The notes beneath the pieces are model-generated. The model worked only from the letters and a program-made list of their open reading frames with translations, was not told where the DNA came from and did no database searches. From the NCBI RefSeq assembly GCF_029581195.1, contig NZ_CP120737.1, forward strand, positions 4,441,001 through 4,505,000: 64,000 bases of DNA. The letters are read 5' to 3'. Both the position numbers and the translations under genes were made by a program. This stretch comes from Solwaraspora sp. WMMD791. Lineage in GTDB: Bacteria > Actinomycetota > Actinomycetes > Mycobacteriales > Micromonosporaceae. This document shows positions 1-64,000 of this stretch, in pieces. The number at the start of each line of letters is the position of its first letter. Positions within the stretch are counted from its first letter, which is position 1.

Positions 1-1
1 C

Positions 2-1252
2 ATGCCGGTTCAGTCCCGCCGACGCTCGGCGTCGAACGAGTCGACCGGAGCTGTCTCCGGCCGAGCCTCGTCGGTGCGGCAGTCCGGTGCGCGGACCGGT
101 CCGGCCGGCCGCGGCGGCCCGGCCGCACGCTCCGGCCGCGGCACCACCACCGGCGGCAAGCGGCCGCGCCGCAAGGACCCGATCTGGGCCCGCACGATGG
201 TCGTCATGGGTGCGCTGCTGATGATGCTCAGCGGTACCACGATCGTCGGCAGTAAATGGTTGATCGACCGGGCGACCGGTGGCATCGAGCAGTCGAACCT
301 GCTCGGTGTGGCCGGCAAGACCGAGGCCGAGGGCGGAAACAACCTCGAAGGCCCGATCGACATGCTGCTGCTCGGCATCGACCACCGGGCCAGCTGGGAG
401 GAGTCGGACACCCGCGCCGACACGATCATCATCCTGCACATCCCGGCCACCCACGACCAGGCCTACCTGATCTCCATCCCCCGGGACACCGAGGTCGAGG
501 TGCCGGCCTTCCCGGCCAGCGGGTACCCCGGTGGGGTCGCCAAGGCCACCGAGGCCTTCTTCCACGGCGCCCAGAACGGGGCCGGGCACGCCGGCGGGGC
601 GCAACTGATGGCCGAGACGATCAAGAACATGACCGGGATCAGCTTCGACGGTGCCGCGATCATCAACTTCAGCGGGTTCAAGTCGGTGATCGACAGCCTC
701 GGCACCATCCCGATCTGCGTCGACGAGGACACCCCGTCGGCCCACATGACCCTGGTCGACGGCAAGCCGATGTGGAACTCCGACGCCGAGAAGGCCAGCG
801 GCGACAAGCAGCAGGTCGTGCACAAGAAGGGCTGCCGCGAGATGGCCGGCTGGGAGGCGCTGGACTTCTCCCGGCAGCGCTACGGCCTGGCCAACGGCGA
901 CTACGACCGGCAGAAGAACCAGCAGAAGCTGCTGAAGGGCATGGCCAAGAAGGCGATGGCCGACGGCGTGATGACCAACCCGCTGAAGCTCACCCAGCTG
1001 ATCGAATCGGCCGGTAAGGCCTTCGTGCTGGACACCGGCCCCGTACCGGTCGCCGACTTCGTCTTCACCATGCGCGGGGTGGCCGCCAACGACCTGGTGA
1101 TGTTGCGCACCAACGGCGGCAGCTTCAACGGCAACGACTCCGGCCGGGAGGAGCTGACCCCGCTGTCCATGGAGATGTTCCGCGCCGTGAAGAACGACAA
1201 CCTGGACGACTTCATCCTGGCCAATCCCACCGTCCTCGCCGGTCAGCAATAG
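2..1252 (+). CDS. LytR-CpsA-Psr (LCP) family cell-envelope protein
   Basis: LCP proteins transfer lipid-linked glycopolymers (arabinogalactan or teichoic-type polymers) onto peptidoglycan outside the membrane. The protein has a basic, Ser/Arg-rich cytoplasmic tail of about 60 residues, one membrane segment at about residues 65-83, then the LCP domain with the LLLGIDHR strand near residue 120, the R-A-D-T and IPRDT elements that bind the pyrophosphate lipid, and the late R-Q-R-Y-G / YDRQKNQQ segment near residue 290. The ATG lies at the second base of the window, so a longer upstream start cannot be excluded. The stop codon overlaps the -10 element of the next gene. Confidence 0.9.
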   Translation: MPVQSRRRSASNESTGAVSGRASSVRQSGARTGPAGRGGPAARSGRGTTTGGKRPRRKDPIWARTMVVMGALLMMLSGTTIVGSKWLIDRATGGIEQSNLLGVAGKTEAEGGNNLEGPIDMLLLGIDHRASWEESDTRADTIIILHIPATHDQAYLISIPRDTEVEVPAFPASGYPGGVAKATEAFFHGAQNGAGHAGGAQLMAETIKNMTGISFDGAAIINFSGFKSVIDSLGTIPICVDEDTPSAHMTLVDGKPMWNSDAEKASGDKQQVVHKKGCREMAGWEALDFSRQRYGLANGDYDRQKNQQKLLKGMAKKAMADGVMTNPLKLTQLIESAGKAFVLDTGPVPVADFVFTMRGVAANDLVMLRTNGGSFNGNDSGREELTPLSMEMFRAVKNDNLDDFILANPTVLAGQQ

Positions 1253-1255
1253 GCT
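1250..1255 (+). promoter_or_regulatory. -10 element TAGGCT of leaderless rhodanese gene
   Basis: TAGGCT fits the actinobacterial TANNNT -10 consensus and ends exactly 6 bases before the ATG at 1262. Transcription would start at or next to the start codon, which would give a leaderless mRNA. There is no Shine-Dalgarno sequence. Confidence 0.55.
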
Positions 1256-1261
1256 GACGGC

Positions 1262-1597
1262 ATGTTCGGACCTGCTGTGCCCGTCGTCGCCGCCCCGGAC
1301 GTCGCCGACGACGCCTACCTGCTCGACGTCCGCGAGCCCGAGGAGTGGGCCGCCGGGCACGCCCCCGGTGCCCACCACCTGCCGATGATGGAGATTCCGC
1401 ACCGGCTCGCCGACGTGCCCTCCGACGGCGACGTGGTGGTCGTCTGCCGATCCGGTGGCCGCTCCGGCCAGGTGGTCGCGTACCTGCGCCAGCACGGGTG
1501 GGACAACGTCCGCAACCTCGACGGCGGCATGCAGAGCTGGGCGGCGAACGGCCGGGCGATGGTCAGCGAGACCGGGCAGCCGGCCCGGGTGCTCTGA
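1262..1597 (+). CDS. Single-domain rhodanese-like sulfurtransferase
   Basis: A 111-residue single rhodanese domain. The active-site loop CRSGGRS (C62 as the persulfide-carrying cysteine) follows the VVVVCRSGG strand, and the LDVREPEEW and NLDGGMQSW signatures flank it. Such proteins carry sulfane sulfur in the cytoplasm; the physiological acceptor is unknown. It starts 10 bases after the LCP gene and looks leaderless (TAGGCT then 6 bases then ATG). A short tandem repeat follows its stop. Confidence 0.92.
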   Translation: MFGPAVPVVAAPDVADDAYLLDVREPEEWAAGHAPGAHHLPMMEIPHRLADVPSDGDVVVVCRSGGRSGQVVAYLRQHGWDNVRNLDGGMQSWAANGRAMVSETGQPARVL

Positions 1598-1614
1598 CCG
1601 GCCGAGGCACCGTA

Positions 1615-1662
1615 CGCCGACGGGCGGACACCACCGGACGCCGACGGGCGGACACCACCGGA
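1615..1662. repeat. Two perfect 24-bp tandem copies after the rhodanese stop
   Basis: Unit CGCCGACGGGCGGACACCAC plus CGGA is present at 1615-1638 and again at 1639-1662, starting 18 bases after the stop at 1597. It is one of eight repeats in the window placed at or just after a stop codon. Confidence 0.85.
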
Positions 1663-1719
1663 CGCACGGTGGGCGCCGGCCACTGCCGAAATCGGCCCGA
1701 ACGCGGCAGACTCACAGGC

Positions 1720-3180
1720 ATGCCGGAACGCCCCGACTACCCGAGCCTGATCGCTGGACACACCGTCGTCCTGGACATGATCAACAATGGGGAGTCCGGC
1801 CTGCCGGTGCTGCACCACCTGCTGCGACTGGCGCAGCGGGCGCTCGGCGCCGCCGGGACGTCCTTCGCCGAGTACGGCCCCACCAGCGGCCGGATCATCG
1901 CCGCCGCCGGGGCCGCCGAGTGGTCCATCGGCCGCCCCGTCGACCTGGCGAACCCGGCCACCGCTCGGCTGCTCACCGGCCCCCGTACGGTCGAGTTTCC
2001 GGTTTCGGCCCTCGCCGCCGAGCAGACCGACCAGATCACCGGGCGGGGCCTGCACCGGATGCTGACCGCCCGCGCCGAGATCGGCGGCGTCCTCATCGGC
2101 AGCCTGCACGCCTACTATCCGGACGCCGACGGCGAGGCCAGCCCCGACCACCACACCCTGATCGCGTACCTGTCGTCCTGCATCGCGCACATGTACGGCG
2201 ACCAGACCGGCCTGCCGGTGCACGGCGACGGCCCGGTGGTCGCCGCGCTCGCCGACGGGCTGGCGATCATCGACGACGAGTCCTGCGTACGGCTGTGGAA
2301 CCCGGCCGCCGAACGCCTCACCGGCAGCCCGGCCGCGCAGCGGCTGCACCGGCCGATCCCGTTCCCGGTGCCGCCACCGGGCCAGGTCGTCGACCACCAG
2401 CTGTCGGACGGCCGCTGGCTGCGGCTCACCTCCGGTGACCTGCCCGGCGTCGTCGCCTCACGGGTCGTCACCTTCCGCGACATCACCGACCAGCACCGCC
2501 GCGACCACGACGTCGACCTGTTCATCTCCGTCACCAGCCACGAGTTACGGACACCCGTGACGGTGATCAAGGGTTACGCGGAGACCCTCAGCGAGCACTG
2601 GGATCAGCTGACCGACGCGGACCGCCGCGACGCGGCCCGGGTGCTCGGCCAACGCGCCACCGAACTCGCCCGGCTCGTCGACCGGCTGCTGTCCGCCGCG
2701 AACGACGCCGGGTCGGCGGTCGGCAGTCCACCGGCCCCGTTCGACCTCGTCGAGACCCTGCGCACGGCCGCCGAGCATCTGCCGGCCGAGCTGCGTCGCC
2801 GGCTCACCATCGACCTGCCGGAAGACCTGCCGAAGGCGTGCGGCGACCGGGGCAGTCTGGCCACCGTCGTGACCGAACTCGCCACCAACGCCGACAAGTA
2901 CTCACCACCCGGTACGGCGGTCGAGCTGACCGCCGACGCCGACGAACGCACCGTGGTGTTCCGGATTAGCGATCGTGGCATCGGGGTACGTCCAGAACAC
3001 GTGGAACGAGCGTTCGACCGGTTCTGGCAGGGCGAACAAGGCGATCAGCGCCGCTACCCGGGTGCCGGCCTGGGGCTCTACCTCGTGCGGCAGATCGTCG
3101 AGCGACAACACGGGTGGGTGTCCCTGCGACCCCGCGACGGTGGGGGAACGGTCGCGGAGGTGCGGCTGCCCCGGGGGTGA
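1720..3180 (+). CDS. Cytosolic sensor histidine kinase (GAF/PAS-HisKA-HATPase)
   Basis: A 486-residue kinase with no membrane segment. An N-terminal GAF-like region (about 20-165) is followed by a PAS domain (about 175-260), the dimerisation/phosphoacceptor motif SHELRTP (H274), and the ATPase domain with N390 in the N box, DRGIG (418-422) and GAGLGL (448-453). The start at 1720 is chosen because the GAF-like region begins there; the frame is open further upstream but reads as low-complexity Arg/Gly. No response regulator is encoded next to it. The gene 12 bases downstream is an RsbW-like ATPase, so the pair may act on a sigma-factor or anti-sigma switch rather than in a classic two-component system (inference). 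Confidence 0.88.
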   Translation: MPERPDYPSLIAGHTVVLDMINNGESGLPVLHHLLRLAQRALGAAGTSFAEYGPTSGRIIAAAGAAEWSIGRPVDLANPATARLLTGPRTVEFPVSALAAEQTDQITGRGLHRMLTARAEIGGVLIGSLHAYYPDADGEASPDHHTLIAYLSSCIAHMYGDQTGLPVHGDGPVVAALADGLAIIDDESCVRLWNPAAERLTGSPAAQRLHRPIPFPVPPPGQVVDHQLSDGRWLRLTSGDLPGVVASRVVTFRDITDQHRRDHDVDLFISVTSHELRTPVTVIKGYAETLSEHWDQLTDADRRDAARVLGQRATELARLVDRLLSAANDAGSAVGSPPAPFDLVETLRTAAEHLPAELRRRLTIDLPEDLPKACGDRGSLATVVTELATNADKYSPPGTAVELTADADERTVVFRISDRGIGVRPEHVERAFDRFWQGEQGDQRRYPGAGLGLYLVRQIVERQHGWVSLRPRDGGGTVAEVRLPRG

Positions 3181-3192
3181 GAGGAGACAGGC

Positions 3193-3603
3193 GTGACAGC
3201 GGCACTGGTGGGACGGACCTGGAGCGTCCTGGTGCCGCACCATCCCAGTGGCGCGCGACTCGCCCGGCACCGGCTCACCGCCTGCCTGACCGACCGGATC
3301 CGCCCGGGTCTGCTGGCTGACGTGATGACGGTCGTCGCGGAGCTGGTCGGCAACGCGGTACGGCACGCCCGACCGCTGCCCGACGGGATGATCCGGATCA
3401 CCTGTCAGCTGATGCTGCGCGAGCCCGACCGGACGGTACGCGTTCAGGTCACCGACGGCGGTTCGGCCGACGCGCCCCGGGTGCGCTCGGCGACGCCGGA
3501 GGCGCTCAACGGCCGAGGGCTGGGGATCGTCGCGGCGCTCGCGCAGCGGTGGGGGGTGGCGGAGTCCGCAGCCGGCCGCTGCGTCTGGGCCGAACTCCAC
3601 TGA
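3193..3603 (+). CDS. RsbW-like ATP-binding regulator (HATPase_c_2)
   Basis: A 136-residue stand-alone GHKL ATPase of the anti-sigma-factor kinase type. The N box reads E50-LVG-N54-AVRHA, followed by TDGG (87-90) and the G-rich lid NGRGLGIV (106-113). Such proteins bind or phosphorylate anti-sigma antagonists in actinobacterial stress and development switches. The GTG start has an AGGAG-type site just upstream. It lies 12 bases after the histidine kinase, probably in the same transcript. Confidence 0.82.
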   Translation: MTAALVGRTWSVLVPHHPSGARLARHRLTACLTDRIRPGLLADVMTVVAELVGNAVRHARPLPDGMIRITCQLMLREPDRTVRVQVTDGGSADAPRVRSATPEALNGRGLGIVAALAQRWGVAESAAGRCVWAELH

Positions 3604-3624
3604 CCGCGAAGCGCTGCGATCCTC

Positions 3625-3630
3625 TAGGCT
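3625..3630 (+). promoter_or_regulatory. -10 element TAGGCT of leaderless DUF5926 gene
   Basis: TAGGCT lies 8 bases before the GTG at 3639, in the 35-base gap after the RsbW-like gene. No ribosome binding site precedes the GTG, which suggests a leaderless start and separate transcription of the DUF5926 gene. Confidence 0.5.
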
Positions 3631-3638
3631 GACTGGCC

Positions 3639-4520
3639 GTGAGCAAGCGCCGAAAGCAGGACCGGGCCGCGATCGGCGGCAAGCGGGAGAAGATCCGCGA
3701 CGTATTCGTGCCGCGGCCGTTCGCCGGGCTGGCCGACGAGCCGGACTGGGTCGCGCTGCGCGAGCTGGTCCCGGCCGGCACCGCGCCGCTGGTCCTGGCC
3801 GCGGAGCTGACCGAGAAGTACGCCGACCGTACGGTCACGCTGGCCACCGTCCTGCCGATGGCGGTGCCGGCACTGGTGCGCGCCGACGGTCACGTCATGC
3901 TCGGGCTGCAGCGCCACGCCCAGTCCGGTGACGTGTCCCGGGACCTGGCCGCCGCGCTGCTGTCGGCGTTGGAGACCGCGCCGGGCGAGACCGTGGTGGT
4001 GCCGCCGTTGCCCGGGCCGGGCCCCCGACTGCAGGACGTACTGGCCGACGGGGCGCTGTCGGTGACCGTGCACGACGGTTTCAGCTTCTGGGTGACCCCC
4101 GAGGCGGCCGACGATCCGGCGGTGCAGGCGTCGCTGGAGCGCGCCGACGCGTCGGTCTACCCGACCGTCCGGATGGCGGCGGCGACGGCCGCGTACTGGT
4201 GCCGGGTGGGTGACCGGGCGCACGTGCGCTGGGTGCTGGGCGACGAGGAGGATCGGGCGCTGGACACCCTGGCCCGGCTGAGCGCCGCCGGTGACCTGCC
4301 GTTGGGGCCGCAGACCAAGTTCGCCGGCATGTTCCGGGCGCACGGGCTGCTGGTGCCGGTCTGGGATCTGCCGTCGGCGCCGTCGGCCGACGAGTGGGAG
4401 GGTCCGCTGGCGGAGTTCGCCAAGCGGTACGCCGAGGCGGCGACCGATTCCGGCGCGCTCGACGCGGCCGCCCGGCGGGCCCGGCAGGGCCTGCTCGGCC
4501 GGCAACTCACGCTGCGCTGA
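3639..4520 (+). CDS. DUF5926 family protein
   Basis: A 293-residue conserved actinobacterial protein of unknown function. The family features visible are WVALRELVPAGTA, VTLATVLPMA, SGDVSRDLA, FRAHGLLVPVWDLP and the C-terminal Q-L-T-L ending. Streptomyces members, as I recall them, begin with a SEC-C type CPCGSG...CHG zinc motif. This copy instead begins with a short Lys/Arg-rich stretch and lacks those cysteines. It is soluble with no signal peptide. It is convergent with arcA, with an array of 16-bp repeats in between. Confidence 0.8.
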   Translation: MSKRRKQDRAAIGGKREKIRDVFVPRPFAGLADEPDWVALRELVPAGTAPLVLAAELTEKYADRTVTLATVLPMAVPALVRADGHVMLGLQRHAQSGDVSRDLAAALLSALETAPGETVVVPPLPGPGPRLQDVLADGALSVTVHDGFSFWVTPEAADDPAVQASLERADASVYPTVRMAAATAAYWCRVGDRAHVRWVLGDEEDRALDTLARLSAAGDLPLGPQTKFAGMFRAHGLLVPVWDLPSAPSADEWEGPLAEFAKRYAEAATDSGALDAAARRARQGLLGRQLTLR

Positions 4521-4548
4521 CCCGCTCCGACCTGCCGACCCGCCGCCG

Positions 4549-4612
4549 GCTCAGCACGTCAGCGGCTCAGCACGTCAGCAGGTGAGCGGGTCAGCGGGTG
4601 AGCGGGTCGCGG
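4549..4612. repeat. Four degenerate 16-bp tandem repeats at the arcA 3' end
   Basis: Units begin at 4549, 4565, 4581 and 4597. The first two differ at one base, and the last two share GGTGAGCGGGTC. The arcA stop (minus strand, 4591-4593) lies inside the array, so the end of the gene appears to have been repeated into its 3' untranslated region. Confidence 0.8.
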
Positions 4613-5799
4613 ACCAACGGTGCCGACATGCACCGGGGGCCGCCCCGCCCGGAGCCGAGTTCGGCGCCGGGGATAGTGACCACCTCGATGCCGGCCCGGT
4701 GCAGCTGGGCGTTGGTGGCGGTGTTGCGTTCGTAGGCGACGCACACCCCGGGCGACAGGGCCAGGGTGTTGTTGCCGTCGTCCCACTGTTCCCGCTCGGC
4801 GGTGACCGGGTCCAGGCCGGTGCCGACCAGGCGCAGCCGGTCCAGGTCCATGGCGTCGGCGGCGGCCCGCAGCCACGGTGCCGGGCCGTCGACCTGCAGC
4901 TCACCGGCACCGTCGAGGATCACCGTGTAGGCGCGGAGACTGTCGGCCATCGGCGGATACATCAGTACGGCGTCCACGTCGACGAGGGTGCAGATGGTGT
5001 CCAGGTGCATGGTGGCGCGCCGCTGGGCGATCGGCACCACCAGGACGGTGTGCGCCAACCCGGCACGCAGCACCCGATGGGCCAGTTGCTCCACTCCGGC
5101 GGGGGTGGTGCGTTCGCCGACGCCGATCGCGAGGACCCCGGGTGCCAGCAGCAGGACGTCGCCGCCCTCGACGTGGGCGCCGGTGGGACGGTGCAGCAGT
5201 TCGGTGCCGGCGAACCGGGGGTGGTGCCGGTAGATCAGGTCGGTGAGGTGGCCCTCCCGTCGCCGGGCCCGCATCGCGAGGCTGGTGACCGCGACCCGGT
5301 CGCGGATCCAGACGGATGAATCCCGGGTGAACAACAGATTCGGCAGCGGCGCGATGACGAAGTCGTGGGGATCCATCAGGGTGTAGCCCAGACCGGGCGG
5401 CTGGTCGGCACGGATCCGCAGTTCGCCACGGGCGATGCCGGCGACGAGGACCCGGGCGAGTCCGGCGGGGTCGAGGTAGCCGAGCTGGTCGGCGACCCGC
5501 TGACGCAGGCTGGCGCCGAGCCGGGCACCGTCGAGGACGGTCGTCACGGCCTCGGCGCGGGCGTCCGGGTGGGTGACGGTCTCGGCGAGCAGCTGCTCCA
5601 GGTAGAGGACCTCCACGTCGCGTTCGCGCAGCACCGCCGCGAAGGCGTCGTGTTCCTCCTGCGCCCGGCTGACCCAGGGGATCGCGTCGAAGAGCAGGGT
5701 GCCGCTGTTGCGCGGGGTCAGCCGGGCGAGTTCAGCGCCGGGGCGGTGCAGCAGGACGGTCCGAAGGTGGCCGACCTCACTGTCGGCGTAGTGCGTCAC
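4591..5799 (-). CDS. arcA: Arginine deiminase
   Basis: Hydrolyses L-arginine to citrulline and ammonia, the first step of the arginine dihydrolase pathway. The protein has 402 residues, the usual length. The guanidine-modifying active site is complete: FTRDSS (157-162), H209-V-E211-G-G-D, H265-L-D, and the nucleophile C390 in the C-terminal GGPRCMSAP. No ornithine carbamoyltransferase or carbamate kinase gene lies next to it, so it is not in a classic arc operon. The GTG start is directly preceded by TAAGCT (5806-5811) with 6 bases between, a leaderless arrangement. An ARG-box-like palindrome lies about 53 bases upstream of the start codon. Confidence 0.95.
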
Positions 5800-5851
5800 A
5801 CTCGCAGCTTAGGGCAGTCGTTTGGCACCATCTGTCGAAAGAGTCGTTGGG

Positions 5852-5866
5852 TGAATAGGGCATTCA
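5852..5866. promoter_or_regulatory. ARG-box-like palindrome upstream of arcA
   Basis: TGAAT-AGGGC-ATTCA, a perfect inverted repeat of the half-sites bound by ArgR/AhrC in other bacteria, but with a 5-base instead of the usual 4-base spacer. It lies about 41 bases upstream of the arcA -10 element and about 100 bases upstream of the divergent gene at 5967. Function is inferred from position and similarity only. Confidence 0.4.
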
Positions 5867-5966
5867 TCCCTACTCACTCCGGCTCGGCGTCTTGCTTCAG
5901 TACCGGTGTCGCCACGTACGGTAGTGGGTAGTCCATCGTCCAGGGGACCTTTTGCCGGAGGTCGTG

Positions 5967-6719
5967 ATGACTGTGTTCCATGAGCGCCGCGTACTGCCCG
6001 CCCAGCGGGCCCTGCCCCGCCAAGCAGAAGCACGGCCCATGGAGGAGTCTCCGCCCGGAATGCTGGAGGCCATCCGACCCTCGCCGATGGAGTGGGCCCG
6101 CCGCCGCCGCGCCGAGCGGGGCGCCCGCCGCATCGAGGCCGCCGGGGCCCGCGCCCTGCACCGCCTCGACCACCTCGGGCCCGCCTGGCACGTGGTCAAC
6201 TGGCCGCGCACCGACAGCCCGGACCACGTACTCGGCCTGGACACCGTCGGCCGCGGTGAGCGCGCCGGTTTCCTCGCCATCGGCCCGAGCGGGCTGTTCG
6301 CGGTCACCGTCGTCGACCATGGACGCAGCCGGGTGCTCGTCGCCGGCGACGTCGTGCAGATCAACGGCAAGCGCCCGCCGTACGTCGCCGAAGCCCGCCG
6401 CGACGCCAAGCGGGCCAGCAAGGCGATGTCCGCCGCCATCGGGCACACCATCCCGGTCGCCCCGGTGCTCACCTTCGTCGGCTCGGGCGTGATCAGCGTC
6501 TACGGGTTGCCCAAGGAGTGCATGGTCACCACCCATCGGGAGCTGGACCGGCTGCTCATCGCCGGCGGCACCCGGATCAGTGCCGCCACCGCCGAGAAGC
6601 TGTCCCAGGTGGCCCGCCATCCGGGCACCTGGCTCAACGCTCCGTACCGCCCGGCCGCCGACTACCGGTGGTACGGGGCCGACCGAACGGCGGCTGACAA
6701 GCCTGCCGGCCGGCGGTAG
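5967..6719 (+). CDS. NERD-like domain protein of unknown function
   Basis: About 250 residues. The central part resembles the nuclease-related (NERD) fold: a strand with D-H-V-L-G-L-D, then F-L-A-I-G-P-S-G-L-F-A-V-T-V-V-D, and a later helix rich in A-K-R-A. A definite catalytic triad cannot be assigned. A basic N-terminal segment precedes it and there is no signal peptide or membrane segment. The start is taken at ATG 5967 because GGAGG lies 5 bases upstream. It is divergent from arcA. Confidence 0.55.
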   Translation: MTVFHERRVLPAQRALPRQAEARPMEESPPGMLEAIRPSPMEWARRRRAERGARRIEAAGARALHRLDHLGPAWHVVNWPRTDSPDHVLGLDTVGRGERAGFLAIGPSGLFAVTVVDHGRSRVLVAGDVVQINGKRPPYVAEARRDAKRASKAMSAAIGHTIPVAPVLTFVGSGVISVYGLPKECMVTTHRELDRLLIAGGTRISAATAEKLSQVARHPGTWLNAPYRPAADYRWYGADRTAADKPAGRR

Positions 6720-6896
6720 CCTCGGCGCAGGCGCTGACCGCCTCCCTGCGACGTACATCCGCTGAAATCGGACATGTGACGACCGCGCGTGTTTGCAGCT
6801 TCCCGTCCCCTTGGTGGCTCTGACCGGCACCAGTCGACGGACGCCGCAGAGACCGGTTAGCGTTGCGGGTGTCCGGCGGAGTCAGGGGAGGCGCGG

Positions 6897-7379
6897 GTGG
6901 CGCACGTCGAGCTCTCAATCTCGGAACCGTTGGTGCCGCAGGCCCGCGAGCCGATGGAGCCGATGCGCACCGACAACTTTCAGCTCTGGGTCGCCACCGC
7001 CGCGGTCGCGTTGGAGCCGTGCCTGGTCATCGACCAGGACTATCGGATCGTCGCGGCGTCGCGCTCCTGCTGCGAACTGCTCGGCCTCGGCGATCCCGGC
7101 ACAGTCGAGGGCAGCCCGCTGCTGGCCGGCCTGCGACTGGTCGACTTCACCGCCGCCCGCAGCGAACTCGACGAGACCGAAATCGACAAGATCCCGCCGC
7201 TGCTCGCGCTCACCTCGGGTCGACTCGCCCGAGGGCTGCTGCGCGTCGCCACCGCCATCGTCGACGGCCAGGGCGACGGCACCGTCGACGCGGTCGCCAC
7301 TCCGGTGTGGAGCGGCAACAAGGTGGCCGGGTCGCTTACCTTCTTCGCCCCCATCTCCACCGCCTTCTCGGCCAGCTGA
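6897..7379 (+). CDS. PAS-fold protein
   Basis: 160 residues, soluble. Residues about 28-150 read as a single PAS domain (ALEPCLVIDQDYRIVAASRS, then LLGLGDPG, and closing strands VWSGNKVAGSLTFFAP). No output domain is fused to it, so it is probably a small sensor or an adaptor for a separate partner. The GTG start has GGAGG 5 bases upstream. A run of 15-bp repeats follows the stop. Confidence 0.6.
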   Translation: MAHVELSISEPLVPQAREPMEPMRTDNFQLWVATAAVALEPCLVIDQDYRIVAASRSCCELLGLGDPGTVEGSPLLAGLRLVDFTAARSELDETEIDKIPPLLALTSGRLARGLLRVATAIVDGQGDGTVDAVATPVWSGNKVAGSLTFFAPISTAFSAS

Positions 7380-7402
7380 CCGACCGCCCCGACCCGGCCG
7401 GG

Positions 7403-7477
7403 CGGATCCCGGCCGGACAGATCTCGGCCGGGCAGATCCCGGCCGGGACAGATCCCGCCGCAGCGGATCCGGCCGGG
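7403..7477. repeat. Five degenerate 15-bp repeats after the PAS gene
   Basis: Units of the type CGGATCCCGGCCGGA / CAGATCTCGGCCGGG start at 7403, 7418, 7433, 7449 and 7464, beginning 24 bases after the stop at 7379 and ending about 44 bases before the next start. Confidence 0.8.
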
Positions 7478-7520
7478 TCGCCGGGCCGACAGGCACCGTC
7501 GCAGCACCTACGATGAGCCG

Positions 7521-8114
7521 GTGACATCCGCGCTCCGGCCACGTCGGGGCAGCGGGCCGCAGCGGTCGCGGCGCAGCCTCCCGGCCTGGTGCGGTCTGCT
7601 GCTGATCAGCACCGTCGCCGTCGCCGGCTGCGGCCGACCACCCGAGCTCGCCGAGCCCGCGCCCGAGATCTCCCTGCCGGCCGGCGTCGGCGACACCGGC
7701 ACGCCGTCGGCCGGGCCGACCCCGACCGGTGCCCCGACGCGGACGCCGACCACCACCCCGACGGGTGTGCCGACCCCGACCGCCACCGGTTTCCCGGTGG
7801 CGGTCGCCGTCGACTGCGCCGGTCGCCCCAGCGCCGACCGCGTGATCGGCGTACTGCGCGCCGACGGGCTGCTGCCCGCCGGCACACGGGCGAGCGTGCG
7901 GGTCGCACCACGCTGCGCCGGCAGTTGGCAGTACACCGTCGTGCAGATCCCCGAGCGCGAGCCGCTGCAGGTGGTCACCGAAGGAGCCCCGGAGTCGATC
8001 TCGCTGGTCACCGCCGGCACCGACGTCTGCGTCATCCCGGTACGGGTCGGCGCGCCGGCCGGGATCCGTACCCTCGCCTGCGAGTCGGTGCCGATCCCGC
8101 CGGCCACTCCGTAA
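7521..8114 (+). CDS. Secreted lipoprotein of unknown function
   Basis: 197 residues with a basic n-region, a hydrophobic core (about 22-35) and the lipobox VAGC with C37 as the lipidated cysteine. A Thr/Pro linker (about 55-90) leads to a globular domain with four cysteines that could form two disulfides. No family was recognised. TACGAT at 7509-7514 ends 6 bases before the GTG, so the gene is probably leaderless. Its stop TAA is also the start of the -10 element of pheA. Confidence 0.7.
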   Translation: MTSALRPRRGSGPQRSRRSLPAWCGLLLISTVAVAGCGRPPELAEPAPEISLPAGVGDTGTPSAGPTPTGAPTRTPTTTPTGVPTPTATGFPVAVAVDCAGRPSADRVIGVLRADGLLPAGTRASVRVAPRCAGSWQYTVVQIPEREPLQVVTEGAPESISLVTAGTDVCVIPVRVGAPAGIRTLACESVPIPPATP

Positions 8115-8117
8115 GCT
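8112..8117 (+). promoter_or_regulatory. -10 element TAAGCT of leaderless pheA
   Basis: TAAGCT includes the stop codon of the lipoprotein gene and lies 7 bases before the ATG at 8125. No ribosome binding site is present. Confidence 0.5.
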
Positions 8118-8124
8118 GGCCGGC

Positions 8125-9081
8125 ATGTCCGTCGCTACACCGACCCGGTTCGCCTACCTCGGCCCGGAAGGCACCTTCGCCGAACAGGCGCTGCGGAGCA
8201 TCCCTGCGGCGCAGCGCGCGGAACGGATCCCGGCCCGCAGCGTGCCCGAGGCGCTGGACGCGGTCCGCGCCGGGACCGCCGACGCCGCCCTGGTGCCGCT
8301 GGAGAACTCGATCGGCGGGGCGGTCGGAGTCACCTTCGACGAGCTGACCGGCGGCGACCCGCTGATGATCACCCAGGAGGTGGTGCTGCCGGTCGAGTTC
8401 GTGCTGGCCGCCCGCGACGGGATGGCGCTGGAGCGGGTCCGCAGCATCGCCGCGCACCCCCAGGCGTCGACCCAGTGCCGTGGCTGGCTGCGCCGACAGG
8501 TGCCGGATGCGACCGTGGTCGACGTACTGTCCAACGGGGCGGCCGCCGCCGGCGTCGCCAACGGCGAGTTCGACGCGGCGATCTGCGCGCCGATCGGCGC
8601 GACCGGACACGCGCTGACCGTACTGGCCGACAAGATCGCCGACCACGGCGACGCCGTGACCCGCTTCGTGCTGGTCCGCCGGCCCGGTCCGCTACCGGCG
8701 GCCACCGGCGACGACATCACCACGTTGGCCGTCTACATCGCCCACGACCGGGTCGGCGCGCTGCTCGCCGTGCTGATGGAGCTGGCGGTACGCGAGGTCA
8801 ACCTGACCCGCATCGAGTCCCGCCCCACCGGTGAGGCCCTCGGCCGGTACGCGTTCTTCCTCGACTGTTCCGGGCACGTCGCCGACGACCGGATGGGCGA
8901 GGCCCTGCGCGGCCTGCACCGGGTCTGCGCCGACGTACGGTTCCTCGGGTCCTACCCACGGCACGACTGGCCGCCGGCCGGCAGCGGCCGGGCCGTGGAC
9001 GGCCCGGCCCTGCGCGGTGACGACGGGTACGCCCGCGCTGCCGAATGGCTGGCCCGGATCCGCTCCGGCCAGCCCGGCTGA
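8125..9081 (+). CDS. pheA: Prephenate dehydratase
   Basis: Converts prephenate to phenylpyruvate in phenylalanine biosynthesis. The 318-residue protein has the periplasmic-binding-like catalytic domain with YLGPEGTFAEQA (11-22), VPLENSIGG, and the catalytic TRF motif in GDAVTRFVLV, followed by a C-terminal ACT domain with the regulatory ESRPTG loop. No chorismate mutase is fused, the usual actinobacterial form. It is probably leaderless. A short C-terminal tail after the ACT domain is not assigned. Confidence 0.95.
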   Translation: MSVATPTRFAYLGPEGTFAEQALRSIPAAQRAERIPARSVPEALDAVRAGTADAALVPLENSIGGAVGVTFDELTGGDPLMITQEVVLPVEFVLAARDGMALERVRSIAAHPQASTQCRGWLRRQVPDATVVDVLSNGAAAAGVANGEFDAAICAPIGATGHALTVLADKIADHGDAVTRFVLVRRPGPLPAATGDDITTLAVYIAHDRVGALLAVLMELAVREVNLTRIESRPTGEALGRYAFFLDCSGHVADDRMGEALRGLHRVCADVRFLGSYPRHDWPPAGSGRAVDGPALRGDDGYARAAEWLARIRSGQPG

Positions 9082-9104
9082 CGGACGCTGGCTACTGCTG
9101 CCGG

Positions 9105-9797
9105 CTACTGCTGCTGGTGGCCGGCGCCGCGCACCGGCGGCTCCTCCGACGGCTGGACGATCACGAAGCCCTGCCCGGCGAAGCTCATCGTGAACGCCTC
9201 ACCGGTGCGGCGGCCGAGCAGCGTACCGATGCCCAACTGCTCGGCCCGGTGGTAGCCGGTCTGCAGGCTGGCTGACCAGCAGACCGCCGCCTGCGGGTCG
9301 ACGTACGTCGGCTGGTCCACGGTCAGCACCACCGGGGTGCCCTTGGTGGTGATGGCGAGCCGGCCCTGGCCGGTGAAGACGCAGTTGAACAGCCCGGCGG
9401 ACGAGGCGAACCCCATCCCCTGCACCATCCGGATGTCGTACTGCAGGGTCGAGTCGAAGGCCAGCACGCTGGACCCGTTGATCGACAGCGCGTCGCCCGG
9501 CTCCAGGTCGATGATGTGCACGTCACTGGCCTCGTTGGCGAGGAACACGTCACCCTGACCGGTCAACTTCATCAGCGGTACGCCTTCGCCGGTGAGCCGC
9601 TGCTTGATGAAGTTGCCGAGCCCGCCCGAACCGAGCGCCTGGAACTGCACGTGGCCCTGGTAGGCGACCATCGACCCGGTCCGGGCCATCGCCTCCCCGT
9701 TGAGTTCGATCTTCAGCATCTTGGAGTTCTGCAGCCGCATGCCGGGCTGGGCCGACTCCTTCTCCAGGTGCTCGGCGGAGAACAGGGCACTGCGCAT
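9105..9797 (-). CDS. AIM24 family protein
   Basis: A 230-residue member of the AIM24 (TIGR00266-like) beta-sandwich family, built from repeated Gly-rich strands such as GNFIKQRLTGEGVPLMKLTGQG and SSAGLFNCVFTGQGRLAI. Cellular role is unknown in bacteria. It has no signal peptide. AGGAGG lies 7 bases before the ATG, which fixes the start. It is convergent with pheA, with 23 bases between stops. Confidence 0.85.
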   Translation of the reverse strand: MRSALFSAEHLEKESAQPGMRLQNSKMLKIELNGEAMARTGSMVAYQGHVQFQALGSGGLGNFIKQRLTGEGVPLMKLTGQGDVFLANEASDVHIIDLEPGDALSINGSSVLAFDSTLQYDIRMVQGMGFASSAGLFNCVFTGQGRLAITTKGTPVVLTVDQPTYVDPQAAVCWSASLQTGYHRAEQLGIGTLLGRRTGEAFTMSFAGQGFVIVQPSEEPPVRGAGHQQQ

Positions 9798-9904
9798 GGG
9801 GTTCCCTCCTGGTCAGGTTGATCGCCCCGAAGGGTAGGTGACCAGCGCAAGGAGGGTCATCGCCGAACCGGCCGGAGGCCGTTTCGAAAGGTCGGAGGCG
9901 GGGC

Positions 9905-10258
9905 TCAACCCCAGCCGAGGGCGTGCAGCCGTTCGTCGTCGATGCCGAAGTGGTGGGCGATCTCGTGGACCACCGTGATGGCCACCTCCTCGACCACGTC
10001 GGCCTCGGTGTCGCAGATCCGCAGAATCGGATTGCGGTAGATCAGAATCCGGTCCGGCAGTACCCCGGCGTAGTCCCAGCCCCGGCTGGTCAACGCATGC
10101 CCCTCGTAGAGGCCGAGCAGCTCCGGTTCACCGGCCGGGGTGTCGTCCTCGACGAGGATCACCACGTTGCTCATCAACCGGAGCAGCTCCGGCGGCACCT
10201 CGTCCAAGGCCTCCCCGACGAGCTCCTCGAAGCGTTCGCGGCTCATCTCGACCGGCAT
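9905..10258 (-). CDS. Small zincin-type metallopeptidase family protein
   Basis: 117 residues from ATG 10258. The C-terminal VVHEIAHHFGIDD contains the HExxH zinc motif (about H98-E99-x2-H102), preceded by the family block PDRILIYRNPI. This is the compact actinobacterial metallopeptidase family (COG3824-like) found near serS. An in-frame GTG at 10276 is an alternative start. CAGAAT lies 6 bases before ATG 10258 and favours that ATG. Confidence 0.82.
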   Translation of the reverse strand: MPVEMSRERFEELVGEALDEVPPELLRLMSNVVILVEDDTPAGEPELLGLYEGHALTSRGWDYAGVLPDRILIYRNPILRICDTEADVVEEVAITVVHEIAHHFGIDDERLHALGWG

Positions 10259-10333
10259 CGGTCCATTCTGCCGCACCGCTCGTCGCCGGGGACGACCTTG
10301 GACGTGGATCGGATCGTGCGCTTCGATGTGGTG

Positions 10334-10765
10334 TCAGACGGACAGGCTGGCGTTCAAGGTGATCTCGGCGCCCGGCGACAGCAGCCGGGAGATCGGGCAG
10401 TTGGCCTTCGCGGCCTCGGCCAGCTTCTGGAAGGTGTCCGGGTCGATGCCCGGGACCTCACCGACCGTCTCCAGGTCGATACGGGTGACGGTCATCCCGG
10501 CGTCGGTCTTGTCCAGGTGCACCGACGCGGTGGTCTGCACCGACGTCGGCGTGAAGCCGGCGTCCGCCAGGCCCTTGGAGAACGCCATCGAGAAGCAGCC
10601 GGCGTGGGCCGCCCCGATCAGCTCCTCCGGGTTGGTGCCCTCGCCCTCCTCGAAACGGGACTTGAACGAATAGTTCCCCTCGTATCCGCCCTTGCCGGTG
10701 CGGATGGTGCCGGAACCCTCGGTCAGATTGCCCTGCCAGCGGGCTGATGCGGTACGGATAGGCAT
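10334..10765 (-). CDS. osmC: OsmC-type organic hydroperoxide reductase
   Basis: A thiol peroxidase that reduces organic hydroperoxides. Both family cysteines are present, in AAHAGCFSMAF and AKANCPISRLLS. The N terminus RTASARWQGNLTEGSG matches the OsmC subgroup. The start is placed at ATG 10765 because TAGCGT (10778-10773) lies 7 bases upstream and the family begins there; another ATG six bases upstream is possible. It is divergent from serS. Confidence 0.9.
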   Translation of the reverse strand: MPIRTASARWQGNLTEGSGTIRTGKGGYEGNYSFKSRFEEGEGTNPEELIGAAHAGCFSMAFSKGLADAGFTPTSVQTTASVHLDKTDAGMTVTRIDLETVGEVPGIDPDTFQKLAEAAKANCPISRLLSPGAEITLNASLSV

Positions 10766-10899
10766 GGCCATGACGCTAGCCCACGCCGATGGCCGGTGCG
10801 ACGAAGCCCGGCGCAAAGGCCGACGCGCACCTGCACGCACACCGGCCTGCCGTAAACCTGCGCGCGAGGTGGCCGGCGCTGCCGGTATCGTTGGCTGCT

Positions 10900-12165
10900 G
10901 TGATCGATCTCCGCCTGCTCCGTGACGACCCGGACCTCTTCCGTGCCAGCCAGCGTGCCCGCGGTGAGTCCGAGTCCCGGGTGGACGATCTGATCGCCAC
11001 CGACGAGGCCCGGCGTACGGCCGTGCAGGCGTTCGAGGCGTTGCGTGCCGAGCAGAAGCAACTCGGCAAGCGCCTGTCCCGGGCCGAACCGGCCGAGAAG
11101 CTTGAGCTGCTCGCCCGTACCAAGAGGTTGTCGGCGCAGGTGAAGGCGGCCGAGACCGCCGTGACCGAGGCCGAGCAGGCGCTACGCCGGGCGCAGTTGG
11201 CCTTCCCCAACCTGGTCGAGGCGGGCGCGCCGGCCGGCGGCGAGGACGACTACGTCGTGCTGCGCGAGGTCGGTGACCGGCCCGACATCGACAACCCCCG
11301 CGACCACCTGGCGATCGGCGAGGCGCTCGGCGCGATCGACGTCGAACGTGGTGCGAAGGTCTCCGGCAGCCGGTTCTACTACCTGACCGGCGTCGGCGCG
11401 CTGCTGCAACTCGGCCTGCTGCAGCTGGCCATCGCCCAGTCCGTCGAGTACGGCTTCACCCCGACGATCACCCCGGTGCTGGTCAAGCCGGAGTCGATGG
11501 AGGGCACCGGCTTCCTCGGCGAACACGCCAGCGAGATCTACCGGCTGGAAGCCGACGACCTGTACCTGGTCGGCACCAGCGAGGTGCCGCTGGCGGCGTA
11601 CCACTCGAACGAGATCCTGACTCTCGACGGCCCGCAGCGCTACGCCGGCTGGTCGTCGTGCTTCCGGCGCGAAGCCGGGTCGTACGGCCGGGACGTGCGC
11701 GGCATCCTGCGGGTGCACCAGTTCGACAAGGTGGAGATGTTCTCCTTCTGTCCGCCGGAGCAGGCCCACGAGGAGCATCTGCGGCTGCTCGCCTGGGAGG
11801 AGGAGATGCTGGCCAAGGTCGAGATCCCGTACCGGGTGATCGACGTCGCCGCCGGCGACCTCGGCACCAGCGCGGCCCGCAAGTACGACTGCGAGGCGTG
11901 GGTGCCGTCGCAGGGCCGCTACCGCGAGGTCACCTCCACGTCGAACTGCACCACCTTCCAGGCCCGCCGGCTGAACATCCGCTACCGCGACGGCGAGGGC
12001 CGTGTCCAGCCGGTGGCGACCCTCAACGGCACCCTGGCGACGACCCGGTGGCTGATCCCGATCCTGGAGAACCACCAGCAGCCAGACGGTTCGGTACGGG
12101 TGCCGAAGGCGCTGCAGCCGTACGTCGGCGGCCGCGACGTCCTGGAACCCCTGGCCACCGCCTGA
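10900..12165 (+). CDS. serS: Seryl-tRNA synthetase
   Basis: Charges tRNA-Ser. 421 residues with the N-terminal coiled-coil tRNA-binding arm (about 30-110, Glu/Lys/Arg rich) and the class II core: motif 2 [17 protein letters not shown] and the Ser-binding TSEVPLAAY, then motif 3 with [14 protein letters not shown]. The GTG at 10900 gives the standard [11 protein letters not shown] start, and TATCGT 8 bases upstream suggests a leaderless transcript. An esterase remnant follows. Confidence 0.96.
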
Positions 12166-12218
12166 CCGCTCCCTCTTGGCTGGGCGCAGCGGCGCAACTG
12201 GGGGTACGGCGGATACGG

Positions 12219-12817
12219 GTGGACGTGCCGTTCCGGCAGTTGCCGGTCGACCAGTCCGACGTCCGCTACCTGCACGGCCCTGATTCGCTCCGGCAGCCCG
12301 GCGTACCCGCCGGCCGGACCATCGAGTTCGGCTGGGCGGACAGCGCCGTCTACCCGGGTACGGCGCGGAAGTTCTGGGTGCACCTGCCGGCGCGTTACGA
12401 CCCGTCGCGCCCTGCTGCTCTGCTGGTGTTCCAGGACGGCTGGTGGAACCTGGACCCGGCCGGCGAGGTCCGTGGTGCCGTCGTCCTGGACAACCTGATC
12501 CACAGGGGCGACCTCCCCCCGATGATCGGTGTGTTCGTCGACCCTGGATCCATGCCTGACGGCGCTGGCGCTGGTGACGGCGCTGGTGGCGGCGGTAGCG
12601 GCCCTGGTGGCGGCGGTAGCGGCAGACCGGGCACCGGGACATCAACTGGAACGAGCCGGAGCACAACTGGCTCGCCAGCAACCTGCACGTCGCGGCCGCC
12701 CTGGCCCAAGCGGGGTACGACTTCCGGCTGGTGCTCGGCGACAGTGGGCACCACCCGAACCACCCCGGCGTGCTGCTGCCGGACGCGCTGCGCTGGCTGT
12801 GGCGACCCGAGCCATGA
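12219..12817 (+). pseudogene. Gutted alpha/beta-hydrolase (enterochelin-esterase-like) gene
   Basis: The 5' part (12219 to about 12560) encodes a recognisable esterase N terminus: AVYPGTARKFWVHLPARYD, LLVFQDGWW and PPMIGVFVDPG. The 3' part (about 12645-12817) in another frame encodes the C terminus DINWNEPEHNWLASN, FRLVLGDSGHHPNHPG and LPDALRWLWR, which includes the histidine region. The middle, which should carry the Ser nucleophile, is missing and is replaced by a short G-rich tandem repeat (about 12558-12625). Frame change plus loss of the nucleophile means it cannot encode an active esterase. Confidence 0.85.
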
Positions 12818-12819
12818 CC

Positions 12820-12872
12820 AGGTGACGCTGACGCACGTTAAAACGCGAGAATAACGTGCGTCAGCGTCACCT
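12820..12872. terminator. Perfect 21-bp inverted repeat with 11-base loop
   Basis: The left arm at 12820-12840 (AGGTGACGCTGACGCACGTT plus A) and its exact complement at 12852-12872 flank an 11-base A-rich loop. It lies between the esterase remnant (plus) and the GntR gene (minus, stop at 12889), so it can act as a bidirectional terminator. There is no T-tract, as is usual in high-GC actinobacteria. Confidence 0.7.
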
Positions 12873-12888
12873 CGACGCGTGATCGGGC

Positions 12889-13107
12889 CTACTTCGGTTC
12901 AGCCACGAACACGCCGACGCCGTCGAGGGTCTCGGTCAGTCCGGTGGCACGGAGGATCATCATCGCCTTGCCGACGACGGTGTCCGAGACGCCGTAGTCG
13001 CTACACAGCTGGGAGCGGCTGGGCAGCTCGGTGCCCGGCGGCCACTCGCCAGAATCGATCTTTGCTCGGAGTTCGTCGGCAAGGACTTGGTACTGCTGCT
13101 TGGGCAT
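12889..13107 (-). CDS. Short GntR-type winged-helix regulator
   Basis: About 72 residues comprising only a GntR-family DNA-binding domain: LADELRAKIDSGEWPPGTELPSRSQL is the typical first half, and the recognition helix region is GVSDTVVGKAMMIL. There is no ligand-binding domain. Such stand-alone forms are common in actinobacterial integrative elements. ATG 13107 has GGGGAG 5 bases upstream. No element genes remain next to it. Confidence 0.8.
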   Translation of the reverse strand: MPKQQYQVLADELRAKIDSGEWPPGTELPSRSQLCSDYGVSDTVVGKAMMILRATGLTETLDGVGVFVAEPK

Positions 13108-13633
13108 GCTCACTCCCCGGATGGCATACCCATTTGATCACCGACCTCCAAACCTCACCGGTTGCACCTGGCGCATTGACCCACAACCGGTAGCGATTGT
13201 CGGTTGTCAACGAACGCTCCCGGATGGCTCTTGGGGCGCTCACCTCCGGTCGGGGCGGTCGGCGAGTCACGCCGTCGGGCGTACCGGCTGATCGCAGCCG
13301 CAACCAGCGACCGACCGCGTACCGGCCGATCCGACCCTGGCAGGTGCGCAGCCACCGCTTCCCGACGGTCCTGCGGCGCGGCGGCGGCCTGGACCCCGGC
13401 GAGCAGAACGACCGGATCAAGGACGCCCTGCGCCGCTGGCAGTCCAGCAACGCCGCCGCAGCCGGCCCCTGAACCGGTATCCAGCGGCGGACACCGATGC
13501 CTGGTCAGTGTGCACGCGGTCTTCGCGCGGAAGTCATGGTCAGGTCACGGAACGCGAGGTACGGTTGCTGCCCCGTCGACCAAGGAGATCATCGACCAAG
13601 AGATCGTCGACCTTGGGGATCAAGGAGGACAGC
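13108..13633. other. 526-bp region without a convincing gene
   Basis: A few open frames of under 160 codons cross this stretch on both strands, but none has a recognisable domain, a good ribosome binding site or conserved-looking codon use. The most protein-like piece is on the plus strand and ends at 13472 (DPGEQNDRIKDALRRWQ), which may be a remnant. Near 13577-13624 three imperfect 15-16-bp repeats of the TCGACCAAGGAGATCA type lead into the AAGGAGG site of the next gene. Confidence 0.4.
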
Positions 13634-14515
13634 ATGCCGCGCCCCGGCCTACCCAAGCTGATCGCCACGGACCTTGACGGCACACTGGTCCGCAGCGACG
13701 AGACCGTCTCCGCGTACACCCATGAGGTGCTCGACCGTGCCCGGTCGCTCGGTATCCCGGTCGTCGGGGCGACCGGGCGCGGGCCCCGGCTGATGGAGTT
13801 GACCCGCAACGACATCCGGGCCGCCGACTACCTGGTGATGGCCGGCGGCGGCCGGGTGGTGGACCAGAGCGACCCGACCGGGGTACGGGTGCTGCGCGAC
13901 GAACGGCTGCCCGGCGACACCCTGGCCGAGATCATCACCCATTTGGAGGCGGCGGTCGGCCCGTTGACGGTGATGGTCGAGGCGTCCGACGAGCACGACG
14001 CCCCGCTGTGGGGCGACTTCGACCCGCACTGGCGCTACCCGGACCGGTTCGAGGCCCGTACCCGGGAGCAGTGCCTGTCCGGCGAGGTGATCAAGGCGTT
14101 CGCGCGGACCCCGTCGCACGACGTCGACGCGCTGCTCGCCGCCGCGATCCGGCTGATCCCGCCGACGCTGGCGACGGTCACCCAGGCCGGTCTCGGCTTC
14201 ATCGAGATCTGCCCACCCGGCGTGGACAAGGCCAGCGGGCTGTCGGTGGTCGCCGAGACCCTCGGCGTCGACCCGGCGGACGTCCTGGTCTTCGGCGACA
14301 TGCCGAACGACCTGCCGATGTTCGCCTGGGCCGGGTGGGGGCGGGTGGCGGTGTCGAACGCCCATCCGACCGTACGCCGAGCCGCCGATGAGATTACACT
14401 GCGTAATGACGATGACGGCGTAGCGATTTACCTGGATCGGTTAATGTCCGGTGATGGAAGTGCATCCACGCGTGGTCGCCACCGACCTCGACGGGACACT
14501 GCTGCGGCCCGATAA
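13634..14515 (+). CDS. HAD-superfamily Cof-type hydrolase (first copy)
   Basis: 293 residues of the Cof/haloacid dehalogenase family, probably a sugar- or nucleotide-phosphate phosphatase. Motif I is DLDGTLVRSD (nucleophile and acid Asp), motif II GATGRG, and motif IV FGDMPNDLPMF with K near KASGLSVV. AAGGAGG (13622-13628) precedes the ATG. The last 65 bases overlap the next gene in another frame and add an Arg-rich tail after the fold ends near IYLDRLM. Confidence 0.9.
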   Translation: MPRPGLPKLIATDLDGTLVRSDETVSAYTHEVLDRARSLGIPVVGATGRGPRLMELTRNDIRAADYLVMAGGGRVVDQSDPTGVRVLRDERLPGDTLAEIITHLEAAVGPLTVMVEASDEHDAPLWGDFDPHWRYPDRFEARTREQCLSGEVIKAFARTPSHDVDALLAAAIRLIPPTLATVTQAGLGFIEICPPGVDKASGLSVVAETLGVDPADVLVFGDMPNDLPMFAWAGWGRVAVSNAHPTVRRAADEITLRNDDDGVAIYLDRLMSGDGSASTRGRHRPRRDTAAAR

Positions 14516-15278
14516 GTCGCTCAGCGCCCGCACCGCGGCTGCGCTCGACGCCTTCCGGGCCAGCGGCGGGCAGGTCCTGCTCGTCACCGGCCGACCGGTG
14601 CGCTGGCTACCCGCCGTGTACGAGCAGCTTCGCGAACCCGTACCGGCGGTCTGCGCCAACGGTGCCGTGGTCTACGACCCGCAGACCGACACCGTGCTGT
14701 GCGCCGACCCGCTCGCCCCGGAGATCATGGCCGAGGTCGCCCGCCGGCTGCGGGCCGAGGTGCCCGACGTCGTCTTCGCCGTCGAGGTCGAGGACGGCCG
14801 GCTGATGCGCCACGGCGTCGACTGGCCGGAGCACTGGAACAGCGACCATCCGACCGCCCGGGTCGTCACCGACCCGGCGGAACTGCTCGCCGCACCGGCG
14901 GTGAAACTGCTGGTGCGCAGCAGTCACGACGATCCGGACCTGTTCGTCCGGATCGTCGCCGGCGCGCTGGCCGGCATCGCCGAGGCCACCCACTCGTCGA
15001 AATCCGGGCTGGTGGAGATCTCGGCGGCCGGCGTGACCAAGGCCGCCGGGCTCGCCTGGCTCTGTGCCCGGCTGGGCGTGCAGGCCGCCGAGGTCGTCGC
15101 CTTCGGCGACATGCCCAACGACGTACCGATGCTGACCTGGGCCGGGCGGGCGGTCGCCGTGGCGAACGCCCACCCGACGGTGCGGGACCTCGCCGACGCG
15201 GTCACCGCGTCGAACGCCGACGACGGCGTCGCCGTCTACCTGGAGGAGCTCATGGCCCAGCGGCAGCAGCGCCGCTGA
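14451..15278 (+). CDS. HAD-superfamily Cof-type hydrolase (second copy)
   Basis: About 275 residues, paralogous to the preceding gene: DLDGTLLRPDKSLSA (motif I), VTGRPVRW (motif II), K in TKAAGLAWL, and FGDMPNDVPML (motif IV). The start may be GTG 14451 or ATG 14454. TAATGT (14442-14447) sits 6 bases before ATG 14454, so it may have its own leaderless promoter inside the end of the first copy. The pair is a tandem duplication with diverged sequence. Confidence 0.9.
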   Translation: MMEVHPRVVATDLDGTLLRPDKSLSARTAAALDAFRASGGQVLLVTGRPVRWLPAVYEQLREPVPAVCANGAVVYDPQTDTVLCADPLAPEIMAEVARRLRAEVPDVVFAVEVEDGRLMRHGVDWPEHWNSDHPTARVVTDPAELLAAPAVKLLVRSSHDDPDLFVRIVAGALAGIAEATHSSKSGLVEISAAGVTKAAGLAWLCARLGVQAAEVVAFGDMPNDVPMLTWAGRAVAVANAHPTVRDLADAVTASNADDGVAVYLEELMAQRQQRR

Positions 15279-15305
15279 GCCTGAGACGCAGCGGCAGCGG
15301 CCGGC

Positions 15306-15944
15306 TCAGAGGTACTGGCCGGTGCGGGTGCCGCCTTCGCCGGGCTGACCGGGCTGGCCCGGCTGCCCGGGCATGCCGGGGATCATCCCGCCCGGACCGA
15401 CCGGCAGGGCCTGCCGACCGCCGGTGCGCATCTGCTCCAGCTGCAGCCGGGCCGCCATCTGCTGGGCCATCAGCGCCGCCTGGATGCCGTGGAACAGCCC
15501 TTCCAGCCAGCCGACCAGCTGTGCCTGGGCGACCCGTAGCTCGCCCTCGCTCGGCGTCGCGCCGTCCTCGAACGGCAGGGAGATCCGCTCCAGCTCCTCG
15601 CGCAGCTCCGGGGCGAGCCCGTCCTCCAGCTCGGTGATCGACCGCTGGTGGATCTCCCGCAGCCGCTGCCGGCTGGCCTCGTCCAACGGGGCGGCCCGAA
15701 CCTCCTCCAACAGCTGCTTGATCATGCTGCCGATCCGCATCACCTTCGCCGGCTGCTCGATCAGCCGCGACGGATCCTCCGGGTCGGCGGCATCGTCTTC
15801 CGCACCGCCGGCCGCACCCGCCCCGACGGTGCCGATCGGCCGGCCGTCCGGCCCGACCACCACCACCGCACCGGGCCGGCCACCGGTCGCTGCGGACTCT
15901 TCGGTCACTTCCGGGGCCTCTGGCGTATCGGTCATGCCATCCAT
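15306..15944 (-). CDS. bpa: Bacterial proteasome activator
   Basis: An ATP-independent ring-shaped activator of the 20S proteasome (Bpa/PafE, formerly DUF2587). The 212-residue protein has an acidic disordered N terminus, a helical core (RLIEQPAKVMRIGSMIKQLL, LREIHQRSITELEDGL, LVGWLEGLFHGIQAALMAQQ), a Gly/Pro/Gln linker, and the C-terminal GQYL that docks into the proteasome alpha ring. ATG 15944 and ATG 15935 are both possible starts. No proteasome genes lie in this window. Confidence 0.93.
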   Translation of the reverse strand: MDGMTDTPEAPEVTEESAATGGRPGAVVVVGPDGRPIGTVGAGAAGGAEDDAADPEDPSRLIEQPAKVMRIGSMIKQLLEEVRAAPLDEASRQRLREIHQRSITELEDGLAPELREELERISLPFEDGATPSEGELRVAQAQLVGWLEGLFHGIQAALMAQQMAARLQLEQMRTGGRQALPVGPGGMIPGMPGQPGQPGQPGEGGTRTGQYL

Positions 15945-15999
15945 CTTGACGCAGCATCCGCACCGCCCGCTCGGCGGTCCCCCGATCCCGCCGCCTCGG

Positions 16000-16074
16000 C
16001 TAGCCTTGGCCGGGTCCGCCCGGGCTAGCCTTGGCCGGGTCCGCCCGGGCTAGCCTTGGCCGGGTCCGCCCGGG
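16000..16074. repeat. Three perfect 25-bp tandem repeats
   Basis: The 25-bp unit starting CTAGCCTTGGCCGGGTCCGC occurs at 16000-16024, 16025-16049 and 16050-16074 without any change. It lies between bpa (minus) and the ABC lipoprotein gene (plus), 40 bases upstream of the latter's -35 element. Each copy includes TAGCCT, a possible -10 hexamer. Confidence 0.95.
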
Positions 16075-16114
16075 CCCCGGCTGTCAGCCGCGCCGCCTGG
16101 TCAGTCACATAGCA

Positions 16115-16143
16115 TTGACGCCGCCCGGCCGAGCGGGTAGAAC
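16115..16143 (+). promoter_or_regulatory. Canonical sigma70/HrdB-type promoter
   Basis: TTGACG at 16115-16120, a 17-base spacer, and TAGAAC at 16138-16143. It would start transcription near 16150, giving a leader of about 45 bases before the GTG at 16196. Confidence 0.7.
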
Positions 16144-16195
16144 GCCGGATGGGCCGTCGACCAGCCCCGTCGCACCCCTTGCGAGAGGACCCCCC

Positions 16196-17401
16196 GTGCC
16201 CCACATCGACCGCCGGCAAGCTCTGAAGCTGCTGGCCGCGCTCGGCGCCACCGGGCTGGCCAGCGCGTGCAGCATCGGCACGGGCGACGACTCGGCCGAC
16301 GATGACGGCCTGGTCAGCGACGTTCCGGTACGGATCGGCCTCATCGTCCCGCAGACCGGCGGCTACAAGCCGATCGGCGACGAGATGCTCAACGGATTCC
16401 AGCTGTTCCTGGACAACAACCAGCGGCGCTTCGGCGGCCGGCCGGTCGACCTGGTGATCGCCGACGAGGGGGAGACCCCGCAGTCCGGCCTGGCGGCGGT
16501 CGAGTCGCTGCTGAGCCAGCAGGTGCTCGCGTTGACCGGGGTGGCCAACTCCGCGGTGATGCTCGCCATCCGGGACCGGGTGGAGGAGGCCCGGGTTCCA
16601 CTGATCGGGTCCAACGCCTCCCCGCGCAACCTGCAGAGCGTCGTCTACATCTGGCGTACGTCGTACGTCGCCGACGAGGCCGGCCTGGCCCTCGGCGCGT
16701 ACCTGGCCCGGGAGATCAGCGACGACGGCGAGGTCGCGATCGTCGCGGCCGACCAGCCGGCCGGCCGGGACCTGGTGCAGGGCTTCCGGGAGGGTTTCGG
16801 CACCGGTGACGAGCGGATCTCGGCTCCGGTGATCTGGGCGGACTCGACGCCGAACCCGGGCAGGGACACGTTCACCGAGCCGATCGAGGAGGTCGTCGAC
16901 CGGGATCCGGAGGCGGTGTACTGCTTCTTCACCGGGACCGCCGCCGTCGAGTTCGTCCGGCAGTTGCGCGACGCCGGCTACGACGGGCCGATCTACGGGC
17001 CGGGCTTCCTGACCGAGGGCAACGTCGTGGATCAGCTCGGCGACGAGGCCAGTGGGATCATCACCGCGCTCAACTACTCCGCCGACCTGGACAACTCGGC
17101 CAACCTGCGGTTCGCCAGCGGCTACCGCAAGCGGTACGGGGCGTCGCCGACCACGTACGCGATGGCGTCCTACGACGCGGCGCACGTGCTGGACAAGGCG
17201 ATCCGGACCGCCGGTCCCGGAGTGACGGCACAGGAGCTGAACCTGGCGCTCGGCCGGATCGGTCAGATCGACAGCCCGCGGGGACCGTGGCAGTTCAACC
17301 AGCCGCGTACGCCGCAGCAGAAGTGGTACCTGCGCGAGGTGCTCCGTGACGGCCCGGTGCTGTCGAACGTCCTGATCACCGAGCTGGCCACCCTGGGCTG
17401 A
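16196..17401 (+). CDS. ABC transporter substrate-binding lipoprotein (amino-acid/amide type)
   Basis: 401 residues. The signal has twin arginines (R6-R7 in DRRQALKLLA) and a lipobox LASAC with C25, so it is probably a Tat-exported lipoprotein. The mature part is a type I periplasmic-binding fold of the Leu/Ile/Val family: VPVRIGLIVPQTGGYKPIG, then VDLVIADEG, and YDAAHVLDKAI. The ligand is unknown, and no permease or ATPase genes are adjacent, so it is an orphan receptor. GAGAGGA lies 7 bases before GTG 16196. Confidence 0.9.
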   Translation: MPHIDRRQALKLLAALGATGLASACSIGTGDDSADDDGLVSDVPVRIGLIVPQTGGYKPIGDEMLNGFQLFLDNNQRRFGGRPVDLVIADEGETPQSGLAAVESLLSQQVLALTGVANSAVMLAIRDRVEEARVPLIGSNASPRNLQSVVYIWRTSYVADEAGLALGAYLAREISDDGEVAIVAADQPAGRDLVQGFREGFGTGDERISAPVIWADSTPNPGRDTFTEPIEEVVDRDPEAVYCFFTGTAAVEFVRQLRDAGYDGPIYGPGFLTEGNVVDQLGDEASGIITALNYSADLDNSANLRFASGYRKRYGASPTTYAMASYDAAHVLDKAIRTAGPGVTAQELNLALGRIGQIDSPRGPWQFNQPRTPQQKWYLREVLRDGPVLSNVLITELATLG

Positions 17402-17411
17402 GCCGCACAGT

Positions 17412-18242
17412 TCAGCCGCGGAGCTCGGCGACGCAGCACTTCACGCTGCCACCGCCCTTGTGCAGTTCGGTGAACTCCACCGGGACCGGCTGGTAGCCGG
17501 CGGCGGCCAGCTTCGCGGCCATGGCGCTCGCCGCGTCGTTGAGCACCACGTGTCGGCCGTCGCTGACCAGGTTCAGGCCGAAGGCGAGCGCGTCGGCGCG
17601 ACTGGCCAGCAGGGCGTCCGGGAAGAGTTGCCGCAGCACCCGCTGGGAGGCAGGGGAGAAGGCCGCCGGGTAGTAGGCGACGTTCTCGTCGTCGAGGACG
17701 GCCAGCGCGGTGTCCAGGTGGTAGAAGAGCGGGTCGACCAGCCGCAGCGACACCACCGGGCGGCCGAGCGTCTCCTGCACCCGTCGATGCGCGTCCGGGT
17801 CGGTACGGAAGCCGTAGCCGGCGAGGATCGTCCCGCCGTACGCCGTCGGCAGGTAGGCGAAGTCGCCTTCGCCCTCGTTGGTCTCGGTCGGGCGGACGTA
17901 GCGCCAGCCGAGCTCCTGGTAGAACTCGCGGTGTGCGCCCGCTTCGGCGGCCCGCTGGGGGTGGGCGAAGCGGGCGCCGTAGGCGGTGCCGTCGACGGTG
18001 AACGCACCGTTGGCGGCGTACACCATGTCGGGCAGGCCGGGTCGCGGCGGCAGTACCTGGACCTCGTGACCGAGCCCGGTCAGCGTCTCCCGCAGACACT
18101 GCCACTGCTTGAGGGCAAGCTCGGCGTCGACCGGCTGCTGCGGATCCATCCAGGGATTGATCGTGTACTCGACGCCGAAGTGCTCGGGCGGGCACATCAG
18201 GTAGACCCGCGACGGGTCGGTGGCGGCACGCGCGACGGTCAC
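17412..18242 (-). CDS. ddaH: Dimethylargininase (DDAH)
   Basis: Hydrolyses N-omega-methylated arginines to citrulline and methylamines. About 276 residues with family marks VYLMCPPEHFGVEYTINPWM, the substrate loop YAANGAF, E in TNEGEGDF, H in FYHLDTALAV and the C-terminal nucleophile in GGGSVKCCVAEL (C269/C270). The start is set at GTG 18242 because TACTCT (18256-18251) lies 8 bases upstream. It is divergent from an Lrp-type regulator, which is the likely controller. Confidence 0.9.
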   Translation of the reverse strand: MTVARAATDPSRVYLMCPPEHFGVEYTINPWMDPQQPVDAELALKQWQCLRETLTGLGHEVQVLPPRPGLPDMVYAANGAFTVDGTAYGARFAHPQRAAEAGAHREFYQELGWRYVRPTETNEGEGDFAYLPTAYGGTILAGYGFRTDPDAHRRVQETLGRPVVSLRLVDPLFYHLDTALAVLDDENVAYYPAAFSPASQRVLRQLFPDALLASRADALAFGLNLVSDGRHVVLNDAASAMAAKLAAAGYQPVPVEFTELHKGGGSVKCCVAELRG

Positions 18243-18310
18243 GGGAACCAAGAGTAGGTACGCTGTTACACAATAAGAAGCCACGATCGTTGCGCGTGAA
18301 GGGTCGAACG

Positions 18311-18778
18311 TTGCAGATCGACACCGTGGACCAGCGGATCATTGCGTCACTGATGGCCGATGCCCGCTCCTCGTACGCCGACATCGGAGCCCGGGTGTCG
18401 CTGTCCGCGCCGGCGGTCAAACGCCGCGTCGACCGGCTCCGGGCGGCCGGCGTGATCCGGGGTTTCACCGCCGTGGTCGACCCGGCGGCGGTGGGCTGGA
18501 CCACCGAGGCGTTCGTGGAGCTGTACTGCACCGGGCGGACCACCCCGGCGCAGCTCGCCGCCGCCACCCGCCGCCACCCGGAAGTCGTCGGTGCCTACAC
18601 GGTCAGCGGTCAGGCCGACGCCCTGGTGCACCTGCGCGCCGCCGACATCGCTCACTTGGAGCAGGCCCTCGAACGGCTGCGCGCCGAGTCGTTCGTCACC
18701 TCCACCCGCAGCATGATCGTGCTGTCCCGGCTGGTCGACGCCCCACCTCCGGTGGCCGTCCCGGACCAGCCGGCCTGA
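18311..18778 (+). CDS. Lrp/AsnC family transcriptional regulator
   Basis: About 155 residues. An N-terminal helix-turn-helix (VDQRIIASLMADARSSYADIGARVSLSAPAVKRR is split here as two parts: VDQRIIASLMADARSS and YADIGARVSLSAPAVKRR) is followed by the RAM/AsnC effector domain ending in TSTRSMIVLS. TTG 18311 is chosen because GAAGGG lies 7 bases upstream; TTG 18290 and GTG 18296 are alternatives. It faces ddaH across a short A+T-rich spacer and probably regulates it in response to an amino acid. Confidence 0.88.
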   Translation: MQIDTVDQRIIASLMADARSSYADIGARVSLSAPAVKRRVDRLRAAGVIRGFTAVVDPAAVGWTTEAFVELYCTGRTTPAQLAAATRRHPEVVGAYTVSGQADALVHLRAADIAHLEQALERLRAESFVTSTRSMIVLSRLVDAPPPVAVPDQPA

Positions 18779-18800
18779 CCAGCGAGCTCGGCGACACCCG

Positions 18801-18866
18801 CCGGCGCCGGAGATACATGCCGGCCGCCGGCAACACCCCGCCGGCGTCAGAGATACATGCCGGTAC
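18801..18866. repeat. 40-bp-period direct repeat at the YbjN-protein gene end
   Basis: AGATACATGCCGG occurs at 18811-18823 and at 18851-18863, with CCGGCG preceding each copy. The second copy encodes the last codons and spans the stop region of the gene on the minus strand (stop at 18847). The first copy lies 3' of the stop. Confidence 0.75.
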
Positions 18867-19965
18867 GGTGACCGCCGGTGTCGCCCCGCGACGGCTTGTC
18901 CCCGTCGCCGAAGAACCGCTTGCCGCCGAACTCGCCGTGCAGCCGGTCGTCCAACTCGTCGGCCAACCCGGTCATCACCTGGACGGCGAGCATCAGGTGG
19001 GTCGCCTGGAAGTTGCGGCCGAACACCGGGATCGACGCCCAGACGGTGTCGTTGGTGCAGTACAGCCGCCCGATCGGCATCCGGTTGGTCAACTCGGAGA
19101 GCTTCACGTACAGCTGTTCGGTCGGCTCCACCTCGGTCAGCACCGGTGAGAAGACGTCCACCAACGGTGGATTGTCGCGAATCCGGACGAAGACCATCGC
19201 CGAGCCGGCCCGGATGCCGATGTCCCCGTCGGCGTCGACGTGCAGGTGCTCCGGCGTACTGCGCATCATCGTCGCGACCACCGTGCGGACCTGGTCGTCG
19301 AGCGGCAGCGCGTCGGCCGGGTCGACCTCGTCGCCGTCGCCGACGAGGTCGTCGCCGGTGGGCAGGCCGAAGGTGTCACCGATCGACGACTGCGGCCGGG
19401 CGGTGCCCAACGGCTCCACCTCGATCGGCTCGTCGTTGGCGTCGTGCACCGCGTAGACGACGAACGCCGGATGCGGTGCGCCGTACACCTGACGCAGCGT
19501 GTGGGTGATCACCGAGGCCAGCCGGCTCACGTCGCCGGTGGTCGTGGTCAGCCCGAAGTTGTCCCCCGACCCGGCCACCACGCCCGGCGGGGACCAGCCC
19601 AGCGCGACCAGCTCGGCCACCGCGTCCCGGTTCATCCGGTACTCCGCCGGCAGGGTCGCGTTGCTCACCGCCGAGGCGTTCAGCCGGTCCTGCAGGCCGA
19701 TCCGGACGCCCACCGAGTAGATCGCGTCTCCGGTGCCGGACGCGGTCGGGTCGAGGGTGAGCTCCACCTGGGCGCCGGCCGGCAGGGTCGGCAGCGTCGC
19801 GGCGAGCGCGGCGGCGAAGTCCCGCCACGCCTGGGTCACCTTCTCCCGCAGGTCGGCCGTGCTCGGCTCGTCGAGCAGGAGCGGCTCGGGCGCCGCCGGT
19901 TGGTCCCCAGTCGCCTGGTCCCCGCTCACCTGATCTCCTGTCGCCGGCACCTGCTCCCCCACCAT
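18847..19965 (-). CDS. YbjN/type III chaperone-fold protein with GMYL C terminus
   Basis: About 372 residues with no signal peptide or membrane segment. The C-terminal half (after an acidic linker near residue 205-235) reads as a YbjN/CesT-like peptide-binding fold: VRTVVATMMRS, HVDADGDIGIRAGSAMVFVRI, and YVKLSELTNRMPIGRLYC. The N-terminal half is a conserved actinobacterial domain of unknown role. The protein ends in R-T-G-M-Y-L, which resembles the GQYL/HbYX proteasome-docking tail of Bpa encoded 3 kb away. Start ATG 19965; a TTG 6 bases upstream is an alternative. Confidence 0.72.
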   Translation of the reverse strand: MVGEQVPATGDQVSGDQATGDQPAAPEPLLLDEPSTADLREKVTQAWRDFAAALAATLPTLPAGAQVELTLDPTASGTGDAIYSVGVRIGLQDRLNASAVSNATLPAEYRMNRDAVAELVALGWSPPGVVAGSGDNFGLTTTTGDVSRLASVITHTLRQVYGAPHPAFVVYAVHDANDEPIEVEPLGTARPQSSIGDTFGLPTGDDLVGDGDEVDPADALPLDDQVRTVVATMMRSTPEHLHVDADGDIGIRAGSAMVFVRIRDNPPLVDVFSPVLTEVEPTEQLYVKLSELTNRMPIGRLYCTNDTVWASIPVFGRNFQATHLMLAVQVMTGLADELDDRLHGEFGGKRFFGDGDKPSRGDTGGHRTGMYL

Positions 19966-20134
19966 GATCAACTCAGTCCCACTGTGCGCACACCCTACCC
20001 AGGTGAGCCACCGTGTCGGCTAGCCCCGGCGGCCGTCGGATTGCCGCCACCACCGCCCCGGGTGCCGCCGTACCGCCGCTGGCCTGCGCTTTCGGAGGTA
20101 GCCCGCCGGTCGCCGGCCGTGAGAGGCTGGCGAC

Positions 20135-22405
20135 ATGGCCCGTTCCGCCCCTCGAGACGACGCCGGTGACCGCGACCTGACCGTCGGCGAGCCGGCGACC
20201 AGCGCGGCCGGGCTGCCGGGCGTCACCCACGCGCTGCGCGCCGGCGTCGCGCAGATGGGGGTACGCCGTACCGCGCTCACCCTGGCCCGGGTGAACCAGC
20301 CCGGCGGCTTCGACTGCCCCGGCTGCGCCTGGCCGGAGCCGGCCGCGCGGCACCGCGCACACGCCGAGTTCTGCGAGAACGGCGCCAAGGCGGTCGCCGA
20401 GGAGGCGACGCTGCGCCGGGTCACCCCGGAGTTCTTCGCCGCCCACCCGATCAGCGAACTCGCCACCCGCTCCGACCACTGGCTCGGCCAGCAGGGCCGG
20501 CTCACCCACCCGGTGGTCCGCCGCCCCGGTACCGACCATTACACGCCGATCGACTGGGACGAGGCGTTCAGGCTGATCGCCGACCAGCTGCGGGCACTCG
20601 ATTCCCCGGACCGGGCCGCCTTCTACACCTCGGGCCGCACCTCCAACGAGGCCGCGTTCCTCTACCAGCTGTTCGCCCGGTCGCTCGGCACCAACAATCT
20701 CCCGGACTGCTCCAACATGTGCCACGAGTCGTCCGGGGTGGCGCTGCTCGGCACCATCGGCATCGGCAAGGGGTCGGTCACCCTCGACGACCTGCACCGG
20801 GCCAAACTGATCGTGGTGGTCGGGCAGAACCCGGGCACCAACCACCCCCGGATGCTGTCCGCCCTGGAGAAGGCAAAACGCGACGGGGCCACCATCGTCG
20901 CGGTCAACCCGCTACCCGAGGCCGGGCTGATGCGGTTCCGCAACCCGCAGCGCCCCGGCGGGCTGGTCGGGGCCGGCACCCCGCTGGCCGACCACTTCCT
21001 GCAGATCCGCATCGGCGGCGACCTGGCTCTGTTCCGGGCGATCGGTGCCCTGCTGGTCGCCGCCGACGCGGTCGACGCCGACTTCGTCGACACCCACACC
21101 ACCGGGTACGCCGAGTACCGCGCCAGCCTCGACGAGCTCGACTGGTCAGCGGTGACCGCCGCCACCGGGCTGGACCGGGCCCAGATCGTCGAGGTCGCGA
21201 AGCTGTTCGCCGACTCCGAGGCGACCATCGTCTGCTGGGCGATGGGGCTGACCCAGCGGCAGGACTCCGTCGACGCGATCCGCGAGATCGTCAACGTGCA
21301 ACTGCTGCGCGGCATGATCGGCAAGCCGGGTGCCGGCCTCTGCCCGGTCCGTGGGCACTCCAACGTGCAGGGCGACCGCACCATGGGCATCTGGCACGAG
21401 CCGCCGGCCTGGTTGCCGGCGCTGGGCCGGCAACTCGGCGTACCGATGCCGACCGCGACCGGGTTGGACACCGTCGGCGCGATCCGGGCGATGCGCGACG
21501 GCGACGTCCGCGTGTTCATGGCCCTCGGCGGCAATTTCGCCGCCGCCAGCCCGGACACCGCCGTGACCGAGGCCGCCCTGGCCTCGTGCGCGCTGACCGT
21601 GCACGTGTCGACCAAGCTGAACCGTTCGCACGTGGTGCCCGGCGAGACCTCGCTGATCCTGCCCTGTCTGGGCCGCACCGAACGGGACCGGCAGGCCGGC
21701 GGCGAGCAGTTCGTCACGGTCGAGGACTCGATGTCGGCGGTGCACGCCTCCCGGGGCCGGCTCGCCCCGGCCAGCGACCAGCTGCTCTCCGAGGTGGCGA
21801 TCGTCGCCCGGCTGGCCCGCGCCACGCTGCCCGACTCTCCGGTGCCGTGGGAGGCGTACCAGGCCGACTATCCGACGATCCGGGCCACCATCGCAGGGTC
21901 GGTGCCGGGCTTCGCCGACTTCGAGCGCCGGGTGGCCGCACCGGACGGTTTCGTCCTGCCGCACCCGCCCCGCGACCGGCGCACCTTCGCCACCGCGTCG
22001 GGCAGGGCCGCGTTCACGGTCAGCTCGTTGACGGTGATCGAGGTGCCGCCGGGTCGGCTGCTGCTGCAGACGATGCGCAGCCACGACCAGTACAACACCA
22101 CGATCTACGGGCTCGACGACCGTTACCGGGGGATCCGGGGCGGGCGGCGGGTGGTCTTCGTGCACCCGGACGACCTGGCCGCGCTCGGGGTCGCCGACGG
22201 TGACGTCGTCGACCTGGTGTCGGAGTGGTCCGACCAGGTCGAACGCCGGGCGAAGGCGTTCCGGGCGGTGAGCTATCCGACGGCGCGTGGCTGCGCGGCG
22301 GCGTACTTCCCGGAGGCGAACGTGCTGGTGCCGTTGGACTCGACGGCCGCCGGTTCGAACACCCCGACGTCGAAGCAGATCGTCATCCGTCTGGAGCGGG
22401 CCTGA
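20135..22405 (+). CDS. FdhF/YdeP-type molybdopterin oxidoreductase
   Basis: A 756-residue cytoplasmic Mo/W-bisPGD enzyme of the YdeP subgroup of formate dehydrogenase-like proteins. It has GFDCPGCAWPEP near residue 65, AAFYTSGRTSNEAAFLYQ, LPDCSNMCHESSGVALLGTIGIGKGS, and GHSNVQGDRTMGIW, with a C-terminal molydopterin-dinucleotide domain (LLLQTMRSHDQYNTTIYG). YdeP-type proteins lack the canonical N-terminal Fe-S/SeCys arrangement, and the substrate is not known. GAGGCT lies 6 bases before the ATG. Its last 23 bases overlap the convergent DUF6457 gene; fdhD is encoded 11 kb away. Confidence 0.9.
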   Translation: MARSAPRDDAGDRDLTVGEPATSAAGLPGVTHALRAGVAQMGVRRTALTLARVNQPGGFDCPGCAWPEPAARHRAHAEFCENGAKAVAEEATLRRVTPEFFAAHPISELATRSDHWLGQQGRLTHPVVRRPGTDHYTPIDWDEAFRLIADQLRALDSPDRAAFYTSGRTSNEAAFLYQLFARSLGTNNLPDCSNMCHESSGVALLGTIGIGKGSVTLDDLHRAKLIVVVGQNPGTNHPRMLSALEKAKRDGATIVAVNPLPEAGLMRFRNPQRPGGLVGAGTPLADHFLQIRIGGDLALFRAIGALLVAADAVDADFVDTHTTGYAEYRASLDELDWSAVTAATGLDRAQIVEVAKLFADSEATIVCWAMGLTQRQDSVDAIREIVNVQLLRGMIGKPGAGLCPVRGHSNVQGDRTMGIWHEPPAWLPALGRQLGVPMPTATGLDTVGAIRAMRDGDVRVFMALGGNFAAASPDTAVTEAALASCALTVHVSTKLNRSHVVPGETSLILPCLGRTERDRQAGGEQFVTVEDSMSAVHASRGRLAPASDQLLSEVAIVARLARATLPDSPVPWEAYQADYPTIRATIAGSVPGFADFERRVAAPDGFVLPHPPRDRRTFATASGRAAFTVSSLTVIEVPPGRLLLQTMRSHDQYNTTIYGLDDRYRGIRGGRRVVFVHPDDLAALGVADGDVVDLVSEWSDQVERRAKAFRAVSYPTARGCAAAYFPEANVLVPLDSTAAGSNTPTSKQIVIRLERA

Positions 22406-22667
22406 CCTCGCCCGGCGCCGGCCCGACCTCGCCGCCGCCGCCGTAGGCGCGCGCCAGGGCGGCCAGCCGGGTGCCGGCTTCGACCGGGTCGGCGCCACGA
22501 CCAACCGCCAACCCCAACAGGTACGCGGTGACCGGCGCACCGGGGCGCAGCACGTTGTGCGCCACGTCGCGGGCCAGGTCCAGCACCACCGGCACCGGCA
22601 CGTCACCCGGGTCGAGCCCCAGTTCGGCGCTGGCCACCGCCAGCCAGTTCGTCATCGTGTCGCTCAA
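22383..22667 (-). CDS. DUF6457 small protein, coupled to mobA
   Basis: About 94 residues: NWLAVASAELGLDPGD, VVLDLARDVAHNV, and the AYLLGLAVGRGADP segment typical of DUF6457, a family often fused or adjacent to molybdopterin-guanine dinucleotide genes. The start is taken as TTG 22667 because it overlaps the mobA stop as TTGA and has AGGAG 8 bases upstream. ATG 22655 is an alternative. It probably acts with MobA; its function is unknown. Confidence 0.7.
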   Translation of the reverse strand: MSDTMTNWLAVASAELGLDPGDVPVPVVLDLARDVAHNVLRPGAPVTAYLLGLAVGRGADPVEAGTRLAALARAYGGGGEVGPAPGEVRPAPDG

Positions 22668-23278
22668 CGGATCCACTCCTGCGCCTGCCGGACGTCGCGG
22701 TCGGTGTCGCAATCGAACCACGGTGGCGGGCCGGCGTCGCGCCAGGTGACCTCAGTGACGGTCAGGTCGTCGAGCAACGCGCGCATCGATGCCCCGACCA
22801 CGGTGCCGTCGCGTCGTCCGGCGAGTCGGTCGATGGCGGCCTGCAACCGGGCCGTCCGCCACACTCCGCAGAGCAGTTGCCGCCGGCCGGTGTCGTCGAC
22901 GTACAGCGCCCCGTCGACGTCGTGCCCCCGGACGGCGTCGACGAGCAGGTCCACCGCGTGCGGGGTGAGCAGCGGCAGGTCGCCGGCGAGCAGCGCGACC
23001 AGGTCACCGCCGGTGGTGGCGGTGCCCGGGGCGAGCGCGGCCAGGCCGGCGGCGGTGGCGGCGACCGGACCGGCGCCGGGCGGATCCTCGCGTACCGTCG
23101 CGACACCCGGCGGCGGGTCGGCGGGCGGGCCGACGACGACGCGCGGGTCGGCGTGCGCGACGGCCGCGAGCACCCGGTCGCGCATGGCCACCCCACCCAC
23201 CGGTACGCCCGGTTTGTCCACACCGCCCATCCGGCGCGCGGCCCCGCCGGTCAGCACCACCGCCGCGAATCCGGTCAT
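22664..23278 (-). CDS. mobA: Molybdenum cofactor guanylyltransferase
   Basis: Attaches GMP to molybdopterin to make the MGD form used by FdhF-type enzymes. About 204 residues: the nucleotide-binding loop LTGGAARRMGGVDKP at the N terminus, the Mg site LLAGDLPLL, and the C-terminal WFDCDTDRD. ATG 23278 is preceded by TACGGT (23291-23286) with 7 bases between, a leaderless pattern. It is translationally coupled to the DUF6457 gene. The neighbouring FdhF-type enzyme is a likely client. Confidence 0.9.
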   Translation of the reverse strand: MTGFAAVVLTGGAARRMGGVDKPGVPVGGVAMRDRVLAAVAHADPRVVVGPPADPPPGVATVREDPPGAGPVAATAAGLAALAPGTATTGGDLVALLAGDLPLLTPHAVDLLVDAVRGHDVDGALYVDDTGRRQLLCGVWRTARLQAAIDRLAGRRDGTVVGASMRALLDDLTVTEVTWRDAGPPPWFDCDTDRDVRQAQEWIR

Positions 23279-23291
23279 ACCGTCCACCGTA

Positions 23292-23335
23292 GTCGACCGC
23301 CCGCCCCGTCGAGGTCTGCTGGGCGGGCGGTCGAC
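23292..23335 (-). terminator. Perfect 15-bp hairpin after the DUF1996 gene
   Basis: GTCGACCGCCCGCCC (23292-23306) and its exact complement (23321-23335) with a 14-base loop, 13 bases after the DUF1996 stop on the minus strand. The distal arm abuts the mobA -10 hexamer (23291-23286). Confidence 0.75.
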
Positions 23336-23347
23336 CGGCGGTCCGGG

Positions 23348-25117
23348 TCACCGACAGCTACGGCCGGTGTTGATGCACTTGGCGATCTTCCGCATCTGCT
23401 TCTCGGAGTTGACGTTGATGAAGTCGTTGTGGTCCGAGAACGGGTTGTGGTCCTCCTCCGGGAAGGAGTCGAGCAGATACTGGCCCTTGAGCTGGACGTC
23501 GCGCGGGATGTCGTACGCGATGGTGATGCGCAACTGGGGGATCGCCACGAAGCCGCTCGGGCAGGCCCCGGTGGTGGCGTCGGCGAACGACAGATGCGAC
23601 CGGTGGTTCTCACTGTCGATGTTCTCGCCGTCCCAGCAGCCGGGGAAGTCGTGCACCCGCAGAACCTGGCTGCCGTCCGGGCAGATCGGGTACTTGCCGG
23701 CGAGCCGGTCCTCGAAGCCGGAACAGGTCCAGCTGTTGCGGGCGTTCGCCGGGCCCCGGCTGATCGGCTTCGAGTCACCGGTCAGCGCGCGTAGGAACCG
23801 GGGCATCGGGGTGACCTTGCTGGCGGGGTTGCCCCGGTACTCGATGCGCACCTCGGCGGGTCGGACGATCTCGCCGGTGTTGCCGGGCAGTTCCAGGTTC
23901 GGGCCGGACGGCACCGGCAGCTCCGCCGCCTCCCCGCCCTGGCCGGGGTTGTCGCCAGCGTTGCCGTTGCCGTTGTCGTCGTTGCCGCCGGCGTCGTTGC
24001 CGGGGTTGCCGGCCAGGGTGCAGCCGGCCAGTGGCGTCAGGTTGGTCGGCCGCGCGGCGTTGCGGCCAATCGCGATCTCGATCCGGTCGAGCGTGGCGAA
24101 CCGCTTGTCCCGCAGCGGCCCCAGGATCGCGTTGTCGATGAAGTTCGGGCCGCCCTGCCCGGCCGTGGTGACCAGACGTGCGTTGGCCTCGGCGATCTGC
24201 TGGTCCAGCAGCTGCAGGTTCCGGTCCACCTCGGCGGCTGCCTGCGGCGGCACCGCAGGCAGCCGGTCCCGGACACCGGGGCAGTCCACGGTCGGTGTGG
24301 CGAGCGGACTCACCGTCGCCGCGCTGCCGGAGTGCCCGCCGTGCGTCCCGCCGTAGTAGACGGCACAGTCGACCATCGACACCATCCCGGTCGGCCGGGC
24401 GCCGTGCCGGCCGAGTTCGGTGGCGATCCGCTTCAGGGTCTCGGCGCGGCGGACCCGCAACCAGTCCAGCACCGCGTTGTTGCGGCGCACGTCGATGCCC
24501 TCGCTGCCGGCCAGCCGCCGGTTCGCCTCGGCGATCTGTTCGTCGAGCGCGATGAGGCCACGCCGGACCTCGACGACTGCCGGGGACGGCACCGACGGCA
24601 GCCGGTCGATGGCCCGTGGGCAGGCGACCGTCGCCGGGCCGGGGTCCGCAGCCTGGTGCCGGACGGACCGGTCGATCCGGACCACCGGCCAGAAGTACGA
24701 CGACCGGTCGCCGTTGCGGCACGTCGTGTCGGAAGCGGCCAACGCTTCGTCGCTGGTGTCGGCGGTGATCGCCAGGTTGCCGACGAAGTCGTGCAGGTGC
24801 TCGGCGCCGTGGCTGATGCCGGGCTGCGCCACCGGGTTGTCGGAGCTGAACTTGCCGTTGGCGTTCACTCCGCAGTCGACGGTGAACACGCCGGTGGACG
24901 CGTTGCGGCCGGGCGCAATCGCGACCACGTTCGGTGCGACGTTCTGGATGCGGACGAAGTCGTCCAGGCCGACCTCGGCGGCGGCGGTGTTGCGTCCGCC
25001 ACCGGAGACGAAGGTGACTGTCGCGACAGCACCGATGCTCACCACGGCTATCGACAACGTGACGGCTCGGGCCTTGCCGGTTCCGATCGATCGGAACCGG
25101 CCCGGTGATGTTCTCAT
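23348..25117 (-). CDS. Secreted DUF1996 protein with a duplicated insert
   Basis: 589 residues with an N-terminal signal/membrane segment (about 18-38) ending near TAAAEVG. DUF1996 is recognisable by SHGAEHLHDFVGN (about 100-112), SSYFWPVVR and the C-terminal VHDFPGCWDGEN, DSENHRSHLSF and NPFSDHNDF. Between the halves of the domain lie two copies of a module of about 95 residues (T-V-x-C-P...DRLP-V-P, LD-QIAEAN-RL, ...ARPT...), each with paired cysteines. DUF1996 proteins are secreted in actinobacteria and fungi with unknown enzymatic role; this one is probably extracellular or anchored. Confidence 0.82.
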   Translation of the reverse strand: MRTSPGRFRSIGTGKARAVTLSIAVVSIGAVATVTFVSGGGRNTAAAEVGLDDFVRIQNVAPNVVAIAPGRNASTGVFTVDCGVNANGKFSSDNPVAQPGISHGAEHLHDFVGNLAITADTSDEALAASDTTCRNGDRSSYFWPVVRIDRSVRHQAADPGPATVACPRAIDRLPSVPSPAVVEVRRGLIALDEQIAEANRRLAGSEGIDVRRNNAVLDWLRVRRAETLKRIATELGRHGARPTGMVSMVDCAVYYGGTHGGHSGSAATVSPLATPTVDCPGVRDRLPAVPPQAAAEVDRNLQLLDQQIAEANARLVTTAGQGGPNFIDNAILGPLRDKRFATLDRIEIAIGRNAARPTNLTPLAGCTLAGNPGNDAGGNDDNGNGNAGDNPGQGGEAAELPVPSGPNLELPGNTGEIVRPAEVRIEYRGNPASKVTPMPRFLRALTGDSKPISRGPANARNSWTCSGFEDRLAGKYPICPDGSQVLRVHDFPGCWDGENIDSENHRSHLSFADATTGACPSGFVAIPQLRITIAYDIPRDVQLKGQYLLDSFPEEDHNPFSDHNDFINVNSEKQMRKIAKCINTGRSCR

Positions 25118-25244
25118 TCGCGCTTCTCCCTACCTTGCGCCGCATGTCTCCTGCAGCCGTGCCGGCCGCTGGTTGCGCTGGTGGGTACGCGGTGGGCAGG
25201 TGTGCGGGTCGGTGATCCGGCGGCACGTAAGCACCCGGTAATAC

Positions 25245-25910
25245 CTAGGGCCGCAGCTCGCCGAACCAGCGTCCATCGACGCGGAACAGGTCGCCCACGG
25301 TCAGGCCGCTGCCGGCGGCGGTGTCCCGTACCGCCGCGACGTCCAGGCGCGCCCACTGGAAGACCGGCCCCGGTCGGGGTCGGCCACGTCGGGCCACAGT
25401 GGCCACGTACGCGTGCCCACGCCACAGCCCCACGCCGGGCGGCTCCAGCTCGACCAGCACGGTCCCCCGCGAGTGGATCAGCGTGCGGCAACGGCGCAAC
25501 AACGCGACCGGGTCGCCGCCGATGCCGATGTTGCCGTCGAGCAGGACGGCATGCGCCCACCGGCCCTCACCGGGCAGCCGGGCGAACAGGTCCTGGTGGA
25601 TCGCGACCACGCCACGGGACCGGGTCGAGGCGACCGCCTGCGCCGAGACGTCGACCCCGAGTGCGGTCACTCCGGCCCGGGCCAGAGCGGCGGTGACCCG
25701 ACCCGGCCCGCAGCCGAGATCGAGCGTCGGGCCACCGCAGCGGGCCACCACCGCCTCGACCGCCGGCTCGGCCGCACCGTGCCACCGCCGTACCGGCAGT
25801 CGCCGCCGCGTCCCGTCACCCTGCACCAGCCAGTGCCCGCCGGGCACGACGGCCCCGAGCGGAGCGACGAAGCCGCTGTCGGCAGCCCGCTGCCGGACGC
25901 CGATGGTCAC
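25245..25910 (-). CDS. Class I SAM-dependent methyltransferase
   Basis: 221 residues with the SAM-binding motif LDLGCGPGRVT, the acidic D in ALGVDVSAQAV and the later GTVLVELEPPG. The last gene of the three-gene minus-strand operon: its GTG start overlaps the stop of the preceding gene as GTGA. The substrate is unknown; partners suggest a glycosylated or lipid-linked metabolite (inference). Confidence 0.85.
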   Translation of the reverse strand: MTIGVRQRAADSGFVAPLGAVVPGGHWLVQGDGTRRRLPVRRWHGAAEPAVEAVVARCGGPTLDLGCGPGRVTAALARAGVTALGVDVSAQAVASTRSRGVVAIHQDLFARLPGEGRWAHAVLLDGNIGIGGDPVALLRRCRTLIHSRGTVLVELEPPGVGLWRGHAYVATVARRGRPRPGPVFQWARLDVAAVRDTAAGSGLTVGDLFRVDGRWFGELRP

Positions 25911-26608
25911 CGATCGGCCTCGGCAGCCATCGCCGGCCGGGCCCGCCACACCGCCGCGACCTGGCGGGCGAACCGGCTGTCCGGCACGCGCCGCGCCACG
26001 GCCACCGCGTCGGGCCACTCGTCCACGTCCCGCAGCGCCGGCAGGCGGGCCGGGGCCAGCCCGCGACCCCGCAGAGCAAGCCAGGTGCGGTGCCCGGTGT
26101 CCGGGGTGGACATGGGTACGGTCCGGAGCACGTCCGCGTCGCGCGGATCCCGCAGGCCCAGCGCCCACCAGCCTCCGTCGGCGGCCGGGCCGAGCACCGC
26201 ACCGGCGTCGGTCAACAGATCGACGGCCGACGCCAACCGCGCGGGCGTCAGCTGTGGCGTGTCCATCCCGATCTGCAGCACCTGCCGCTCCGGGTAGGCG
26301 GCCGCCACGTCGGCGTGTGCGTTCGCCAACCGGTCGGCGAGCCCGGCACCCCGCTGCGCCAGCACCCGCCAGCCGCCGGTCGCCGCCGCCAGCTCGGCGG
26401 CCGTAGCGGCGGAGACGTCGGCGTCGGCGAGCCGACCGGCCAGGGCCAGCACCGGCTCGACCCCGGCGGTGTCCCGTACCGCCGCCATCGTGTCCAGCAG
26501 CGCCGCCGCCGCGATCCGGGCCGCATCGGCCGGCGTCGCCGGTGGGCAGAGCCGGGTCTTCACCAGCCCGGCGACCGGCGACTTCGCCATCACCAGCAGG
26601 ACGGTCAC
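25907..26608 (-). CDS. TIGR04282-type (DUF2064) nucleotidyl/glycosyl transferase
   Basis: 233 residues of the family annotated as arsenosugar biosynthesis glycosyltransferase (TIGR04282), which has a nucleotidyltransferase GT-A fold: LLVMAKSPVAGLVKTRL at the N terminus, IGMDTPQLTP in the active centre and GPAADGGWWALGL. It lies between a GT2 gene and a methyltransferase gene, with 4-base GTGA overlaps at both ends, so the three proteins are made together. No arsenic gene is near, so the family name should not be taken as its function. Confidence 0.85.
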   Translation of the reverse strand: MTVLLVMAKSPVAGLVKTRLCPPATPADAARIAAAALLDTMAAVRDTAGVEPVLALAGRLADADVSAATAAELAAATGGWRVLAQRGAGLADRLANAHADVAAAYPERQVLQIGMDTPQLTPARLASAVDLLTDAGAVLGPAADGGWWALGLRDPRDADVLRTVPMSTPDTGHRTWLALRGRGLAPARLPALRDVDEWPDAVAVARRVPDSRFARQVAAVWRARPAMAAEADR

Positions 26609-27279
26609 CGGGCGTTGCCCACCGTACGCAGCACGCCGACGAAGTCCCGGGTCGCGCGGTACGTGCCCCGCACGGATCCGGAGACCTTCGACCGGGTGCC
26701 CGCCGCCCGTGGCGCGTACCGGACGTCCAGCTCGACGATCCGCCAGCCGGCACCCGCCGCCCGGACCAGCAGCTCCAGCGGGTAGCCGAACGCCCGGTCG
26801 GTCACCCCGAGGTCCAGTAGCGCCTGCCGGCGGGCCACCCGGATCGGGCTCAGATCCCGCAGCGGTACACCCCGGTGCCGCAGCAGCGCCGCGACCAGCG
26901 CGGTGCCGACGCGGGCATGCCAGGGCCAGGCCGACACCGAGACCGGCCGGCGGCGGCCGACGGCCAACTCCGCCCGGCCGGCCGCCACCGGCTCGACCAG
27001 CGCCGGAAGTTGCCGAGGGTCGAACGAGCCGTCCGCGTCCAGGACGCACACCAGCTCGGTGGTGGCGGCCAACAGGCCGGTGTGGACGGCCGCTCCGTAT
27101 CCACGGCGGGGCTCGTGCACGACCCGGGCCCCGTGCGCTGCCGCCACCTGCGGCGAGCCGTCCCGGGACCCGTTGTCGACGACGATCGCCCGGTAGCCGG
27201 GCGGCAGGGCGGTGAGTACGCCGGGCAGGGCGGCGGCCTCGTCGAGGCAGGGCAGCACCACGTCGATCGGTGTCGGCAT
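26605..27279 (-). CDS. Family 2 glycosyltransferase
   Basis: 224 residues with the GT2 fold: VVLPCLDEAAALPGVL, VDNGSRDGSP, the metal-binding D-A-D in VLDADGSFDP and the late RVARRQALL-LG segment. It has no membrane tail. First gene of the minus-strand operon; TAGCGT (27292-27287) ends 7 bases before ATG 27279, a leaderless pattern. The promoter faces the membrane-protein gene across the CTTACG repeats. Probable substrate is a polyprenyl-phosphate sugar acceptor (inference). Confidence 0.88.
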   Translation of the reverse strand: MPTPIDVVLPCLDEAAALPGVLTALPPGYRAIVVDNGSRDGSPQVAAAHGARVVHEPRRGYGAAVHTGLLAATTELVCVLDADGSFDPRQLPALVEPVAAGRAELAVGRRRPVSVSAWPWHARVGTALVAALLRHRGVPLRDLSPIRVARRQALLDLGVTDRAFGYPLELLVRAAGAGWRIVELDVRYAPRAAGTRSKVSGSVRGTYRATRDFVGVLRTVGNAR

Positions 27280-27326
27280 ACCGCCGACGCTAGGGCGTGC
27301 CACCACCGTCCGGTGGCCCGTAGGTG

Positions 27327-27372
27327 CTTACGGAATCCTTACGCGACGGTCGGTTCTTACGGCTCCCTTACG
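27327..27372. promoter_or_regulatory. Two pairs of 11-bp-period CTTACG direct repeats
   Basis: CTTACG occurs at 27327, 27338, 27356 and 27367. Within each pair the copies are 11 bp apart (CTTACGGAATCCTTACG and CTTACGGCTCCCTTACG), the spacing typical of OmpR/PhoB-type response regulators. The site lies between the GT2 operon (minus) and the membrane-protein gene (plus), about 39 bases upstream of the latter's TACGGT -10. A matching pair is found at 29956-29972. Confidence 0.75.
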
Positions 27373-27425
27373 GCCGCGTCGCCACCCATCGACGGGCCCA
27401 CCGCAGGCCGTACGGTGCGCGAATC

Positions 27426-28805
27426 ATGATGTCCACTCCCTCGCCGACCGCCGTGCGGCGGCCCGCCCGCGCCGACCTGATCGTGCTCGGTGTCGAACTG
27501 GCCCTGATCGCCACCGCCGTCGTGGTCGGGGTGGTCCTCAACCGGCGCGGCGTCGGCCTCTACGCCGAGACCGCCCCGATCTACGCCTTCTGGCGGCCAC
27601 ACGTCGGCTGGGGTACGCCGGTCGCGGTGGCCATCGCGGTGGTCGTGGTGGTCTGGGGCGTACGGTGGGCGCGGACCGCCCGCTGGGGTCCGTTGCTCGG
27701 CGTCGGCTACCTCGCCGCCGTCGCCTGGACCCTGGCCCTGGCGCTGGTCGACGGCTGGTCCGTCGGGGTCGCCAAGCGGCTCACCAACCAGGCGGAGTAC
27801 CTGCACGAGGTGCACCGGATCACCGACATCCCCGCGATGCTGGCCGGCTTCAGCGGACGGATCGTCGACTTCCAGCCGGAATCGTGGTCGACGCACACCG
27901 CCGGTCATCCCCCCGGCGCGCTGCTGGTCTTCGTCTGGCTGGACCGCATCGGCCTCGGCGGCGGTGCCGCGGCCGGCCTGGCCTGCATCCTGATCGGCGC
28001 GACCATGGTGGTCTCGATCCCGGCGGCGCTGCGTTGGCTCGGTGCGGCCGACGCCGCCCGTACCGTCCTGCCGTTCCTGGTGCTGCTGCCCGGAGCGGTC
28101 TGGATCGGCGCCTCCGGCGACGGCGTCTTCACCGGTGTCGTCGCCGCCGGGCTGGCGCTGCTCGCCGCCCGGCATCCGGTCGCACCGCTCGCCGGTGGCG
28201 TCCTGCTCGGCTTCGCGCTCTACCTGTCGTACGGGTTCGTCCTGATCGGACTGCTCGCCGTCGCGGTACTGGTGCTGCGGTCCGGCCGGTTCCTGCCGGC
28301 GCTGCTCACCGCCGCAGCCGGGGTCGCCGCCGTGGTCGCCACCTTCACCGTCGCCGGTTTCTGGTGGTGGGACGGCTACCAGCTGGTCGTGGTGCGCTAC
28401 TACCAGGGGTGGGCCGCCGAACGTCCGTACGCCTACTGGGTCTGGGCGAACCTGGCCGCGATGCTGCTCTCCGCCGGGCTGGTCGCCGGCCCGGCGCTGC
28501 GCCGCACGATCGTCGCGGCCCGCCACGCCTGGCGCGGCCCGGCCGGCGACGGCACGGTGGCGCGCGGATGGCGGTACGCCGTGACCCGGCCCACGATCCT
28601 GCTGCCGCTCACCGCCGCGCTGGCGATCGTCGCGGCCGACCTGTCCGGGTTGAGCAAGGCCGAGGTCGAACGGATCTGGCTGCCGTTCGTCGTCTGGCTG
28701 CTGATCGCCACCGCCCACCTGCCGGCGCGCACCCACCGGTGGTGGCTGGCCGGGCAGGCGGTGACCGCGCTGGCGGTCAACCACCTGCTGCTCACCTTCT
28801 CCTGA
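27426..28805 (+). CDS. Polytopic membrane protein, probable GT-C-type glycosyltransferase
   Basis: About 460 residues with roughly ten hydrophobic helices. The first extracytoplasmic loops hold acidic and aromatic residues (YAETAPIYAFWRPH) and the loop THTAGHPPG, a pattern seen in GT-C family transferases that use lipid-phosphate sugars. Family assignment is tentative. ATG 27426 or 27429; TACGGT (27411-27416) is 9 bases upstream. It is divergent from the GT2 operon and shares its repeat operator. Confidence 0.65.
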   Translation: MMSTPSPTAVRRPARADLIVLGVELALIATAVVVGVVLNRRGVGLYAETAPIYAFWRPHVGWGTPVAVAIAVVVVVWGVRWARTARWGPLLGVGYLAAVAWTLALALVDGWSVGVAKRLTNQAEYLHEVHRITDIPAMLAGFSGRIVDFQPESWSTHTAGHPPGALLVFVWLDRIGLGGGAAAGLACILIGATMVVSIPAALRWLGAADAARTVLPFLVLLPGAVWIGASGDGVFTGVVAAGLALLAARHPVAPLAGGVLLGFALYLSYGFVLIGLLAVAVLVLRSGRFLPALLTAAAGVAAVVATFTVAGFWWWDGYQLVVVRYYQGWAAERPYAYWVWANLAAMLLSAGLVAGPALRRTIVAARHAWRGPAGDGTVARGWRYAVTRPTILLPLTAALAIVAADLSGLSKAEVERIWLPFVVWLLIATAHLPARTHRWWLAGQAVTALAVNHLLLTFS

Positions 28806-28840
28806 TCTGTACCGCGCCCCACGCCTCGGTCGTCGGCGGG

Positions 28841-29905
28841 TCAGCCGACGCCGACCGCCGGTGCCCGCAGCGGATCGGTGGCGAACGCGGCCACCCCGTC
28901 GGCGAACCGGACGCTCGCGGTGAAGCCGAGCAGTTCGGTGGCGCGGCGGGGATCGGCCACCACGTGCCGTACGTCGGCCGCCCGGGCACCGCCGACGATC
29001 ACCGGCGCAGGTCCGCCCATCGCCGTGGCCAACGTCCCGGCGAGCTCGCCGACGGTCCGGGGCTCGCCGGAGCAGACGTTCAACGGCACCAGGTCGCCCA
29101 CCGGCGGCTCGGCGACCAACGCCCGGACGTTGATCCGAGCGACGTCGGCGACGTGGACGAAGTCGCGTTGCTGCCGACCGTCCTCCAACACCTGCGGCGG
29201 CCGGCCGTCGGCCAGCGCCGACCGGAAGATCGAGGCCACCCCGGCGTACGGGGTGTCGCGCGGCATCCGAGGGCCGTACACGTTGTGGTAGCGCAGTGCC
29301 CAGCAGCCGCCGCCGGTCTGGCGGGCCCACGCCGCAGCCAGATGTTCCTGGGCGAGCTTCGTCGCCGCGTACGTGCTGCGCGGCTCCAGCGGCGCGTCCT
29401 CCGGGACCGTCGTCCACGACAACGCGTCGCCGCAGCGGGGGCAGCCCGGGTCGTACCGGCCGACAGCCAGGTCCGCCGGGCGGCGCGACTGCGGCCGTAC
29501 GACGCCGTGCCGGCCGCAGGTGTACCGGCCCTCGCCGTACACCACCATCGAGCTGGCCAGCACCAGCCGCGTCACCCGGGCCCGGTGCATCGCGGCGAGC
29601 AGGACCGCGGTGCCGTAGTCGTTGTGGCCCGCGTATCCGGGGGCGTCCGACGGGTCGAGGCCGTGGCCCACCATCGCCGCCTGGTGGCAGACCGCGTCCA
29701 CGCCGGGCAACAGCCGGTCGAGCAGCCCGCCGTCGCGGACGTCGCCACGGACCAGGTCGTGCCGACTGGTCCACTCGGGAGGTTCGCCACCGTGGGCCTG
29801 CGGCAGCAGCGCGTCCAACGCCAGCACCTCGTGCCCGTCGTCGACCAACAGGTCGGCGATGTGCGAACCGATGAACCCGGCCGCGCCGGTGAGCAGTATC
29901 CGCAT
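28841..29905 (-). CDS. NAD-dependent nucleotide-sugar epimerase/dehydratase
   Basis: 354 residues of the extended SDR family: GAAGFIGSH at the N terminus, the catalytic SSMVVYGEG, and YAATKLAQE (Y-x3-K), then RYHNVYGPRMPRDTPYAGVASIF and VHVADVARIN. An insertion after VVYGEGRYTCGRHG includes CPRCG, which together with the earlier Cys could bind zinc; dTDP-rhamnose 4-epimerase-like actinobacterial relatives carry such inserts. TACGGT (29917-29912) lies 6 bases before the ATG, so it is probably leaderless. It is divergent from the Moco oxidoreductase gene. Confidence 0.87.
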   Translation of the reverse strand: MRILLTGAAGFIGSHIADLLVDDGHEVLALDALLPQAHGGEPPEWTSRHDLVRGDVRDGGLLDRLLPGVDAVCHQAAMVGHGLDPSDAPGYAGHNDYGTAVLLAAMHRARVTRLVLASSMVVYGEGRYTCGRHGVVRPQSRRPADLAVGRYDPGCPRCGDALSWTTVPEDAPLEPRSTYAATKLAQEHLAAAWARQTGGGCWALRYHNVYGPRMPRDTPYAGVASIFRSALADGRPPQVLEDGRQQRDFVHVADVARINVRALVAEPPVGDLVPLNVCSGEPRTVGELAGTLATAMGGPAPVIVGGARAADVRHVVADPRRATELLGFTASVRFADGVAAFATDPLRAPAVGVG

Positions 29906-29955
29906 CCGGTCACCGTACGGCCGGTCGCGGCCGGCGAGCACCGCCAGTGTTTCCG

Positions 29956-29972
29956 CGTAAGGAATCCGTAAG
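29956..29972. promoter_or_regulatory. CGTAAG direct repeat, same operator as at 27327
   Basis: CGTAAG at 29956-29961 and 29967-29972 is the reverse complement of CTTACGGATTCCTTACG, one base different from the pair at 27327-27343. It lies between the epimerase (minus) and the Moco oxidoreductase (plus), 35 bases upstream of the plus-strand TAGCCT at 30007-30012, almost the same offset as at the first site. Confidence 0.7.
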
Positions 29973-30055
29973 CGCCGGAGCGGCCGTTCCGGCCGGTCGC
30001 GACGATTAGCCTGCTGGCACCCGGTCGGTACCGAGACCGTCCCGAGGAGACAATC

Positions 30056-31336
30056 GTGCCTGTCGACGAACCCGCACCAGCGCCGCCACCGCCGCCGCCG
30101 GCCGCCGGTGCCGCCGGCTCCACGGAGGCCACCGGCGCCACCGTGCTCGTCCGGTGGCGCAGCCCGCTGCGCGGGGCCTGGCTGACCTCGGTCCTCGGCG
30201 CCGTCCTGCTGGTCGGTCTGCCGCTGGTCATCGTCACCGGGCTGCTCGACCACGTCGCCTACGGGCCGCAGGCGATGCCGGCCGACGTGGGCTGGCTGCG
30301 GCTGCCGCCCTTCGACTGGCCGACCCGGCCGTCCTGGCTGTTCCGGGTCAGTCAGGGCCTGCACGTGGCTCTCGGCATCGCACTGGTCCCGGTGATCCTG
30401 GTCAAACTCTGGTCGGTGATTCCGAAGCTGTTCGCCTGGCCGCCGGTCCGCTCGGCGGCACACGCGCTGGAACGCATTTCCCTGCTCCTGCTCGTCGGCG
30501 GCATCCTGTTCCAGACCGTCACCGGCGTGCTCAACGTGCAGTACGCGTACCTGTTCGGTTTCGACTTCTACACCGCCCACTACTTCGGGGCCTGGGTGTT
30601 CACCGCCGCGTTCGTCGTCCACGTCGCGCTCAAGCTGCCCCGGATGATCGCCGTACTGCGGTCCCGACCCGACCGCGCCGAGCCCGACGAGTTGGTCGCA
30701 CCGCGCTCCGGTCCGGCGACCATCAGCCGGCGCGGGCTGCTCGCCCTGACCGGCGGCGGGTCGCTGCTGCTGGCCGTGACGACGGTCGGGCAGAGCCTCG
30801 ACGGCCCGTGGCGGCGACTCGCGTTCCTGCTGCCCCGGGGCCAACAGCCCGACGATGGTCCGAACGGCTTCCCGGTCAACCGGACGGCGGCCGCCGCCGG
30901 CATCCGGCACGCCGACACCGGCCCGGACTGGCGGCTGGAGCTGCGCGACGCCGCCGGCCGGACGGTACGGCTGGACCGTGACCAGTTGCTCGCCATGCCG
31001 CTGCACACCGCCCGGCTGCCGATCGCCTGCGTGGAGGGCTGGTCGACGCTGCAGACCTGGACCGGCGTACGGCTGCGTGACCTCGCCGCCCTCGCCGGGG
31101 TGCCGGAGCCGACGTCGGCCCTGGTCCGCTCGATCCAGCGCGGCGGACTGTTCAACAAGGCCATCCTGCAGCGCAACCAGGTCCTCGACGGTGACTCGCT
31201 GCTGGCCCTGCGGGTCAACGGGGTCGATCTGTCACCGGACCACGGCTTCCCGGCCCGGATCATCGTGCCCGCACTGCCCGGGGTGCGGTGCACGAAATGG
31301 GTACGCGCCATCGAGTTCCAGGGACCGCGCCGATGA
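30056..31336 (+). CDS. Membrane cytochrome b-like / sulfite-oxidase-type Moco oxidoreductase
   Basis: 426 residues. A Pro-rich N terminus precedes four hydrophobic helices with histidines in helices (QGLHVALGIA and VVHVALKLPR) that could ligate haem b, then a twin-Arg-like SRRGLL plus hydrophobic stretch. The C-terminal domain is the sulfite-oxidase/YedY Moco fold with the molybdenum-binding cysteine in PIACVEGWS (about C324) and the FPARIIVPALPGVRCTKWV end. The catalytic domain is probably outside the membrane and passes electrons to or from the membrane haem part. GAGGAG precedes the GTG by 8 bases. First of three coupled genes. Confidence 0.85.
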   Translation: MPVDEPAPAPPPPPPAAGAAGSTEATGATVLVRWRSPLRGAWLTSVLGAVLLVGLPLVIVTGLLDHVAYGPQAMPADVGWLRLPPFDWPTRPSWLFRVSQGLHVALGIALVPVILVKLWSVIPKLFAWPPVRSAAHALERISLLLLVGGILFQTVTGVLNVQYAYLFGFDFYTAHYFGAWVFTAAFVVHVALKLPRMIAVLRSRPDRAEPDELVAPRSGPATISRRGLLALTGGGSLLLAVTTVGQSLDGPWRRLAFLLPRGQQPDDGPNGFPVNRTAAAAGIRHADTGPDWRLELRDAAGRTVRLDRDQLLAMPLHTARLPIACVEGWSTLQTWTGVRLRDLAALAGVPEPTSALVRSIQRGGLFNKAILQRNQVLDGDSLLALRVNGVDLSPDHGFPARIIVPALPGVRCTKWVRAIEFQGPRR

Positions 31337-31815
31337 CCCGATTCAGGTACGGCGCACCGCTCTGGCAGCTACCGCTGCTGGTCGGCTGTTTCACCGTCGC
31401 CGGGTGGGTCGTCGCGCGCCTGTCCGGTGAGGCCACGGCCGTACGGATGGCGGTCTGGTTCGTGGCCGCGGTCGTCGCCCACGACCTGATCCTCTATCCG
31501 CTCGCGGCGGCGGCCGACCGGGTCCTGGTCGCCGTCGCCGGCATCGGCGGCCGGCTCCGACCTGCCGTACGGCGGGCGATCGTGAACCACGTCCGGGTCC
31601 CGACGCTCGGCGCGGCGCTGCTGTTCCTCGTGTACCTGCCGGGCATCCTGCGGCTCGGCGACGGTGCCTTCACCCGCGCCACGGGCCTGACCCAGGAGCC
31701 GTACCTGCGCCGCTGGCTGCTGGTCAGCGCGGCGATGTTCGCCGCCAGCGGCCTGCTGGCCGCCGCGCGGCTGACGCTGCACCGCCGCGACCGCGGCGGT
31801 AGTTTGACCGGATGA
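31333..31815 (+). CDS. Small membrane protein of the Moco operon
   Basis: 160 residues with four predicted hydrophobic helices (about 10-26, 40-65, 90-110, 133-155). Its ATG overlaps the stop of the Moco oxidoreductase gene as ATGA, and its own stop overlaps the VOC gene, so the three are translated together. No family was recognised; it could be a membrane subunit of the oxidoreductase (inference). Confidence 0.75.
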   Translation: MTRFRYGAPLWQLPLLVGCFTVAGWVVARLSGEATAVRMAVWFVAAVVAHDLILYPLAAAADRVLVAVAGIGGRLRPAVRRAIVNHVRVPTLGAALLFLVYLPGILRLGDGAFTRATGLTQEPYLRRWLLVSAAMFAASGLLAAARLTLHRRDRGGSLTG

Positions 31816-32165
31816 TCGGACGACTCTCGGCGGTCGTGCTCGACTGCCCGGACCCGCAGCGGCTGGCCCGGTTCTACTGCGAGCTGCTCGGGTACGAGAT
31901 CACCCGGGTCGACGGAAGTTGGATCGACATCTCCGACGGCGACGGCCCACGGATCAGCTTCCAGCACGCCCCCGACCACCAGCCGCCCCGCTGGCCGGAC
32001 CCGGCCCGGCCGCAGCAGATCCACCTGGACGTGCGGGTCGACGACATCGACCGTGCGGAGCAGGCCGTGCTCGCGCTCGGCGCCACCAAGCTCTCCGACG
32101 TCGAGCCGGGCTTCCGGGTGTACGCCGACCCCGCCGGCCACCCGTTCTGCCTCGAATTCGACTAG
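31812..32165 (+). CDS. VOC (glyoxalase/bleomycin-resistance fold) protein
   Basis: A single 117-residue VOC module: LSAVVLDCPDPQRLARFYCELLG, IHLDVRVDDIDRAEQAVLALGA and the closing FRVYADPAGHPFCLEF with the glutamate common to metal-binding VOC members. It is coupled by ATGA to the membrane protein. A 21-bp repeat begins at its own last codons. The reaction is unknown. Confidence 0.88.
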   Translation: MIGRLSAVVLDCPDPQRLARFYCELLGYEITRVDGSWIDISDGDGPRISFQHAPDHQPPRWPDPARPQQIHLDVRVDDIDRAEQAVLALGATKLSDVEPGFRVYADPAGHPFCLEFD

Positions 32166-32210
32166 TCTGTCCTTGAATTCGACTGGACCGTCCTTGAACG
32201 CGACTGGGCC
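32148..32210. repeat. Three 21-bp repeats spanning the VOC stop codon
   Basis: GAATTCGACT recurs at 32154 and 32175, and GAACGCGACT at 32196, a 21-bp period. The first unit contains the final codons and TAG stop of the VOC gene, so the gene end has been tandemly repeated into the 3' region. Confidence 0.8.
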
Positions 32211-32286
32211 AGCACAGTTCGACTGGCTCCGGCACCCCGGCCACCACCAACACCCTGTTGGCGCAGCAACCTCGGTCGCGGCGGGC

Positions 32287-32706
32287 CTACGGTTGGCCGA
32301 GGTCGAGAATGCTCCAGCCTCCGGGCAGGATGGCGGCGGCCGGTTTGGGGTCGGTGGTGGCCAGGTGCGCCTGGTGAGCGATGGCGCTTCGAGCTGCGTG
32401 GCCAAGGGCGATGTCGCCGCCTGCGGCACGTGCCAGAACGCCGGCTTGGCGGATGTCGTCGTTGCCGGGCTCAGCCCCGAGTGGTAGCACGGTGACCGTC
32501 GGCGTGGTGGTCAGGAGTGTGAGCAGGGCGGTGCTGACCTCGCTGCTGGCTGCGGCGTAGGCAGCGGCAAGACAAGCTGCCGGTACGCCGACCGTGCGGC
32601 CTTCGTCGGCGACCTCGGCGATCAGTTCGCCCACGGCGACTTGCCCGTCGACGTACGCGGCGAGCGCGGTGGCGTCCAGGACCACCGCGACCTGTTTGAC
32701 GCTCAC
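32287..32706 (-). CDS. PIN-domain toxin-like protein (VapC-type)
   Basis: 139 residues. VVLDATALAAYVDG near the N terminus supplies the first PIN aspartate, and ALARAAGGDIALGHAARSAIAHQAHLATTDP resembles the later PIN block, split here as ARAAGGDIALGHAA and HQAHLATTDP. The usual D-A-x acid before the last helix is replaced by L-G, so the active site may be altered. Its GTG overlaps the stop of the upstream antitoxin-like gene as GTGA. A VapBC-type toxin-antitoxin pair is the best reading. Confidence 0.75.
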   Translation of the reverse strand: MSVKQVAVVLDATALAAYVDGQVAVGELIAEVADEGRTVGVPAACLAAAYAAASSEVSTALLTLLTTTPTVTVLPLGAEPGNDDIRQAGVLARAAGGDIALGHAARSAIAHQAHLATTDPKPAAAILPGGWSILDLGQP

Positions 32707-32954
32707 GCGGCCTCGTCGAGCATGCGCTGTCCCTCCGCGAGGGCTTCATCAGAGATCGGTGCCGCAAGGCGGTCGCGCCACCGGGTCTTGCCTGCGTCGG
32801 TGACCTCGATGCCGGCGCGGCGAAGCACCTCGTCGAGTTGGATGCCGGCCATCTGAGCGCGCACGGCTGCGGTGATGGCGGCGCTGACGTTGGGCTGTCC
32901 GTCGAGCCACCGGGCGACGTCGTCAGGAACGCTGATCGAGCGTTTCGCGGTCAT
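32703..32954 (-). CDS. Ribbon-helix-helix antitoxin-like protein (VapB-type)
   Basis: 83 residues. KRSISVPDDVARWLDGQPNVSAAITAAVR is an RHH DNA-binding domain (strand KRSISVP, helices after), followed by a toxin-binding tail. ATG 32954 has TAAGCT (32966-32961) 6 bases upstream and a GGTACTACC palindrome just beyond it, so it is probably leaderless and autoregulated. It precedes the PIN gene by a 4-base overlap. Confidence 0.8.
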   Translation of the reverse strand: MTAKRSISVPDDVARWLDGQPNVSAAITAAVRAQMAGIQLDEVLRRAGIEVTDAGKTRWRDRLAAPISDEALAEGQRMLDEAA

Positions 32955-32971
32955 GCGCCAAGCTTACCCTT

Positions 32972-32996
32972 CCGGTAGTACCGCCGGTGCTACCGG
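32972..32996. promoter_or_regulatory. Operator-like inverted repeats upstream of the VapB gene
   Basis: CCGGTAG (32972-32978) and CTACCGG (32990-32996) form a perfect inverted repeat, and GGTAGTACC (32974-32982) inside it is a smaller palindrome. It sits directly upstream of the VapB -10 element, the usual place for a toxin-antitoxin operator. Confidence 0.5.
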
Positions 32997-33324
32997 CGGC
33001 GTTCTGCCAGCCAACTCGCCGCGACGTACTCGAAGATGTCGGCGTCGGTCTCCTGCTGCCAGCGAGGCAGCGCGTCCCAGTCGGCGACGTACGACGGCTT
33101 CGGGTCGTCGAAGCGGCCCGTCTGCTCCCGACTCAGCTTCGCGGTCGCCCCCGAGCTGACCCGTACGAAGTCACGGATCTGACCGCACACGGCCGCCGCC
33201 TGCCGCTCCCACTCCGGGATGGTGTCCCACGGGGCGACAAACCCTGGCTTCGATTCCCCGGGTAGTGCCTGCGGACTCCGGCGATCCACGCTTCCCGGAA
33301 CAGACGACCCGCTTCGTCACTCAT
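32990..33324 (-). pseudogene. Frameshifted two-repeat hypothetical gene
   Basis: ATG 33324 opens a frame reading MSDEAGRLFREAWIAGVRRHYPG and then runs out of register. The continuing sequence in the next frame is ESKPGFVAPWDTIPEWERQ...DPKPSYVADWDALPRWQQE...EYVAASW. Restoring one G in the G run near 33258-33263 would join them into one protein of about 111 residues with two copies of a KP-x-[FY]-V-A-x-WD-x-[IL]-P-x-W repeat. GGAGAG lies upstream of 33324. It is either a real frameshift or a base-call error. GTG 33289 could start a shortened product. Confidence 0.65.
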
Positions 33325-33589
33325 GATCGGCTTGACTCTCCTCAGGCTGCGACGTCGGCCACCAGACTCGGCGTCAACCTGGCGGCCACGGGTACCTCCG
33401 CGCATCCATGGATTGCGATCCAGCGTACGGGAGAAGGCACCGAGCGAGGCCCCCTGCCGCACAGATGCACCACGGATGCCTCATCGCACCGCCGGCCGTA
33501 CCGCCGGCCACATCCTGACCGGTGTCCCGCCGGCCGGGATGGGTCGGACCGGTGGGCTGTCGACCTAGGTCGGCGGCAGGATGGGTGGC

Positions 33590-34471
33590 ATGGGCAGGGC
33601 GAGTGAACGCCGCACGGTGCTGCGGATCGAGGTCGGCAACGACAGTGGCGCCGCCGGCACGGACGGATCGACGCGGCAGGTACGCCGGATGGACACCGTC
33701 GCCGGGGAGGAGCCGCTGGAGATCCGGGTCGGGCCGGCCGGACCGGCCCGGCGGCGTCCGCTGGCGGTCACCATGCGTACGCCGGGCAACGACATCGACC
33801 TGGCGATCGGTTTCCTGCTCACCGAAGGGCTGATCGGGGCGGCCGACGACGTGGTGACCGCCCAACTGTGCGCCGGCACCGACACGCCGAACACGTACAA
33901 CGTCGTCGATGTGACCCTCGCCGGGCACGTGCCGCCGCCGGAGACGGACCCGGCCCGCAACTTCTACACGACCAGTTCGTGCGGGGTGTGCGGCAAGGCG
34001 AGCATCGACGCGGTGCGCACCCGGTCCCGGTTCGACGTCGCCGCCGACCGGTTCGACCTGGATCCGTGGCTGCTGGCAGCGCTGCCGGACCGGCTGCGCG
34101 CCGCCCAGCAGGGCTTCGACCGCACCGGCGGGCTGCACGCCGCCGGTCTGTTCACCACCGACGGGCAGGTACGCGTGGTCCGCGAGGACGTCGGCCGGCA
34201 CAACGCCGTCGACAAGGTGGTCGGCTGGGCCGCCCGGGAGGGGCTGCTGCCGCTGCGGGGTCATCTGCTGCTGGTCTCCGGCCGGGCCAGTTTCGAGCTC
34301 ACCCAGAAGGCGTGGATGGCCGGCATTCCGGTGCTGGCCGCGATCTCCGCGCCGAGCAGTCTGGCGGTCGCCCTCGCCGAGGAGGCGGGGATGACCCTGG
34401 TCGGGTTCCTCCGCGACGCGACGATGAACGTCTACGCAGGCGCGGACCGGTTGGCGCAGCCCCTGGGTTGA
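33590..34471 (+). CDS. fdhD: FdhD sulfurtransferase for formate-dehydrogenase-type enzymes
   Basis: FdhD carries sulfur from a cysteine desulfurase to the Mo-bisMGD cofactor of FdhF-type enzymes. 293 residues with [23 protein letters not shown], the sulfur-carrying cysteines in [34 protein letters not shown] and [16 protein letters not shown], all family signatures. ATG 33590 is preferred over 33581 because the family starts with the MGRA-type sequence. The FdhF-type enzyme at 20-22 kb is the likely client. Confidence 0.95.
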
Positions 34472-34577
34472 CCAGACTGCCGGCCACGACGGGCGCGGCA
34501 GCCCCCACAAGATCCCGGCCGCGTCTAGACTTGCCGGCGCTGAACAGCGCAGACAGCCAAGATCGGAGACGCGGGCC

Positions 34578-35096
34578 ATGCAGGTCGCCGAAGTCCTGGG
34601 CGTGCTCGAAGCACTGTTCCAGAGCAGCAAGCACCCGGACATCACCGACGTCCGGCGGTACGGGCAGGACGCCGAGCCCGGTGGCAACTCGCCAGCCGGG
34701 GTACGGGTCTACTACTCGACCGGATCGACCGGGATGCTGTGGGTGGCCGCCGGCAAGCCCGCGCCCGCATCGGCGGCGTTACCGGCCGGGATGCCGGCAC
34801 CGCGTGAGCGGGCGCGTCGCACTTTGGCGTTCGCCGTGCAGTTGCTGGACTTCGCACGCCCTGAGGAGTTCACGTCGTGGGAGCCGTGCGCCTTTCCTGG
34901 CGTGCACATGTCTCCGTCCGGCGTGAAGATCACCTGCCGGGACGGCAGCGCCGTCTTCCTCCGGGCGACCTCGACCACCGGACCCGGCGGCATCGCAGGA
35001 GAGCCGAACGAGGACCCGTACCCGGACTACCAGATCCCGGAAGGAGTCCGTTCGTGGCGCCAAGAGGTAGATGCTCGGTCTGTGGCCAGCAGGTGA
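34578..35096 (+). CDS. Conserved-looking hypothetical protein
   Basis: 172 residues, soluble, with no recognised domain. It opens with a short amphipathic helix (VAEVLGVLEALFQSS), then alternating strands (VYYSTGSTGMLWVAAGKPAP and VHMSPSGVKITCRDGSAVFLRA). GGAG lies 9 bases before the ATG, and TAGACT near 34524 may be its -10. It overlaps the small zinc-finger gene at its 3' end by 43 bases in a different frame. Confidence 0.6.
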   Translation: MQVAEVLGVLEALFQSSKHPDITDVRRYGQDAEPGGNSPAGVRVYYSTGSTGMLWVAAGKPAPASAALPAGMPAPRERARRTLAFAVQLLDFARPEEFTSWEPCAFPGVHMSPSGVKITCRDGSAVFLRATSTTGPGGIAGEPNEDPYPDYQIPEGVRSWRQEVDARSVASR

Positions 35097-35182
35097 CCAG
35101 CGCCCCCGGGCAGCCCGCGCCGGCGCATCAGAGTCCGGGAAGCCGGGCCAGATGCGCCGGGTCAGGCCAGCCCACGTCCTGA
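35054..35182 (+). CDS. Small CxxC zinc-finger-like protein
   Basis: 42 residues, starting at GTG 35054 with AAGGAG (35041-35046) 7 bases upstream. The sequence begins APRGRCSVCGQQV and later has a His (AHQS) and RARCAGSGQ, a C-x2-C...H...C pattern that could bind one zinc. Small actinobacterial proteins of this layout are familiar but uncharacterised. It overlaps the end of the preceding gene by 43 bases. Confidence 0.6.
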   Translation: MAPRGRCSVCGQQVTSAPGQPAPAHQSPGSRARCAGSGQPTS

Positions 35183-35232
35183 CCTGCGGCCGGGCGGGTG
35201 ACCGACCGGCGCAGGCTCGGTGGTTGGCTCCG

Positions 35233-36342
35233 TCACGGGCGGCGGCGACCGGCGGGGCGGGCGCGGTCGCGCTGCTCGCCGTCGGGTCGGCGGCGCGGGC
35301 GGGTGCCGGAGCGGCCCGGACGGCCCTTGCGGTCCGGCTTGGGCCACGGGCCGAGCGCCGCCGGCGGGATGCCCCGGACCAGGACGTCGTCCATCAGCCG
35401 GGCCATCGAGTACTGCGGCTCGACGTCGAGGGCCCGGTCGAGGGCGACCCGGGCGAGGGCACCGTTGCCGATCCGCCAGGCGGCGAACGCGAGCAGACTG
35501 GCCGGCCCGGCGGCCAGGTCCGGCTCGGCGCGGCAGGCGACGTCCTGCCAGAAGGTGACCTGCCAGGGCTCCTCGGTCACCCGCTCCCAGGCGTAGTCGC
35601 GGATCTCCAGGTCGGTCAAAGCCAGGCTGAGCCAGGCGACGTCGTCGTCGGTCGGGGCGCTGCCGCGTCGCTGCCGGTCCAGCAGCAGCCGTACGGTCTT
35701 CTCGCCGGCCCGGCGCAGGGTGCGGGCGCCGAGCAGGTCACCGGGCGGGGATTCGTCGAGCAGTGCGCGGCGTCGGGCGCGGGCCCGTTCGGTGGCGGCC
35801 CGCATCGCCGAGCGGGCGGCCCCGGTGACCGGCTCGACCTGGCGGCGCAGGGCGGCCCGGTCGGGCAGGGCGACCTGACCGGCGACGGTGGCGGCCACGG
35901 CGAGCGGGCTGAACCGGGTGTCGATGGGGTGGCCCTCCGGTGGGCAGCAGGTCGGGTCGTCGCAGAAGGCGGACCAGTAGCGGTCGTCGGTGACCCGCAG
36001 CGCGTCGAGCAGCATGATCTCCTGGTTGCGCAGGGCCGCCGTGGTGGCGGCCAGGGCGGGTGCGACGGCCTCGGGCGGGCCGTAGCCGAGCAGCACGGCG
36101 GCGTCCACCTGCTGTCGGTCGACGATCGTCGTCAGCTGGGCGGTGGCCGCGGCGCGCAGCTCGGCGCTGGCGGTGTCGTCGGGCAGGTCGGCACGGGCGG
36201 CGAAGACGACGGTGGCGTCGCGCATCCCGACCACCACCATGCTGTCGGTGGGATGGAAGCCGATCAGGTATGGCACGGCCGCGATCAGGTCGGCGGGCTC
36301 GCGGACGGTCAGTGCGGCGCTGGCGGGATCGATGGGTGTCAT
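35233..36342 (-). CDS. DUF4192 family protein
   Basis: 369 residues of an actinobacterial family of unknown function. Family marks are LIAAVPYLIGFHPTDSMVVVGM at the N terminus, DALRVTDDRYWSAFC and CCPPEGHPID in the middle, and a C-terminal TPR-like section (LLAFAAWRIGNGALARVALDRAL split from the PQYSMA segment). A basic Arg-rich tail ends it. ATG 36342 abuts an exact DnaA-box sequence in the upstream region. Confidence 0.87.
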   Translation of the reverse strand: MTPIDPASAALTVREPADLIAAVPYLIGFHPTDSMVVVGMRDATVVFAARADLPDDTASAELRAAATAQLTTIVDRQQVDAAVLLGYGPPEAVAPALAATTAALRNQEIMLLDALRVTDDRYWSAFCDDPTCCPPEGHPIDTRFSPLAVAATVAGQVALPDRAALRRQVEPVTGAARSAMRAATERARARRRALLDESPPGDLLGARTLRRAGEKTVRLLLDRQRRGSAPTDDDVAWLSLALTDLEIRDYAWERVTEEPWQVTFWQDVACRAEPDLAAGPASLLAFAAWRIGNGALARVALDRALDVEPQYSMARLMDDVLVRGIPPAALGPWPKPDRKGRPGRSGTRPRRRPDGEQRDRARPAGRRRP

Positions 36343-36430
36343 GTGGACAACTGTTCCGGCCGGGCCGGCAGCGCACCGACCCCCTGTGGACAACCGGCCC
36401 GCCGACCGACGACACGCCGACTTATCCACA
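36342..36430. promoter_or_regulatory. Cluster of three DnaA boxes upstream of the DUF4192 gene
   Basis: TGTGGACAA (the complement of TTGTCCACA, the high-GC actinobacterial DnaA box) occurs exactly at 36342-36350 and at 36385-36393. TTATCCACA, the E. coli consensus, occurs at 36422-36430 on the plus strand. All lie within 89 bases, in the gap between the DUF4192 gene (minus) and the fructosamine-kinase-like gene (plus). Confidence 0.65.
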
Positions 36431-36515
36431 GCTACGCTCCGTATTGGTGCAGGTAGGGCGATTTCCGCAGCATGTGGCGGCGGCCCCGGTGCGGCGTGTG
36501 GCGGCGGCCCGGCGT

Positions 36516-36521
36516 TACGGT
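36516..36521 (+). promoter_or_regulatory. -10 element TACGGT of leaderless kinase gene
   Basis: TACGGT lies 6 bases before the ATG at 36528, without a ribosome binding site. Confidence 0.5.
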
Positions 36522-36527
36522 GCCGGC

Positions 36528-37421
36528 ATGGATCTGGCGTACCTGCGGGCCCACCCGGAGCACCTGCCGACCTTCCTGACGCATCAGCGCATCCGGGAGA
36601 CCCCGGTGGCCGGTGGCAGCATCTGCGCGGCGAGCCGGCTCACCCTTGACGACGGCAACTCGGTGTTCGCGAAGACCTGGCCGGAGACCGCCGCCGCGCC
36701 GGTGCCCGAGGGTTTCTTCGCCGCCGAGGCCGCCGGGCTGCGCTGGCTGGGTGCGGCCGGCGGTGCCCCGGTGCCCGAGGTGATCGTGGCGCTGCCGGAG
36801 CTGCTGGCCCTGGAGTGGGTCGAGCCGGGCGAGCCGGACGCCGCCGCCGCCGAACGGTTCGGCCGGGAACTCGCCGTCACCCACCGGGCCGGTGCGGCGT
36901 TCTTCGGTGCCGACTGGCCGGGTGTGATCGGCGCGTTACCGCAGGACAACACCCCGACGACCGACCAGCCGTGGCCGGAGTGGTTCGCGCAGCGCCGGCT
37001 GGCACCGTACCTGCGGATGTCGGCCGACGGCGGCGCGCTCACCGCCGCCGAGGTCGCCCTGGTCGAGCAGTTGATCGACCGGATCGACGAGTACGGCGGC
37101 GACGAGCCGCCAGCCCGGGTGCACGGTGACCTGTGGCCGGGCAACCTGCTGTGGGGGGCGGACGGGCGGGTCCGGCTGGTCGACCCGGCGGCGCACGGCG
37201 GTCATCGCGAGACCGACCTGGCGCAGTTGGCCCTCTTCGGTGGCGCCCCGCACCTGGACCGGATCCTGGACGGCTACCAGCAGCAGTGGCCGCTGGCCGA
37301 CGGCTGGGCCGCCCGGGTGCCGTTGCACCAACTGCAGCTGCTGCTGGTGCACACCGCGCTGTTCGGGGCGGCGTACCGCTCGGCGGTGGCCGACGCGGCC
37401 CGCGCCGCGCTGCGTGGCTGA
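36528..37421 (+). CDS. Fructosamine-kinase/phosphotransferase family protein
   Basis: 297 residues of the fructosamine 3-kinase/aminoglycoside-phosphotransferase fold: GGSICAASRLTLDDGNSVFAKTW at the N terminus with the ATP-binding Lys in AKTW, VHGDLWPGNLLW with the catalytic Asp, and RLVDPAAHGGHRETDLAQL with the metal Asp. FN3K-type enzymes phosphorylate ketoamine adducts as a protein deglycation step. TACGGT lies 6 bases upstream of ATG 36528. A repeat array follows the stop. Confidence 0.85.
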   Translation: MDLAYLRAHPEHLPTFLTHQRIRETPVAGGSICAASRLTLDDGNSVFAKTWPETAAAPVPEGFFAAEAAGLRWLGAAGGAPVPEVIVALPELLALEWVEPGEPDAAAAERFGRELAVTHRAGAAFFGADWPGVIGALPQDNTPTTDQPWPEWFAQRRLAPYLRMSADGGALTAAEVALVEQLIDRIDEYGGDEPPARVHGDLWPGNLLWGADGRVRLVDPAAHGGHRETDLAQLALFGGAPHLDRILDGYQQQWPLADGWAARVPLHQLQLLLVHTALFGAAYRSAVADAARAALRG

Positions 37422-37492
37422 CCGCACCGCGAGCCTGCGCCGCACCGCGAGCCTGCGCCGCGCGGCGAACCTGCGCCGCACCGCGAACGTGA
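37422..37492. repeat. Four 18-bp repeats directly after the kinase stop
   Basis: CCGCACCGCGAGCCTGCG is perfect at 37422-37439 and 37440-37457, followed by two degenerate copies to 37492. The gene-end sequence CCGCGCTGCGTGGC at 37405-37418 recurs at 37493-37506 after the array, so the array is bracketed by a copy of the gene end. Confidence 0.85.
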
Positions 37493-37557
37493 CCGCGCTG
37501 CGTGGCAGAGCATCCCGCCGAAACACGGACGTCGGACCGGCGCGCTACCGTCGGCGC

Positions 37558-38592
37558 ATGGAACCGAGCGCACGGCCCGTCGACGGCCGGCTCACCGACC
37601 GGTACGGACGGGTCGCCACGGACCTGCGGGTGTCCCTGACCGACCGGTGCAACCTGCGCTGCTCCTACTGCATGCCGCCGGAGGGATTGCCCTGGCTGCC
37701 CAGCGCGGAGATTCTCACCGACGACGAGGTGATCCGGCTGGTCGCAGTGGCGGTGACCCGGCTCGGGGTGACCGAGGTGCGGTTCACCGGCGGGGAGCCG
37801 CTGCTGCGTCCCGGCCTGTCCCGGATCGTCGCGGCAGTGGCGGCGCTGCGGCCCCGGCCGGTGCTCTCGCTGACCACCAACGGGATCGGGCTGGACCGGT
37901 TGGCGCCGGGGCTGCGCGCCGCCGGGCTGGACCGGGTGAATGTGTCGTTGGACACGCTCGACCCGGAGCGGTTCGCCCGGTTGGCACACCGGCGGCGGCT
38001 CCCCGACGTGCTCGCCGGACTGGCCGGGGCGGCGGCGGCCGGGCTGACCCCGGTCAAGATCAACGCCGTGCTGCTGCGCGGCGTCAACGACGACGAGGCA
38101 CCGGCCCTGCTGCGGTACGCCCTGCGGCACGGCTACGAGCTGCGCTTCATCGAGCAGATGCCGTTGGACGCCCAGCAGTCCTGGGACCGGGCGCAGATGG
38201 TCACCGCCGCCGAGACCCTCGCGGCGCTGCAGGCCGAGTTCACCCTGCTGCCGGATCCCGCCGAACGCGGTGGCGCGCCGGCCGAGACGTGGCTGGTCGA
38301 CGGTTTCGACACCCCGGCCGGTACGCCGGCCCGGGTCGGCGTCATCGGGACGGTGACCCGGCCGTTCTGCGGCGACTGCGACCGGACCCGGCTGACCGCC
38401 GACGGCCAGGTGCGGGACTGCCTCTTCGCCCGGCACGAGTCCGACCTTCGGGGCGCGTTGCGGGCCGGGGCCGACGACGCCGAGTTGGCCCGGCGCTGGC
38501 GGGTGGCGATGGCCGGCAAGCGGGCCGGGCACGGCATCGACGACCCGACGTTCCTGCAGCCGGCCCGGCCGATGTCGGCGATCGGCGGCTGA
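37558..38592 (+). CDS. moaA: GTP 3',8-cyclase
   Basis: The radical-SAM enzyme that starts molybdenum cofactor synthesis from GTP. 344 residues: the N-terminal 4Fe-4S cluster motif CNLRCSYC, the SAM segment RFTGGEPLLR, and the C-terminal cluster cysteines in RPFCGDCDRTRLTADGQVRDC (split as FCGDCDRTRL and VRDCLF), ending in G-G as MoaA does. TACCGT (37546-37551) lies 6 bases before the ATG. moaD follows after 2 bases. Confidence 0.96.
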   Translation: MEPSARPVDGRLTDRYGRVATDLRVSLTDRCNLRCSYCMPPEGLPWLPSAEILTDDEVIRLVAVAVTRLGVTEVRFTGGEPLLRPGLSRIVAAVAALRPRPVLSLTTNGIGLDRLAPGLRAAGLDRVNVSLDTLDPERFARLAHRRRLPDVLAGLAGAAAAGLTPVKINAVLLRGVNDDEAPALLRYALRHGYELRFIEQMPLDAQQSWDRAQMVTAAETLAALQAEFTLLPDPAERGGAPAETWLVDGFDTPAGTPARVGVIGTVTRPFCGDCDRTRLTADGQVRDCLFARHESDLRGALRAGADDAELARRWRVAMAGKRAGHGIDDPTFLQPARPMSAIGG

Positions 38593-38594
38593 GC

Positions 38595-38843
38595 ATGGAA
38601 TCGGTGACGGTGCGTTACTTCGCCGGGGCACGGGCGGCGGCCGGCCGGACCAGCGACGCCGTACCGGCCGGGCTGGACCGCGACGGCTTCGTCACCGAGT
38701 TGACCAGGCGGCACGGCGACGGGCTGGGCCGGGTGCTGGCGGTGGCGAGTTTCCTGGTCGACGGCACCGTCTGGCATGATCGTCACGCACCGTTGCCGGC
38801 CGGTGCCACGGTCGACGTACTGCCACCATTTGCCGGCGGCTGA
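38595..38843 (+). CDS. moaD: Molybdopterin synthase small subunit (MoaD)
   Basis: 82 residues of ubiquitin fold ending in PPFAGG. The C-terminal Gly-Gly becomes the thiocarboxylate that gives sulfur to MPT. The start VTVRYFAGARAAAG is typical of MoaD. It follows moaA by 2 bases, and GAGGAGAGG for the next gene begins at its stop. The partner moaE lies at 50.4 kb. Confidence 0.9.
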   Translation: MESVTVRYFAGARAAAGRTSDAVPAGLDRDGFVTELTRRHGDGLGRVLAVASFLVDGTVWHDRHAPLPAGATVDVLPPFAGG

Positions 38844-38858
38844 GGAGAGGCCGACGCT

Positions 38859-40151
38859 GTGCTCGCCGTACTCGGGTTCGTCGGCACCCTGACGCTGATC
38901 ACCGGCCTGATCCACCTCTACCTGTGGCGACGTCTGGTGCGTGACACCACCCGGCCGGGGCGGTGGCGGCGGGCCGGCAGCCTGCTGGCCCTCGGGTTGG
39001 CGGTCCTGGTGCCGACGACGATGGTCAGCACCCGGTCCGCCGGAATGTCCTGGCTGGCCTGGCCCGGTTACGTGTGGCTGGCGGTGATGTTCTACCTGCT
39101 GGTCGTCCTGCTGGCGCTGGAGCTGCCGCTGCTGGTGGTCCGGCTCGTCGGGCGGGCGCGCGGCCGGCAGGTCGGCACGCTGGACTCGGTGCCGGTGACC
39201 GCCCCTGCGGCCGCGGCGGGCCCACCGCCGCCGACCGCGCTGCCCGGCGGTCGACCCGCTACCGACATCGTGCCGGACCCGGGACGGCGGCTGCTGATCG
39301 CCCGGGGCGCGGCGATCTTCGCCGGGTTGACCGCCGCCGGCGTCACCGGCTACGGCGTACGGACCGCCCTCGGACCGCCCCAGCTGGACCGCGTGCAGAT
39401 CCCGATCGCCCGGCTGCCCCGGGCCATGGACGGGCTGCGGATCGCCACCGTGTCGGACATCCACATCGGACCGCTGACCGGGGTCGGGCACACCGCCCGG
39501 ATCGTGGAGCTGATCAACAGTCTGGACGCCGACCTGGTCGCGGTCGTCGGCGACCTGGTCGACGGTACGGTCGCCGAACTCGGCCCGACCGCCGCCCCGC
39601 TGGCCGGTCTGCGGGCCCGGTACGGCAGCTTCTTCGTCACCGGCAACCACGAGTACTACTCCGGCGCGCAGGAGTGGGTCACCGAGGTGCAGCGGCTCGG
39701 CCTGCAGGTGCTGGTCAACGAACGCCGGGAGATCGTCACCCCGGGCGGGGTGCTCGACCTGGCCGGGGTCAACGACCCGACCGGTGCGACGGCGAGTCCG
39801 GCCGATGGTGCGCAGGTCGGTCCGCCGGACGGTCCGCTGGCCGGCCCGGACTACGACCGGGCGCTCGGTGACCGGGACCGCGACCGGCCGGTGGTGCTGC
39901 TCGCCCACCAGCCGGTGCAGGCCCACGAGGCCGCCCGGTACGGCGTCGACCTGCAGCTGTCCGGGCACACCCACGGCGGTCAGATCGTCCCGTTCAACCT
40001 GGCCGTACGGCTGGTCCAGCCGGTCGTCTCCGGCCTGGCGACGGTCGACGGCACCCAGGTCTACGTGACCAACGGTGCCGGATTCTGGGGCCCGCCGGTG
40101 CGCGTCGGTGCCCCGCCGCAGGTCTCCCTGGTGCAGCTGCGCAGCGAGTGA
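38859..40151 (+). CDS. Membrane-anchored metallophosphoesterase
   Basis: 430 residues. The N-terminal part has four hydrophobic helices (about 3-22, 40-60, 68-90 and 147-165). The C-terminal calcineurin-like domain has the metal motifs ATVSDIHIGP (D-x-H), VVGDLVDG (GD-x2-D), TGNHEYY (GNHE), and the late VLLAHQPVQ and SGHTHGGQI. It is related to YkuE-type phosphoesterases. GAGGAGAGG lies 8 bases before GTG 38859. Last gene of the moaA run, but with no evident Moco role. Confidence 0.88.
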   Translation: MLAVLGFVGTLTLITGLIHLYLWRRLVRDTTRPGRWRRAGSLLALGLAVLVPTTMVSTRSAGMSWLAWPGYVWLAVMFYLLVVLLALELPLLVVRLVGRARGRQVGTLDSVPVTAPAAAAGPPPPTALPGGRPATDIVPDPGRRLLIARGAAIFAGLTAAGVTGYGVRTALGPPQLDRVQIPIARLPRAMDGLRIATVSDIHIGPLTGVGHTARIVELINSLDADLVAVVGDLVDGTVAELGPTAAPLAGLRARYGSFFVTGNHEYYSGAQEWVTEVQRLGLQVLVNERREIVTPGGVLDLAGVNDPTGATASPADGAQVGPPDGPLAGPDYDRALGDRDRDRPVVLLAHQPVQAHEAARYGVDLQLSGHTHGGQIVPFNLAVRLVQPVVSGLATVDGTQVYVTNGAGFWGPPVRVGAPPQVSLVQLRSE

Positions 40152-40220
40152 GAGTCACGTCTCGTGCGTTCGCGCGCGTGGCGACCCTGCGCCCGGCCGG
40201 CGTTCGTGACAGGATGCGGC

Positions 40221-43200
40221 GTGCCCCCGTACCGCGCCGTGCCCTCCCCCGGCTCCGCCACGGGTCCCGGGTCCTTCGTCGCCGACCTGCACATCCACTC
40301 CCGGTACTCCCGCGCCTGCAGCCGCGACCTGAACATGTCGAACCTGGCCTGGTGGGCCCGACGCAAGGGCGTCAGCCTGCTCGGCACCGGCGACTTCACC
40401 CACCCGGCGTGGTTCGAGCATCTGCGTGAGTCGCTGCGCCCGGCCGAGCCGGGGCTGTACCGGCTCAGCCCGGACGCGGAGCGCGATGTCGCCCGCCGGC
40501 TGCCGCCCCGGCTGGCCAGCGAGGCCGAGGCGAACCCGGTGCGCTACATGCTCAGCGTCGAGATCTCGACGATCTACAAGCGGGACGACCGCACCCGCAA
40601 GGTGCACCATCTGATCTACCTGCCGGATCTGGAGGCGGTGGCCCGGTTCAACACCGCGTTGGGCCGCATCGGCAACCTCGGCTCCGACGGCCGGCCGATC
40701 CTCGGGCTGGACTCCCGCGACCTGCTGGAGATCACCCTGGAGGCGAGCGAGGACGGCTACCTGGTGCCGGCGCACATCTGGACACCGTGGTTCTCCGCGC
40801 TGGGCTCCAAGTCCGGCTTCGACGCGATCGCCGACTGCTACGCCGACCTGGCCGGGCACATCTTCGCGGTGGAGACCGGCCTGTCGTCGGACCCGGCGAT
40901 GAACTGGCGGGTGTCCCATCTGGACAAATATCAGCTGGTGTCGAACTCCGATGCCCATTCGCCGCCCGCGCTGGCCCGGGAGGCGACCGTGCTGGACAGC
41001 GCGCTCGACTACTACGCCGTACGGGAGGCGCTGCGCACCGGAGACGGGCTGGTCGGCACGATCGAGTTCTTCCCGGAGGAGGGCAAGTACCACGCCGACG
41101 GGCACCGCAACTGTGGGGTCAACTGGTCGCCGGAGCAGACCCGGCAGGCCGCCGGCCGCTGCCCGCAGTGCGGCAAGCCGCTGACCGTCGGCGTACTGAG
41201 CCGGGTCGAGGATCTCGCCGACCGGCCGGACGGGCACCGGCCGGCGCACGCGAAGCAGGTCACCCACCTGGTGGCGCTGCCGGAGATCGTCGGCGAGATC
41301 CACCGGGTCGGTGCCCGGTCCAAGACCGTCGAGGGCCAGGTGGTCAACCTGGTCGCCGCGCTCGGCCCGGAGCTGGACATCCTGACCACGGTGCCGGTGG
41401 ACGACATCCGGCGGGTCGGCGGGGAACTGCTCGCCGAGGCGATCGGTCGGCTGCGCCGCGGCGAGGTCCACCGGGTGCCGGGCTACGACGGCGAGTACGG
41501 CGTGATCACCCTGTTCGCACCGGGCGAGTTGGCGACCGGTGGCGGTGCCGGTCAGCCGGAGGCGCTGTTCGACGTACCGGTGCCGGCGCAGCGACCGCCC
41601 AGCGAGTCGGCTGCCGCCGGCGCAGCGCCCCCGACCGGTACCCGGCGCGCCAGCCGTGCCGGTGCCGCCCGGGCGGCCCGCAGCGGCCGGGCGGGCGCGG
41701 AGCCGGCACCGCCGCCGATCCCGCCGCCGCCGACGCCGTCGCCGCACGAGCCGTTCGAGCCGATGCTGGCCGGGATGGAGGAGGTCGGCACCGGGCTGCT
41801 GGACCGGCTCGACGCGATGCAACGGGTCGCCGCGTCCGCGCCGGGCGGGCCGCTGCTGATCGTGGCCGGGCCGGGCACCGGCAAGACCCGGACGTTGACC
41901 CACCGGATCGCGTACCTCTGCGCCGAACTGAACGTCTTCCCCGAGCACTGCCTGGCGATCACCTTCACCCGGCGGGCAGCCGAGGAGCTGCGGCACCGGC
42001 TCGACGGGCTGCTCGGCCCGGTCGCCGAGGACGTGACCGTGGCCACCTTCCACTCCCTCGGGCTGACCATCCTGCGGGAGAACCCGAAAGCCGCCGGGCT
42101 GCCGGCGACGTTCCGCATCGCCGACGACGCCGAGCGCGACCAGGCCCGCGCCGAAGCCGGCGAGGACGACGCCACGTACGCCAAGCTGCTGCGCGCGGCC
42201 GGTTTGGTCGACCTGGACGAGCTGGTCACCCTGCCGTTGCGGCTGCTGCGCGACGATCCGGCGCTGGTGCAGCGCTACCGGGACCGCTGGCGGTGGATCT
42301 TCGTCGACGAGTACCAGGACGTCGACGCCGACCAGTACGACCTGCTGCGGCTGCTCAGCCCGGCCGACGGCAACCTCTGCGCGATCGGCGACCCGGACCA
42401 GGCGATCTACTCGTTCCGGGGCGCTGACGTGCGCTACTTCCTGCGGTTCTCGGAGGACTTCGTCGACGCCCGGCTGGTCCGGCTGGCCCGCAACTACCGG
42501 TCGGCGGCGCCGATCCTGGCCGCCGCCGTGCAGGCCATCGCGCCCAGTTCGCTGGTGCGCGGCCGCCGGCTGGAGCCGGCCCGACTGGATCCGCAGGCGC
42601 CGCTGATCGGGCTCTACCCGGCCGCCACGGCCGCCGACGAGGCGGCGTTCGTCGTACGGACGGTCGACGAGCTGGTCGGCGGGGTGTCGCACCGGTCGCT
42701 GGACTCGGGGCGCATCGACGGGCAGTCGTCGACGGTGTCGTTCTCCGACATCGCCGTGCTGTACCGCACCGACGCCCAGTCCGGACCGATCGTGGAGGCG
42801 CTGACCCGGGCCGGCGTACCGGTGCAGAAGCGGTCGCACAACCGGCTGCGGGACCGGCCGGGGGTGCTGGCGATCGCCCGGGAGCTGCGCCACGTCGGTG
42901 TCAGCGGGCCGGACGCCGATCTCACCACCCGGGTCCGCGCCGCCGGTCAGGTGCTGGCCGACCGGTTGACCGCGCCGACCCTGGACGCGCCGAGCGGGCC
43001 GCAACTGGTGCCGGCGGACGTCTGGGCGGCGGTGGATCTGCTGACCCCGTTGGCGCACCGCTGCGGCGAGGACCTGTCGCTGCTGCTGGCGCAGGTGGAG
43101 ACCGGTGCCGAGGTGGACGCGCTGGACCCTCGGGCCGAGGCGGTGACCCTGCTGACCCTGCACGCGGCGAAGGGCCTGGAGTTCCCGGTGGTCTTCCTGG

Positions 43201-43472
43201 TCGGCTGCGAAGACGGCCTGCTGCCGTTGCGGTTCGCCGGTAAGCCACCCAGCGAGGACGAGGTCGCGGAGGAGCGGCGGCTGTTCTTCGTCGGGCTGAC
43301 CCGGGCACAGGACCGGCTGTACGTCTCCCACGCTGGTCGGCGGGTCCGGCACGGCCAGGAGCGGGAGATGCGGCCGACACCGTTCCTGGACGCGATCGAC
43401 GCCGGCCTGTTCGACCGGCTCGGGGCGGAAGGTCCGCGCCGCCCGAAGGATCGCCAGCTACGCCTGCTGTGA
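40221..43472 (+). CDS. Endonuclease Q-like PHP domain fused to UvrD/PcrA helicase
   Basis: About 1083 residues. The N-terminal half is the EndoQ/TIGR00375 PHP domain, beginning with the metal motif DLHIHS (22-27) and including VSNSDAHSP, followed by a Cys cluster (NCGVNW...GRCPQCGK) like the EndoQ zinc finger. A Pro/Ala linker (about 450-515) leads to a UvrD-type SF1 helicase: Walker A AGPGTGKTRT (about 548-557), motif II FVDEYQDVD (about 694), SFRGAD, motif V LHAAKGLEF (about 978) and motif VI EERRLFFVGLTRA. EndoQ cuts 5' of uracil and hypoxanthine, so the fusion suggests a one-protein excision machine. GTG 40221 is preferred; 40164 is possible. Confidence 0.9.
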   Translation: MPPYRAVPSPGSATGPGSFVADLHIHSRYSRACSRDLNMSNLAWWARRKGVSLLGTGDFTHPAWFEHLRESLRPAEPGLYRLSPDAERDVARRLPPRLASEAEANPVRYMLSVEISTIYKRDDRTRKVHHLIYLPDLEAVARFNTALGRIGNLGSDGRPILGLDSRDLLEITLEASEDGYLVPAHIWTPWFSALGSKSGFDAIADCYADLAGHIFAVETGLSSDPAMNWRVSHLDKYQLVSNSDAHSPPALAREATVLDSALDYYAVREALRTGDGLVGTIEFFPEEGKYHADGHRNCGVNWSPEQTRQAAGRCPQCGKPLTVGVLSRVEDLADRPDGHRPAHAKQVTHLVALPEIVGEIHRVGARSKTVEGQVVNLVAALGPELDILTTVPVDDIRRVGGELLAEAIGRLRRGEVHRVPGYDGEYGVITLFAPGELATGGGAGQPEALFDVPVPAQRPPSESAAAGAAPPTGTRRASRAGAARAARSGRAGAEPAPPPIPPPPTPSPHEPFEPMLAGMEEVGTGLLDRLDAMQRVAASAPGGPLLIVAGPGTGKTRTLTHRIAYLCAELNVFPEHCLAITFTRRAAEELRHRLDGLLGPVAEDVTVATFHSLGLTILRENPKAAGLPATFRIADDAERDQARAEAGEDDATYAKLLRAAGLVDLDELVTLPLRLLRDDPALVQRYRDRWRWIFVDEYQDVDADQYDLLRLLSPADGNLCAIGDPDQAIYSFRGADVRYFLRFSEDFVDARLVRLARNYRSAAPILAAAVQAIAPSSLVRGRRLEPARLDPQAPLIGLYPAATAADEAAFVVRTVDELVGGVSHRSLDSGRIDGQSSTVSFSDIAVLYRTDAQSGPIVEALTRAGVPVQKRSHNRLRDRPGVLAIARELRHVGVSGPDADLTTRVRAAGQVLADRLTAPTLDAPSGPQLVPADVWAAVDLLTPLAHRCGEDLSLLLAQVETGAEVDALDPRAEAVTLLTLHAAKGLEFPVVFLVGCEDGLLPLRFAGKPPSEDEVAEERRLFFVGLTRAQDRLYVSHAGRRVRHGQEREMRPTPFLDAIDAGLFDRLGAEGPRRPKDRQLRLL

Positions 43473-43489
43473 CCGCCACCGGTACGCCG

Positions 43490-44521
43490 TCACCTGCGAC
43501 GGGTACGGGGTCTCGGCGACGCGCGCGGGCGTTCGGTGGTCACCACCAGCGCCACTCCGACGACGATCACCAGGCCACCGAGCAGGATGCGCGGGGTCAC
43601 CGGTTCGGCGGCCAGCAGCGCGCCGAGCGCGACCGCGACCACCGGGTTGACGTACGCGTAGGTGGCGACCAGCGAGATCGGCGCGTGCTGCAACAGCCAC
43701 ACGTACGCGGTGAACGCGATCAGCGAGCCGGCCACCAGCAGGTACGTCAGTGCCCACCAGGATCTCGCCGAGACCTGGGTCAGGTCGACGCCGCGCAGTT
43801 CGCCCCGCAGCACACCGAACGCCACCAGCGCGGCCGCGCCGGCGGCCATCTGGTAGACGGTGGTGACGAAGGCGTCGGTCGGCATGCTGATCCGGCCGGC
43901 GATGAACGAACCGGCCGACCAGGCGGTGGCGGCAGCCACCACGACCAGCGATCCGGTCAGCGGCGCGGCCGCCGCGCCGCCGGTCGGGGCGATCAGCACG
44001 ACCAGTCCACCCAGCCCGACGAGTACGCCGGCGACGGTGGTCGGCCGGGGACGGTCCCGCACCGCCAGCCGGTACACCACGACCAGCAACGGCACCGTCG
44101 CGATGAGCAGCGCGGCGACCCCGGACGGTACGGCGACCCCGGGCGGTCCGGACTCGGCCAGCATCACCAGCCCGTTCCCGCCGGTGAGCAGCAGTACGCC
44201 CACCGGTGCCGCGCCGGCGAGTTGGCGGGCGGTGACCCGCAGCGCGCCGCGACCTCGGCTGACCCGCAGGATCGCCGCGAGCAGCAGCGCCGCAAGGCCG
44301 AACCGGGCCCCCGCCGCCGCCATCGGTGGCATCGTCTCCACCACCACCCGGATAGCCAGGTAGGTCGAGCCCCAGACGACGTAGACGATCATCAGGGCCG
44401 ACCAGATCAGCGCTGGTCGGGTTGCCGACACGGCAGTGGTCGCGCGCACCACCGGCCCGGCAAGTCCCCGCGAATCGGGCGGCTCGCCGGGAGTTGGCGT
44501 ACTTCGGGGAGGTGAGCTCAT
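43490..44521 (-). CDS. EamA-type drug/metabolite transporter
   Basis: 343 residues with ten hydrophobic helices forming two EamA repeats (about 35-165 and 180-320). Marks are WGSTYLAIR, GVAALLIATVPLLVVV and the second-repeat LLQHAPISLVATYAYVNPVVAV. Probably exports a metabolite or amino acid across the inner membrane. Convergent with the EndoQ-UvrD gene with 17 bases between. TAGCGT lies 9 bases upstream of ATG 44521. Confidence 0.88.
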   Translation of the reverse strand: MSSPPRSTPTPGEPPDSRGLAGPVVRATTAVSATRPALIWSALMIVYVVWGSTYLAIRVVVETMPPMAAAGARFGLAALLLAAILRVSRGRGALRVTARQLAGAAPVGVLLLTGGNGLVMLAESGPPGVAVPSGVAALLIATVPLLVVVYRLAVRDRPRPTTVAGVLVGLGGLVVLIAPTGGAAAAPLTGSLVVVAAATAWSAGSFIAGRISMPTDAFVTTVYQMAAGAAALVAFGVLRGELRGVDLTQVSARSWWALTYLLVAGSLIAFTAYVWLLQHAPISLVATYAYVNPVVAVALGALLAAEPVTPRILLGGLVIVVGVALVVTTERPRASPRPRTRRR

Positions 44522-44605
44522 CGGAGGCTCACGCTACGGTGACGTCATCGCCGCCGGAGTCAGTGGGTGGCCAGCGTCGAACGCCGCCGCGCAGGAGGAC
44601 AGGAC

Positions 44606-45568
44606 ATGTCGCACTACGGACCGCCGGGCGGGCCGTACCCGGACCAGCAGCCGGACCGGTGGGCCGACCGGCAGCCGTCGGAGCCGTACCGGGAGCCGTC
44701 CGACCCGTGGGGTGGCAACGAACCCTGGGGGGAGACGCCGGCCGGTCGGGCGGAGCAGCCATGGCAGGACCGCGGGACCGAGCAGGCCTGGCCGGGCGGC
44801 GCGGGCCAGCAACAACCGTGGCAGGGCGGCACGGAGCAGGCCTGGCAGGGCGGCGCGGGTCAGCCGCCGCCGACGGGTTCCGACTGGCAGGGGTACGGCC
44901 AGCAGCCGTCCTCTGCTGACCAGAACTGGCACACTCCGACGGGCACCGGCTGGGCGGGTGCGGCGGAGCAGACCTGGCAGCAGTCCCCGTCGGGCCCGGC
45001 CGCCGGGCAGCAGCCGCCGGCAGGTGCGCCGCCGGCCTGGGAGCCCACTGCCGCACCGGGGCGGTCGGGGCGCAGCGGTGGCGGGTTGAGCGGCGGTCTG
45101 CTGGCCGTACTGCTCGGTGTCACGCTGCTGCTCTGCGGTGGCGGCGCGGCCGGAATCTATCTGATGACCCGGCCGGACTCGACCGAGGGCAATCAGGACG
45201 AGTTGGCGGTGCCGACCGCCGGGCCGCAGGTCGACGCGTCGGTCGAGCCGCCGGCGGAGCCGACCGCGACGCCTGATCCGGACCAGGCGACCGCGACGCC
45301 GACGCCCACGTCGTCGAATGACGCCCGATTCGTCACCGTCGGCCAGTGCGTCCGCAACGAGGCGGTGGCGGAGGAGGAGACTCCGGTACTGACCATCACC
45401 GACTGCGACGAAGGCGCATACGAAGTGCTCGCCCGCTTCGACGGCGTCACCGACGGCGAGGAGGACGCCAAGACCAAGTGCGCCGACGTGACCGGCTACA
45501 CCAACTGGTATTTCTTCAACAGCCAGTTGGACGCCCTGGACTTCGTGCTCTGCCTGAAGCAACGGTGA
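44606..45568 (+). CDS. LppU/SCO3897-like membrane-anchored protein (first copy)
   Basis: About 320 residues. The first 155 are disordered and rich in Trp, Gln, Pro and Gly with repeats of the type GGTEQAWQGG. One membrane helix (about 167-188, SGGLLAVLLGVTLLLCGGGAA) is followed by an acidic/Thr linker and a domain with conserved cysteines (VGQCVRNE, TDCDEGAYEVLARF, KCADVTGY, FVLCLKQR). AGGAGG (44593-44598) precedes ATG 44606. The function is unknown; it is probably exposed at the outer face. Confidence 0.8.
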   Translation: MSHYGPPGGPYPDQQPDRWADRQPSEPYREPSDPWGGNEPWGETPAGRAEQPWQDRGTEQAWPGGAGQQQPWQGGTEQAWQGGAGQPPPTGSDWQGYGQQPSSADQNWHTPTGTGWAGAAEQTWQQSPSGPAAGQQPPAGAPPAWEPTAAPGRSGRSGGGLSGGLLAVLLGVTLLLCGGGAAGIYLMTRPDSTEGNQDELAVPTAGPQVDASVEPPAEPTATPDPDQATATPTPTSSNDARFVTVGQCVRNEAVAEEETPVLTITDCDEGAYEVLARFDGVTDGEEDAKTKCADVTGYTNWYFFNSQLDALDFVLCLKQR

Positions 45569-45685
45569 GACGCACCGCACTGACCGGGAACTGGCAACCG
45601 TTGGTTACCGTCTCCGTTGGCACGGTTGGTCCGCGCCACGCTGCCCGACCACTCCACCCACCGCAGCGACAACGCTAGGGAGATC

Positions 45686-46519
45686 ATGTCCAGCTATGGT
45701 CCGCCGGGCTACCCCGGTGCGGGACAGCCCGACGACCCGGCCGGCACACCGGGTCACTCCGGATATCCGCCGCAGGGTCCGGCCTACCCGCCGGGTGCCG
45801 GCTACCCACCGCCCGGTGCCCAGCCGGTGTCCGGAGGCGGCTACCCCGATCCGACGACCCCCTACCCGTCCTACCCGCCCGGCGGTGGCTACCCGGATCC
45901 GGGACAGCCGGCCGGCTACCCGCCGCCGACCTCAGGTGGTGGGGCGTACCCGCAGCCGGGATCGGGTGGTGGGGCGTACCCGCCGCCGCCGGGATCGGGC
46001 GGTTTCCCGCCGCCACCACCCCCGCCTGGCTGGGGTCCGCCTCCGCCGGGGATGCCGGGCGGTCAGCCGCCGAAGAAGTCCCGGACCGGCCTGATCATCG
46101 GGTTGGTGGTCGGTGCGGTGGTGCTGCTGATGCTCTGCGGCTGCGGAGCAATCGTGGCGATCGGGGCGCTGGCCGAGGATGGCGGCTCGACCGCCAGTGA
46201 CCCGACTCCCGTGCCGTCGGTCGACGTGGAGCCGACGCTGGACGACGACCCCGCGTCGTCGGCTCCGCCGTCGACCGGTGACAGCGGCCTGATCGTGGTC
46301 GGCGACTGCGTGGTCAACGACGGTACCGACGACGACGCCGAGCTGCGCAAGGTCGCCTGCGAGCCGGGCTCGTACGAGGTGCTCGCCCGGATCCCGCTGA
46401 CGACCGACACCGCACGCTGCGACGACCCGGTCTTCGGCCACGAGGAGACCGACACCACCTACGTGTTCGACAGCGACCAGACGATCCTCGATTACGTGCT
46501 CTGCATGAAGGAGCTCTGA
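45686..46519 (+). CDS. LppU/SCO3897-like membrane-anchored protein (second copy)
   Basis: 277 residues, paralogous to the preceding gene. A Tyr-Pro-Gly rich cytoplasmic tail of about 130 residues (YPPxGxGYP-type repeats), one membrane helix (about 135-158), then VGDCVVND, VACEPGSYEVLARI, TARCDDPVF and DYVLCMKEL. The cysteine and SYEVLARI positions match the first copy. TAGGGAG precedes the ATG at 45686. A strong hairpin follows the stop. Confidence 0.8.
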   Translation: MSSYGPPGYPGAGQPDDPAGTPGHSGYPPQGPAYPPGAGYPPPGAQPVSGGGYPDPTTPYPSYPPGGGYPDPGQPAGYPPPTSGGGAYPQPGSGGGAYPPPPGSGGFPPPPPPPGWGPPPPGMPGGQPPKKSRTGLIIGLVVGAVVLLMLCGCGAIVAIGALAEDGGSTASDPTPVPSVDVEPTLDDDPASSAPPSTGDSGLIVVGDCVVNDGTDDDAELRKVACEPGSYEVLARIPLTTDTARCDDPVFGHEETDTTYVFDSDQTILDYVLCMKEL

Positions 46520-46538
46520 GCGAGCGTCCGTAGCAGTT

Positions 46539-46576
46539 CCTAGGGCTCTCTAGCGCGAATGCTAGAGAGCCCTAGG
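46539..46576 (+). terminator. 16-bp perfect hairpin terminator
   Basis: CCTAGGGCTCTCTAGC at 46539-46554 pairs exactly with 46561-46576 across a 6-base loop, followed by CTTT. It lies 19 bases after the stop of the second LppU-like gene. Confidence 0.85.
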
Positions 46577-46613
46577 CTTTCCGGGCCGGCACCTCTCGAC
46601 ACTTCTACCTGGT

Positions 46614-46631
46614 TCTAGCGATCACGCTAGA
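46614..46631. promoter_or_regulatory. Inverted repeat TCTAGCG-ATCA-CGCTAGA
   Basis: A perfect 7-bp inverted repeat whose core CTAGCG...GCTAG recurs in the terminator stem 60 bases upstream. It sits 8 bases upstream of the -10-like TACGGT (46640-46645) and 20 bases before the start of the ATPase gene, so it may be an operator. Confidence 0.45.
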
Positions 46632-46651
46632 CGACCCGATACGGTGCGAGA

Positions 46652-47932
46652 GTGGACCCGATCCGCAACCCGTACGCCCCCGGTGCCGGCCAGCGCCCAC
46701 CCGAACTCGCCGGCCGTGGCCGCGAGGTCGACGTCTTCGACATCGTGCTGGAGCGCGTCGCCCGGGGCCGGCCCGAACGCAGCCTGATGCTCACCGGGCT
46801 GCGGGGCGTCGGCAAGACCGTCCTGCTCAACACCCTGCGGTCCCAGGCCATCAACCGGCTCTGGGGCACCGGCAAGATCGAGGCCCGGCCGGACCAGTCG
46901 CTGCGTCGCCCGGTCGCCGCCGCCCTGCACATGGCGGTCCGCGAACTCGCCCCCCGGCACCGGGCACCCGAGCGGATCGACGACTTCCTCGGCGTACTCA
47001 AGGCGTTCGCCCTACGGGCGAACCCGCCGGCCGCCAGCGGACGCGGCGGGGCGAACCGGCTGCGCGACCGCTGGCAGCCGGGCATCGACGTGCCGGCGGC
47101 CGTCGGCCGGGCCGACTCCGGCGACATCGAGATCGACCTGGTGGAGCTGTTCACCGACGCCGCCGCCGTCGCCACCGACGTCGGCACCGGGATCGCACTG
47201 TTCATCGACGAGATGCAGGACGTCGGCACCGACGACGTGTCGGCGCTCTGCGCCGCCTGCCACGAGTTGTCCCAGCTCGGCGGCCCGCTGATCGTGGTCG
47301 GCGCTGGGCTGCCGCACCTGCCGGCGGTGCTGTCCGCCGCCAAGTCCTACTCCGAACGGCTGTTCCGTTACCAGCGGATCGACCGGCTGGACCGGGTCGC
47401 CGCCGACCAGGCGCTGACCGCACCCGCGCAGCGCGAGCAGGTCGAATACGAACCCAAGGCCCTGGACCTGCTGTACGACAAGTCCGGCGGCTACCCGTAC
47501 TTCGTGCAGGCGTACGGCAAGGCGACCTGGGACCACGCGCCGCGCTCGCCGATCACCGCCGCCGACGTACGGATGGCCGCGCCGGACGCCGAGGCGGAGC
47601 TGGCCGTCGGCTTCTTCGGTTCCCGCTTCGAGCGCGCCACCCCCGCCGAGCGCGAGTACATGCGGGCCATGGCGTCGCTGGCCGGCACCGCCGACCCGAC
47701 CAGCGCGACGCCGTCGTCAGCGGGCGGGCCGTCGTCGGATGACGACGCCGCCGATCCGGACGCGGCGGTGTCGACCGCCGAGATCGCCCGTGCGCTGGGC
47801 CGCAAACCGGCGAGCCTGTCACCGGCCCGGGACGCCTTGATCAAAAAAGGGCTGATCTATTCGGGGGAACGCGGAACGGTGGCTTTCACCGTGCCGCACT
47901 TCGGTCGCTATCTGCGTACCCAGCCCGGCTGA
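46652..47932 (+). CDS. Orc1/Cdc6-like AAA ATPase
   Basis: 426 residues. Walker A GLRGVGKT (49-56) and Walker B ALFIDEMQD place it in the AAA/STAND-like ATPase group annotated as Orc1/Cdc6-like. The C-terminal part after a low-complexity acidic linker (about 340-375) reads as a winged helix: TAEIARALGRKPASLSPARDALIKKGLIY is split here as TAEIARALGRK and SPARDALIKKGLIY, then the wing. It may bind DNA. TACGGT lies 6 bases before the GTG, so it is probably leaderless. Cellular role is unknown. Confidence 0.8.
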   Translation: MDPIRNPYAPGAGQRPPELAGRGREVDVFDIVLERVARGRPERSLMLTGLRGVGKTVLLNTLRSQAINRLWGTGKIEARPDQSLRRPVAAALHMAVRELAPRHRAPERIDDFLGVLKAFALRANPPAASGRGGANRLRDRWQPGIDVPAAVGRADSGDIEIDLVELFTDAAAVATDVGTGIALFIDEMQDVGTDDVSALCAACHELSQLGGPLIVVGAGLPHLPAVLSAAKSYSERLFRYQRIDRLDRVAADQALTAPAQREQVEYEPKALDLLYDKSGGYPYFVQAYGKATWDHAPRSPITAADVRMAAPDAEAELAVGFFGSRFERATPAEREYMRAMASLAGTADPTSATPSSAGGPSSDDDAADPDAAVSTAEIARALGRKPASLSPARDALIKKGLIYSGERGTVAFTVPHFGRYLRTQPG

Positions 47933-48011
47933 ACCGGGTAGGGCCCGCTCCGGATCACAGCGGCCGGGCGTTTGCCGGGTGACAGACCGGCCAACCGGGT
48001 ATGACTGAGGC

Positions 48012-48563
48012 ATGAGACCCGTACGCACCTTTGCCCGCGCCCTGCTCAGCAGCATCTTCATCGTCAGCGGCGCCCGCGCGGTCGCCGACCCCGGCCCGTA
48101 CGTCGAGCGGGCCCGACCGGTCACCGACCGGCTCGCTCCGACGATCCGCCGGGCCGCGCCGCGGCTGCCCGCCGACACCGGCAGTCTGGTACGGCTGCAC
48201 GGCGCCACCCAGCTCGTCGGTGGACTGTTGCTGGCCACCGGCCACGTCACCCGTCCGGCGGCGGCCGTGCTGGCCGCCTCCCTGGTGCCGACCACGGTCG
48301 CCGGGCATCCGTTCTGGTCGGCCACCGATCCGGCCCAGCGGCAACTCCATCAGGTGCACTTCCTGAAGAATCTCGGCCTTCTCGGCGGATTGTTGCTGGC
48401 TGCGGCGGATACTGGAGGTCGCCCGGGACTGTGGTGGCGTACCGGCCACGCGGTCCGCAACGGCCGGCGGTCGGTGCGGCGGGCGGTACGGTCGGCGCGC
48501 CGGGACGCCCGGATCGCGGTCCGTTCGGCGGCCACCGCCCGCCGGCTACCGGGCCGGGGATGA
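48012..48563 (+). CDS. DoxX family membrane protein
   Basis: 183 residues with the four-helix DoxX fold: LLSSIFIVSGARAVADP at the N terminus, LVRLHGATQLVGGLLLATG, PTTVAGHPFW and QVHFLKNLGLLGGLLL. A basic Arg-rich tail of about 45 residues follows. Family members are linked to oxidative-stress membrane complexes in other actinobacteria. The gene stands alone between the ATPase and the GT87 gene. Confidence 0.87.
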   Translation: MRPVRTFARALLSSIFIVSGARAVADPGPYVERARPVTDRLAPTIRRAAPRLPADTGSLVRLHGATQLVGGLLLATGHVTRPAAAVLAASLVPTTVAGHPFWSATDPAQRQLHQVHFLKNLGLLGGLLLAAADTGGRPGLWWRTGHAVRNGRRSVRRAVRSARRDARIAVRSAATARRLPGRG

Positions 48564-48646
48564 GGCTCGCCGGCCGGGAGACCGCCGGGCTCCGGCGAAA
48601 CGCCCGGGCCTGCGCTGATGACACAGCGTCGTCGGTAAATATCGGA

Positions 48647-48672
48647 CTTCAATGTTTAGTTGACCATTGAAG
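48647..48672. promoter_or_regulatory. CTTCAATG-N10-CATTGAAG inverted repeat
   Basis: A perfect 8-bp inverted repeat inside an A+T-rich island in the 280-bp gap before the GT87 gene (start 48844). It is about 170 bases upstream of that gene and could be an operator. The rest of the gap holds no gene. Confidence 0.45.
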
Positions 48673-48843
48673 ACCACGAACCATACAGAAGGCGCCACAC
48701 AGCGTTAACGCGGTGGAAATGTCGCGAACTAGTGTGGGATCGGACACGGTAGGGTAACGCGCGCGGTCGGGGACGACGCTGCGTTCTAGGCTCGGACGGG
48801 CACACGGAATTCTCTGCGATCGACAACCGGGGGTGGGTGGATC

Positions 48844-50337
48844 ATGGTGACGGACGTCCGTGAACGGGTCCGTCGTCTCACTCCGTTGCGCCGCCGTCAT
48901 CTTGCGCGGGTCCGCCGCGCGTGGCGCGGGCTCGACCGCGCCACCCTGGTGCGGCTCGGCCTGATCGCGCTGACCTGCTACGCCGCCTGGTACGCGATCG
49001 GCCTGTTCGGCCGGCCGTACAACTTCTTCGACATGCGGATCTACCACGGGGCGATGCTGTGGTGGACCAACGGCGGCGAGTTGTACGGGTTCATCGCCCC
49101 CGAGACCACCCTCGGCTTCACCTATCCACCGTTCGCCGGGCTCACCATGCTGCCGATGGCACTGGTCCCGATGCTCGCCGCCGGCTGGATCAACGTCCTG
49201 CTCGGCATCGCCGCCCTGGCCGTGGTCCTCGCCGTGCTGCTCGCGCCGATCGCCGACCGCTGCGGATGGCCGCGCTGGTTCGTCGTCGGCCTGGCGGTCC
49301 CGCTGGCGGTGGCCATCGAGCCGGCCCGCGAGACGCTCGGCTACGGCCAGGTGAACCTGCTGCTCTTCGGCCTGATCATCGCCGATCTGGTGGCGCTGCG
49401 CTGGCGGGCCGCGCCGGCGCCGCACCGGCTGGCCACCGGCGGGCCGCTGCGCCGGATCTTCTTCAGCGGCATCTGGGCCGGCGCCGGCATCGGGCTGGCC
49501 ACCTCGATCAAGCTGACCCCGGCGCTGTTCATCGTCTACCTGCTGGTCACCCGGCAGTGGCGGGCCGCCACCACGGCCATCGGCACCGCCGCGCTGGTCA
49601 CCGTCGGCGCGATGGTCGTCGCGACGAAGGAGTCGGCCGCCTACTTCACCTCGGTACTCTGGGACACCAGCCGGGTGGGCGTGGCCGACATGACCCCGAA
49701 CCAGTCGCTCGCCGGCGTCCTCGCCCGGCTCTACGACTCGATGCAGACCCCGGGGCTGCTCTGGTTCTCGTTCGCCGCCCTGCTGCTCGCCCTCGGGCTC
49801 AGCCGGGCCGCCCACGCCCACGCCGACGGCGACGAACTCACCGCGTTCACCCTGATCGGCCTCACCGCCAACGTGATCAGCCCGATCAGCTGGTCACACC
49901 ACCTGGTGTTCGTCATCCCGGCGATCATCGTGCTGGCCGACGCGGCGCTGCGCCGACGCAGCGCCAGTCAGGGGCTGATCTCGCGGCGCACCTACCCGCC
50001 GACGGGGCCGGGGATCAGCGGGGTCGCCGGGCTGCGTACCCCGATCTGGTTCCCGGCGCTGACCGGGCTACGGCACGCGGCCGCCGCCGTCGCGCTCTAC
50101 CTGCTCTTCCTGATCTCCCCGATCTGGCCCTACGAGCACAAGCTGCCGCAGGTGTCGCACTACCACGACGGCCTGTGGGGGGTGCTGATGGAGAACTCGC
50201 TCGGCCTGGCGCTGATCGCCCTCGTCGCCGCCCTGCCGTGGCGGCCCGGCGCCGAACCGGCCTTCTACCTGGACCCCCGCCCACAGATCCGGCACCGGCT
50301 GACCGTGCAGGCCGGTCGGTCCCGCACCCATGACTGA
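48844..50337 (+). CDS. GT87 (DUF2029) polyprenol-dependent mannosyltransferase-type protein
   Basis: 497 residues with about ten membrane helices. The first large outer loop has the GT-C acidic/aromatic motif FFDMRIYHGAMLWW and FTYPPFAGL, and a later loop has TPNQSLAG, as in the actinobacterial alpha-mannosyltransferases that build PIM/LM-type lipids. It uses a polyprenyl-phosphate sugar outside the membrane (family knowledge). It has the GGGTGGGTGG site before ATG 48844. A 52-bp repeat overlaps its stop. Confidence 0.85.
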   Translation: MVTDVRERVRRLTPLRRRHLARVRRAWRGLDRATLVRLGLIALTCYAAWYAIGLFGRPYNFFDMRIYHGAMLWWTNGGELYGFIAPETTLGFTYPPFAGLTMLPMALVPMLAAGWINVLLGIAALAVVLAVLLAPIADRCGWPRWFVVGLAVPLAVAIEPARETLGYGQVNLLLFGLIIADLVALRWRAAPAPHRLATGGPLRRIFFSGIWAGAGIGLATSIKLTPALFIVYLLVTRQWRAATTAIGTAALVTVGAMVVATKESAAYFTSVLWDTSRVGVADMTPNQSLAGVLARLYDSMQTPGLLWFSFAALLLALGLSRAAHAHADGDELTAFTLIGLTANVISPISWSHHLVFVIPAIIVLADAALRRRSASQGLISRRTYPPTGPGISGVAGLRTPIWFPALTGLRHAAAAVALYLLFLISPIWPYEHKLPQVSHYHDGLWGVLMENSLGLALIALVAALPWRPGAEPAFYLDPRPQIRHRLTVQAGRSRTHD

Positions 50338-50399
50338 CCGCACCGATCGTCCGACCGCACCGACCGGTCGGTCCCGCACCCGCGACCGACCGCACCGAC
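50314..50399. repeat. 52-bp-period repeat spanning the GT87 stop codon
   Basis: GGTCGGTCCCGCACCC begins at 50314 and again at 50366, each followed by a GACCGCACCGA-type segment. The first copy encodes the last residues of the GT87 protein and contains its TGA (50335-50337). The second lies between it and moaE. Confidence 0.8.
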
Positions 50400-50414
50400 G
50401 GGTGCGCGGCGAGC

Positions 50415-50846
50415 CTACGGGCAGTTGACCCATTCCTCGGTGCCGTCGGCGAAGAACTGCCGCTTCCAGATCGGCAGCCGGGCCTTCGCCTCGTCGACGA
50501 GCCGGGCGCAGGCGGTGAAGGCCGCCGCCCGGTGCGCGGTGCTCACCGCCGCCACCAACGCCACGTCACCGATGGCCAACGGACCGAGCCGGTGCGACAC
50601 CGCGACCGCGTACACCGCCGGGTCGGCGGCCACCTCCCGGGCCACCTCGCGCAGGATCTCCTCCGCACTGGGATGACCCTCGTACTCCAGCCGGGTCACC
50701 GACCGGCCATGGTCGTGGTCGCGGACCACCCCCTGGAAGGAGACCACCGCACCGGCGCGGTGGTCCGCGACCGCCGCCTCGTGCGCCGCCAGGTCGAGCG
50801 GCGTCGCGGTCACCGCCACCAGGACAGGTCGGATCGGTACGGTCAC
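50415..50846 (-). CDS. moaE: Molybdopterin synthase large subunit (MoaE)
   Basis: Forms molybdopterin from cPMP together with MoaD. 143 residues: GAVVSFQGVVRDHDHGRSVTRLEYEGHP, AVSHRLGPLAIGDVAL, the catalytic Lys in KARLPIWKRQFF and the family end DGTEEWVN. Its GTG overlaps the moeA stop as GTGA; it is the last gene of moaC-mogA-moeA-moaE. Confidence 0.95.
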   Translation of the reverse strand: MTVPIRPVLVAVTATPLDLAAHEAAVADHRAGAVVSFQGVVRDHDHGRSVTRLEYEGHPSAEEILREVAREVAADPAVYAVAVSHRLGPLAIGDVALVAAVSTAHRAAAFTACARLVDEAKARLPIWKRQFFADGTEEWVNCP

Positions 50847-52105
50847 GGCAGTCGCTCCCCGGGCAGCATCGGCAGTGGTACGACGGACACCTCGTCACCG
50901 GCCGCGCCGACACCCCCGGGCGGGATCACCGCGAACCCGGCGGCGGTGGCCAGCCCCCGCAGCATCGCCGACCCCACGTGCGGCACCGGGTACGCCGTAC
51001 CGGTCACCGGGTCCAGCCGCACCAGCGCCAGATGGGTGAAGTCGCCCCGGCCGGATACGGCGGCACCGAGCCGGTGCCGGGGCAGGGTGGGCAGCGTCCG
51101 GCCGTGCACTCCGGCGAGCAGCGGCGCGACCAGGGACACCAGGGCGATGACGGCAGACTGGGGGTTGCCCGGCAGACCGGCGACGAACCGGTCCCGGCCG
51201 TCGTCGCCGGACACTCGGGCGAGCAGCATCGGGAACCCGGGACGGACCGCGACCGTGTTGACCACGTACTCGGCGCCGAGCTGCGCCAACGCTGGGTGCA
51301 GGTGGTCGACCGGGCCGTGCATGGTGCCCCCGGTGGTGCAGACCAGGTCGGCGTCGGCCAACGCCGTACGCAGCCCGTCGACGTGCGCGGCGAGCGTGTC
51401 GGCGACCGGGCCGGTGACCGCGTCGGCGGGCAGCTCACAGCCGTAGCGGCGCAGCCAGGCCGGCACCGACGGACCGAGGGCGTCGCGTACCCGGCCGGCC
51501 CCGGGCCGCCCGCCGGTCAGCAACTCGTCGCCGAAGACCAGTAGCGCGGCCCGGACCGGGCGGTGCACCGGCAGGCTGTCGTAGCCGCAGGAGGCGGCGA
51601 GGCCGATCACTGCGGGATCCACCGCCGTACCGGCCGGCAACAGTTCCTCACCGGCGGAGGCCTCCTCGCCCGGCGAACGCCACTCCGGTTGCGACCGGAG
51701 GTCGCCGTGCACCAGCCCCGCGTCGTCGACGGTCGACTCCTCGACCCGCAGCACACTGGTGGCGTCGACGGGCACCATCGCACCGGTCGCGATCTGCACC
51801 GCCACCCCGTCGTCGCCGAGCGCCGGCGGTACCCCACCGGCCAGCACCCGGCCCGTCACCCGCCACGGCCCGGCGCCACGGACCGCCCAGCCGTCGACGC
51901 TGGAGGTCCGGAACGCCGGCAGGTCGGTCAGGGTCACCAGCGGGGCGGCGAGGGTATGGCCGTCGGCCTGCGGCAACGGCACCTGCACCGGCGGGCGACG
52001 GGCGGCCCGGCCCACCGCGTGGACGAGCGCACGTGCCTGCGCCCAGTCGACGGGGCGGTGGTCCATGGCCGGCTGAGCCACGCCTGCGGACGGTTCGGCG
52101 GTCAC
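50843..52105 (-). CDS. moeA: Molybdopterin molybdenumtransferase (MoeA)
   Basis: Inserts molybdate into adenylylated molybdopterin. 420 residues with the N-terminal segment VDWAQARALV, LTDLPAFRTSSVDGWAV (the substrate-binding DG region), QIATGAMVP, GDELLTGG, TTGGTMHG and LPGNPQSAVIAL in the domain III core. TAGGCT (52117-52112) lies 6 bases before GTG 52105, so it may also have a promoter of its own 17 bases after mogA. Confidence 0.96.
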   Translation of the reverse strand: MTAEPSAGVAQPAMDHRPVDWAQARALVHAVGRAARRPPVQVPLPQADGHTLAAPLVTLTDLPAFRTSSVDGWAVRGAGPWRVTGRVLAGGVPPALGDDGVAVQIATGAMVPVDATSVLRVEESTVDDAGLVHGDLRSQPEWRSPGEEASAGEELLPAGTAVDPAVIGLAASCGYDSLPVHRPVRAALLVFGDELLTGGRPGAGRVRDALGPSVPAWLRRYGCELPADAVTGPVADTLAAHVDGLRTALADADLVCTTGGTMHGPVDHLHPALAQLGAEYVVNTVAVRPGFPMLLARVSGDDGRDRFVAGLPGNPQSAVIALVSLVAPLLAGVHGRTLPTLPRHRLGAAVSGRGDFTHLALVRLDPVTGTAYPVPHVGSAMLRGLATAAGFAVIPPGGVGAAGDEVSVVPLPMLPGERLP

Positions 52106-52121
52106 CGGGCGAGCCTATCGG

Positions 52122-52604
52122 TCAGCCACGGGGGTGGTCGCCGCCGCTCAACTGGTCCAGCGCATGCCGCAGGATCGGGCCGAGCACGGCGAGCCCGTCG
52201 CGGGCACCACCGGTGGAGCCGGGCAGGTTGACGATCAGCGTCCGGCCGGCCACCCCGGCGACGCCGCGGGAGAGTGCGGCGGTGGGAACCGCCGTACGGC
52301 TGACCGCCCGGATCGCCTCGGCGATCCCCGGGATCTCGTAGTCGAGCACCGAGCGGGTCGCCTCGGGGGTGCGGTCGGTCGGGGTGATCCCCGTCCCGCC
52401 GCTGGTGAGGACCAACTGGACGCCGTCGGCGACGGCTCGGCGCAGCGCCTGCGCGACGGGGTCCCCGTCCGGCACGACCTCCGGCTCGTCGACCCGGCAG
52501 CCCAGGTCGCGCAGGCCGGCGACCAGCAGCGGGCCGCTGGTGTCCGCGTACACCCCGGAGGCGGCCCGGTTCGAGGCCACCACGACCCGCGCGTACGGGG
52601 TCAC
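52122..52604 (-). CDS. mogA: Molybdopterin adenylyltransferase (MogA/MoaB)
   Basis: Adenylylates molybdopterin before metal insertion. 160 residues: VVVASNRAASGVYADTSGPLL, the MPT-binding LVLTSGGTGITPTDRTPEAT, and LPGSTGGARDGLAV. The GTG start overlaps the moaC stop (GTGA at 52604-52601). MogA and MoaB share the fold; the product name is assigned from context. Confidence 0.94.
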   Translation of the reverse strand: MTPYARVVVASNRAASGVYADTSGPLLVAGLRDLGCRVDEPEVVPDGDPVAQALRRAVADGVQLVLTSGGTGITPTDRTPEATRSVLDYEIPGIAEAIRAVSRTAVPTAALSRGVAGVAGRTLIVNLPGSTGGARDGLAVLGPILRHALDQLSGGDHPRG

Positions 52605-53092
52605 GGCCGGTCCGCCGGTCGCTGCCAGTCGCCGGTCTTGCCGCCGGACTTGGTCAGCACCCGGACCGCGTCGAGGGTGGCCGCCGGGTCGACGGCCTTG
52701 ACCATGTCGATCAACGCCAGGCCGGCGGTCGCGACCGAGGTCAGGGCCTCCATCTCGACGCCGGTCCGGTCGGCGGTCCGGGCCGTCGCGGTGATCTCGA
52801 CGGAGTCGTCGGTGATCTCCAGGTCGACCGTCACCCCGTGCAGCGCGATGGGGTGGCACAGCGGAATCAGGTCGGGAGTCCGTTTGGCTCCCATGATGCC
52901 GGCGATCCGGGCGACCGCCAGGGCGTCGCCCTTCGGTAGTCCGTCGCGGCGGAGCAGATCGGTCACTTCACGGGTGGTCCGCAGCCTTCCGGCGGCCACC
53001 GCACGACGTACGGACGGTGTCTTGGCGGTCACGTCCACCATCCGCGCGGCGCCCGCGTCATCGACATGGGTCAGGTTCGGCACCTCGGTCAC
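52601..53092 (-). CDS. moaC: Cyclic pyranopterin monophosphate synthase (MoaC)
   Basis: Converts the MoaA product to cPMP. 163 residues: THVDDAGAARMVDVTAKTPSVRRA, GIMGAKRTPDLIPLCHPI (with the LCHP histidine) and EMEALTSVATAGLALIDMVKAVD with the catalytic Lys, all diagnostic (segments given separately). The first gene of moaC-mogA-moeA-moaE; TAGGCT (53105-53100) precedes GTG 53092 by 7 bases, so it is probably leaderless. Confidence 0.96.
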   Translation of the reverse strand: MTEVPNLTHVDDAGAARMVDVTAKTPSVRRAVAAGRLRTTREVTDLLRRDGLPKGDALAVARIAGIMGAKRTPDLIPLCHPIALHGVTVDLEITDDSVEITATARTADRTGVEMEALTSVATAGLALIDMVKAVDPAATLDAVRVLTKSGGKTGDWQRPADRP

Positions 53093-53563
53093 CTGAACGA
53101 GCCTAGCGAGCCGATCGGTCGACTCTGGCCCGACGGCCCTGTCCACCGGCAGAGTCGACCTGACACCCTGATCACGGGTACGGGCGACCACACCGTCCAT
53201 GATGCTCTCGACACACTTAACGGATCAGCTTCGCGGATACCTAGTTACGTGACCAAATGGTGCACCCATAAGGAACGCTTAAGGTTATGAACGAAGGCGT
53301 TCGAACGCATTCCGTCGGCAGCCAATAACGATCAGTGACAAACCCCCACCATCTTCACTAATCATGCGCATATGGACATTTATTCGTATGCAAGTGGCAT
53401 ATCGCAACTCTATGGTTCTCCCATCACGGAAACGGCAGCACCAACCGCCCGATCGAATGGAGGAGAACACCATGCGCAGTCACGAATGGCTCTGATACTG
53501 TCATCTCCCGATGACAAGCAGTAGTCTCGCGGGGTACGCACGGCAACAAGATCAGGAACGGGC
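53093..53563. other. 470-bp A+T-richer regulatory gap before the GGDEF-EAL gene
   Basis: The right two thirds (about 53200-53430) are much richer in A+T than the rest of the window. Visible in it are the 12-bp palindrome GCGTTCGAACGC (53297-53308), two CATATG-like sites, and TATGGT (53411-53416), a possible -10. Further right lie a 7-codon reading frame (53472-53495) and the hairpin TGTCATC-TCCC-GATGACA (53499-53516), then TAGTCT (53522-53527). No long gene fits. Confidence 0.6.
53472..53495 (+). CDS. Possible 7-residue leader peptide (MRSHEWL)
   Basis: ATG 53472 opens M-R-S-H-E-W-L followed by TGA. GGAGGAG ends 6 bases before the ATG, the strongest ribosome binding site in this gap. An inverted repeat starts 3 bases after its stop and the next gene starts 68 bases later. 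Expression is inferred only from the site. Confidence 0.3.
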   Translation: MRSHEWL

Positions 53564-56098
53564 GTGACCCGCACAGTTCGACGCGACATTGAGACCGATC
53601 GGCAGCTCCTGCTGCTCGTCGGTCTCGTCGCCGTTTGTGCGGCAACTGTCGGAATCGCCTCCCTTGTTCTCGTCGCCGGATCGCTGGTCACCACACCCGA
53701 CCAATTCGCCCTGGTCGCCGCGCTCGTCTTCCTCGCCGCGGTCGGCGTGACCGTCCAGTGGCACGTGCGGATCCGCTCCACCGCGCACGCCATCGCCTGG
53801 AGCGAAGTCGCCATCCTGGTCGGGCTCGCGGTGGCCCCGGCCACCCTGGTTCTGCTCTGCACCGGCCTCGGCGTCGGCCTCGTGATGATCGTCCAACGGG
53901 TCGCCCGGATAAAGGCGACCTTCGCCGTCGCCAAGAACATGCTGCTCGCCGCCGCCGCCGGTGCCGTCCTGCACGCGCTGAACTGGGACCTGGCCCAACC
54001 GATCTCCAGTATCACGTTCTTCGGACCACTCGCCGGCGCCTATGTGGTGGCGGTCGTACTCGACGAGGTCCTGACCCTTCCGGTCATCGCCCGCGCCACC
54101 CGGACCCGGCTCCGGGTCATGTTCCGACAAGACCTCGGCCTGCGCATTTCCAGCGCGGTCATCCGATTTCCGCTGATCCTGGCCACCCTGCTGATCCTCA
54201 AGGCGGACCAGTGGCTGCTGGTGACCATCCCGCCGGTGGTGCTCTGCATCCATCTGGCCTATGCCGGTCAGGCCCGCTCCCGGGCCGACCAGCAGGCCTG
54301 GCAACGACTTGCCCGGGCCACCGACGCACTCAACGTCATCGACCTCGACGTGGTGCTGTCCACCGCGGTGGTGCAGGCCGCCGACCTGTTCTCCACCGAC
54401 CGGGTCGAGGTCGAGCTCAACAGCCCGCACCGGCTCGTCCAGGGCAACAGCGACGGTGTGCAGTACGACGGCCCGGCCGAGACCGCTCCCACGCCGCACA
54501 TGCGTACGGTGATCGCCGTTCCGCTCGCCAGTCCGGACAGCACCGTCAGCGTCGGAACCCTACGGCTGTGCCTGGCCGGGCCGGTCAAGTTCTCCGACCG
54601 CGAGCACTACACCCTGCGTACGTTTGCCTCGGCGCTGTGCACGGCGGTCCGCAACGCCACGCTCTACCAGCAGCTCAACCAGGAGGCGGAACAGCATGCC
54701 CGGCAGGCGGCGCAGGACTCGCTCACCGGACTGGCCAACCGACGCCGGCTGATGGAGCACGGCGCGCAACTCCTCGGCGGTCGCCGCACCGGCGGGATCA
54801 CCGCCCTGCTCCTGATCGACCTCAACCACTTCAAGGAGATCAACGACACGCTCGGGCACGCCGCCGGCGACGAGGTGCTGATCCAGGTGGCGCGCAGGCT
54901 CTGCGCAACCGCACACACCGGCGACATGGTCGCCCGGCTCGGCGGCGACGAGTTCGCCGTACTGCTGACCGGCCTGCCCGCACCCGCGATCGCCACCCAC
55001 CGGGCCGATGCGCTGCTCGCCGCGATCTGCGCCCCAATGGACCTCGACGGCATGCGGATCAACGTCGAAGCCAGCGGTGGCATCGCCGTCGCCCCCGGCA
55101 ACGGCGGCATGCCCGAGCTGCTGCGTCGCGCCGACGTCGCCATGTACCAGGCGAAACGGTCCGGCGGACGGATTGCCTCGTACGCCCGCAGCCGGGACAC
55201 CGCCGACGTCGGCCGGTTGGCCCTCGGCGGAGACCTGCCCCGCGCCGTCGCCGAACACGAATTCAGCGTCGCCTTCCAGCCGATCGTCGACCTCGGCACC
55301 GGCGAAGTGATCGCCGCCGAAGCACTCGCCCGCTGGCAGCACCCGGACCAGGGCCGGCTCGACCCGCGACGTTTCCTGGACACCGTCGAACGGTCCGGGC
55401 TGCTCCCGGCGTTCGCCGACGCGGTCCTCGACCAGTCCCTGATCGCGGCCGCCACCTTGGCCGAAGCGGGCTTCGCCCTGCCGGTCGCGGTCAACCTGTC
55501 CCCGCGCAGCCTGCTCGACCCGCGCTACCCCAGCGCCGTCCTGGCCCGGCTCCGCGCCCACGACATCCCGCCCAGCCGGCTCGTCCTCGAGCTGACCGAG
55601 ACGCTCACCATCAGTCAACTCGAAGTCGTCGACCAGGTGCTCGGCCAGCTCCGCGACGCCGGAGTCCGACTCGCCCTCGACGAGTTCGGCACCGGCTACT
55701 CGTCGCTGTCGATGCTGTCGCGGGTGCCGGTGCACGAGCTGAAGATCGCCCGCTCGTTCGTACGGAGCATGGAGACCTCCGCCGAGGCGGTCGCCGTCAT
55801 CCGGTCGACCGTCGACCTCGGCCGCAGCCTCGGCCTGTCCGTCGTCGCCGAAGGCGTGGAGAGCGAGCCACAGCGTCAGGCGTTGTGGGCGCTCGGCTGC
55901 ACTGCAGGTCAGGGCCACCTCTTCGCCCGCCCGATGCCGGCCCACCGGCTGCTGACCGCACTGCAGTGCGGCTCCGGCGGCCGTCCCGGCAGCCTGGCCG
56001 GGCCGCTGCACGACGAGGGTGCCGTCATCCGGCTCGATCAGACCCGCCGGACACATCAACGGCACCGGACCGAGAAGGTACCGCACCTGCCAGCGTGA
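53564..56098 (+). CDS. Membrane GGDEF-EAL cyclic-di-GMP enzyme with altered EAL site
   Basis: 844 residues. A membrane region of five to six helices (about 15-225) and a GAF-like part (about 240-365) precede the GGDEF domain (RLGGDEFAV, about 460, with DLNHFKEIND upstream) and the EAL domain (AEALARWQHP, about 586). The cyclase site looks intact. In the EAL domain the usual DDFGTGYSS is D-E-F-G-T-G-Y-S-S and the usual KIDRSFV is LKIARSFV, so a metal-site Asp and the K-x-D Asp are changed and phosphodiesterase activity may be weak. VAEGVES is kept. GTG 53564 is the start. Confidence 0.9.
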   Translation: MTRTVRRDIETDRQLLLLVGLVAVCAATVGIASLVLVAGSLVTTPDQFALVAALVFLAAVGVTVQWHVRIRSTAHAIAWSEVAILVGLAVAPATLVLLCTGLGVGLVMIVQRVARIKATFAVAKNMLLAAAAGAVLHALNWDLAQPISSITFFGPLAGAYVVAVVLDEVLTLPVIARATRTRLRVMFRQDLGLRISSAVIRFPLILATLLILKADQWLLVTIPPVVLCIHLAYAGQARSRADQQAWQRLARATDALNVIDLDVVLSTAVVQAADLFSTDRVEVELNSPHRLVQGNSDGVQYDGPAETAPTPHMRTVIAVPLASPDSTVSVGTLRLCLAGPVKFSDREHYTLRTFASALCTAVRNATLYQQLNQEAEQHARQAAQDSLTGLANRRRLMEHGAQLLGGRRTGGITALLLIDLNHFKEINDTLGHAAGDEVLIQVARRLCATAHTGDMVARLGGDEFAVLLTGLPAPAIATHRADALLAAICAPMDLDGMRINVEASGGIAVAPGNGGMPELLRRADVAMYQAKRSGGRIASYARSRDTADVGRLALGGDLPRAVAEHEFSVAFQPIVDLGTGEVIAAEALARWQHPDQGRLDPRRFLDTVERSGLLPAFADAVLDQSLIAAATLAEAGFALPVAVNLSPRSLLDPRYPSAVLARLRAHDIPPSRLVLELTETLTISQLEVVDQVLGQLRDAGVRLALDEFGTGYSSLSMLSRVPVHELKIARSFVRSMETSAEAVAVIRSTVDLGRSLGLSVVAEGVESEPQRQALWALGCTAGQGHLFARPMPAHRLLTALQCGSGGRPGSLAGPLHDEGAVIRLDQTRRTHQRHRTEKVPHLPA

Positions 56099-56119
56099 CC
56101 GTTCTGCCAGACTTGCGAC

Positions 56120-57496
56120 GTGACCGTCGCGTCGGCCGGACCCGCAACCCGCCCGCGCCGCCCGGCCGACTCCGCCCGGCGGTGGCGGGCCGGCATCACC
56201 CGACGGTGGAACCGGTTGCACCGGGCCGGTGCCGGACTCGTCGGCGACCTCACCATCTACGGGCTCTCCGCTGCCTTCGCCGGGATCACCGCGACCACGT
56301 CGACCCTCGCCCCGCACCGGGCCTGGGCCACCGTCGCCACCGTCGGGTACGCCGCCGCCGCCCTCGTCGTGCTCAGCCAGCTCGCCGTCCGCAGGGCCGC
56401 CGCCATCGGCCCGGACGTCCCCGTCGCCGGGCGTGGCTGGCTGACCGGACTCACCTGGACGGCGGTGGTCGCCGTACCGCTGCTGGTGCAGTCCGCGCAA
56501 CGTGCGGGCGGACGGACCGACCGGGCGCAGGAGGAGGTACTGGTCGTCGAGGACGGGGCCAGCAGGCTCCTCGCCCACGGCACCCCGTATCTGTCCCAGC
56601 AGCAGATCACCGCCCTGCCCAGCGACGAGCAGTTGCTCGGCTACCTGCCGTACCAGCCCGGGATGGTGCTGTTCGGCATGGTCCGGGCGCTGGCCGGAGC
56701 GGCCTGGTGGACCGATGCCCGGGTATGGTTCGCCCTCACCACCGTCGTCCTCGTCGGCACGGCGCTGGCGCTGCTGCGCGCACAGGCCGGCGTCGACGGC
56801 ACCACCCTGGTACGGACGGTGCAGCTCAGCGCGGTCCTGCCGATCTCGGCGCTGACCCTGAGCACCGGTGGCAACGACCTGCCGGTCCTGGCGCTGGCCC
56901 TGCTCGGGCTGACGCTCTGCGCCACCGGCAGGTACGGAGCCGCCGGATTCGCGGTCGGCGCCGCCGCCGCGCTCAAACTGTTCGCCTGGCCGATCCTGGT
57001 CGTGGTGGCACTGCACGCCGCCACGAAGGGGCAGCGCGAGCTGGTGAAGGTCGCCGCCGCCGGGGTCGGGCTGCCGTTGCTCGCCCTGGTTCCGGTGGCC
57101 GCCGTGGACCCTGCCGCGCTGGCGCACAACGTCGTCGGTTTCCCGCTCGGGGCGGGCGTGGTCGACACGCCGGCGGCGTCGCCGCTGCCCGGTCACCTGG
57201 TCGCCAACTGGCTGCCGGGCGGGCGGTTCGTCGCTGGCGCACTGCTGATCCTGGTCGGCCTCGCGATCGCGGTACGCCTGCGGCAGCAGCCGCCGCGTAC
57301 CGCCGCCGGGGCGGCGGCGATCTGCGCGGCCGGCCTGCTCGTCGCCACGATGCTGCTGCCGGCGACCAGGTTCGGCTATCTGCTGTACCCGATCGCGCTG
57401 TTCAGCTGGGTACCGGTGCTGCACGGCGTCGAGGCCAGCGACGTCGAGTCGGGGGCGGGTGGCGGGGACCGGGCCGTCGCCGGTGGCGGCCCGTGA
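56120..57496 (+). CDS. Polytopic membrane protein, probable GT87-type transferase
   Basis: 458 residues with about ten hydrophobic helices after a basic, Arg-rich N terminus. The loop DGASRLLAHGTPYLSQQQ and GYLPYQPGMVLFG resemble the acceptor-loop of polyprenol-dependent transferases, and GGNDLPVLALAL and AAALKLFAWP fit GT87 (DUF2029). Assignment is tentative. Its stop overlaps the start of the first fluoride-channel gene (GTGA). Confidence 0.7.
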   Translation: MTVASAGPATRPRRPADSARRWRAGITRRWNRLHRAGAGLVGDLTIYGLSAAFAGITATTSTLAPHRAWATVATVGYAAAALVVLSQLAVRRAAAIGPDVPVAGRGWLTGLTWTAVVAVPLLVQSAQRAGGRTDRAQEEVLVVEDGASRLLAHGTPYLSQQQITALPSDEQLLGYLPYQPGMVLFGMVRALAGAAWWTDARVWFALTTVVLVGTALALLRAQAGVDGTTLVRTVQLSAVLPISALTLSTGGNDLPVLALALLGLTLCATGRYGAAGFAVGAAAALKLFAWPILVVVALHAATKGQRELVKVAAAGVGLPLLALVPVAAVDPAALAHNVVGFPLGAGVVDTPAASPLPGHLVANWLPGGRFVAGALLILVGLAIAVRLRQQPPRTAAGAAAICAAGLLVATMLLPATRFGYLLYPIALFSWVPVLHGVEASDVESGAGGGDRAVAGGGP

Positions 57497-57918
57497 AGCT
57501 GCCCGCCGGGTCGGTCTCGCCGGCCGTACTGGCCGCAGTCGCGGTCGGCGGTGCCGCCGGTGCCGCCGCCCGCTACGGCATCGCCGTGGCCTGGCCGGTC
57601 GCCGCCGACGGCCCACCCTGGCCGACCCTGGTCACCAACCTCGTCGGATGCACCCTGATCGGCGTACTCATGCGGGTCGTCACCGCCCGGCACCGGTCGC
57701 ACCGTTTGCTTCGGCCGCTGCTCGGGGCGGGTCTGCTCGGCGGCTTCACCACCTTCTCGATCCAGACCCTGGAGGTCGCCGAGCTGGTCGCCGCCGGCCG
57801 CCCCTGGCTGGCCGGCGGCTACGCGCTCGGCACCCTCGCCGGAGCGCTGGTCGCGGTGCTGATCGGCGGCGCGGCGGCCCGGCCGGTCGCCGACCGCTGG
57901 GCGGGAACCGGATCGTGA
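57493..57918 (+). CDS. crcB: Fluoride channel subunit CrcB/FluC (first)
   Basis: 141 residues with four membrane helices and the family motifs GGAAGAAARYGIA, PTLVTNLVGCTLIG and GLLGGFTTFSIQT (the Phe-box region). FluC channels export fluoride as dual-topology dimers. Coupled genes occur in heterodimeric systems, and this one overlaps both neighbours. No fluoride riboswitch was seen upstream. Confidence 0.92.
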   Translation: MKLPAGSVSPAVLAAVAVGGAAGAAARYGIAVAWPVAADGPPWPTLVTNLVGCTLIGVLMRVVTARHRSHRLLRPLLGAGLLGGFTTFSIQTLEVAELVAAGRPWLAGGYALGTLAGALVAVLIGGAAARPVADRWAGTGS

Positions 57919-58286
57919 CCCTGCTGCTGGTGATGACCGGCGGTGCCGTCGGGGCGGTGCTGCGCTACCTGGTCGACCGGGTGGTGGTCGGGGCCGGCCG
58001 GCCCAGCTTCTGGGGAACGTTCACGGTTAACGTCGTCGGAGCGGCGCTGCTCGGTGGGATCGCTGGCACCGGTACGGCACTCGACAGCCCGCTGGCCCGG
58101 CTGCTCGCCACCGGTCTGTGTGGTGCGCTGACCACCTATTCGACCTTCGCCTACGAGGTGGTGCAGCTGGCCGGCGGCAGCGGCCGGGACCGGTGGCGAG
58201 CCGTCGGCTACGCGGCGGCGACCCTGACGGTCGGATTCACCGCCCTGGTGGCGGTGCACGCGATCGCCGCAGCGCTCGCCAGATAG
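57915..58286 (+). CDS. crcB: Fluoride channel subunit CrcB/FluC (second)
   Basis: 123 residues: GGAVGAVLRYLVDR, FTVNVVGAALLGGIAG and GLCGALTTYSTFAYE. It overlaps the first subunit gene as GTGA, which points to co-translation and to a heterodimer of opposed subunits. Confidence 0.92.
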   Translation: MTLLLVMTGGAVGAVLRYLVDRVVVGAGRPSFWGTFTVNVVGAALLGGIAGTGTALDSPLARLLATGLCGALTTYSTFAYEVVQLAGGSGRDRWRAVGYAAATLTVGFTALVAVHAIAAALAR

Positions 58287-58365
58287 GCGCTACCCGGGGT
58301 GCCCGATCGACGGATTTCGCCCGACCAACCGGCGGCGGCGGCGGATCCGGCGTACACCTGAGGCC

Positions 58366-58998
58366 ATGGACAGCGTGTACCGGGACCGCGAAGACGCCGG
58401 CGCGCGGCTCGCCCGCGAACTGGCCAACCTGACCGGACGGCCGGACGTCGTCGTACTGGGCCTGCTCCGTGGCGGGGCTCCGGTCGCTGCGGTCGTCGCC
58501 AACCGGCTCCAGGTGGCCTACGACGTGCTCGTCATCCGCAAACTCGGGCTCCCGGCCGCCCCCGAGGTCGCGTTCGGCGCGATCGGCTCCGGCGGCGTAC
58601 GGGTGATCAACCGGGAGGTGGCCGACCGCCTCGACGCCGCGCAGATCGCCCAGGTGGCCGAAGCGGAGACGGCCGAGTTGCGCCGCCGGGAGCGACGCTT
58701 CCGGGGCGACCGGCCAGCGGTGGACCTGGCCGGACGTACGGCCGTGCTGGTCGACGACGGCCTGGCCACCGGCGCGACGGCACGGGCCGCCGTCGCGGTC
58801 TGCCGGGGTCTCGGTGCCGCCCGTGTGATGGTGGCCGTGCCGGTGGGCTCCGCCACAGCCGTCGCCGCCCTGCGGGACGTCGTCGACGACCTGGTCTGCC
58901 CGCTGCAGCCGGACGACTTCCAGGCCGTCGGCCAGTACTACGACGACTTCCATCAGGTCGGTGACGACGAGGTCGTCGGGTTGCCTGTCGGCGGGTGA
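58366..58998 (+). CDS. Phosphoribosyltransferase-fold protein
   Basis: 210 residues with the PRPP-binding loop LVDDGLATGATARAAV and the early VVLGLLRGGAPVAAVVA. This subgroup (often fused to hydrolases elsewhere) has no assigned substrate. No N-terminal signal. A zinc-ribbon gene follows after 25 bases. Confidence 0.85.
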   Translation: MDSVYRDREDAGARLARELANLTGRPDVVVLGLLRGGAPVAAVVANRLQVAYDVLVIRKLGLPAAPEVAFGAIGSGGVRVINREVADRLDAAQIAQVAEAETAELRRRERRFRGDRPAVDLAGRTAVLVDDGLATGATARAAVAVCRGLGAARVMVAVPVGSATAVAALRDVVDDLVCPLQPDDFQAVGQYYDDFHQVGDDEVVGLPVGG

Positions 58999-59011
58999 GG
59001 ACAGCAGCCGG

Positions 59012-59017
59012 TACCGT
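59012..59017 (+). promoter_or_regulatory. -10 element TACCGT of leaderless zinc-ribbon gene
   Basis: TACCGT lies 6 bases before the ATG at 59024, with no ribosome binding site. Confidence 0.5.
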
Positions 59018-59023
59018 CGAATC

Positions 59024-59398
59024 ATGCAGATGAACTGTCCCAAGTGCCACGGCTCCATGCGGCAGTACGAGCGCAGCGGAATCACCATCGACCAGTGCAC
59101 CGAGTGTCGGGGCATCTTCCTCGACCGGGGCGAACTCGAACGGCTCTTCGACGCCGAGGCTGCCTGGAACGGCGGTGGCTCAGCGGGTCAACCCGGCCAG
59201 CCCGGTCAGCCGGCCCGTCCGCCGGCACCCCCGGCCAGTGGCTACCCGCCGCCGCCCCCGCCGCCGCCGGTCCACCACCAGCCCGGCTACCCGCCGGCAC
59301 CGGCCTACCCGCCGGCGCCCGCCTACGGCCACCACGGCTACCACGGGCACTACCGGCACAAGCGGCAGAAGAGCTTCCTGAACCAGCTCTTCGACTGA
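59024..59398 (+). CDS. TFIIB-type zinc-ribbon protein with Pro/Tyr/His-rich tail
   Basis: 124 residues. A zinc ribbon with C5, C8, C25 and C28 (CPKC...CTEC) is followed by GIFLDRGELERL, the usual short helix. The rest is a Pro/Gly/Tyr/His-rich tail (GYPPPP-type, then HHGYHGHYRH) and a basic KRQKSFLNQLF end. Function is unknown. A repeat array follows the stop. Confidence 0.83.
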   Translation: MQMNCPKCHGSMRQYERSGITIDQCTECRGIFLDRGELERLFDAEAAWNGGGSAGQPGQPGQPARPPAPPASGYPPPPPPPPVHHQPGYPPAPAYPPAPAYGHHGYHGHYRHKRQKSFLNQLFD

Positions 59399-59400
59399 CC

Positions 59401-59450
59401 CGCGCCGACCGGCAGGCCGCACCGACCGGCAGGCCGCGCCGACCGGCAGG
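59401..59450. repeat. Three 17-bp repeats 2 bases after the zinc-ribbon stop
   Basis: CGCGCCGACCGGCAGGC at 59401-59417, with one base change at 59418-59434 and a shortened copy to 59450. Confidence 0.8.
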
Positions 59451-59520
59451 TGACCGGACCAGCAGCGGGCCGGGTCGCAGCGGGCCGGACGGCGTGTCCG
59501 GGACGGTGGGGTGAGCCGGC

Positions 59521-61809
59521 TCAGATGGCCATGTCGACGAAGCGGGAGAGGTGGAGCTGTGCGGCGACGGTCACCGTGTCGGTGGGACCGTTACGGTGCT
59601 TCGCCACGATGAAGTCCGCCTCTCCCGCCCGGGGCGACTCCTTGTCGTAGTAGTCGTCCCGGTGCAGCAGGATCACCACGTCCGCATCCTGCTCGATCGA
59701 GCCTGATTCCCGCAGGTCGGACAGCTGAGGACGCTTGTCGGTCCGCTGTTCCGGGCCACGGTTGAGCTGGCTGACCGCGATGACCGGGCACTCGACCTCC
59801 TTGGCCAGCAGTTTCAGCCCACGGGACAGGTCGGCGACCTCCTGCTGGCGGCTCTCGGTGCGCTTGGGCGAGGTCATCAGCTGGAGATAGTCGACGACGA
59901 TCATCTTGAGATCGTGGCGCTGACGCAGCCGCCGTGCCTTCGCCCGGATCTCCATCAGGTTCATGTTGGGCGTGTCGTCGACGAACAGCGGCGCCTCGCT
60001 GATCTCCCCCATCCGCCGGGCGAGCTTGGTCCAGTCGTCGTCGGAGAGCTGACCGGAGCGTAGAACGTGCAGCGGCACCTTCGCCTCGGCAGAGAGCAGC
60101 CGCATGACGATCTCCACCTTGCTCATTTCCAACGAGAAGATGGCGGCGGCACAGCCGGCCCGGATCGCGGCGTTACGGGCGAAGTCCATCGACGCGGTGG
60201 AGTTGTGGGTCGGGACCATCGTGCGACCCGCCAGGTAAAGATGGTCCGGGTTGTCCACGGTGACGCACCGTACCGGCACGCTGGCCACCGGCCGGACCGC
60301 CGTGACGAGCCGTTGCCGGTCGGTGTCCGCGCTGACGGTGACCGTGTACAGGGTCGACGGCGCGGTCATCCGGCCCGGCACGGTGGCGGCCGTCACCGTA
60401 CAGTGCCCACCGAGGGTCGCCACCAGCTCCCGCACCGAGTCGGCCAGCCGACGGCCGGTGGTGCGGTACTCGACGAGGCCGCCGACCCCGCAGGTGCCGG
60501 CGGTATCGAGCAGGCCGGCGAGCACCGCCCTGCGCTGCGCCTCGCTGGCGCGCAGGTACAGGTCGGGGACGCAGCGCTCGTCGGGGTCGCCGTCGGACGG
60601 CGGTTCGCTCCCGGCCAGGTCGACCCCCAGCTGGTACGGGGGCACCGGCAGGTCGGCCCGCTCGGGCAGCGCCAGTGGACGACTGTTGCGTACCGCGACG
60701 TCCGACGTGGCCTGCGAGTCGCGGCCCAGCAGGTCGACGAGCTGTTCGGTGGTCAGCACCTCGGTCGCCGCCATGGCCGCCGGGCCGCGCCAGTCCGGTA
60801 CGGTGCCACCAGCCGGACCGGCACCGGCCAGTGCCAGCCCGGCGGGCTGATGTGTCACCTGCCAGAGGTGGTCCGCGTCGGCGACGATCGTCGAGCCGTC
60901 GCTGAACTCCACCTCGTACGACCGGCCACCGAGGAGAATCTCGGAGGTGCCGACGACCGTGGTGGGCCGGCCGTCCGCGTCGAGCAGTCGGTCACCGACC
61001 GCGACCTCACCCATGGTGGTCCACCCGGTGGGGGTCGGCAGCGGGGTGTCCAGCGCCAGTGCCTTGCCGAGACCCGGCCGGCCGGCAACGATGATCAGCT
61101 GGCCGGGGTGCAGTCCGTTGAGCAGTCTGTCCAGGTCGGTGAAGCCGGTCGGTACGCCGGTCATCACGCCGCCCTGGGCACCGACCGCCTCGATCTCGTC
61201 GAGGGTCGGCTGCAGCATGTCGGCGAGCACCGCGAAGTCCTCGCTGACCCGGCGCTCGGTGACGTCGTACACCGCCTGCTGGGCCAGGTCGACCACGTCG
61301 TCGATGTCGCGGCCGCCGCCGGCGGCGGAGCCGTACCCCAGCTGGACGATCTTGGTGCCGGCTTCGACGAGCCGGCGGAGGACCGCACGCTCGGCGACGA
61401 TCCGGGCGTAGTAGGAGGCGTTGGCGGCGGTCGGCACGCTGGCGATCAACGTGTGCAGGTACGGCGCGCCACCGATCCGGCCGATGTCGCCGGAGTCGGC
61501 CAGCGCGGCGGCGACCGTGATCGGGTCGGCGGGCTCGCCGCGGCCGTACAGGTCGAGCACGGCGTCGAAGATGGTCGCATGAATCGGCCGGTAGAAGTCG
61601 TGCGACTTGAGGATCTCGACGACGTCGGCGATGGCGTCCTTGGACAGCAGCATTCCGCCGAGAACGCACTGCTCGGCGGCGATGTCCTGCGGCGGGGTGC
61701 GGTCGAACCCACCGCCGGTGGGTGGGCCCGGTGGCGGCGTCGGCGGCCCGGGTGGGCCGGCGGGGCGCGCCGGCCGGGCGTCGGTCTGCCGGTCATCCGT
61801 GATGGACAT
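59521..61809 (-). CDS. dnaB: Replicative DNA helicase DnaB with intein
   Basis: 762 residues, of which about 475 are DnaB and 287 an intein. The N-terminal DnaB domain (EQCVLGGMLLSKDAIADVVEI, YYARIVAERAVLRRL) is followed by the RecA-like core; the intein is inserted after the lysine of the Walker A GRPGLGK (243-249) and the extein resumes as STASMDFARNAA. Further core motifs are FSLEMSKVEIVMR, VDYLQLM and QLNRGPEQRTDKRPQLSDLR, split here. Splicing is needed to restore the P-loop. ATG 61809 has GGGGGG just upstream and the GC-rich DnaA-box region further upstream. Confidence 0.95.
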   Translation of the reverse strand: MSITDDRQTDARPARPAGPPGPPTPPPGPPTGGGFDRTPPQDIAAEQCVLGGMLLSKDAIADVVEILKSHDFYRPIHATIFDAVLDLYGRGEPADPITVAAALADSGDIGRIGGAPYLHTLIASVPTAANASYYARIVAERAVLRRLVEAGTKIVQLGYGSAAGGGRDIDDVVDLAQQAVYDVTERRVSEDFAVLADMLQPTLDEIEAVGAQGGVMTGVPTGFTDLDRLLNGLHPGQLIIVAGRPGLGKALALDTPLPTPTGWTTMGEVAVGDRLLDADGRPTTVVGTSEILLGGRSYEVEFSDGSTIVADADHLWQVTHQPAGLALAGAGPAGGTVPDWRGPAAMAATEVLTTEQLVDLLGRDSQATSDVAVRNSRPLALPERADLPVPPYQLGVDLAGSEPPSDGDPDERCVPDLYLRASEAQRRAVLAGLLDTAGTCGVGGLVEYRTTGRRLADSVRELVATLGGHCTVTAATVPGRMTAPSTLYTVTVSADTDRQRLVTAVRPVASVPVRCVTVDNPDHLYLAGRTMVPTHNSTASMDFARNAAIRAGCAAAIFSLEMSKVEIVMRLLSAEAKVPLHVLRSGQLSDDDWTKLARRMGEISEAPLFVDDTPNMNLMEIRAKARRLRQRHDLKMIVVDYLQLMTSPKRTESRQQEVADLSRGLKLLAKEVECPVIAVSQLNRGPEQRTDKRPQLSDLRESGSIEQDADVVILLHRDDYYDKESPRAGEADFIVAKHRNGPTDTVTVAAQLHLSRFVDMAI
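60202..61062 (-). other. Class 3 intein in DnaB P-loop (287 residues)
   Basis: It begins with Ala (A1) instead of Cys/Ser, directly after GLGK, and ends T-H-N before Ser. The residues typical of class 3 inteins are at the expected places: W67 in DADHLWQV, C266 in VRCVTVDN and T285 in VPTHN. These define the WCT triad of the class 3 mechanism, where the internal Cys starts splicing. A LAGLIDADG-type region is present but worn: LAGLLDTAG at 181-189, and the first motif (YQLGVDLAGSE) lacks its GDG acid, so homing activity is probably lost. Confidence 0.93.
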
Positions 61810-62237
61810 CCGCCACCCCCCTTCGTCGTCGCCTGTGGTGCCAGTGAACGTCGCGGGTACGACATCCGCTTCGGCACGTCGCGGTCCACCGGGCCGACCT
61901 GCCACAGGTCGGGCGACCGGGGGACGTCGCGCTGGTAGCGGGAGGGCTGGCGTGAACGATACGGACTCCCCGGCGGCAGGCCCAAACGGCGCGGTGGATG
62001 AACCTCTGGACAAGTTGTGGACAGCCGGCCGCAGCCTGTGCACAACCTTGTGCACAGGCTGTGGAAAACTCGTTCGCCGCGCGGTCGACCCGGCGCTGAG
62101 CTGGGGCTACGCTGTCCACAGCCGGTGGACAGAATTCGTCACCAGGCTGCTGGCCCGGGTACCGGCTAGTATCGGCGGTGACTGTGTCGCCGGCTCAGCC
62201 GATCATGGCTGGATAGCGAAGGGGCGAGGCTCCGGCG
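61810..62237. other. 428-bp gap between dnaB and the Trp-rich gene
   Basis: No gene fits. It contains the small inverted repeat CGACCTG-CCA-CAGGTCG (61895-61911) in the dnaB leader, the DnaA-box-like cluster (62005-62132), and TAGTAT (62167-62172), a possible -10 for the plus-strand gene starting at 62238. Confidence 0.6.
62005..62132. promoter_or_regulatory. Cluster of six near-consensus DnaA boxes upstream of dnaB
   Basis: Each of six sites is one mismatch from TTGTCCACA or its complement: 62005-62013, 62016-62024, 62037-62045, 62048-62056, 62060-62068 and 62112-62120. The third and fourth lie in a perfect 14-bp inverted repeat with a 2-base spacer (arms 62032-62045 and 62048-62061), and the last sits in an 8-bp inverted repeat (62112-62132). 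Confidence 0.55.
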
Positions 62238-64000
62238 GTGGACTACCGGGATTGGGAGTACGGCGACCGCGCTCCGCGTGAGCGGCGGCCTGCTCCTCGT
62301 TGGTCCGATGACGCCGAGGTCGACCCGACGCCACGGTCGCGTCGCGCCCGGTACGCCGAGTCGGGTGACGCCGACGAACCGCCGCGAGGGCGTCGCCGAC
62401 GCTACGACCCCGACGACGAGCCACCGGACCGGGGCGCTGGACCGGGCGGCGCCCGGTGGGCGCTGCCCGCCGGGCCGTCCGCCGCCGACCACTGGCAACC
62501 GACCGACCACGGCAGCCGGTCCCCGGCGCAGGACCGGCCATGGGACGGGGGCCGGTCCGGGGACCGTGACCGACCGGCCGACTGGGACGACCGGGCAGCC
62601 ACCGCGGGCCGGGGCGACCGGGGCGACCAGGCTGGGCGGGGCGACCGGGGCGGGCGGCATCGCGACGGCTCGTGGCAGATCCCGGAGCAACCCACGCGTA
62701 GTCGCCGCCGGACGGTCGGCCGGCGTCGCGCACCCGAGGATCCGATCTCGGGCGGGCCGATCTCCGGCAGTCCCGCCTCGGGTGGACCGGTCTCCCCGGC
62801 CCCGACCTCCGGCGGCCGTCGTGGCTGGCAGCGCGACCCGCCGCTGAGCGACGCCGGGCCGGTCAGCCGCTGGTCCGACGAACCGCGCACCTCCTGGTCC
62901 GACGAACCGCGCACACCATGGTCCGACGAACCGAGTACGTCGTGGTCCGCGCCCCCGGCCAGATGGTCACCGGCACCCGGTGACCGCCCCGCCGACGACG
63001 ACAGTTGGCTCTCCCGTGGCCCGGACCGCGAACCGGACGACCTGGCCGACGCGCCACCCCGGCGGCGACGGCGACGTAGCGGCGAGGCGGGGCCGCGTCG
63101 CGGGTACGACGACACCGCGCAGTGGCTGCCCGACGACGCCCCACCGGGCCGGCGTACCGACAGCGCCCGACGACCGGTGCCCCGGCAGCGTGCGATCGGC
63201 GGTCGTGGCGACGGCGGACCAGGCGAGCACACCGTCGGCTGGTCCCGCGACGACCGGTGGTCGGCCGCCGCCGACCACACCAGCGAATGGTCCCGCGACG
63301 ACGCATGGTCGGCAGCAGCCGACTACACCAGCGAGTGGACCCGGCCGCCGGCTGACGACCGGCAACGCGAGTCCGGCCGGGCCGTTCGCCGTACCCGCGC
63401 CGCCCGCCGCGAGATCGAGGCACCGAGGCGGGAGCAGCCACGCGAGATCGACGGTTGGTCGCGTACCGCGTCGGCGCCGCGCGCGATCGGCCCGGGCCCG
63501 TCGGCGGCGCCGACCAGCGCGGGCCGGGGCCACCGCGACGGCGGGGACGACCCGGCGCTGTTCGACGGCTGGCGGGCCGCCAGCGACTACACCCAGCAGT
63601 GGGACCGGGACGACGATCCGCAGAGCTGGCCGACCGGCAGTCGGACCGGGGCCCGCAAGCGACGTGCGCTGGAGGCCGGCGGGTACGCCGACGAAATCCC
63701 GCCGGTCGACCCGTGGCCCGAGGTCGAACCTGGCCGCGAAGGCACCTTCTGGTCCGGGACCCGACTGGCCGCCGACGACCCCCGGTGGGTCGAGACGCCG
63801 TCGTCCGCCCCTCGGTCGCCGGTGGTGGCACTGCCCAGCGCCCCGCGCTCGCGGGTACTGCCGGAGCAGCGGCCACGCCCCCGGTACGAACCACCGTCGC
63901 AGCGGCGGCTCACCTACCGCATCGACGACGAACTCATCGACGCCGACCAGGGCGGTTACCTCTCTTCGTTGCTCTACACGGCGGCCTGGTACGCCCTGCC
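62238..64000 (+). CDS. Trp-rich, repeat-bearing hypothetical protein (3' end outside window)
   Basis: Open from GTG 62238 to the end of the window, at least 587 codons without a stop; the preceding in-frame stop is at 62214. It is Arg/Asp/Pro rich with many Trp. The first 500 residues look disordered and carry repeats: WSDEPRT-type units (62869-62935) and W-S-x-A-A-A-D-x-T-S-E-W units (63259-63340). Near the end the sequence changes to TYRIDDELIDADQGG and then YLSSLLYTAAWYAL, which may be the start of a membrane segment. No family was recognised. It diverges from dnaB. Confidence 0.75.
   Translation, partial: MDYRDWEYGDRAPRERRPAPRWSDDAEVDPTPRSRRARYAESGDADEPPRGRRRRYDPDDEPPDRGAGPGGARWALPAGPSAADHWQPTDHGSRSPAQDRPWDGGRSGDRDRPADWDDRAATAGRGDRGDQAGRGDRGGRHRDGSWQIPEQPTRSRRRTVGRRRAPEDPISGGPISGSPASGGPVSPAPTSGGRRGWQRDPPLSDAGPVSRWSDEPRTSWSDEPRTPWSDEPSTSWSAPPARWSPAPGDRPADDDSWLSRGPDREPDDLADAPPRRRRRRSGEAGPRRGYDDTAQWLPDDAPPGRRTDSARRPVPRQRAIGGRGDGGPGEHTVGWSRDDRWSAAADHTSEWSRDDAWSAAADYTSEWTRPPADDRQRESGRAVRRTRAARREIEAPRREQPREIDGWSRTASAPRAIGPGPSAAPTSAGRGHRDGGDDPALFDGWRAASDYTQQWDRDDDPQSWPTGSRTGARKRRALEAGGYADEIPPVDPWPEVEPGREGTFWSGTRLAADDPRWVETPSSAPRSPVVALPSAPRSRVLPEQRPRPRYEPPSQRRLTYRIDDELIDADQGGYLSSLLYTAAWYAL

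What the first reader, a model, noticed from the sequence alone, without database searches (positions are those of the whole stretch)
25245..32165. A two-pronged glycan and redox gene cluster shares one operator: best candidate for an undescribed system
Seven to eight genes are arranged in two divergent sets: GT2, TIGR04282-type transferase and methyltransferase facing a polytopic membrane protein; and an NAD epimerase facing a sulfite-oxidase-type Moco oxidoreductase with membrane haem-like helices, a small membrane protein and a VOC protein. Genes within each set overlap by 4 bases. Both divergent promoter regions contain CTTACG-N5-CTTACG direct repeats with 11-bp period, at 27327-27343 and again at 27356-27372, and at 29956-29972, almost the same distance (39 and 35 bases) from the plus-strand -10. 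This points to one OmpR/PhoB-type regulator for all of them. The parts suggest building a sugar-modified lipid or metabolite together with redox chemistry at the membrane; no known pathway combines them in my knowledge.
Basis: partly seen in the sequence, partly recalled or inferred. Interest (0 to 1): 0.8.

Follow-up and report, generated by a model that had tools for sequence, protein, structure and literature searches.

The report
Methylthio-sugar pathway beyond mycobacteria
This gene cluster looks like the pathway that caps a tuberculosis surface glycan with a sulfur-containing sugar, but here it sits in a soil-type actinobacterium without the Emb enzymes that build that glycan's arabinan, together with a membrane redox enzyme that may act on the sulfur and a two-component switch.

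Summary
Seven genes (25245-31815) form two divergent pairs of units. CTTACG-N5-CTTACG occurs exactly three times in the 6.93-Mb genome, all in these two promoter regions. The eighth gene (VOC) is not a conserved member.

One OmpR-type regulator is well supported: a matching regulator and kinase sit beside the cluster in many relatives, and the window's own copy, 1.1 Mb away, has one of the genome's only two one-mismatch sites just upstream of its operon.

'No known pathway combines them' is wrong. GT2, DUF2064, the epimerase and the polytopic protein (a GT-C glycosyltransferase) have counterparts (46-61% identity) in Mycobacterium nebraskense, beside an MTA phosphorylase between menE and menA. 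That is the place of the M. tuberculosis methylthioxylose (MTX) genes MtxS and MtxT (gene order recalled). In many other actinobacteria MTA phosphorylase joins the cluster.

Best reading: an MTX-type sugar pathway for an unknown envelope glycan, with an MsrP-like Moco/haem membrane enzyme probably acting on the sugar's sulfur. The DUF2064, epimerase, methyltransferase and Moco steps are inferred. A PNAS 2024 paper calls MTX outside lipoarabinomannan unclear; this makes it testable in Streptomyces.

The parts
25245..25910 (-). SAM-dependent methyltransferase (MT), role unknown; conserved member of the cluster
   Evidence: Pfam Methyltransf_25 34.9 bits; in 33 of 40 class-sample TM459 loci; one match over 190 bits per genome in 7 of 7 genomes, next best 33 bits or less
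25907..26608 (-). DUF2064/TIGR04282-like nucleotidyltransferase-fold protein; proposed to activate methylthio-pentose-1-phosphate
   Evidence: PF09837 99.6 bits; TIGR04282 122.3 bits (cut-off 134); CofC guanylyltransferase model 39.3 bits
26605..27279 (-). GT2 polyprenyl-phosphate-sugar synthase, MtxS-like
   Evidence: PF00535; profile closest to ArnC and DPM synthase structures; 61% to the GT2 of the M. nebraskense locus
27287..27292 (-). -10-like hexamer TAGCGT, 7 bases before the GT2 ATG (leaderless transcript possible)
   Evidence: read from sequence; inferred
27327..27343 (+). operator copy 1, CTTACGGAATCCTTACG
27356..27372 (+). operator copy 2, CTTACGGCTCCCTTACG
27411..27416 (+). -10-like hexamer TACGGT of TM459
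   Evidence: read from sequence; inferred
27426..28805 (+). TM459: GT-C membrane glycosyltransferase, MtxT-like
   Evidence: AlphaFold2 pLDDT 83.1, pTM 0.89; 28 of the 30 top Foldseek matches are GT-C enzymes or chains of complexes that contain one, but only one match has E<=0.001 (ArnT, 6.9e-4); 46% to the protein at the mtxT position of M. nebraskense
28841..29905 (-). NAD-dependent epimerase/dehydratase (GalE-like, EPI); proposed ribo-to-xylo epimerase
   Evidence: PF01370 152 bits; 57% to the M. nebraskense locus gene
29912..29917 (-). -10-like hexamer TACGGT, 6 bases before the EPI ATG
   Evidence: read from sequence; inferred
29956..29972 (-). operator copy 3, CTTACGGATTCCTTACG
30007..30012 (+). 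-10-like hexamer TAGCCT of MOCO
   Evidence: read from sequence; inferred
30056..31336 (+). MOCO: membrane haem-b/Moco oxidoreductase of the Sco3746 kind with internal twin-arginine motif; MsrP-like CVEGWS centre
   Evidence: PF00174 87.5 bits; His103, His175, His189, Arg225 and Cys325 identical in 97 of 100 homologues, the other 3 gapped there; Arg226 in 96; the segment around the Cys best matches 1xdq, YedY
31333..31815 (+). SMP160: small membrane protein, partner of MOCO, function unknown
   Evidence: found in 58 of 59 named MOCO loci; no Pfam or NCBIfam family at E 0.01; no fold match at E<=0.001
31812..32165 (+). VOC/glyoxalase-like gene, overlaps SMP160 by 4 bases but is not a conserved member
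   Evidence: PF18029; adjacent in same-genus loci L174 and L175

Best explanation
The cluster makes a 5-deoxy-5-methylthio-pentofuranose of the methylthioxylose (MTX) type and adds it, outside the cytoplasmic membrane, to an envelope glycan other than lipoarabinomannan. Proposed course: MTA phosphorylase (unlinked here, linked in many relatives) turns 5'-methylthioadenosine into methylthioribose-1-phosphate [family shown; role inferred]; DUF2064 activates it to an NDP-sugar [inferred]; the epimerase inverts one centre, ribo to xylo [inferred]; GT2 (MtxS-like) loads it on polyprenyl phosphate and the GT-C protein (MtxT-like) transfers it to the acceptor [homology and place shown; activity inferred]. 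The MOCO protein, an MsrP-MsrQ-like fusion whose Moco domain is carried out by Tat, changes the oxidation state of the sugar's sulfur, more likely reducing sulfoxide to thioether with electrons from the quinone pool, perhaps with SMP160 [inferred]. A dedicated OmpR-type two-component system switches both divergent units through CTTACG-N5-CTTACG and controls its own operon [sites and regulator shown; binding inferred].
For: M. nebraskense L160: menE - TM459 - DUF2064 - GT2 - two genes - EPI - MTAP - menA - fabH; the window's proteins are 46, 49, 61 and 57% identical to its TM459, DUF2064, GT2 and EPI, and the genome's unlinked MTAP 56%; for the better of window and R. opacus queries the figures are 58-67%. 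MtxT=Rv0541c and MtxS=Rv0539 from PMC8780516. Around 40 class-sample TM459 loci: GT2 37, DUF2064 36, MT 33, EPI 33, MOCO 26, HK 21, MTAP 19. None of TM459, GT2, DUF2064, EPI, MT, MOCO, HK reached the cut-offs in 150,779 bases of the own genome outside the cluster. Both MOCO and TM459 in 35 of 148 genomes, 26 of them linked under 10 kb. No Emb gene in 12 of 18 hand-picked cluster-bearing genomes, the window's own included. Cys and three His conserved, nearest to YedY around the Cys. GT-C fold. Operator within 2 mismatches: 66 of 147 cluster promoter windows against 1 of 1132 coding windows and 1 of 290 non-cluster promoter windows of the same loci. Own RR 73% identical to the cluster-linked RR of L058, with a one-mismatch site about 48 bases before its operon.
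Against: No chemistry is known here; the acceptor glycan is unknown. MTAP is not linked in the window, and this genome has MtnA, so its MTAP may serve methionine salvage. MOCO also occurs without TM459 (21 of 148 genomes) and TM459 without MOCO (12 of 148; 150-bit cut-offs). Two weak TM459 matches (L170, L234) have no other cluster gene. MT is unexplained. The Mtb gene order is recalled; no M. tuberculosis record was compared, and Angala 2017 could not be read. 33 of 58 and 35 of 53 loci lack a recognisable operator, and in the family draw the exact repeat occurs in 40 of 150 genomes against 19 for the control pattern. The RR profile cut-off is not specific: five own-genome paralogues pass it.
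Confidence: 0.67

Rival explanations
1. The glycan core (GT2, DUF2064, epimerase, GT-C) makes and attaches a different pentofuranose or deoxysugar, and the resemblance to the MTX locus is only at family level.
For: MTAP is not linked in the window or in most Micromonospora loci; GT2, epimerase and DUF2064 families are broad; the GT-C protein is only 46% identical to the mycobacterial one.
Against: 46-61% identity over four genes that also sit together at the mtx position of a mycobacterium, and MTAP joins the cluster in many lineages and gene orders.
Confidence: 0.22
2. MOCO-SMP160 is a general extracytoplasmic methionine-sulfoxide reductase for envelope proteins, co-regulated with the glycan genes under one oxidative or envelope stress but not acting on the sugar.
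For: MsrP-like centre; the eLife 2017 paper likens Sco3746 to MsrP-MsrQ (passages); MOCO occurs in 21 of 148 genomes without TM459 and lies away from the MTX genes in M. nebraskense.
Against: 26 of 35 genomes with both have them within 10 kb, in many gene orders, even where MOCO is a divergent form 40-46% identical to the window's.
Confidence: 0.3
3. MOCO is an S-oxidase that makes the sulfoxide (MSX), not a reductase.
For: Both MTX and MSX are found in Mtb LAM (PMC8531672, passages); the sulfite-oxidase fold includes oxidising enzymes.
Against: MsrP-like motif and membrane haems suit electron delivery from the quinone pool.
Confidence: 0.25
4. An arsenosugar pathway, as the NCBI names TIGR04282/TIGR04283 suggest.
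For: DUF2064 scores 122.3 bits on TIGR04282.
Against: DUF2064 is below the cut-off of 134 and GT2 far below that of TIGR04283 (41.4 of 182); the linked phosphorylase is MTAP. I ran no search for ArsM or radical-SAM ArsS.
Confidence: 0.03

Closest known systems
MTX capping pathway of M. tuberculosis lipoarabinomannan (MtxS Rv0539, MtxT Rv0541c)
   Same: GT2, GT-C, DUF2064, epimerase and MTA phosphorylase in the mycobacterial locus; polyprenyl-phosphate donor and GT-C transfer (PMC11127046, passage)
   Different: Genome without Emb arabinosyltransferases; adds MT, MOCO, SMP160 and a two-component system; MTAP often unlinked
Sco3746 family of Sec/Tat dual-inserted Moco-haem membrane proteins
   Same: Twin-arginine motif before the last TM segment, C-terminal Moco domain, three conserved His
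   Different: The eLife 2017 passages seen name no substrate and the word operon is absent; here the protein is tied to a methylthio-sugar cluster
MsrP/MsrQ (YedY/YedZ) periplasmic methionine sulfoxide reductase
   Same: CVExWS segment around the Moco cysteine; haem membrane partner
   Different: Fused in one chain, linked to glycan genes; proposed substrate is a sugar sulfoxide
S. coelicolor two-component system SCO3740/SCO3741
   Same: OmpR-type RR-HK pair, listed without a name in PMC9739842 (passage); its locus number lies close to SCO3746, and five class-sample loci have EPI-HK-RR-GT2-DUF2064-MT-SMP-MOCO-TM459
   Different: The S. coelicolor gene order was inferred from locus numbers, not read

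Membership tests
MTX (methylthioxylose) pathway | GT2 polyprenyl-phosphate-MTX synthase homologous to MtxS | tested here: met
   61% to the GT2 at the syntenic place in M. nebraskense; Mtb order recalled, activity not tested
MTX (methylthioxylose) pathway | GT-C transferase homologous to MtxT | tested here: met
   46% to the L160 protein next to menE; GT-C fold; activity not tested
MTX (methylthioxylose) pathway | MTA phosphorylase supplying the sugar | tested here: inconclusive
   present in the genome but unlinked; linked in 19 of 40 class-sample loci
MTX (methylthioxylose) pathway | acceptor is lipoarabinomannan | tested here: not met
   no Emb-family (PF04602) gene in the genome; so not filed as LAM capping
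MTX (methylthioxylose) pathway | product is 5-methylthio-xylofuranose | not testable with these tools
   needs NMR/MS
Sco3746 family | haem-ligand histidines, twin-arginine motif, C-terminal Moco domain | tested here: met
Sco3746 family | Tat-dependent translocation | not testable with these tools
   shown for Sco3746 fusions in eLife 2017 (passages)
sulfite oxidase/dehydrogenase (SoxC, SorA, SorT) | score over the equivalog cut-offs | tested here: not met
   42.9 of 420, 28.8 of 600, 22.5 of 570 bits
MsrP | score over the MsrP equivalog cut-off | tested here: not met
   29.7 of 207 bits; works like, not a member
OmpR/PhoB-type regulon | direct repeat of 11-bp period upstream of regulated genes and of the regulator | tested here: met
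   binding not tested
TIGR04282/TIGR04283 arsenosugar proteins | score over cut-off | tested here: not met
   122.3 of 134 and 41.4 of 182 bits

The most novel reading that the evidence does not exclude
Methylthio-pentose decoration is an ancient, widespread trait of actinobacterial envelopes rather than a hallmark of tuberculosis LAM, and it is a redox-switchable one: a dedicated MsrP-MsrQ-like membrane enzyme sets the sugar's sulfur between thioether and sulfoxide outside the cell, under a dedicated OmpR-type two-component system (SCO3740/SCO3741 in S. coelicolor). DUF2064 is the missing nucleotidyltransferase for 5-substituted pentose-1-phosphates.
Probability: 0.34. Interest if true: 0.87.

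Novelty: new variant of a known kind. Interest (0 to 1): 0.72.

Why it matters
A PNAS 2024 paper states that it is unclear whether the MTX reaction exists outside lipoarabinomannan assembly (PMC11127046, passage), and MTX is called the hallmark of Mtb LAM (PMC8531672, abstract). This cluster makes that question testable in harmless laboratory actinobacteria. It gives candidates for steps that the papers seen leave unassigned (nucleotidyl transfer, epimerisation, sulfur redox), a possible substrate for the Sco3746 family, and a regulon for a two-component system listed without a name in the review seen. If soil actinobacteria carry MTX, the specificity of MTX-based tuberculosis tests deserves a check.

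Tried and rejected
VOC gene as a member: rejected. Degenerate repeats (2 mismatches) as a genome-wide regulon: rejected, 93 sites against 117 for the control pattern. The second one-mismatch site of the genome (537337, CTCACGATCCACTTACG) lies at or inside the start of what looks like an unrelated gene; taken as chance. Arsenosugar reading: below cut-offs. Sulfite oxidase reading: far below equivalog cut-offs. SMP160 fold: model pLDDT 76.7, pTM 0.50, no PDB match at E<=0.001. Papers with DUF2064, TIGR04282 or PF09837: 2, by title not on the point. Papers with two or more of rv0535, rv0536, rv0539, rv0540, rv0541c: one. The last literature search gave 1,836 loose hits; the 8 listed are by title not on the point.

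Selection to be aware of: the 20 regions were picked by eye from the sites listed because they hold an exact repeat, so they are left out (they are). 11 of the 20 hold most of the cluster (L182 without TM459), one has only MT and MTAP (L183), one only RR and HK (L191), two only weak RR or RR/HK hits (L179, L190), five nothing. Of 55 class genomes with a TM459 match, 39 were fetched (40 loci), mostly the stronger ones; several windows are cut by contig ends, so counts are lower bounds and the 46 gene orders are partly an effect of cutting. The 29 control loci are weak: 21 come from mostly other phyla, 7 were included after one search had shown no cluster there, and L241 was fetched for MTAP; the own-genome control is better, though five of its loci are RR paralogues by choice. 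Divergent promoters share one intergenic region, so windows are partly counted twice, and many loci are close relatives. The Fisher P (5e-10) is not corrected for relatedness. Score cut-offs were set by hand.
Full report
WHAT IS THERE. Eight reading frames lie at 25245-32165. Three minus-strand genes (MT, DUF2064, GT2) face a plus-strand 459-aa polytopic protein (TM459); a minus-strand epimerase (EPI) faces a plus-strand Moco protein (MOCO), a 160-aa membrane protein (SMP160) and a VOC gene. Four same-strand junctions overlap by 4 bases. The direct repeat CTTACG-N5-CTTACG is exact at 27327, 27356 and 29956, and these are the only exact sites in the 6,929,721-base genome. Read from the sequence, GT2 and MOCO carry the motif as CGTAAG with 34 bases to a -10-like hexamer, TM459 and EPI as CTTACG with 38 bases; the hexamers are my choice by eye. 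GT2 and EPI have the hexamer 6-7 bases before ATG, as leaderless genes do; a loose pattern of this kind is found for 48 of 85 GT2 and 49 of 85 EPI genes (no control was run).

THE GENE SET IS CONSERVED. A search of the genome collection with MOCO kept 80 loci, of which 59 (L058-L116) are close relatives, titled Micromonospora, Asanoa, Rhodococcus, Pseudonocardia, Actinomadura, Actinomycetospora, Williamsia, Mycobacterium, Sporichthya, Frankiales and others. By profile search SMP is found in 58 of these 59, EPI in 41, MT, GT2 and DUF2064 in 36 each, TM459 in 33 (many contigs are cut). VOC is not beside the cluster in them. I then took 18 of the genomes in which one search showed no TM459 beside MOCO, or only a weak or distant one (L096, L104): 16 of 18 have a TM459-like gene, four of them with weaker scores (three Actinomadura and the MAG of L109). 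In a separate draw of 148 genomes of the class, 47 have TM459 and 56 a membrane-type MOCO at 150 bits or more; 35 have both, 26 of these within 10 kb; 12 have TM459 only and 21 MOCO only. Around 40 TM459 loci of that draw (from 39 of its 55 positive genomes) are GT2 in 37, DUF2064 in 36, MT 33, EPI 33, MOCO 26, RR 22, HK 21, MTAP 19 and SMP 12. In 150,779 bases of the own genome outside the cluster only RR genes reached the same cut-offs, so the RR count alone says little and HK is the better marker; MT has one match over 190 bits per genome in 7 of 7 genomes. A first control of 29 loci gave RR twice and MTAP once, but was partly chosen after the fact. Over 97 loci one search lists 46 gene orders, a number raised by cut contigs; even so the genes keep together while their order changes. 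Two weak TM459 matches (L170, L234) stand alone.

THE CORE IS THE MTX LOCUS. M. nebraskense, whose MOCO is elsewhere, has menE, TM459, DUF2064, GT2, two unassigned genes, EPI, MTAP, menA and fabH in a row. The window's proteins are 46% (TM459), 49% (DUF2064), 61% (GT2) and 57% (EPI) identical to these, and the genome's unlinked MTAP 56%; for the better of the window and R. opacus proteins the figures are 58, 58, 65, 65 and 67%. As I recall, this is the order rv0542c (menE), rv0541c, rv0540, rv0539, rv0538, rv0537c, rv0536 (galE3), rv0535 (pnp), rv0534c (menA), rv0533c (fabH) of M. tuberculosis, strands included; I compared no M. tuberculosis record. [quoted passage not shown] PMC11127046 (passage) says the donor comes from 5'-methylthioadenosine and that it is unclear whether the reaction exists outside LAM assembly. 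The source paper (Angala 2017) is not held. In the window genome MTAP is unlinked (G000:C1:3556472; 306.8 bits against a TIGR01694 cut-off of 274.85). MtnA, which would feed methylthioribose-1-phosphate into methionine salvage, was found in 7 of 15 cluster genomes searched, the window's own among them and one below the cut-off, and not in 8, M. nebraskense among them.

NOT LAM. In 18 hand-picked cluster-bearing genomes the Emb arabinosyltransferase family (PF04602) is absent from 12, the window's own included, and present in 6 (M. nebraskense, Williamsia, Rhodococcus, Actinomycetospora, Pseudonocardia and G170). In those 12 the acceptor cannot be an Emb-made arabinan; what it is, I do not know, and other arabinan enzymes were not searched.

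THE ENZYMES. TM459 has no Pfam or NCBIfam family at E 0.01; its model (pLDDT 83.1, pTM 0.89) finds ArnT, AglB, STT3, AftA, PimE, Pmt and ALG enzymes, mostly at Foldseek probability 0.95-1.00 but with modest TM-scores (0.20-0.50 by query) and only one E-value under 0.001: a GT-C fold. GT2 is nearest to ArnC and DPM synthase among solved structures. DUF2064 is related to CofC and to 3cgx, a putative nucleotide-diphospho-sugar transferase. MOCO belongs with Sco3746, for which the eLife 2017 passages describe five TM segments, two predicted b haems, a twin-arginine motif before TM5 and likeness to MsrP-MsrQ. In 97 of 100 homologues the three His, the first Arg of the motif and the Moco Cys are identical, the other 3 being gapped there. 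Around that Cys the best solved match is YedY, 1xdq (CVEAWS against CVEGWS, E 2.2e-4), while the sulfite oxidases align mostly beyond it. The SUOX-type and MsrP equivalog cut-offs are not met. Mtb LAM holds both MTX and its sulfoxide MSX (PMC8531672, passages), and a reference title seen calls a carbohydrate a natural substrate of an Mtb methionine sulfoxide reductase. A Moco enzyme acting on that sulfur is therefore the most economical reading, but it is an inference from linkage and family. MT is unexplained; in G249 and G233 (one genus; G233 has the menE-flanked MTX locus, L239) it abuts or overlaps MOCO while TM459 lies elsewhere, so MT and MOCO can travel as one module.

THE REGULATOR. 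In loci not chosen for the repeat, sites with up to 2 mismatches lie in 66 of 147 promoter windows against 1 of 1132 coding windows (MOCO-selected) and 35 of 133 against 4 of 1144 (TM459-selected), often at a fixed distance from the profile start (GT2 63-64, EPI 67-69, RR 72-77). Upstream of non-cluster genes of the MOCO-selected loci the figure is 1 of 290. 33 of 58 and 35 of 53 loci have no such site, so the motif has drifted or changed in many lineages. In relatives an OmpR-type regulator and kinase sit beside the cluster. The window's genome has the matching regulator at G000:C1:3367812-3368513, 73% identical to that of L058 against 49% or less for the paralogues matched over their full length, in an apparent operon led by a DM13-domain gene. 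Of the two one-mismatch sites in the genome, one lies about 48 bases before that operon. Among 150 family genomes (own included) 40 hold an exact site against 19 with the control pattern; of the six other same-genus genomes five do, all five in this cluster (L174-L178). In S. coelicolor the OmpR-type pair SCO3740/SCO3741, listed without a name (PMC9739842, passage), has a number close to SCO3746 and fits the order seen in five class-sample loci; this is inferred from numbering.

VERDICT. In the listings and passages I saw nothing describes this combination outside mycobacteria, but most subscription papers are not held.

Noticed in passing
window 20135-22405 and 33581-34471: Another molybdopterin oxidoreductase (PF00384 and PF01568) and an FdhD/NarQ protein lie on either side of the cluster.
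   Followed up: no
window 23348-25117(-): A DUF1996 protein follows MT; DUF1996 relatives also lie near the cluster in L174, L175, L181 and L189, so it may be a loose associate.
   Followed up: partly
L240 8553-9137(-): The own-genome regulator operon begins with a DM13 (electron transfer) domain protein.
   Followed up: partly
L173, L181, L182, L185, L186, L188, L189: In these loci a divergent MOCO, 40-46% identical to the window's, lies in the cluster.
   Followed up: partly
L160 11175-12785(-) and 13217-14512(+): Two frames inside the M. nebraskense MTX locus have no Pfam or NCBIfam match.
   Followed up: no
L112: A contig titled Candidatus Melainabacteria carries a MOCO-SMP-GT2 run 43-59% identical to the window's; mis-binning is likely.
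   Followed up: no
L088 12718-13155 and relatives (cluster c9): A 145-228-aa protein recurs in Rhodococcus and Frankiales clusters; the L088 copy has no Pfam match.
   Followed up: no
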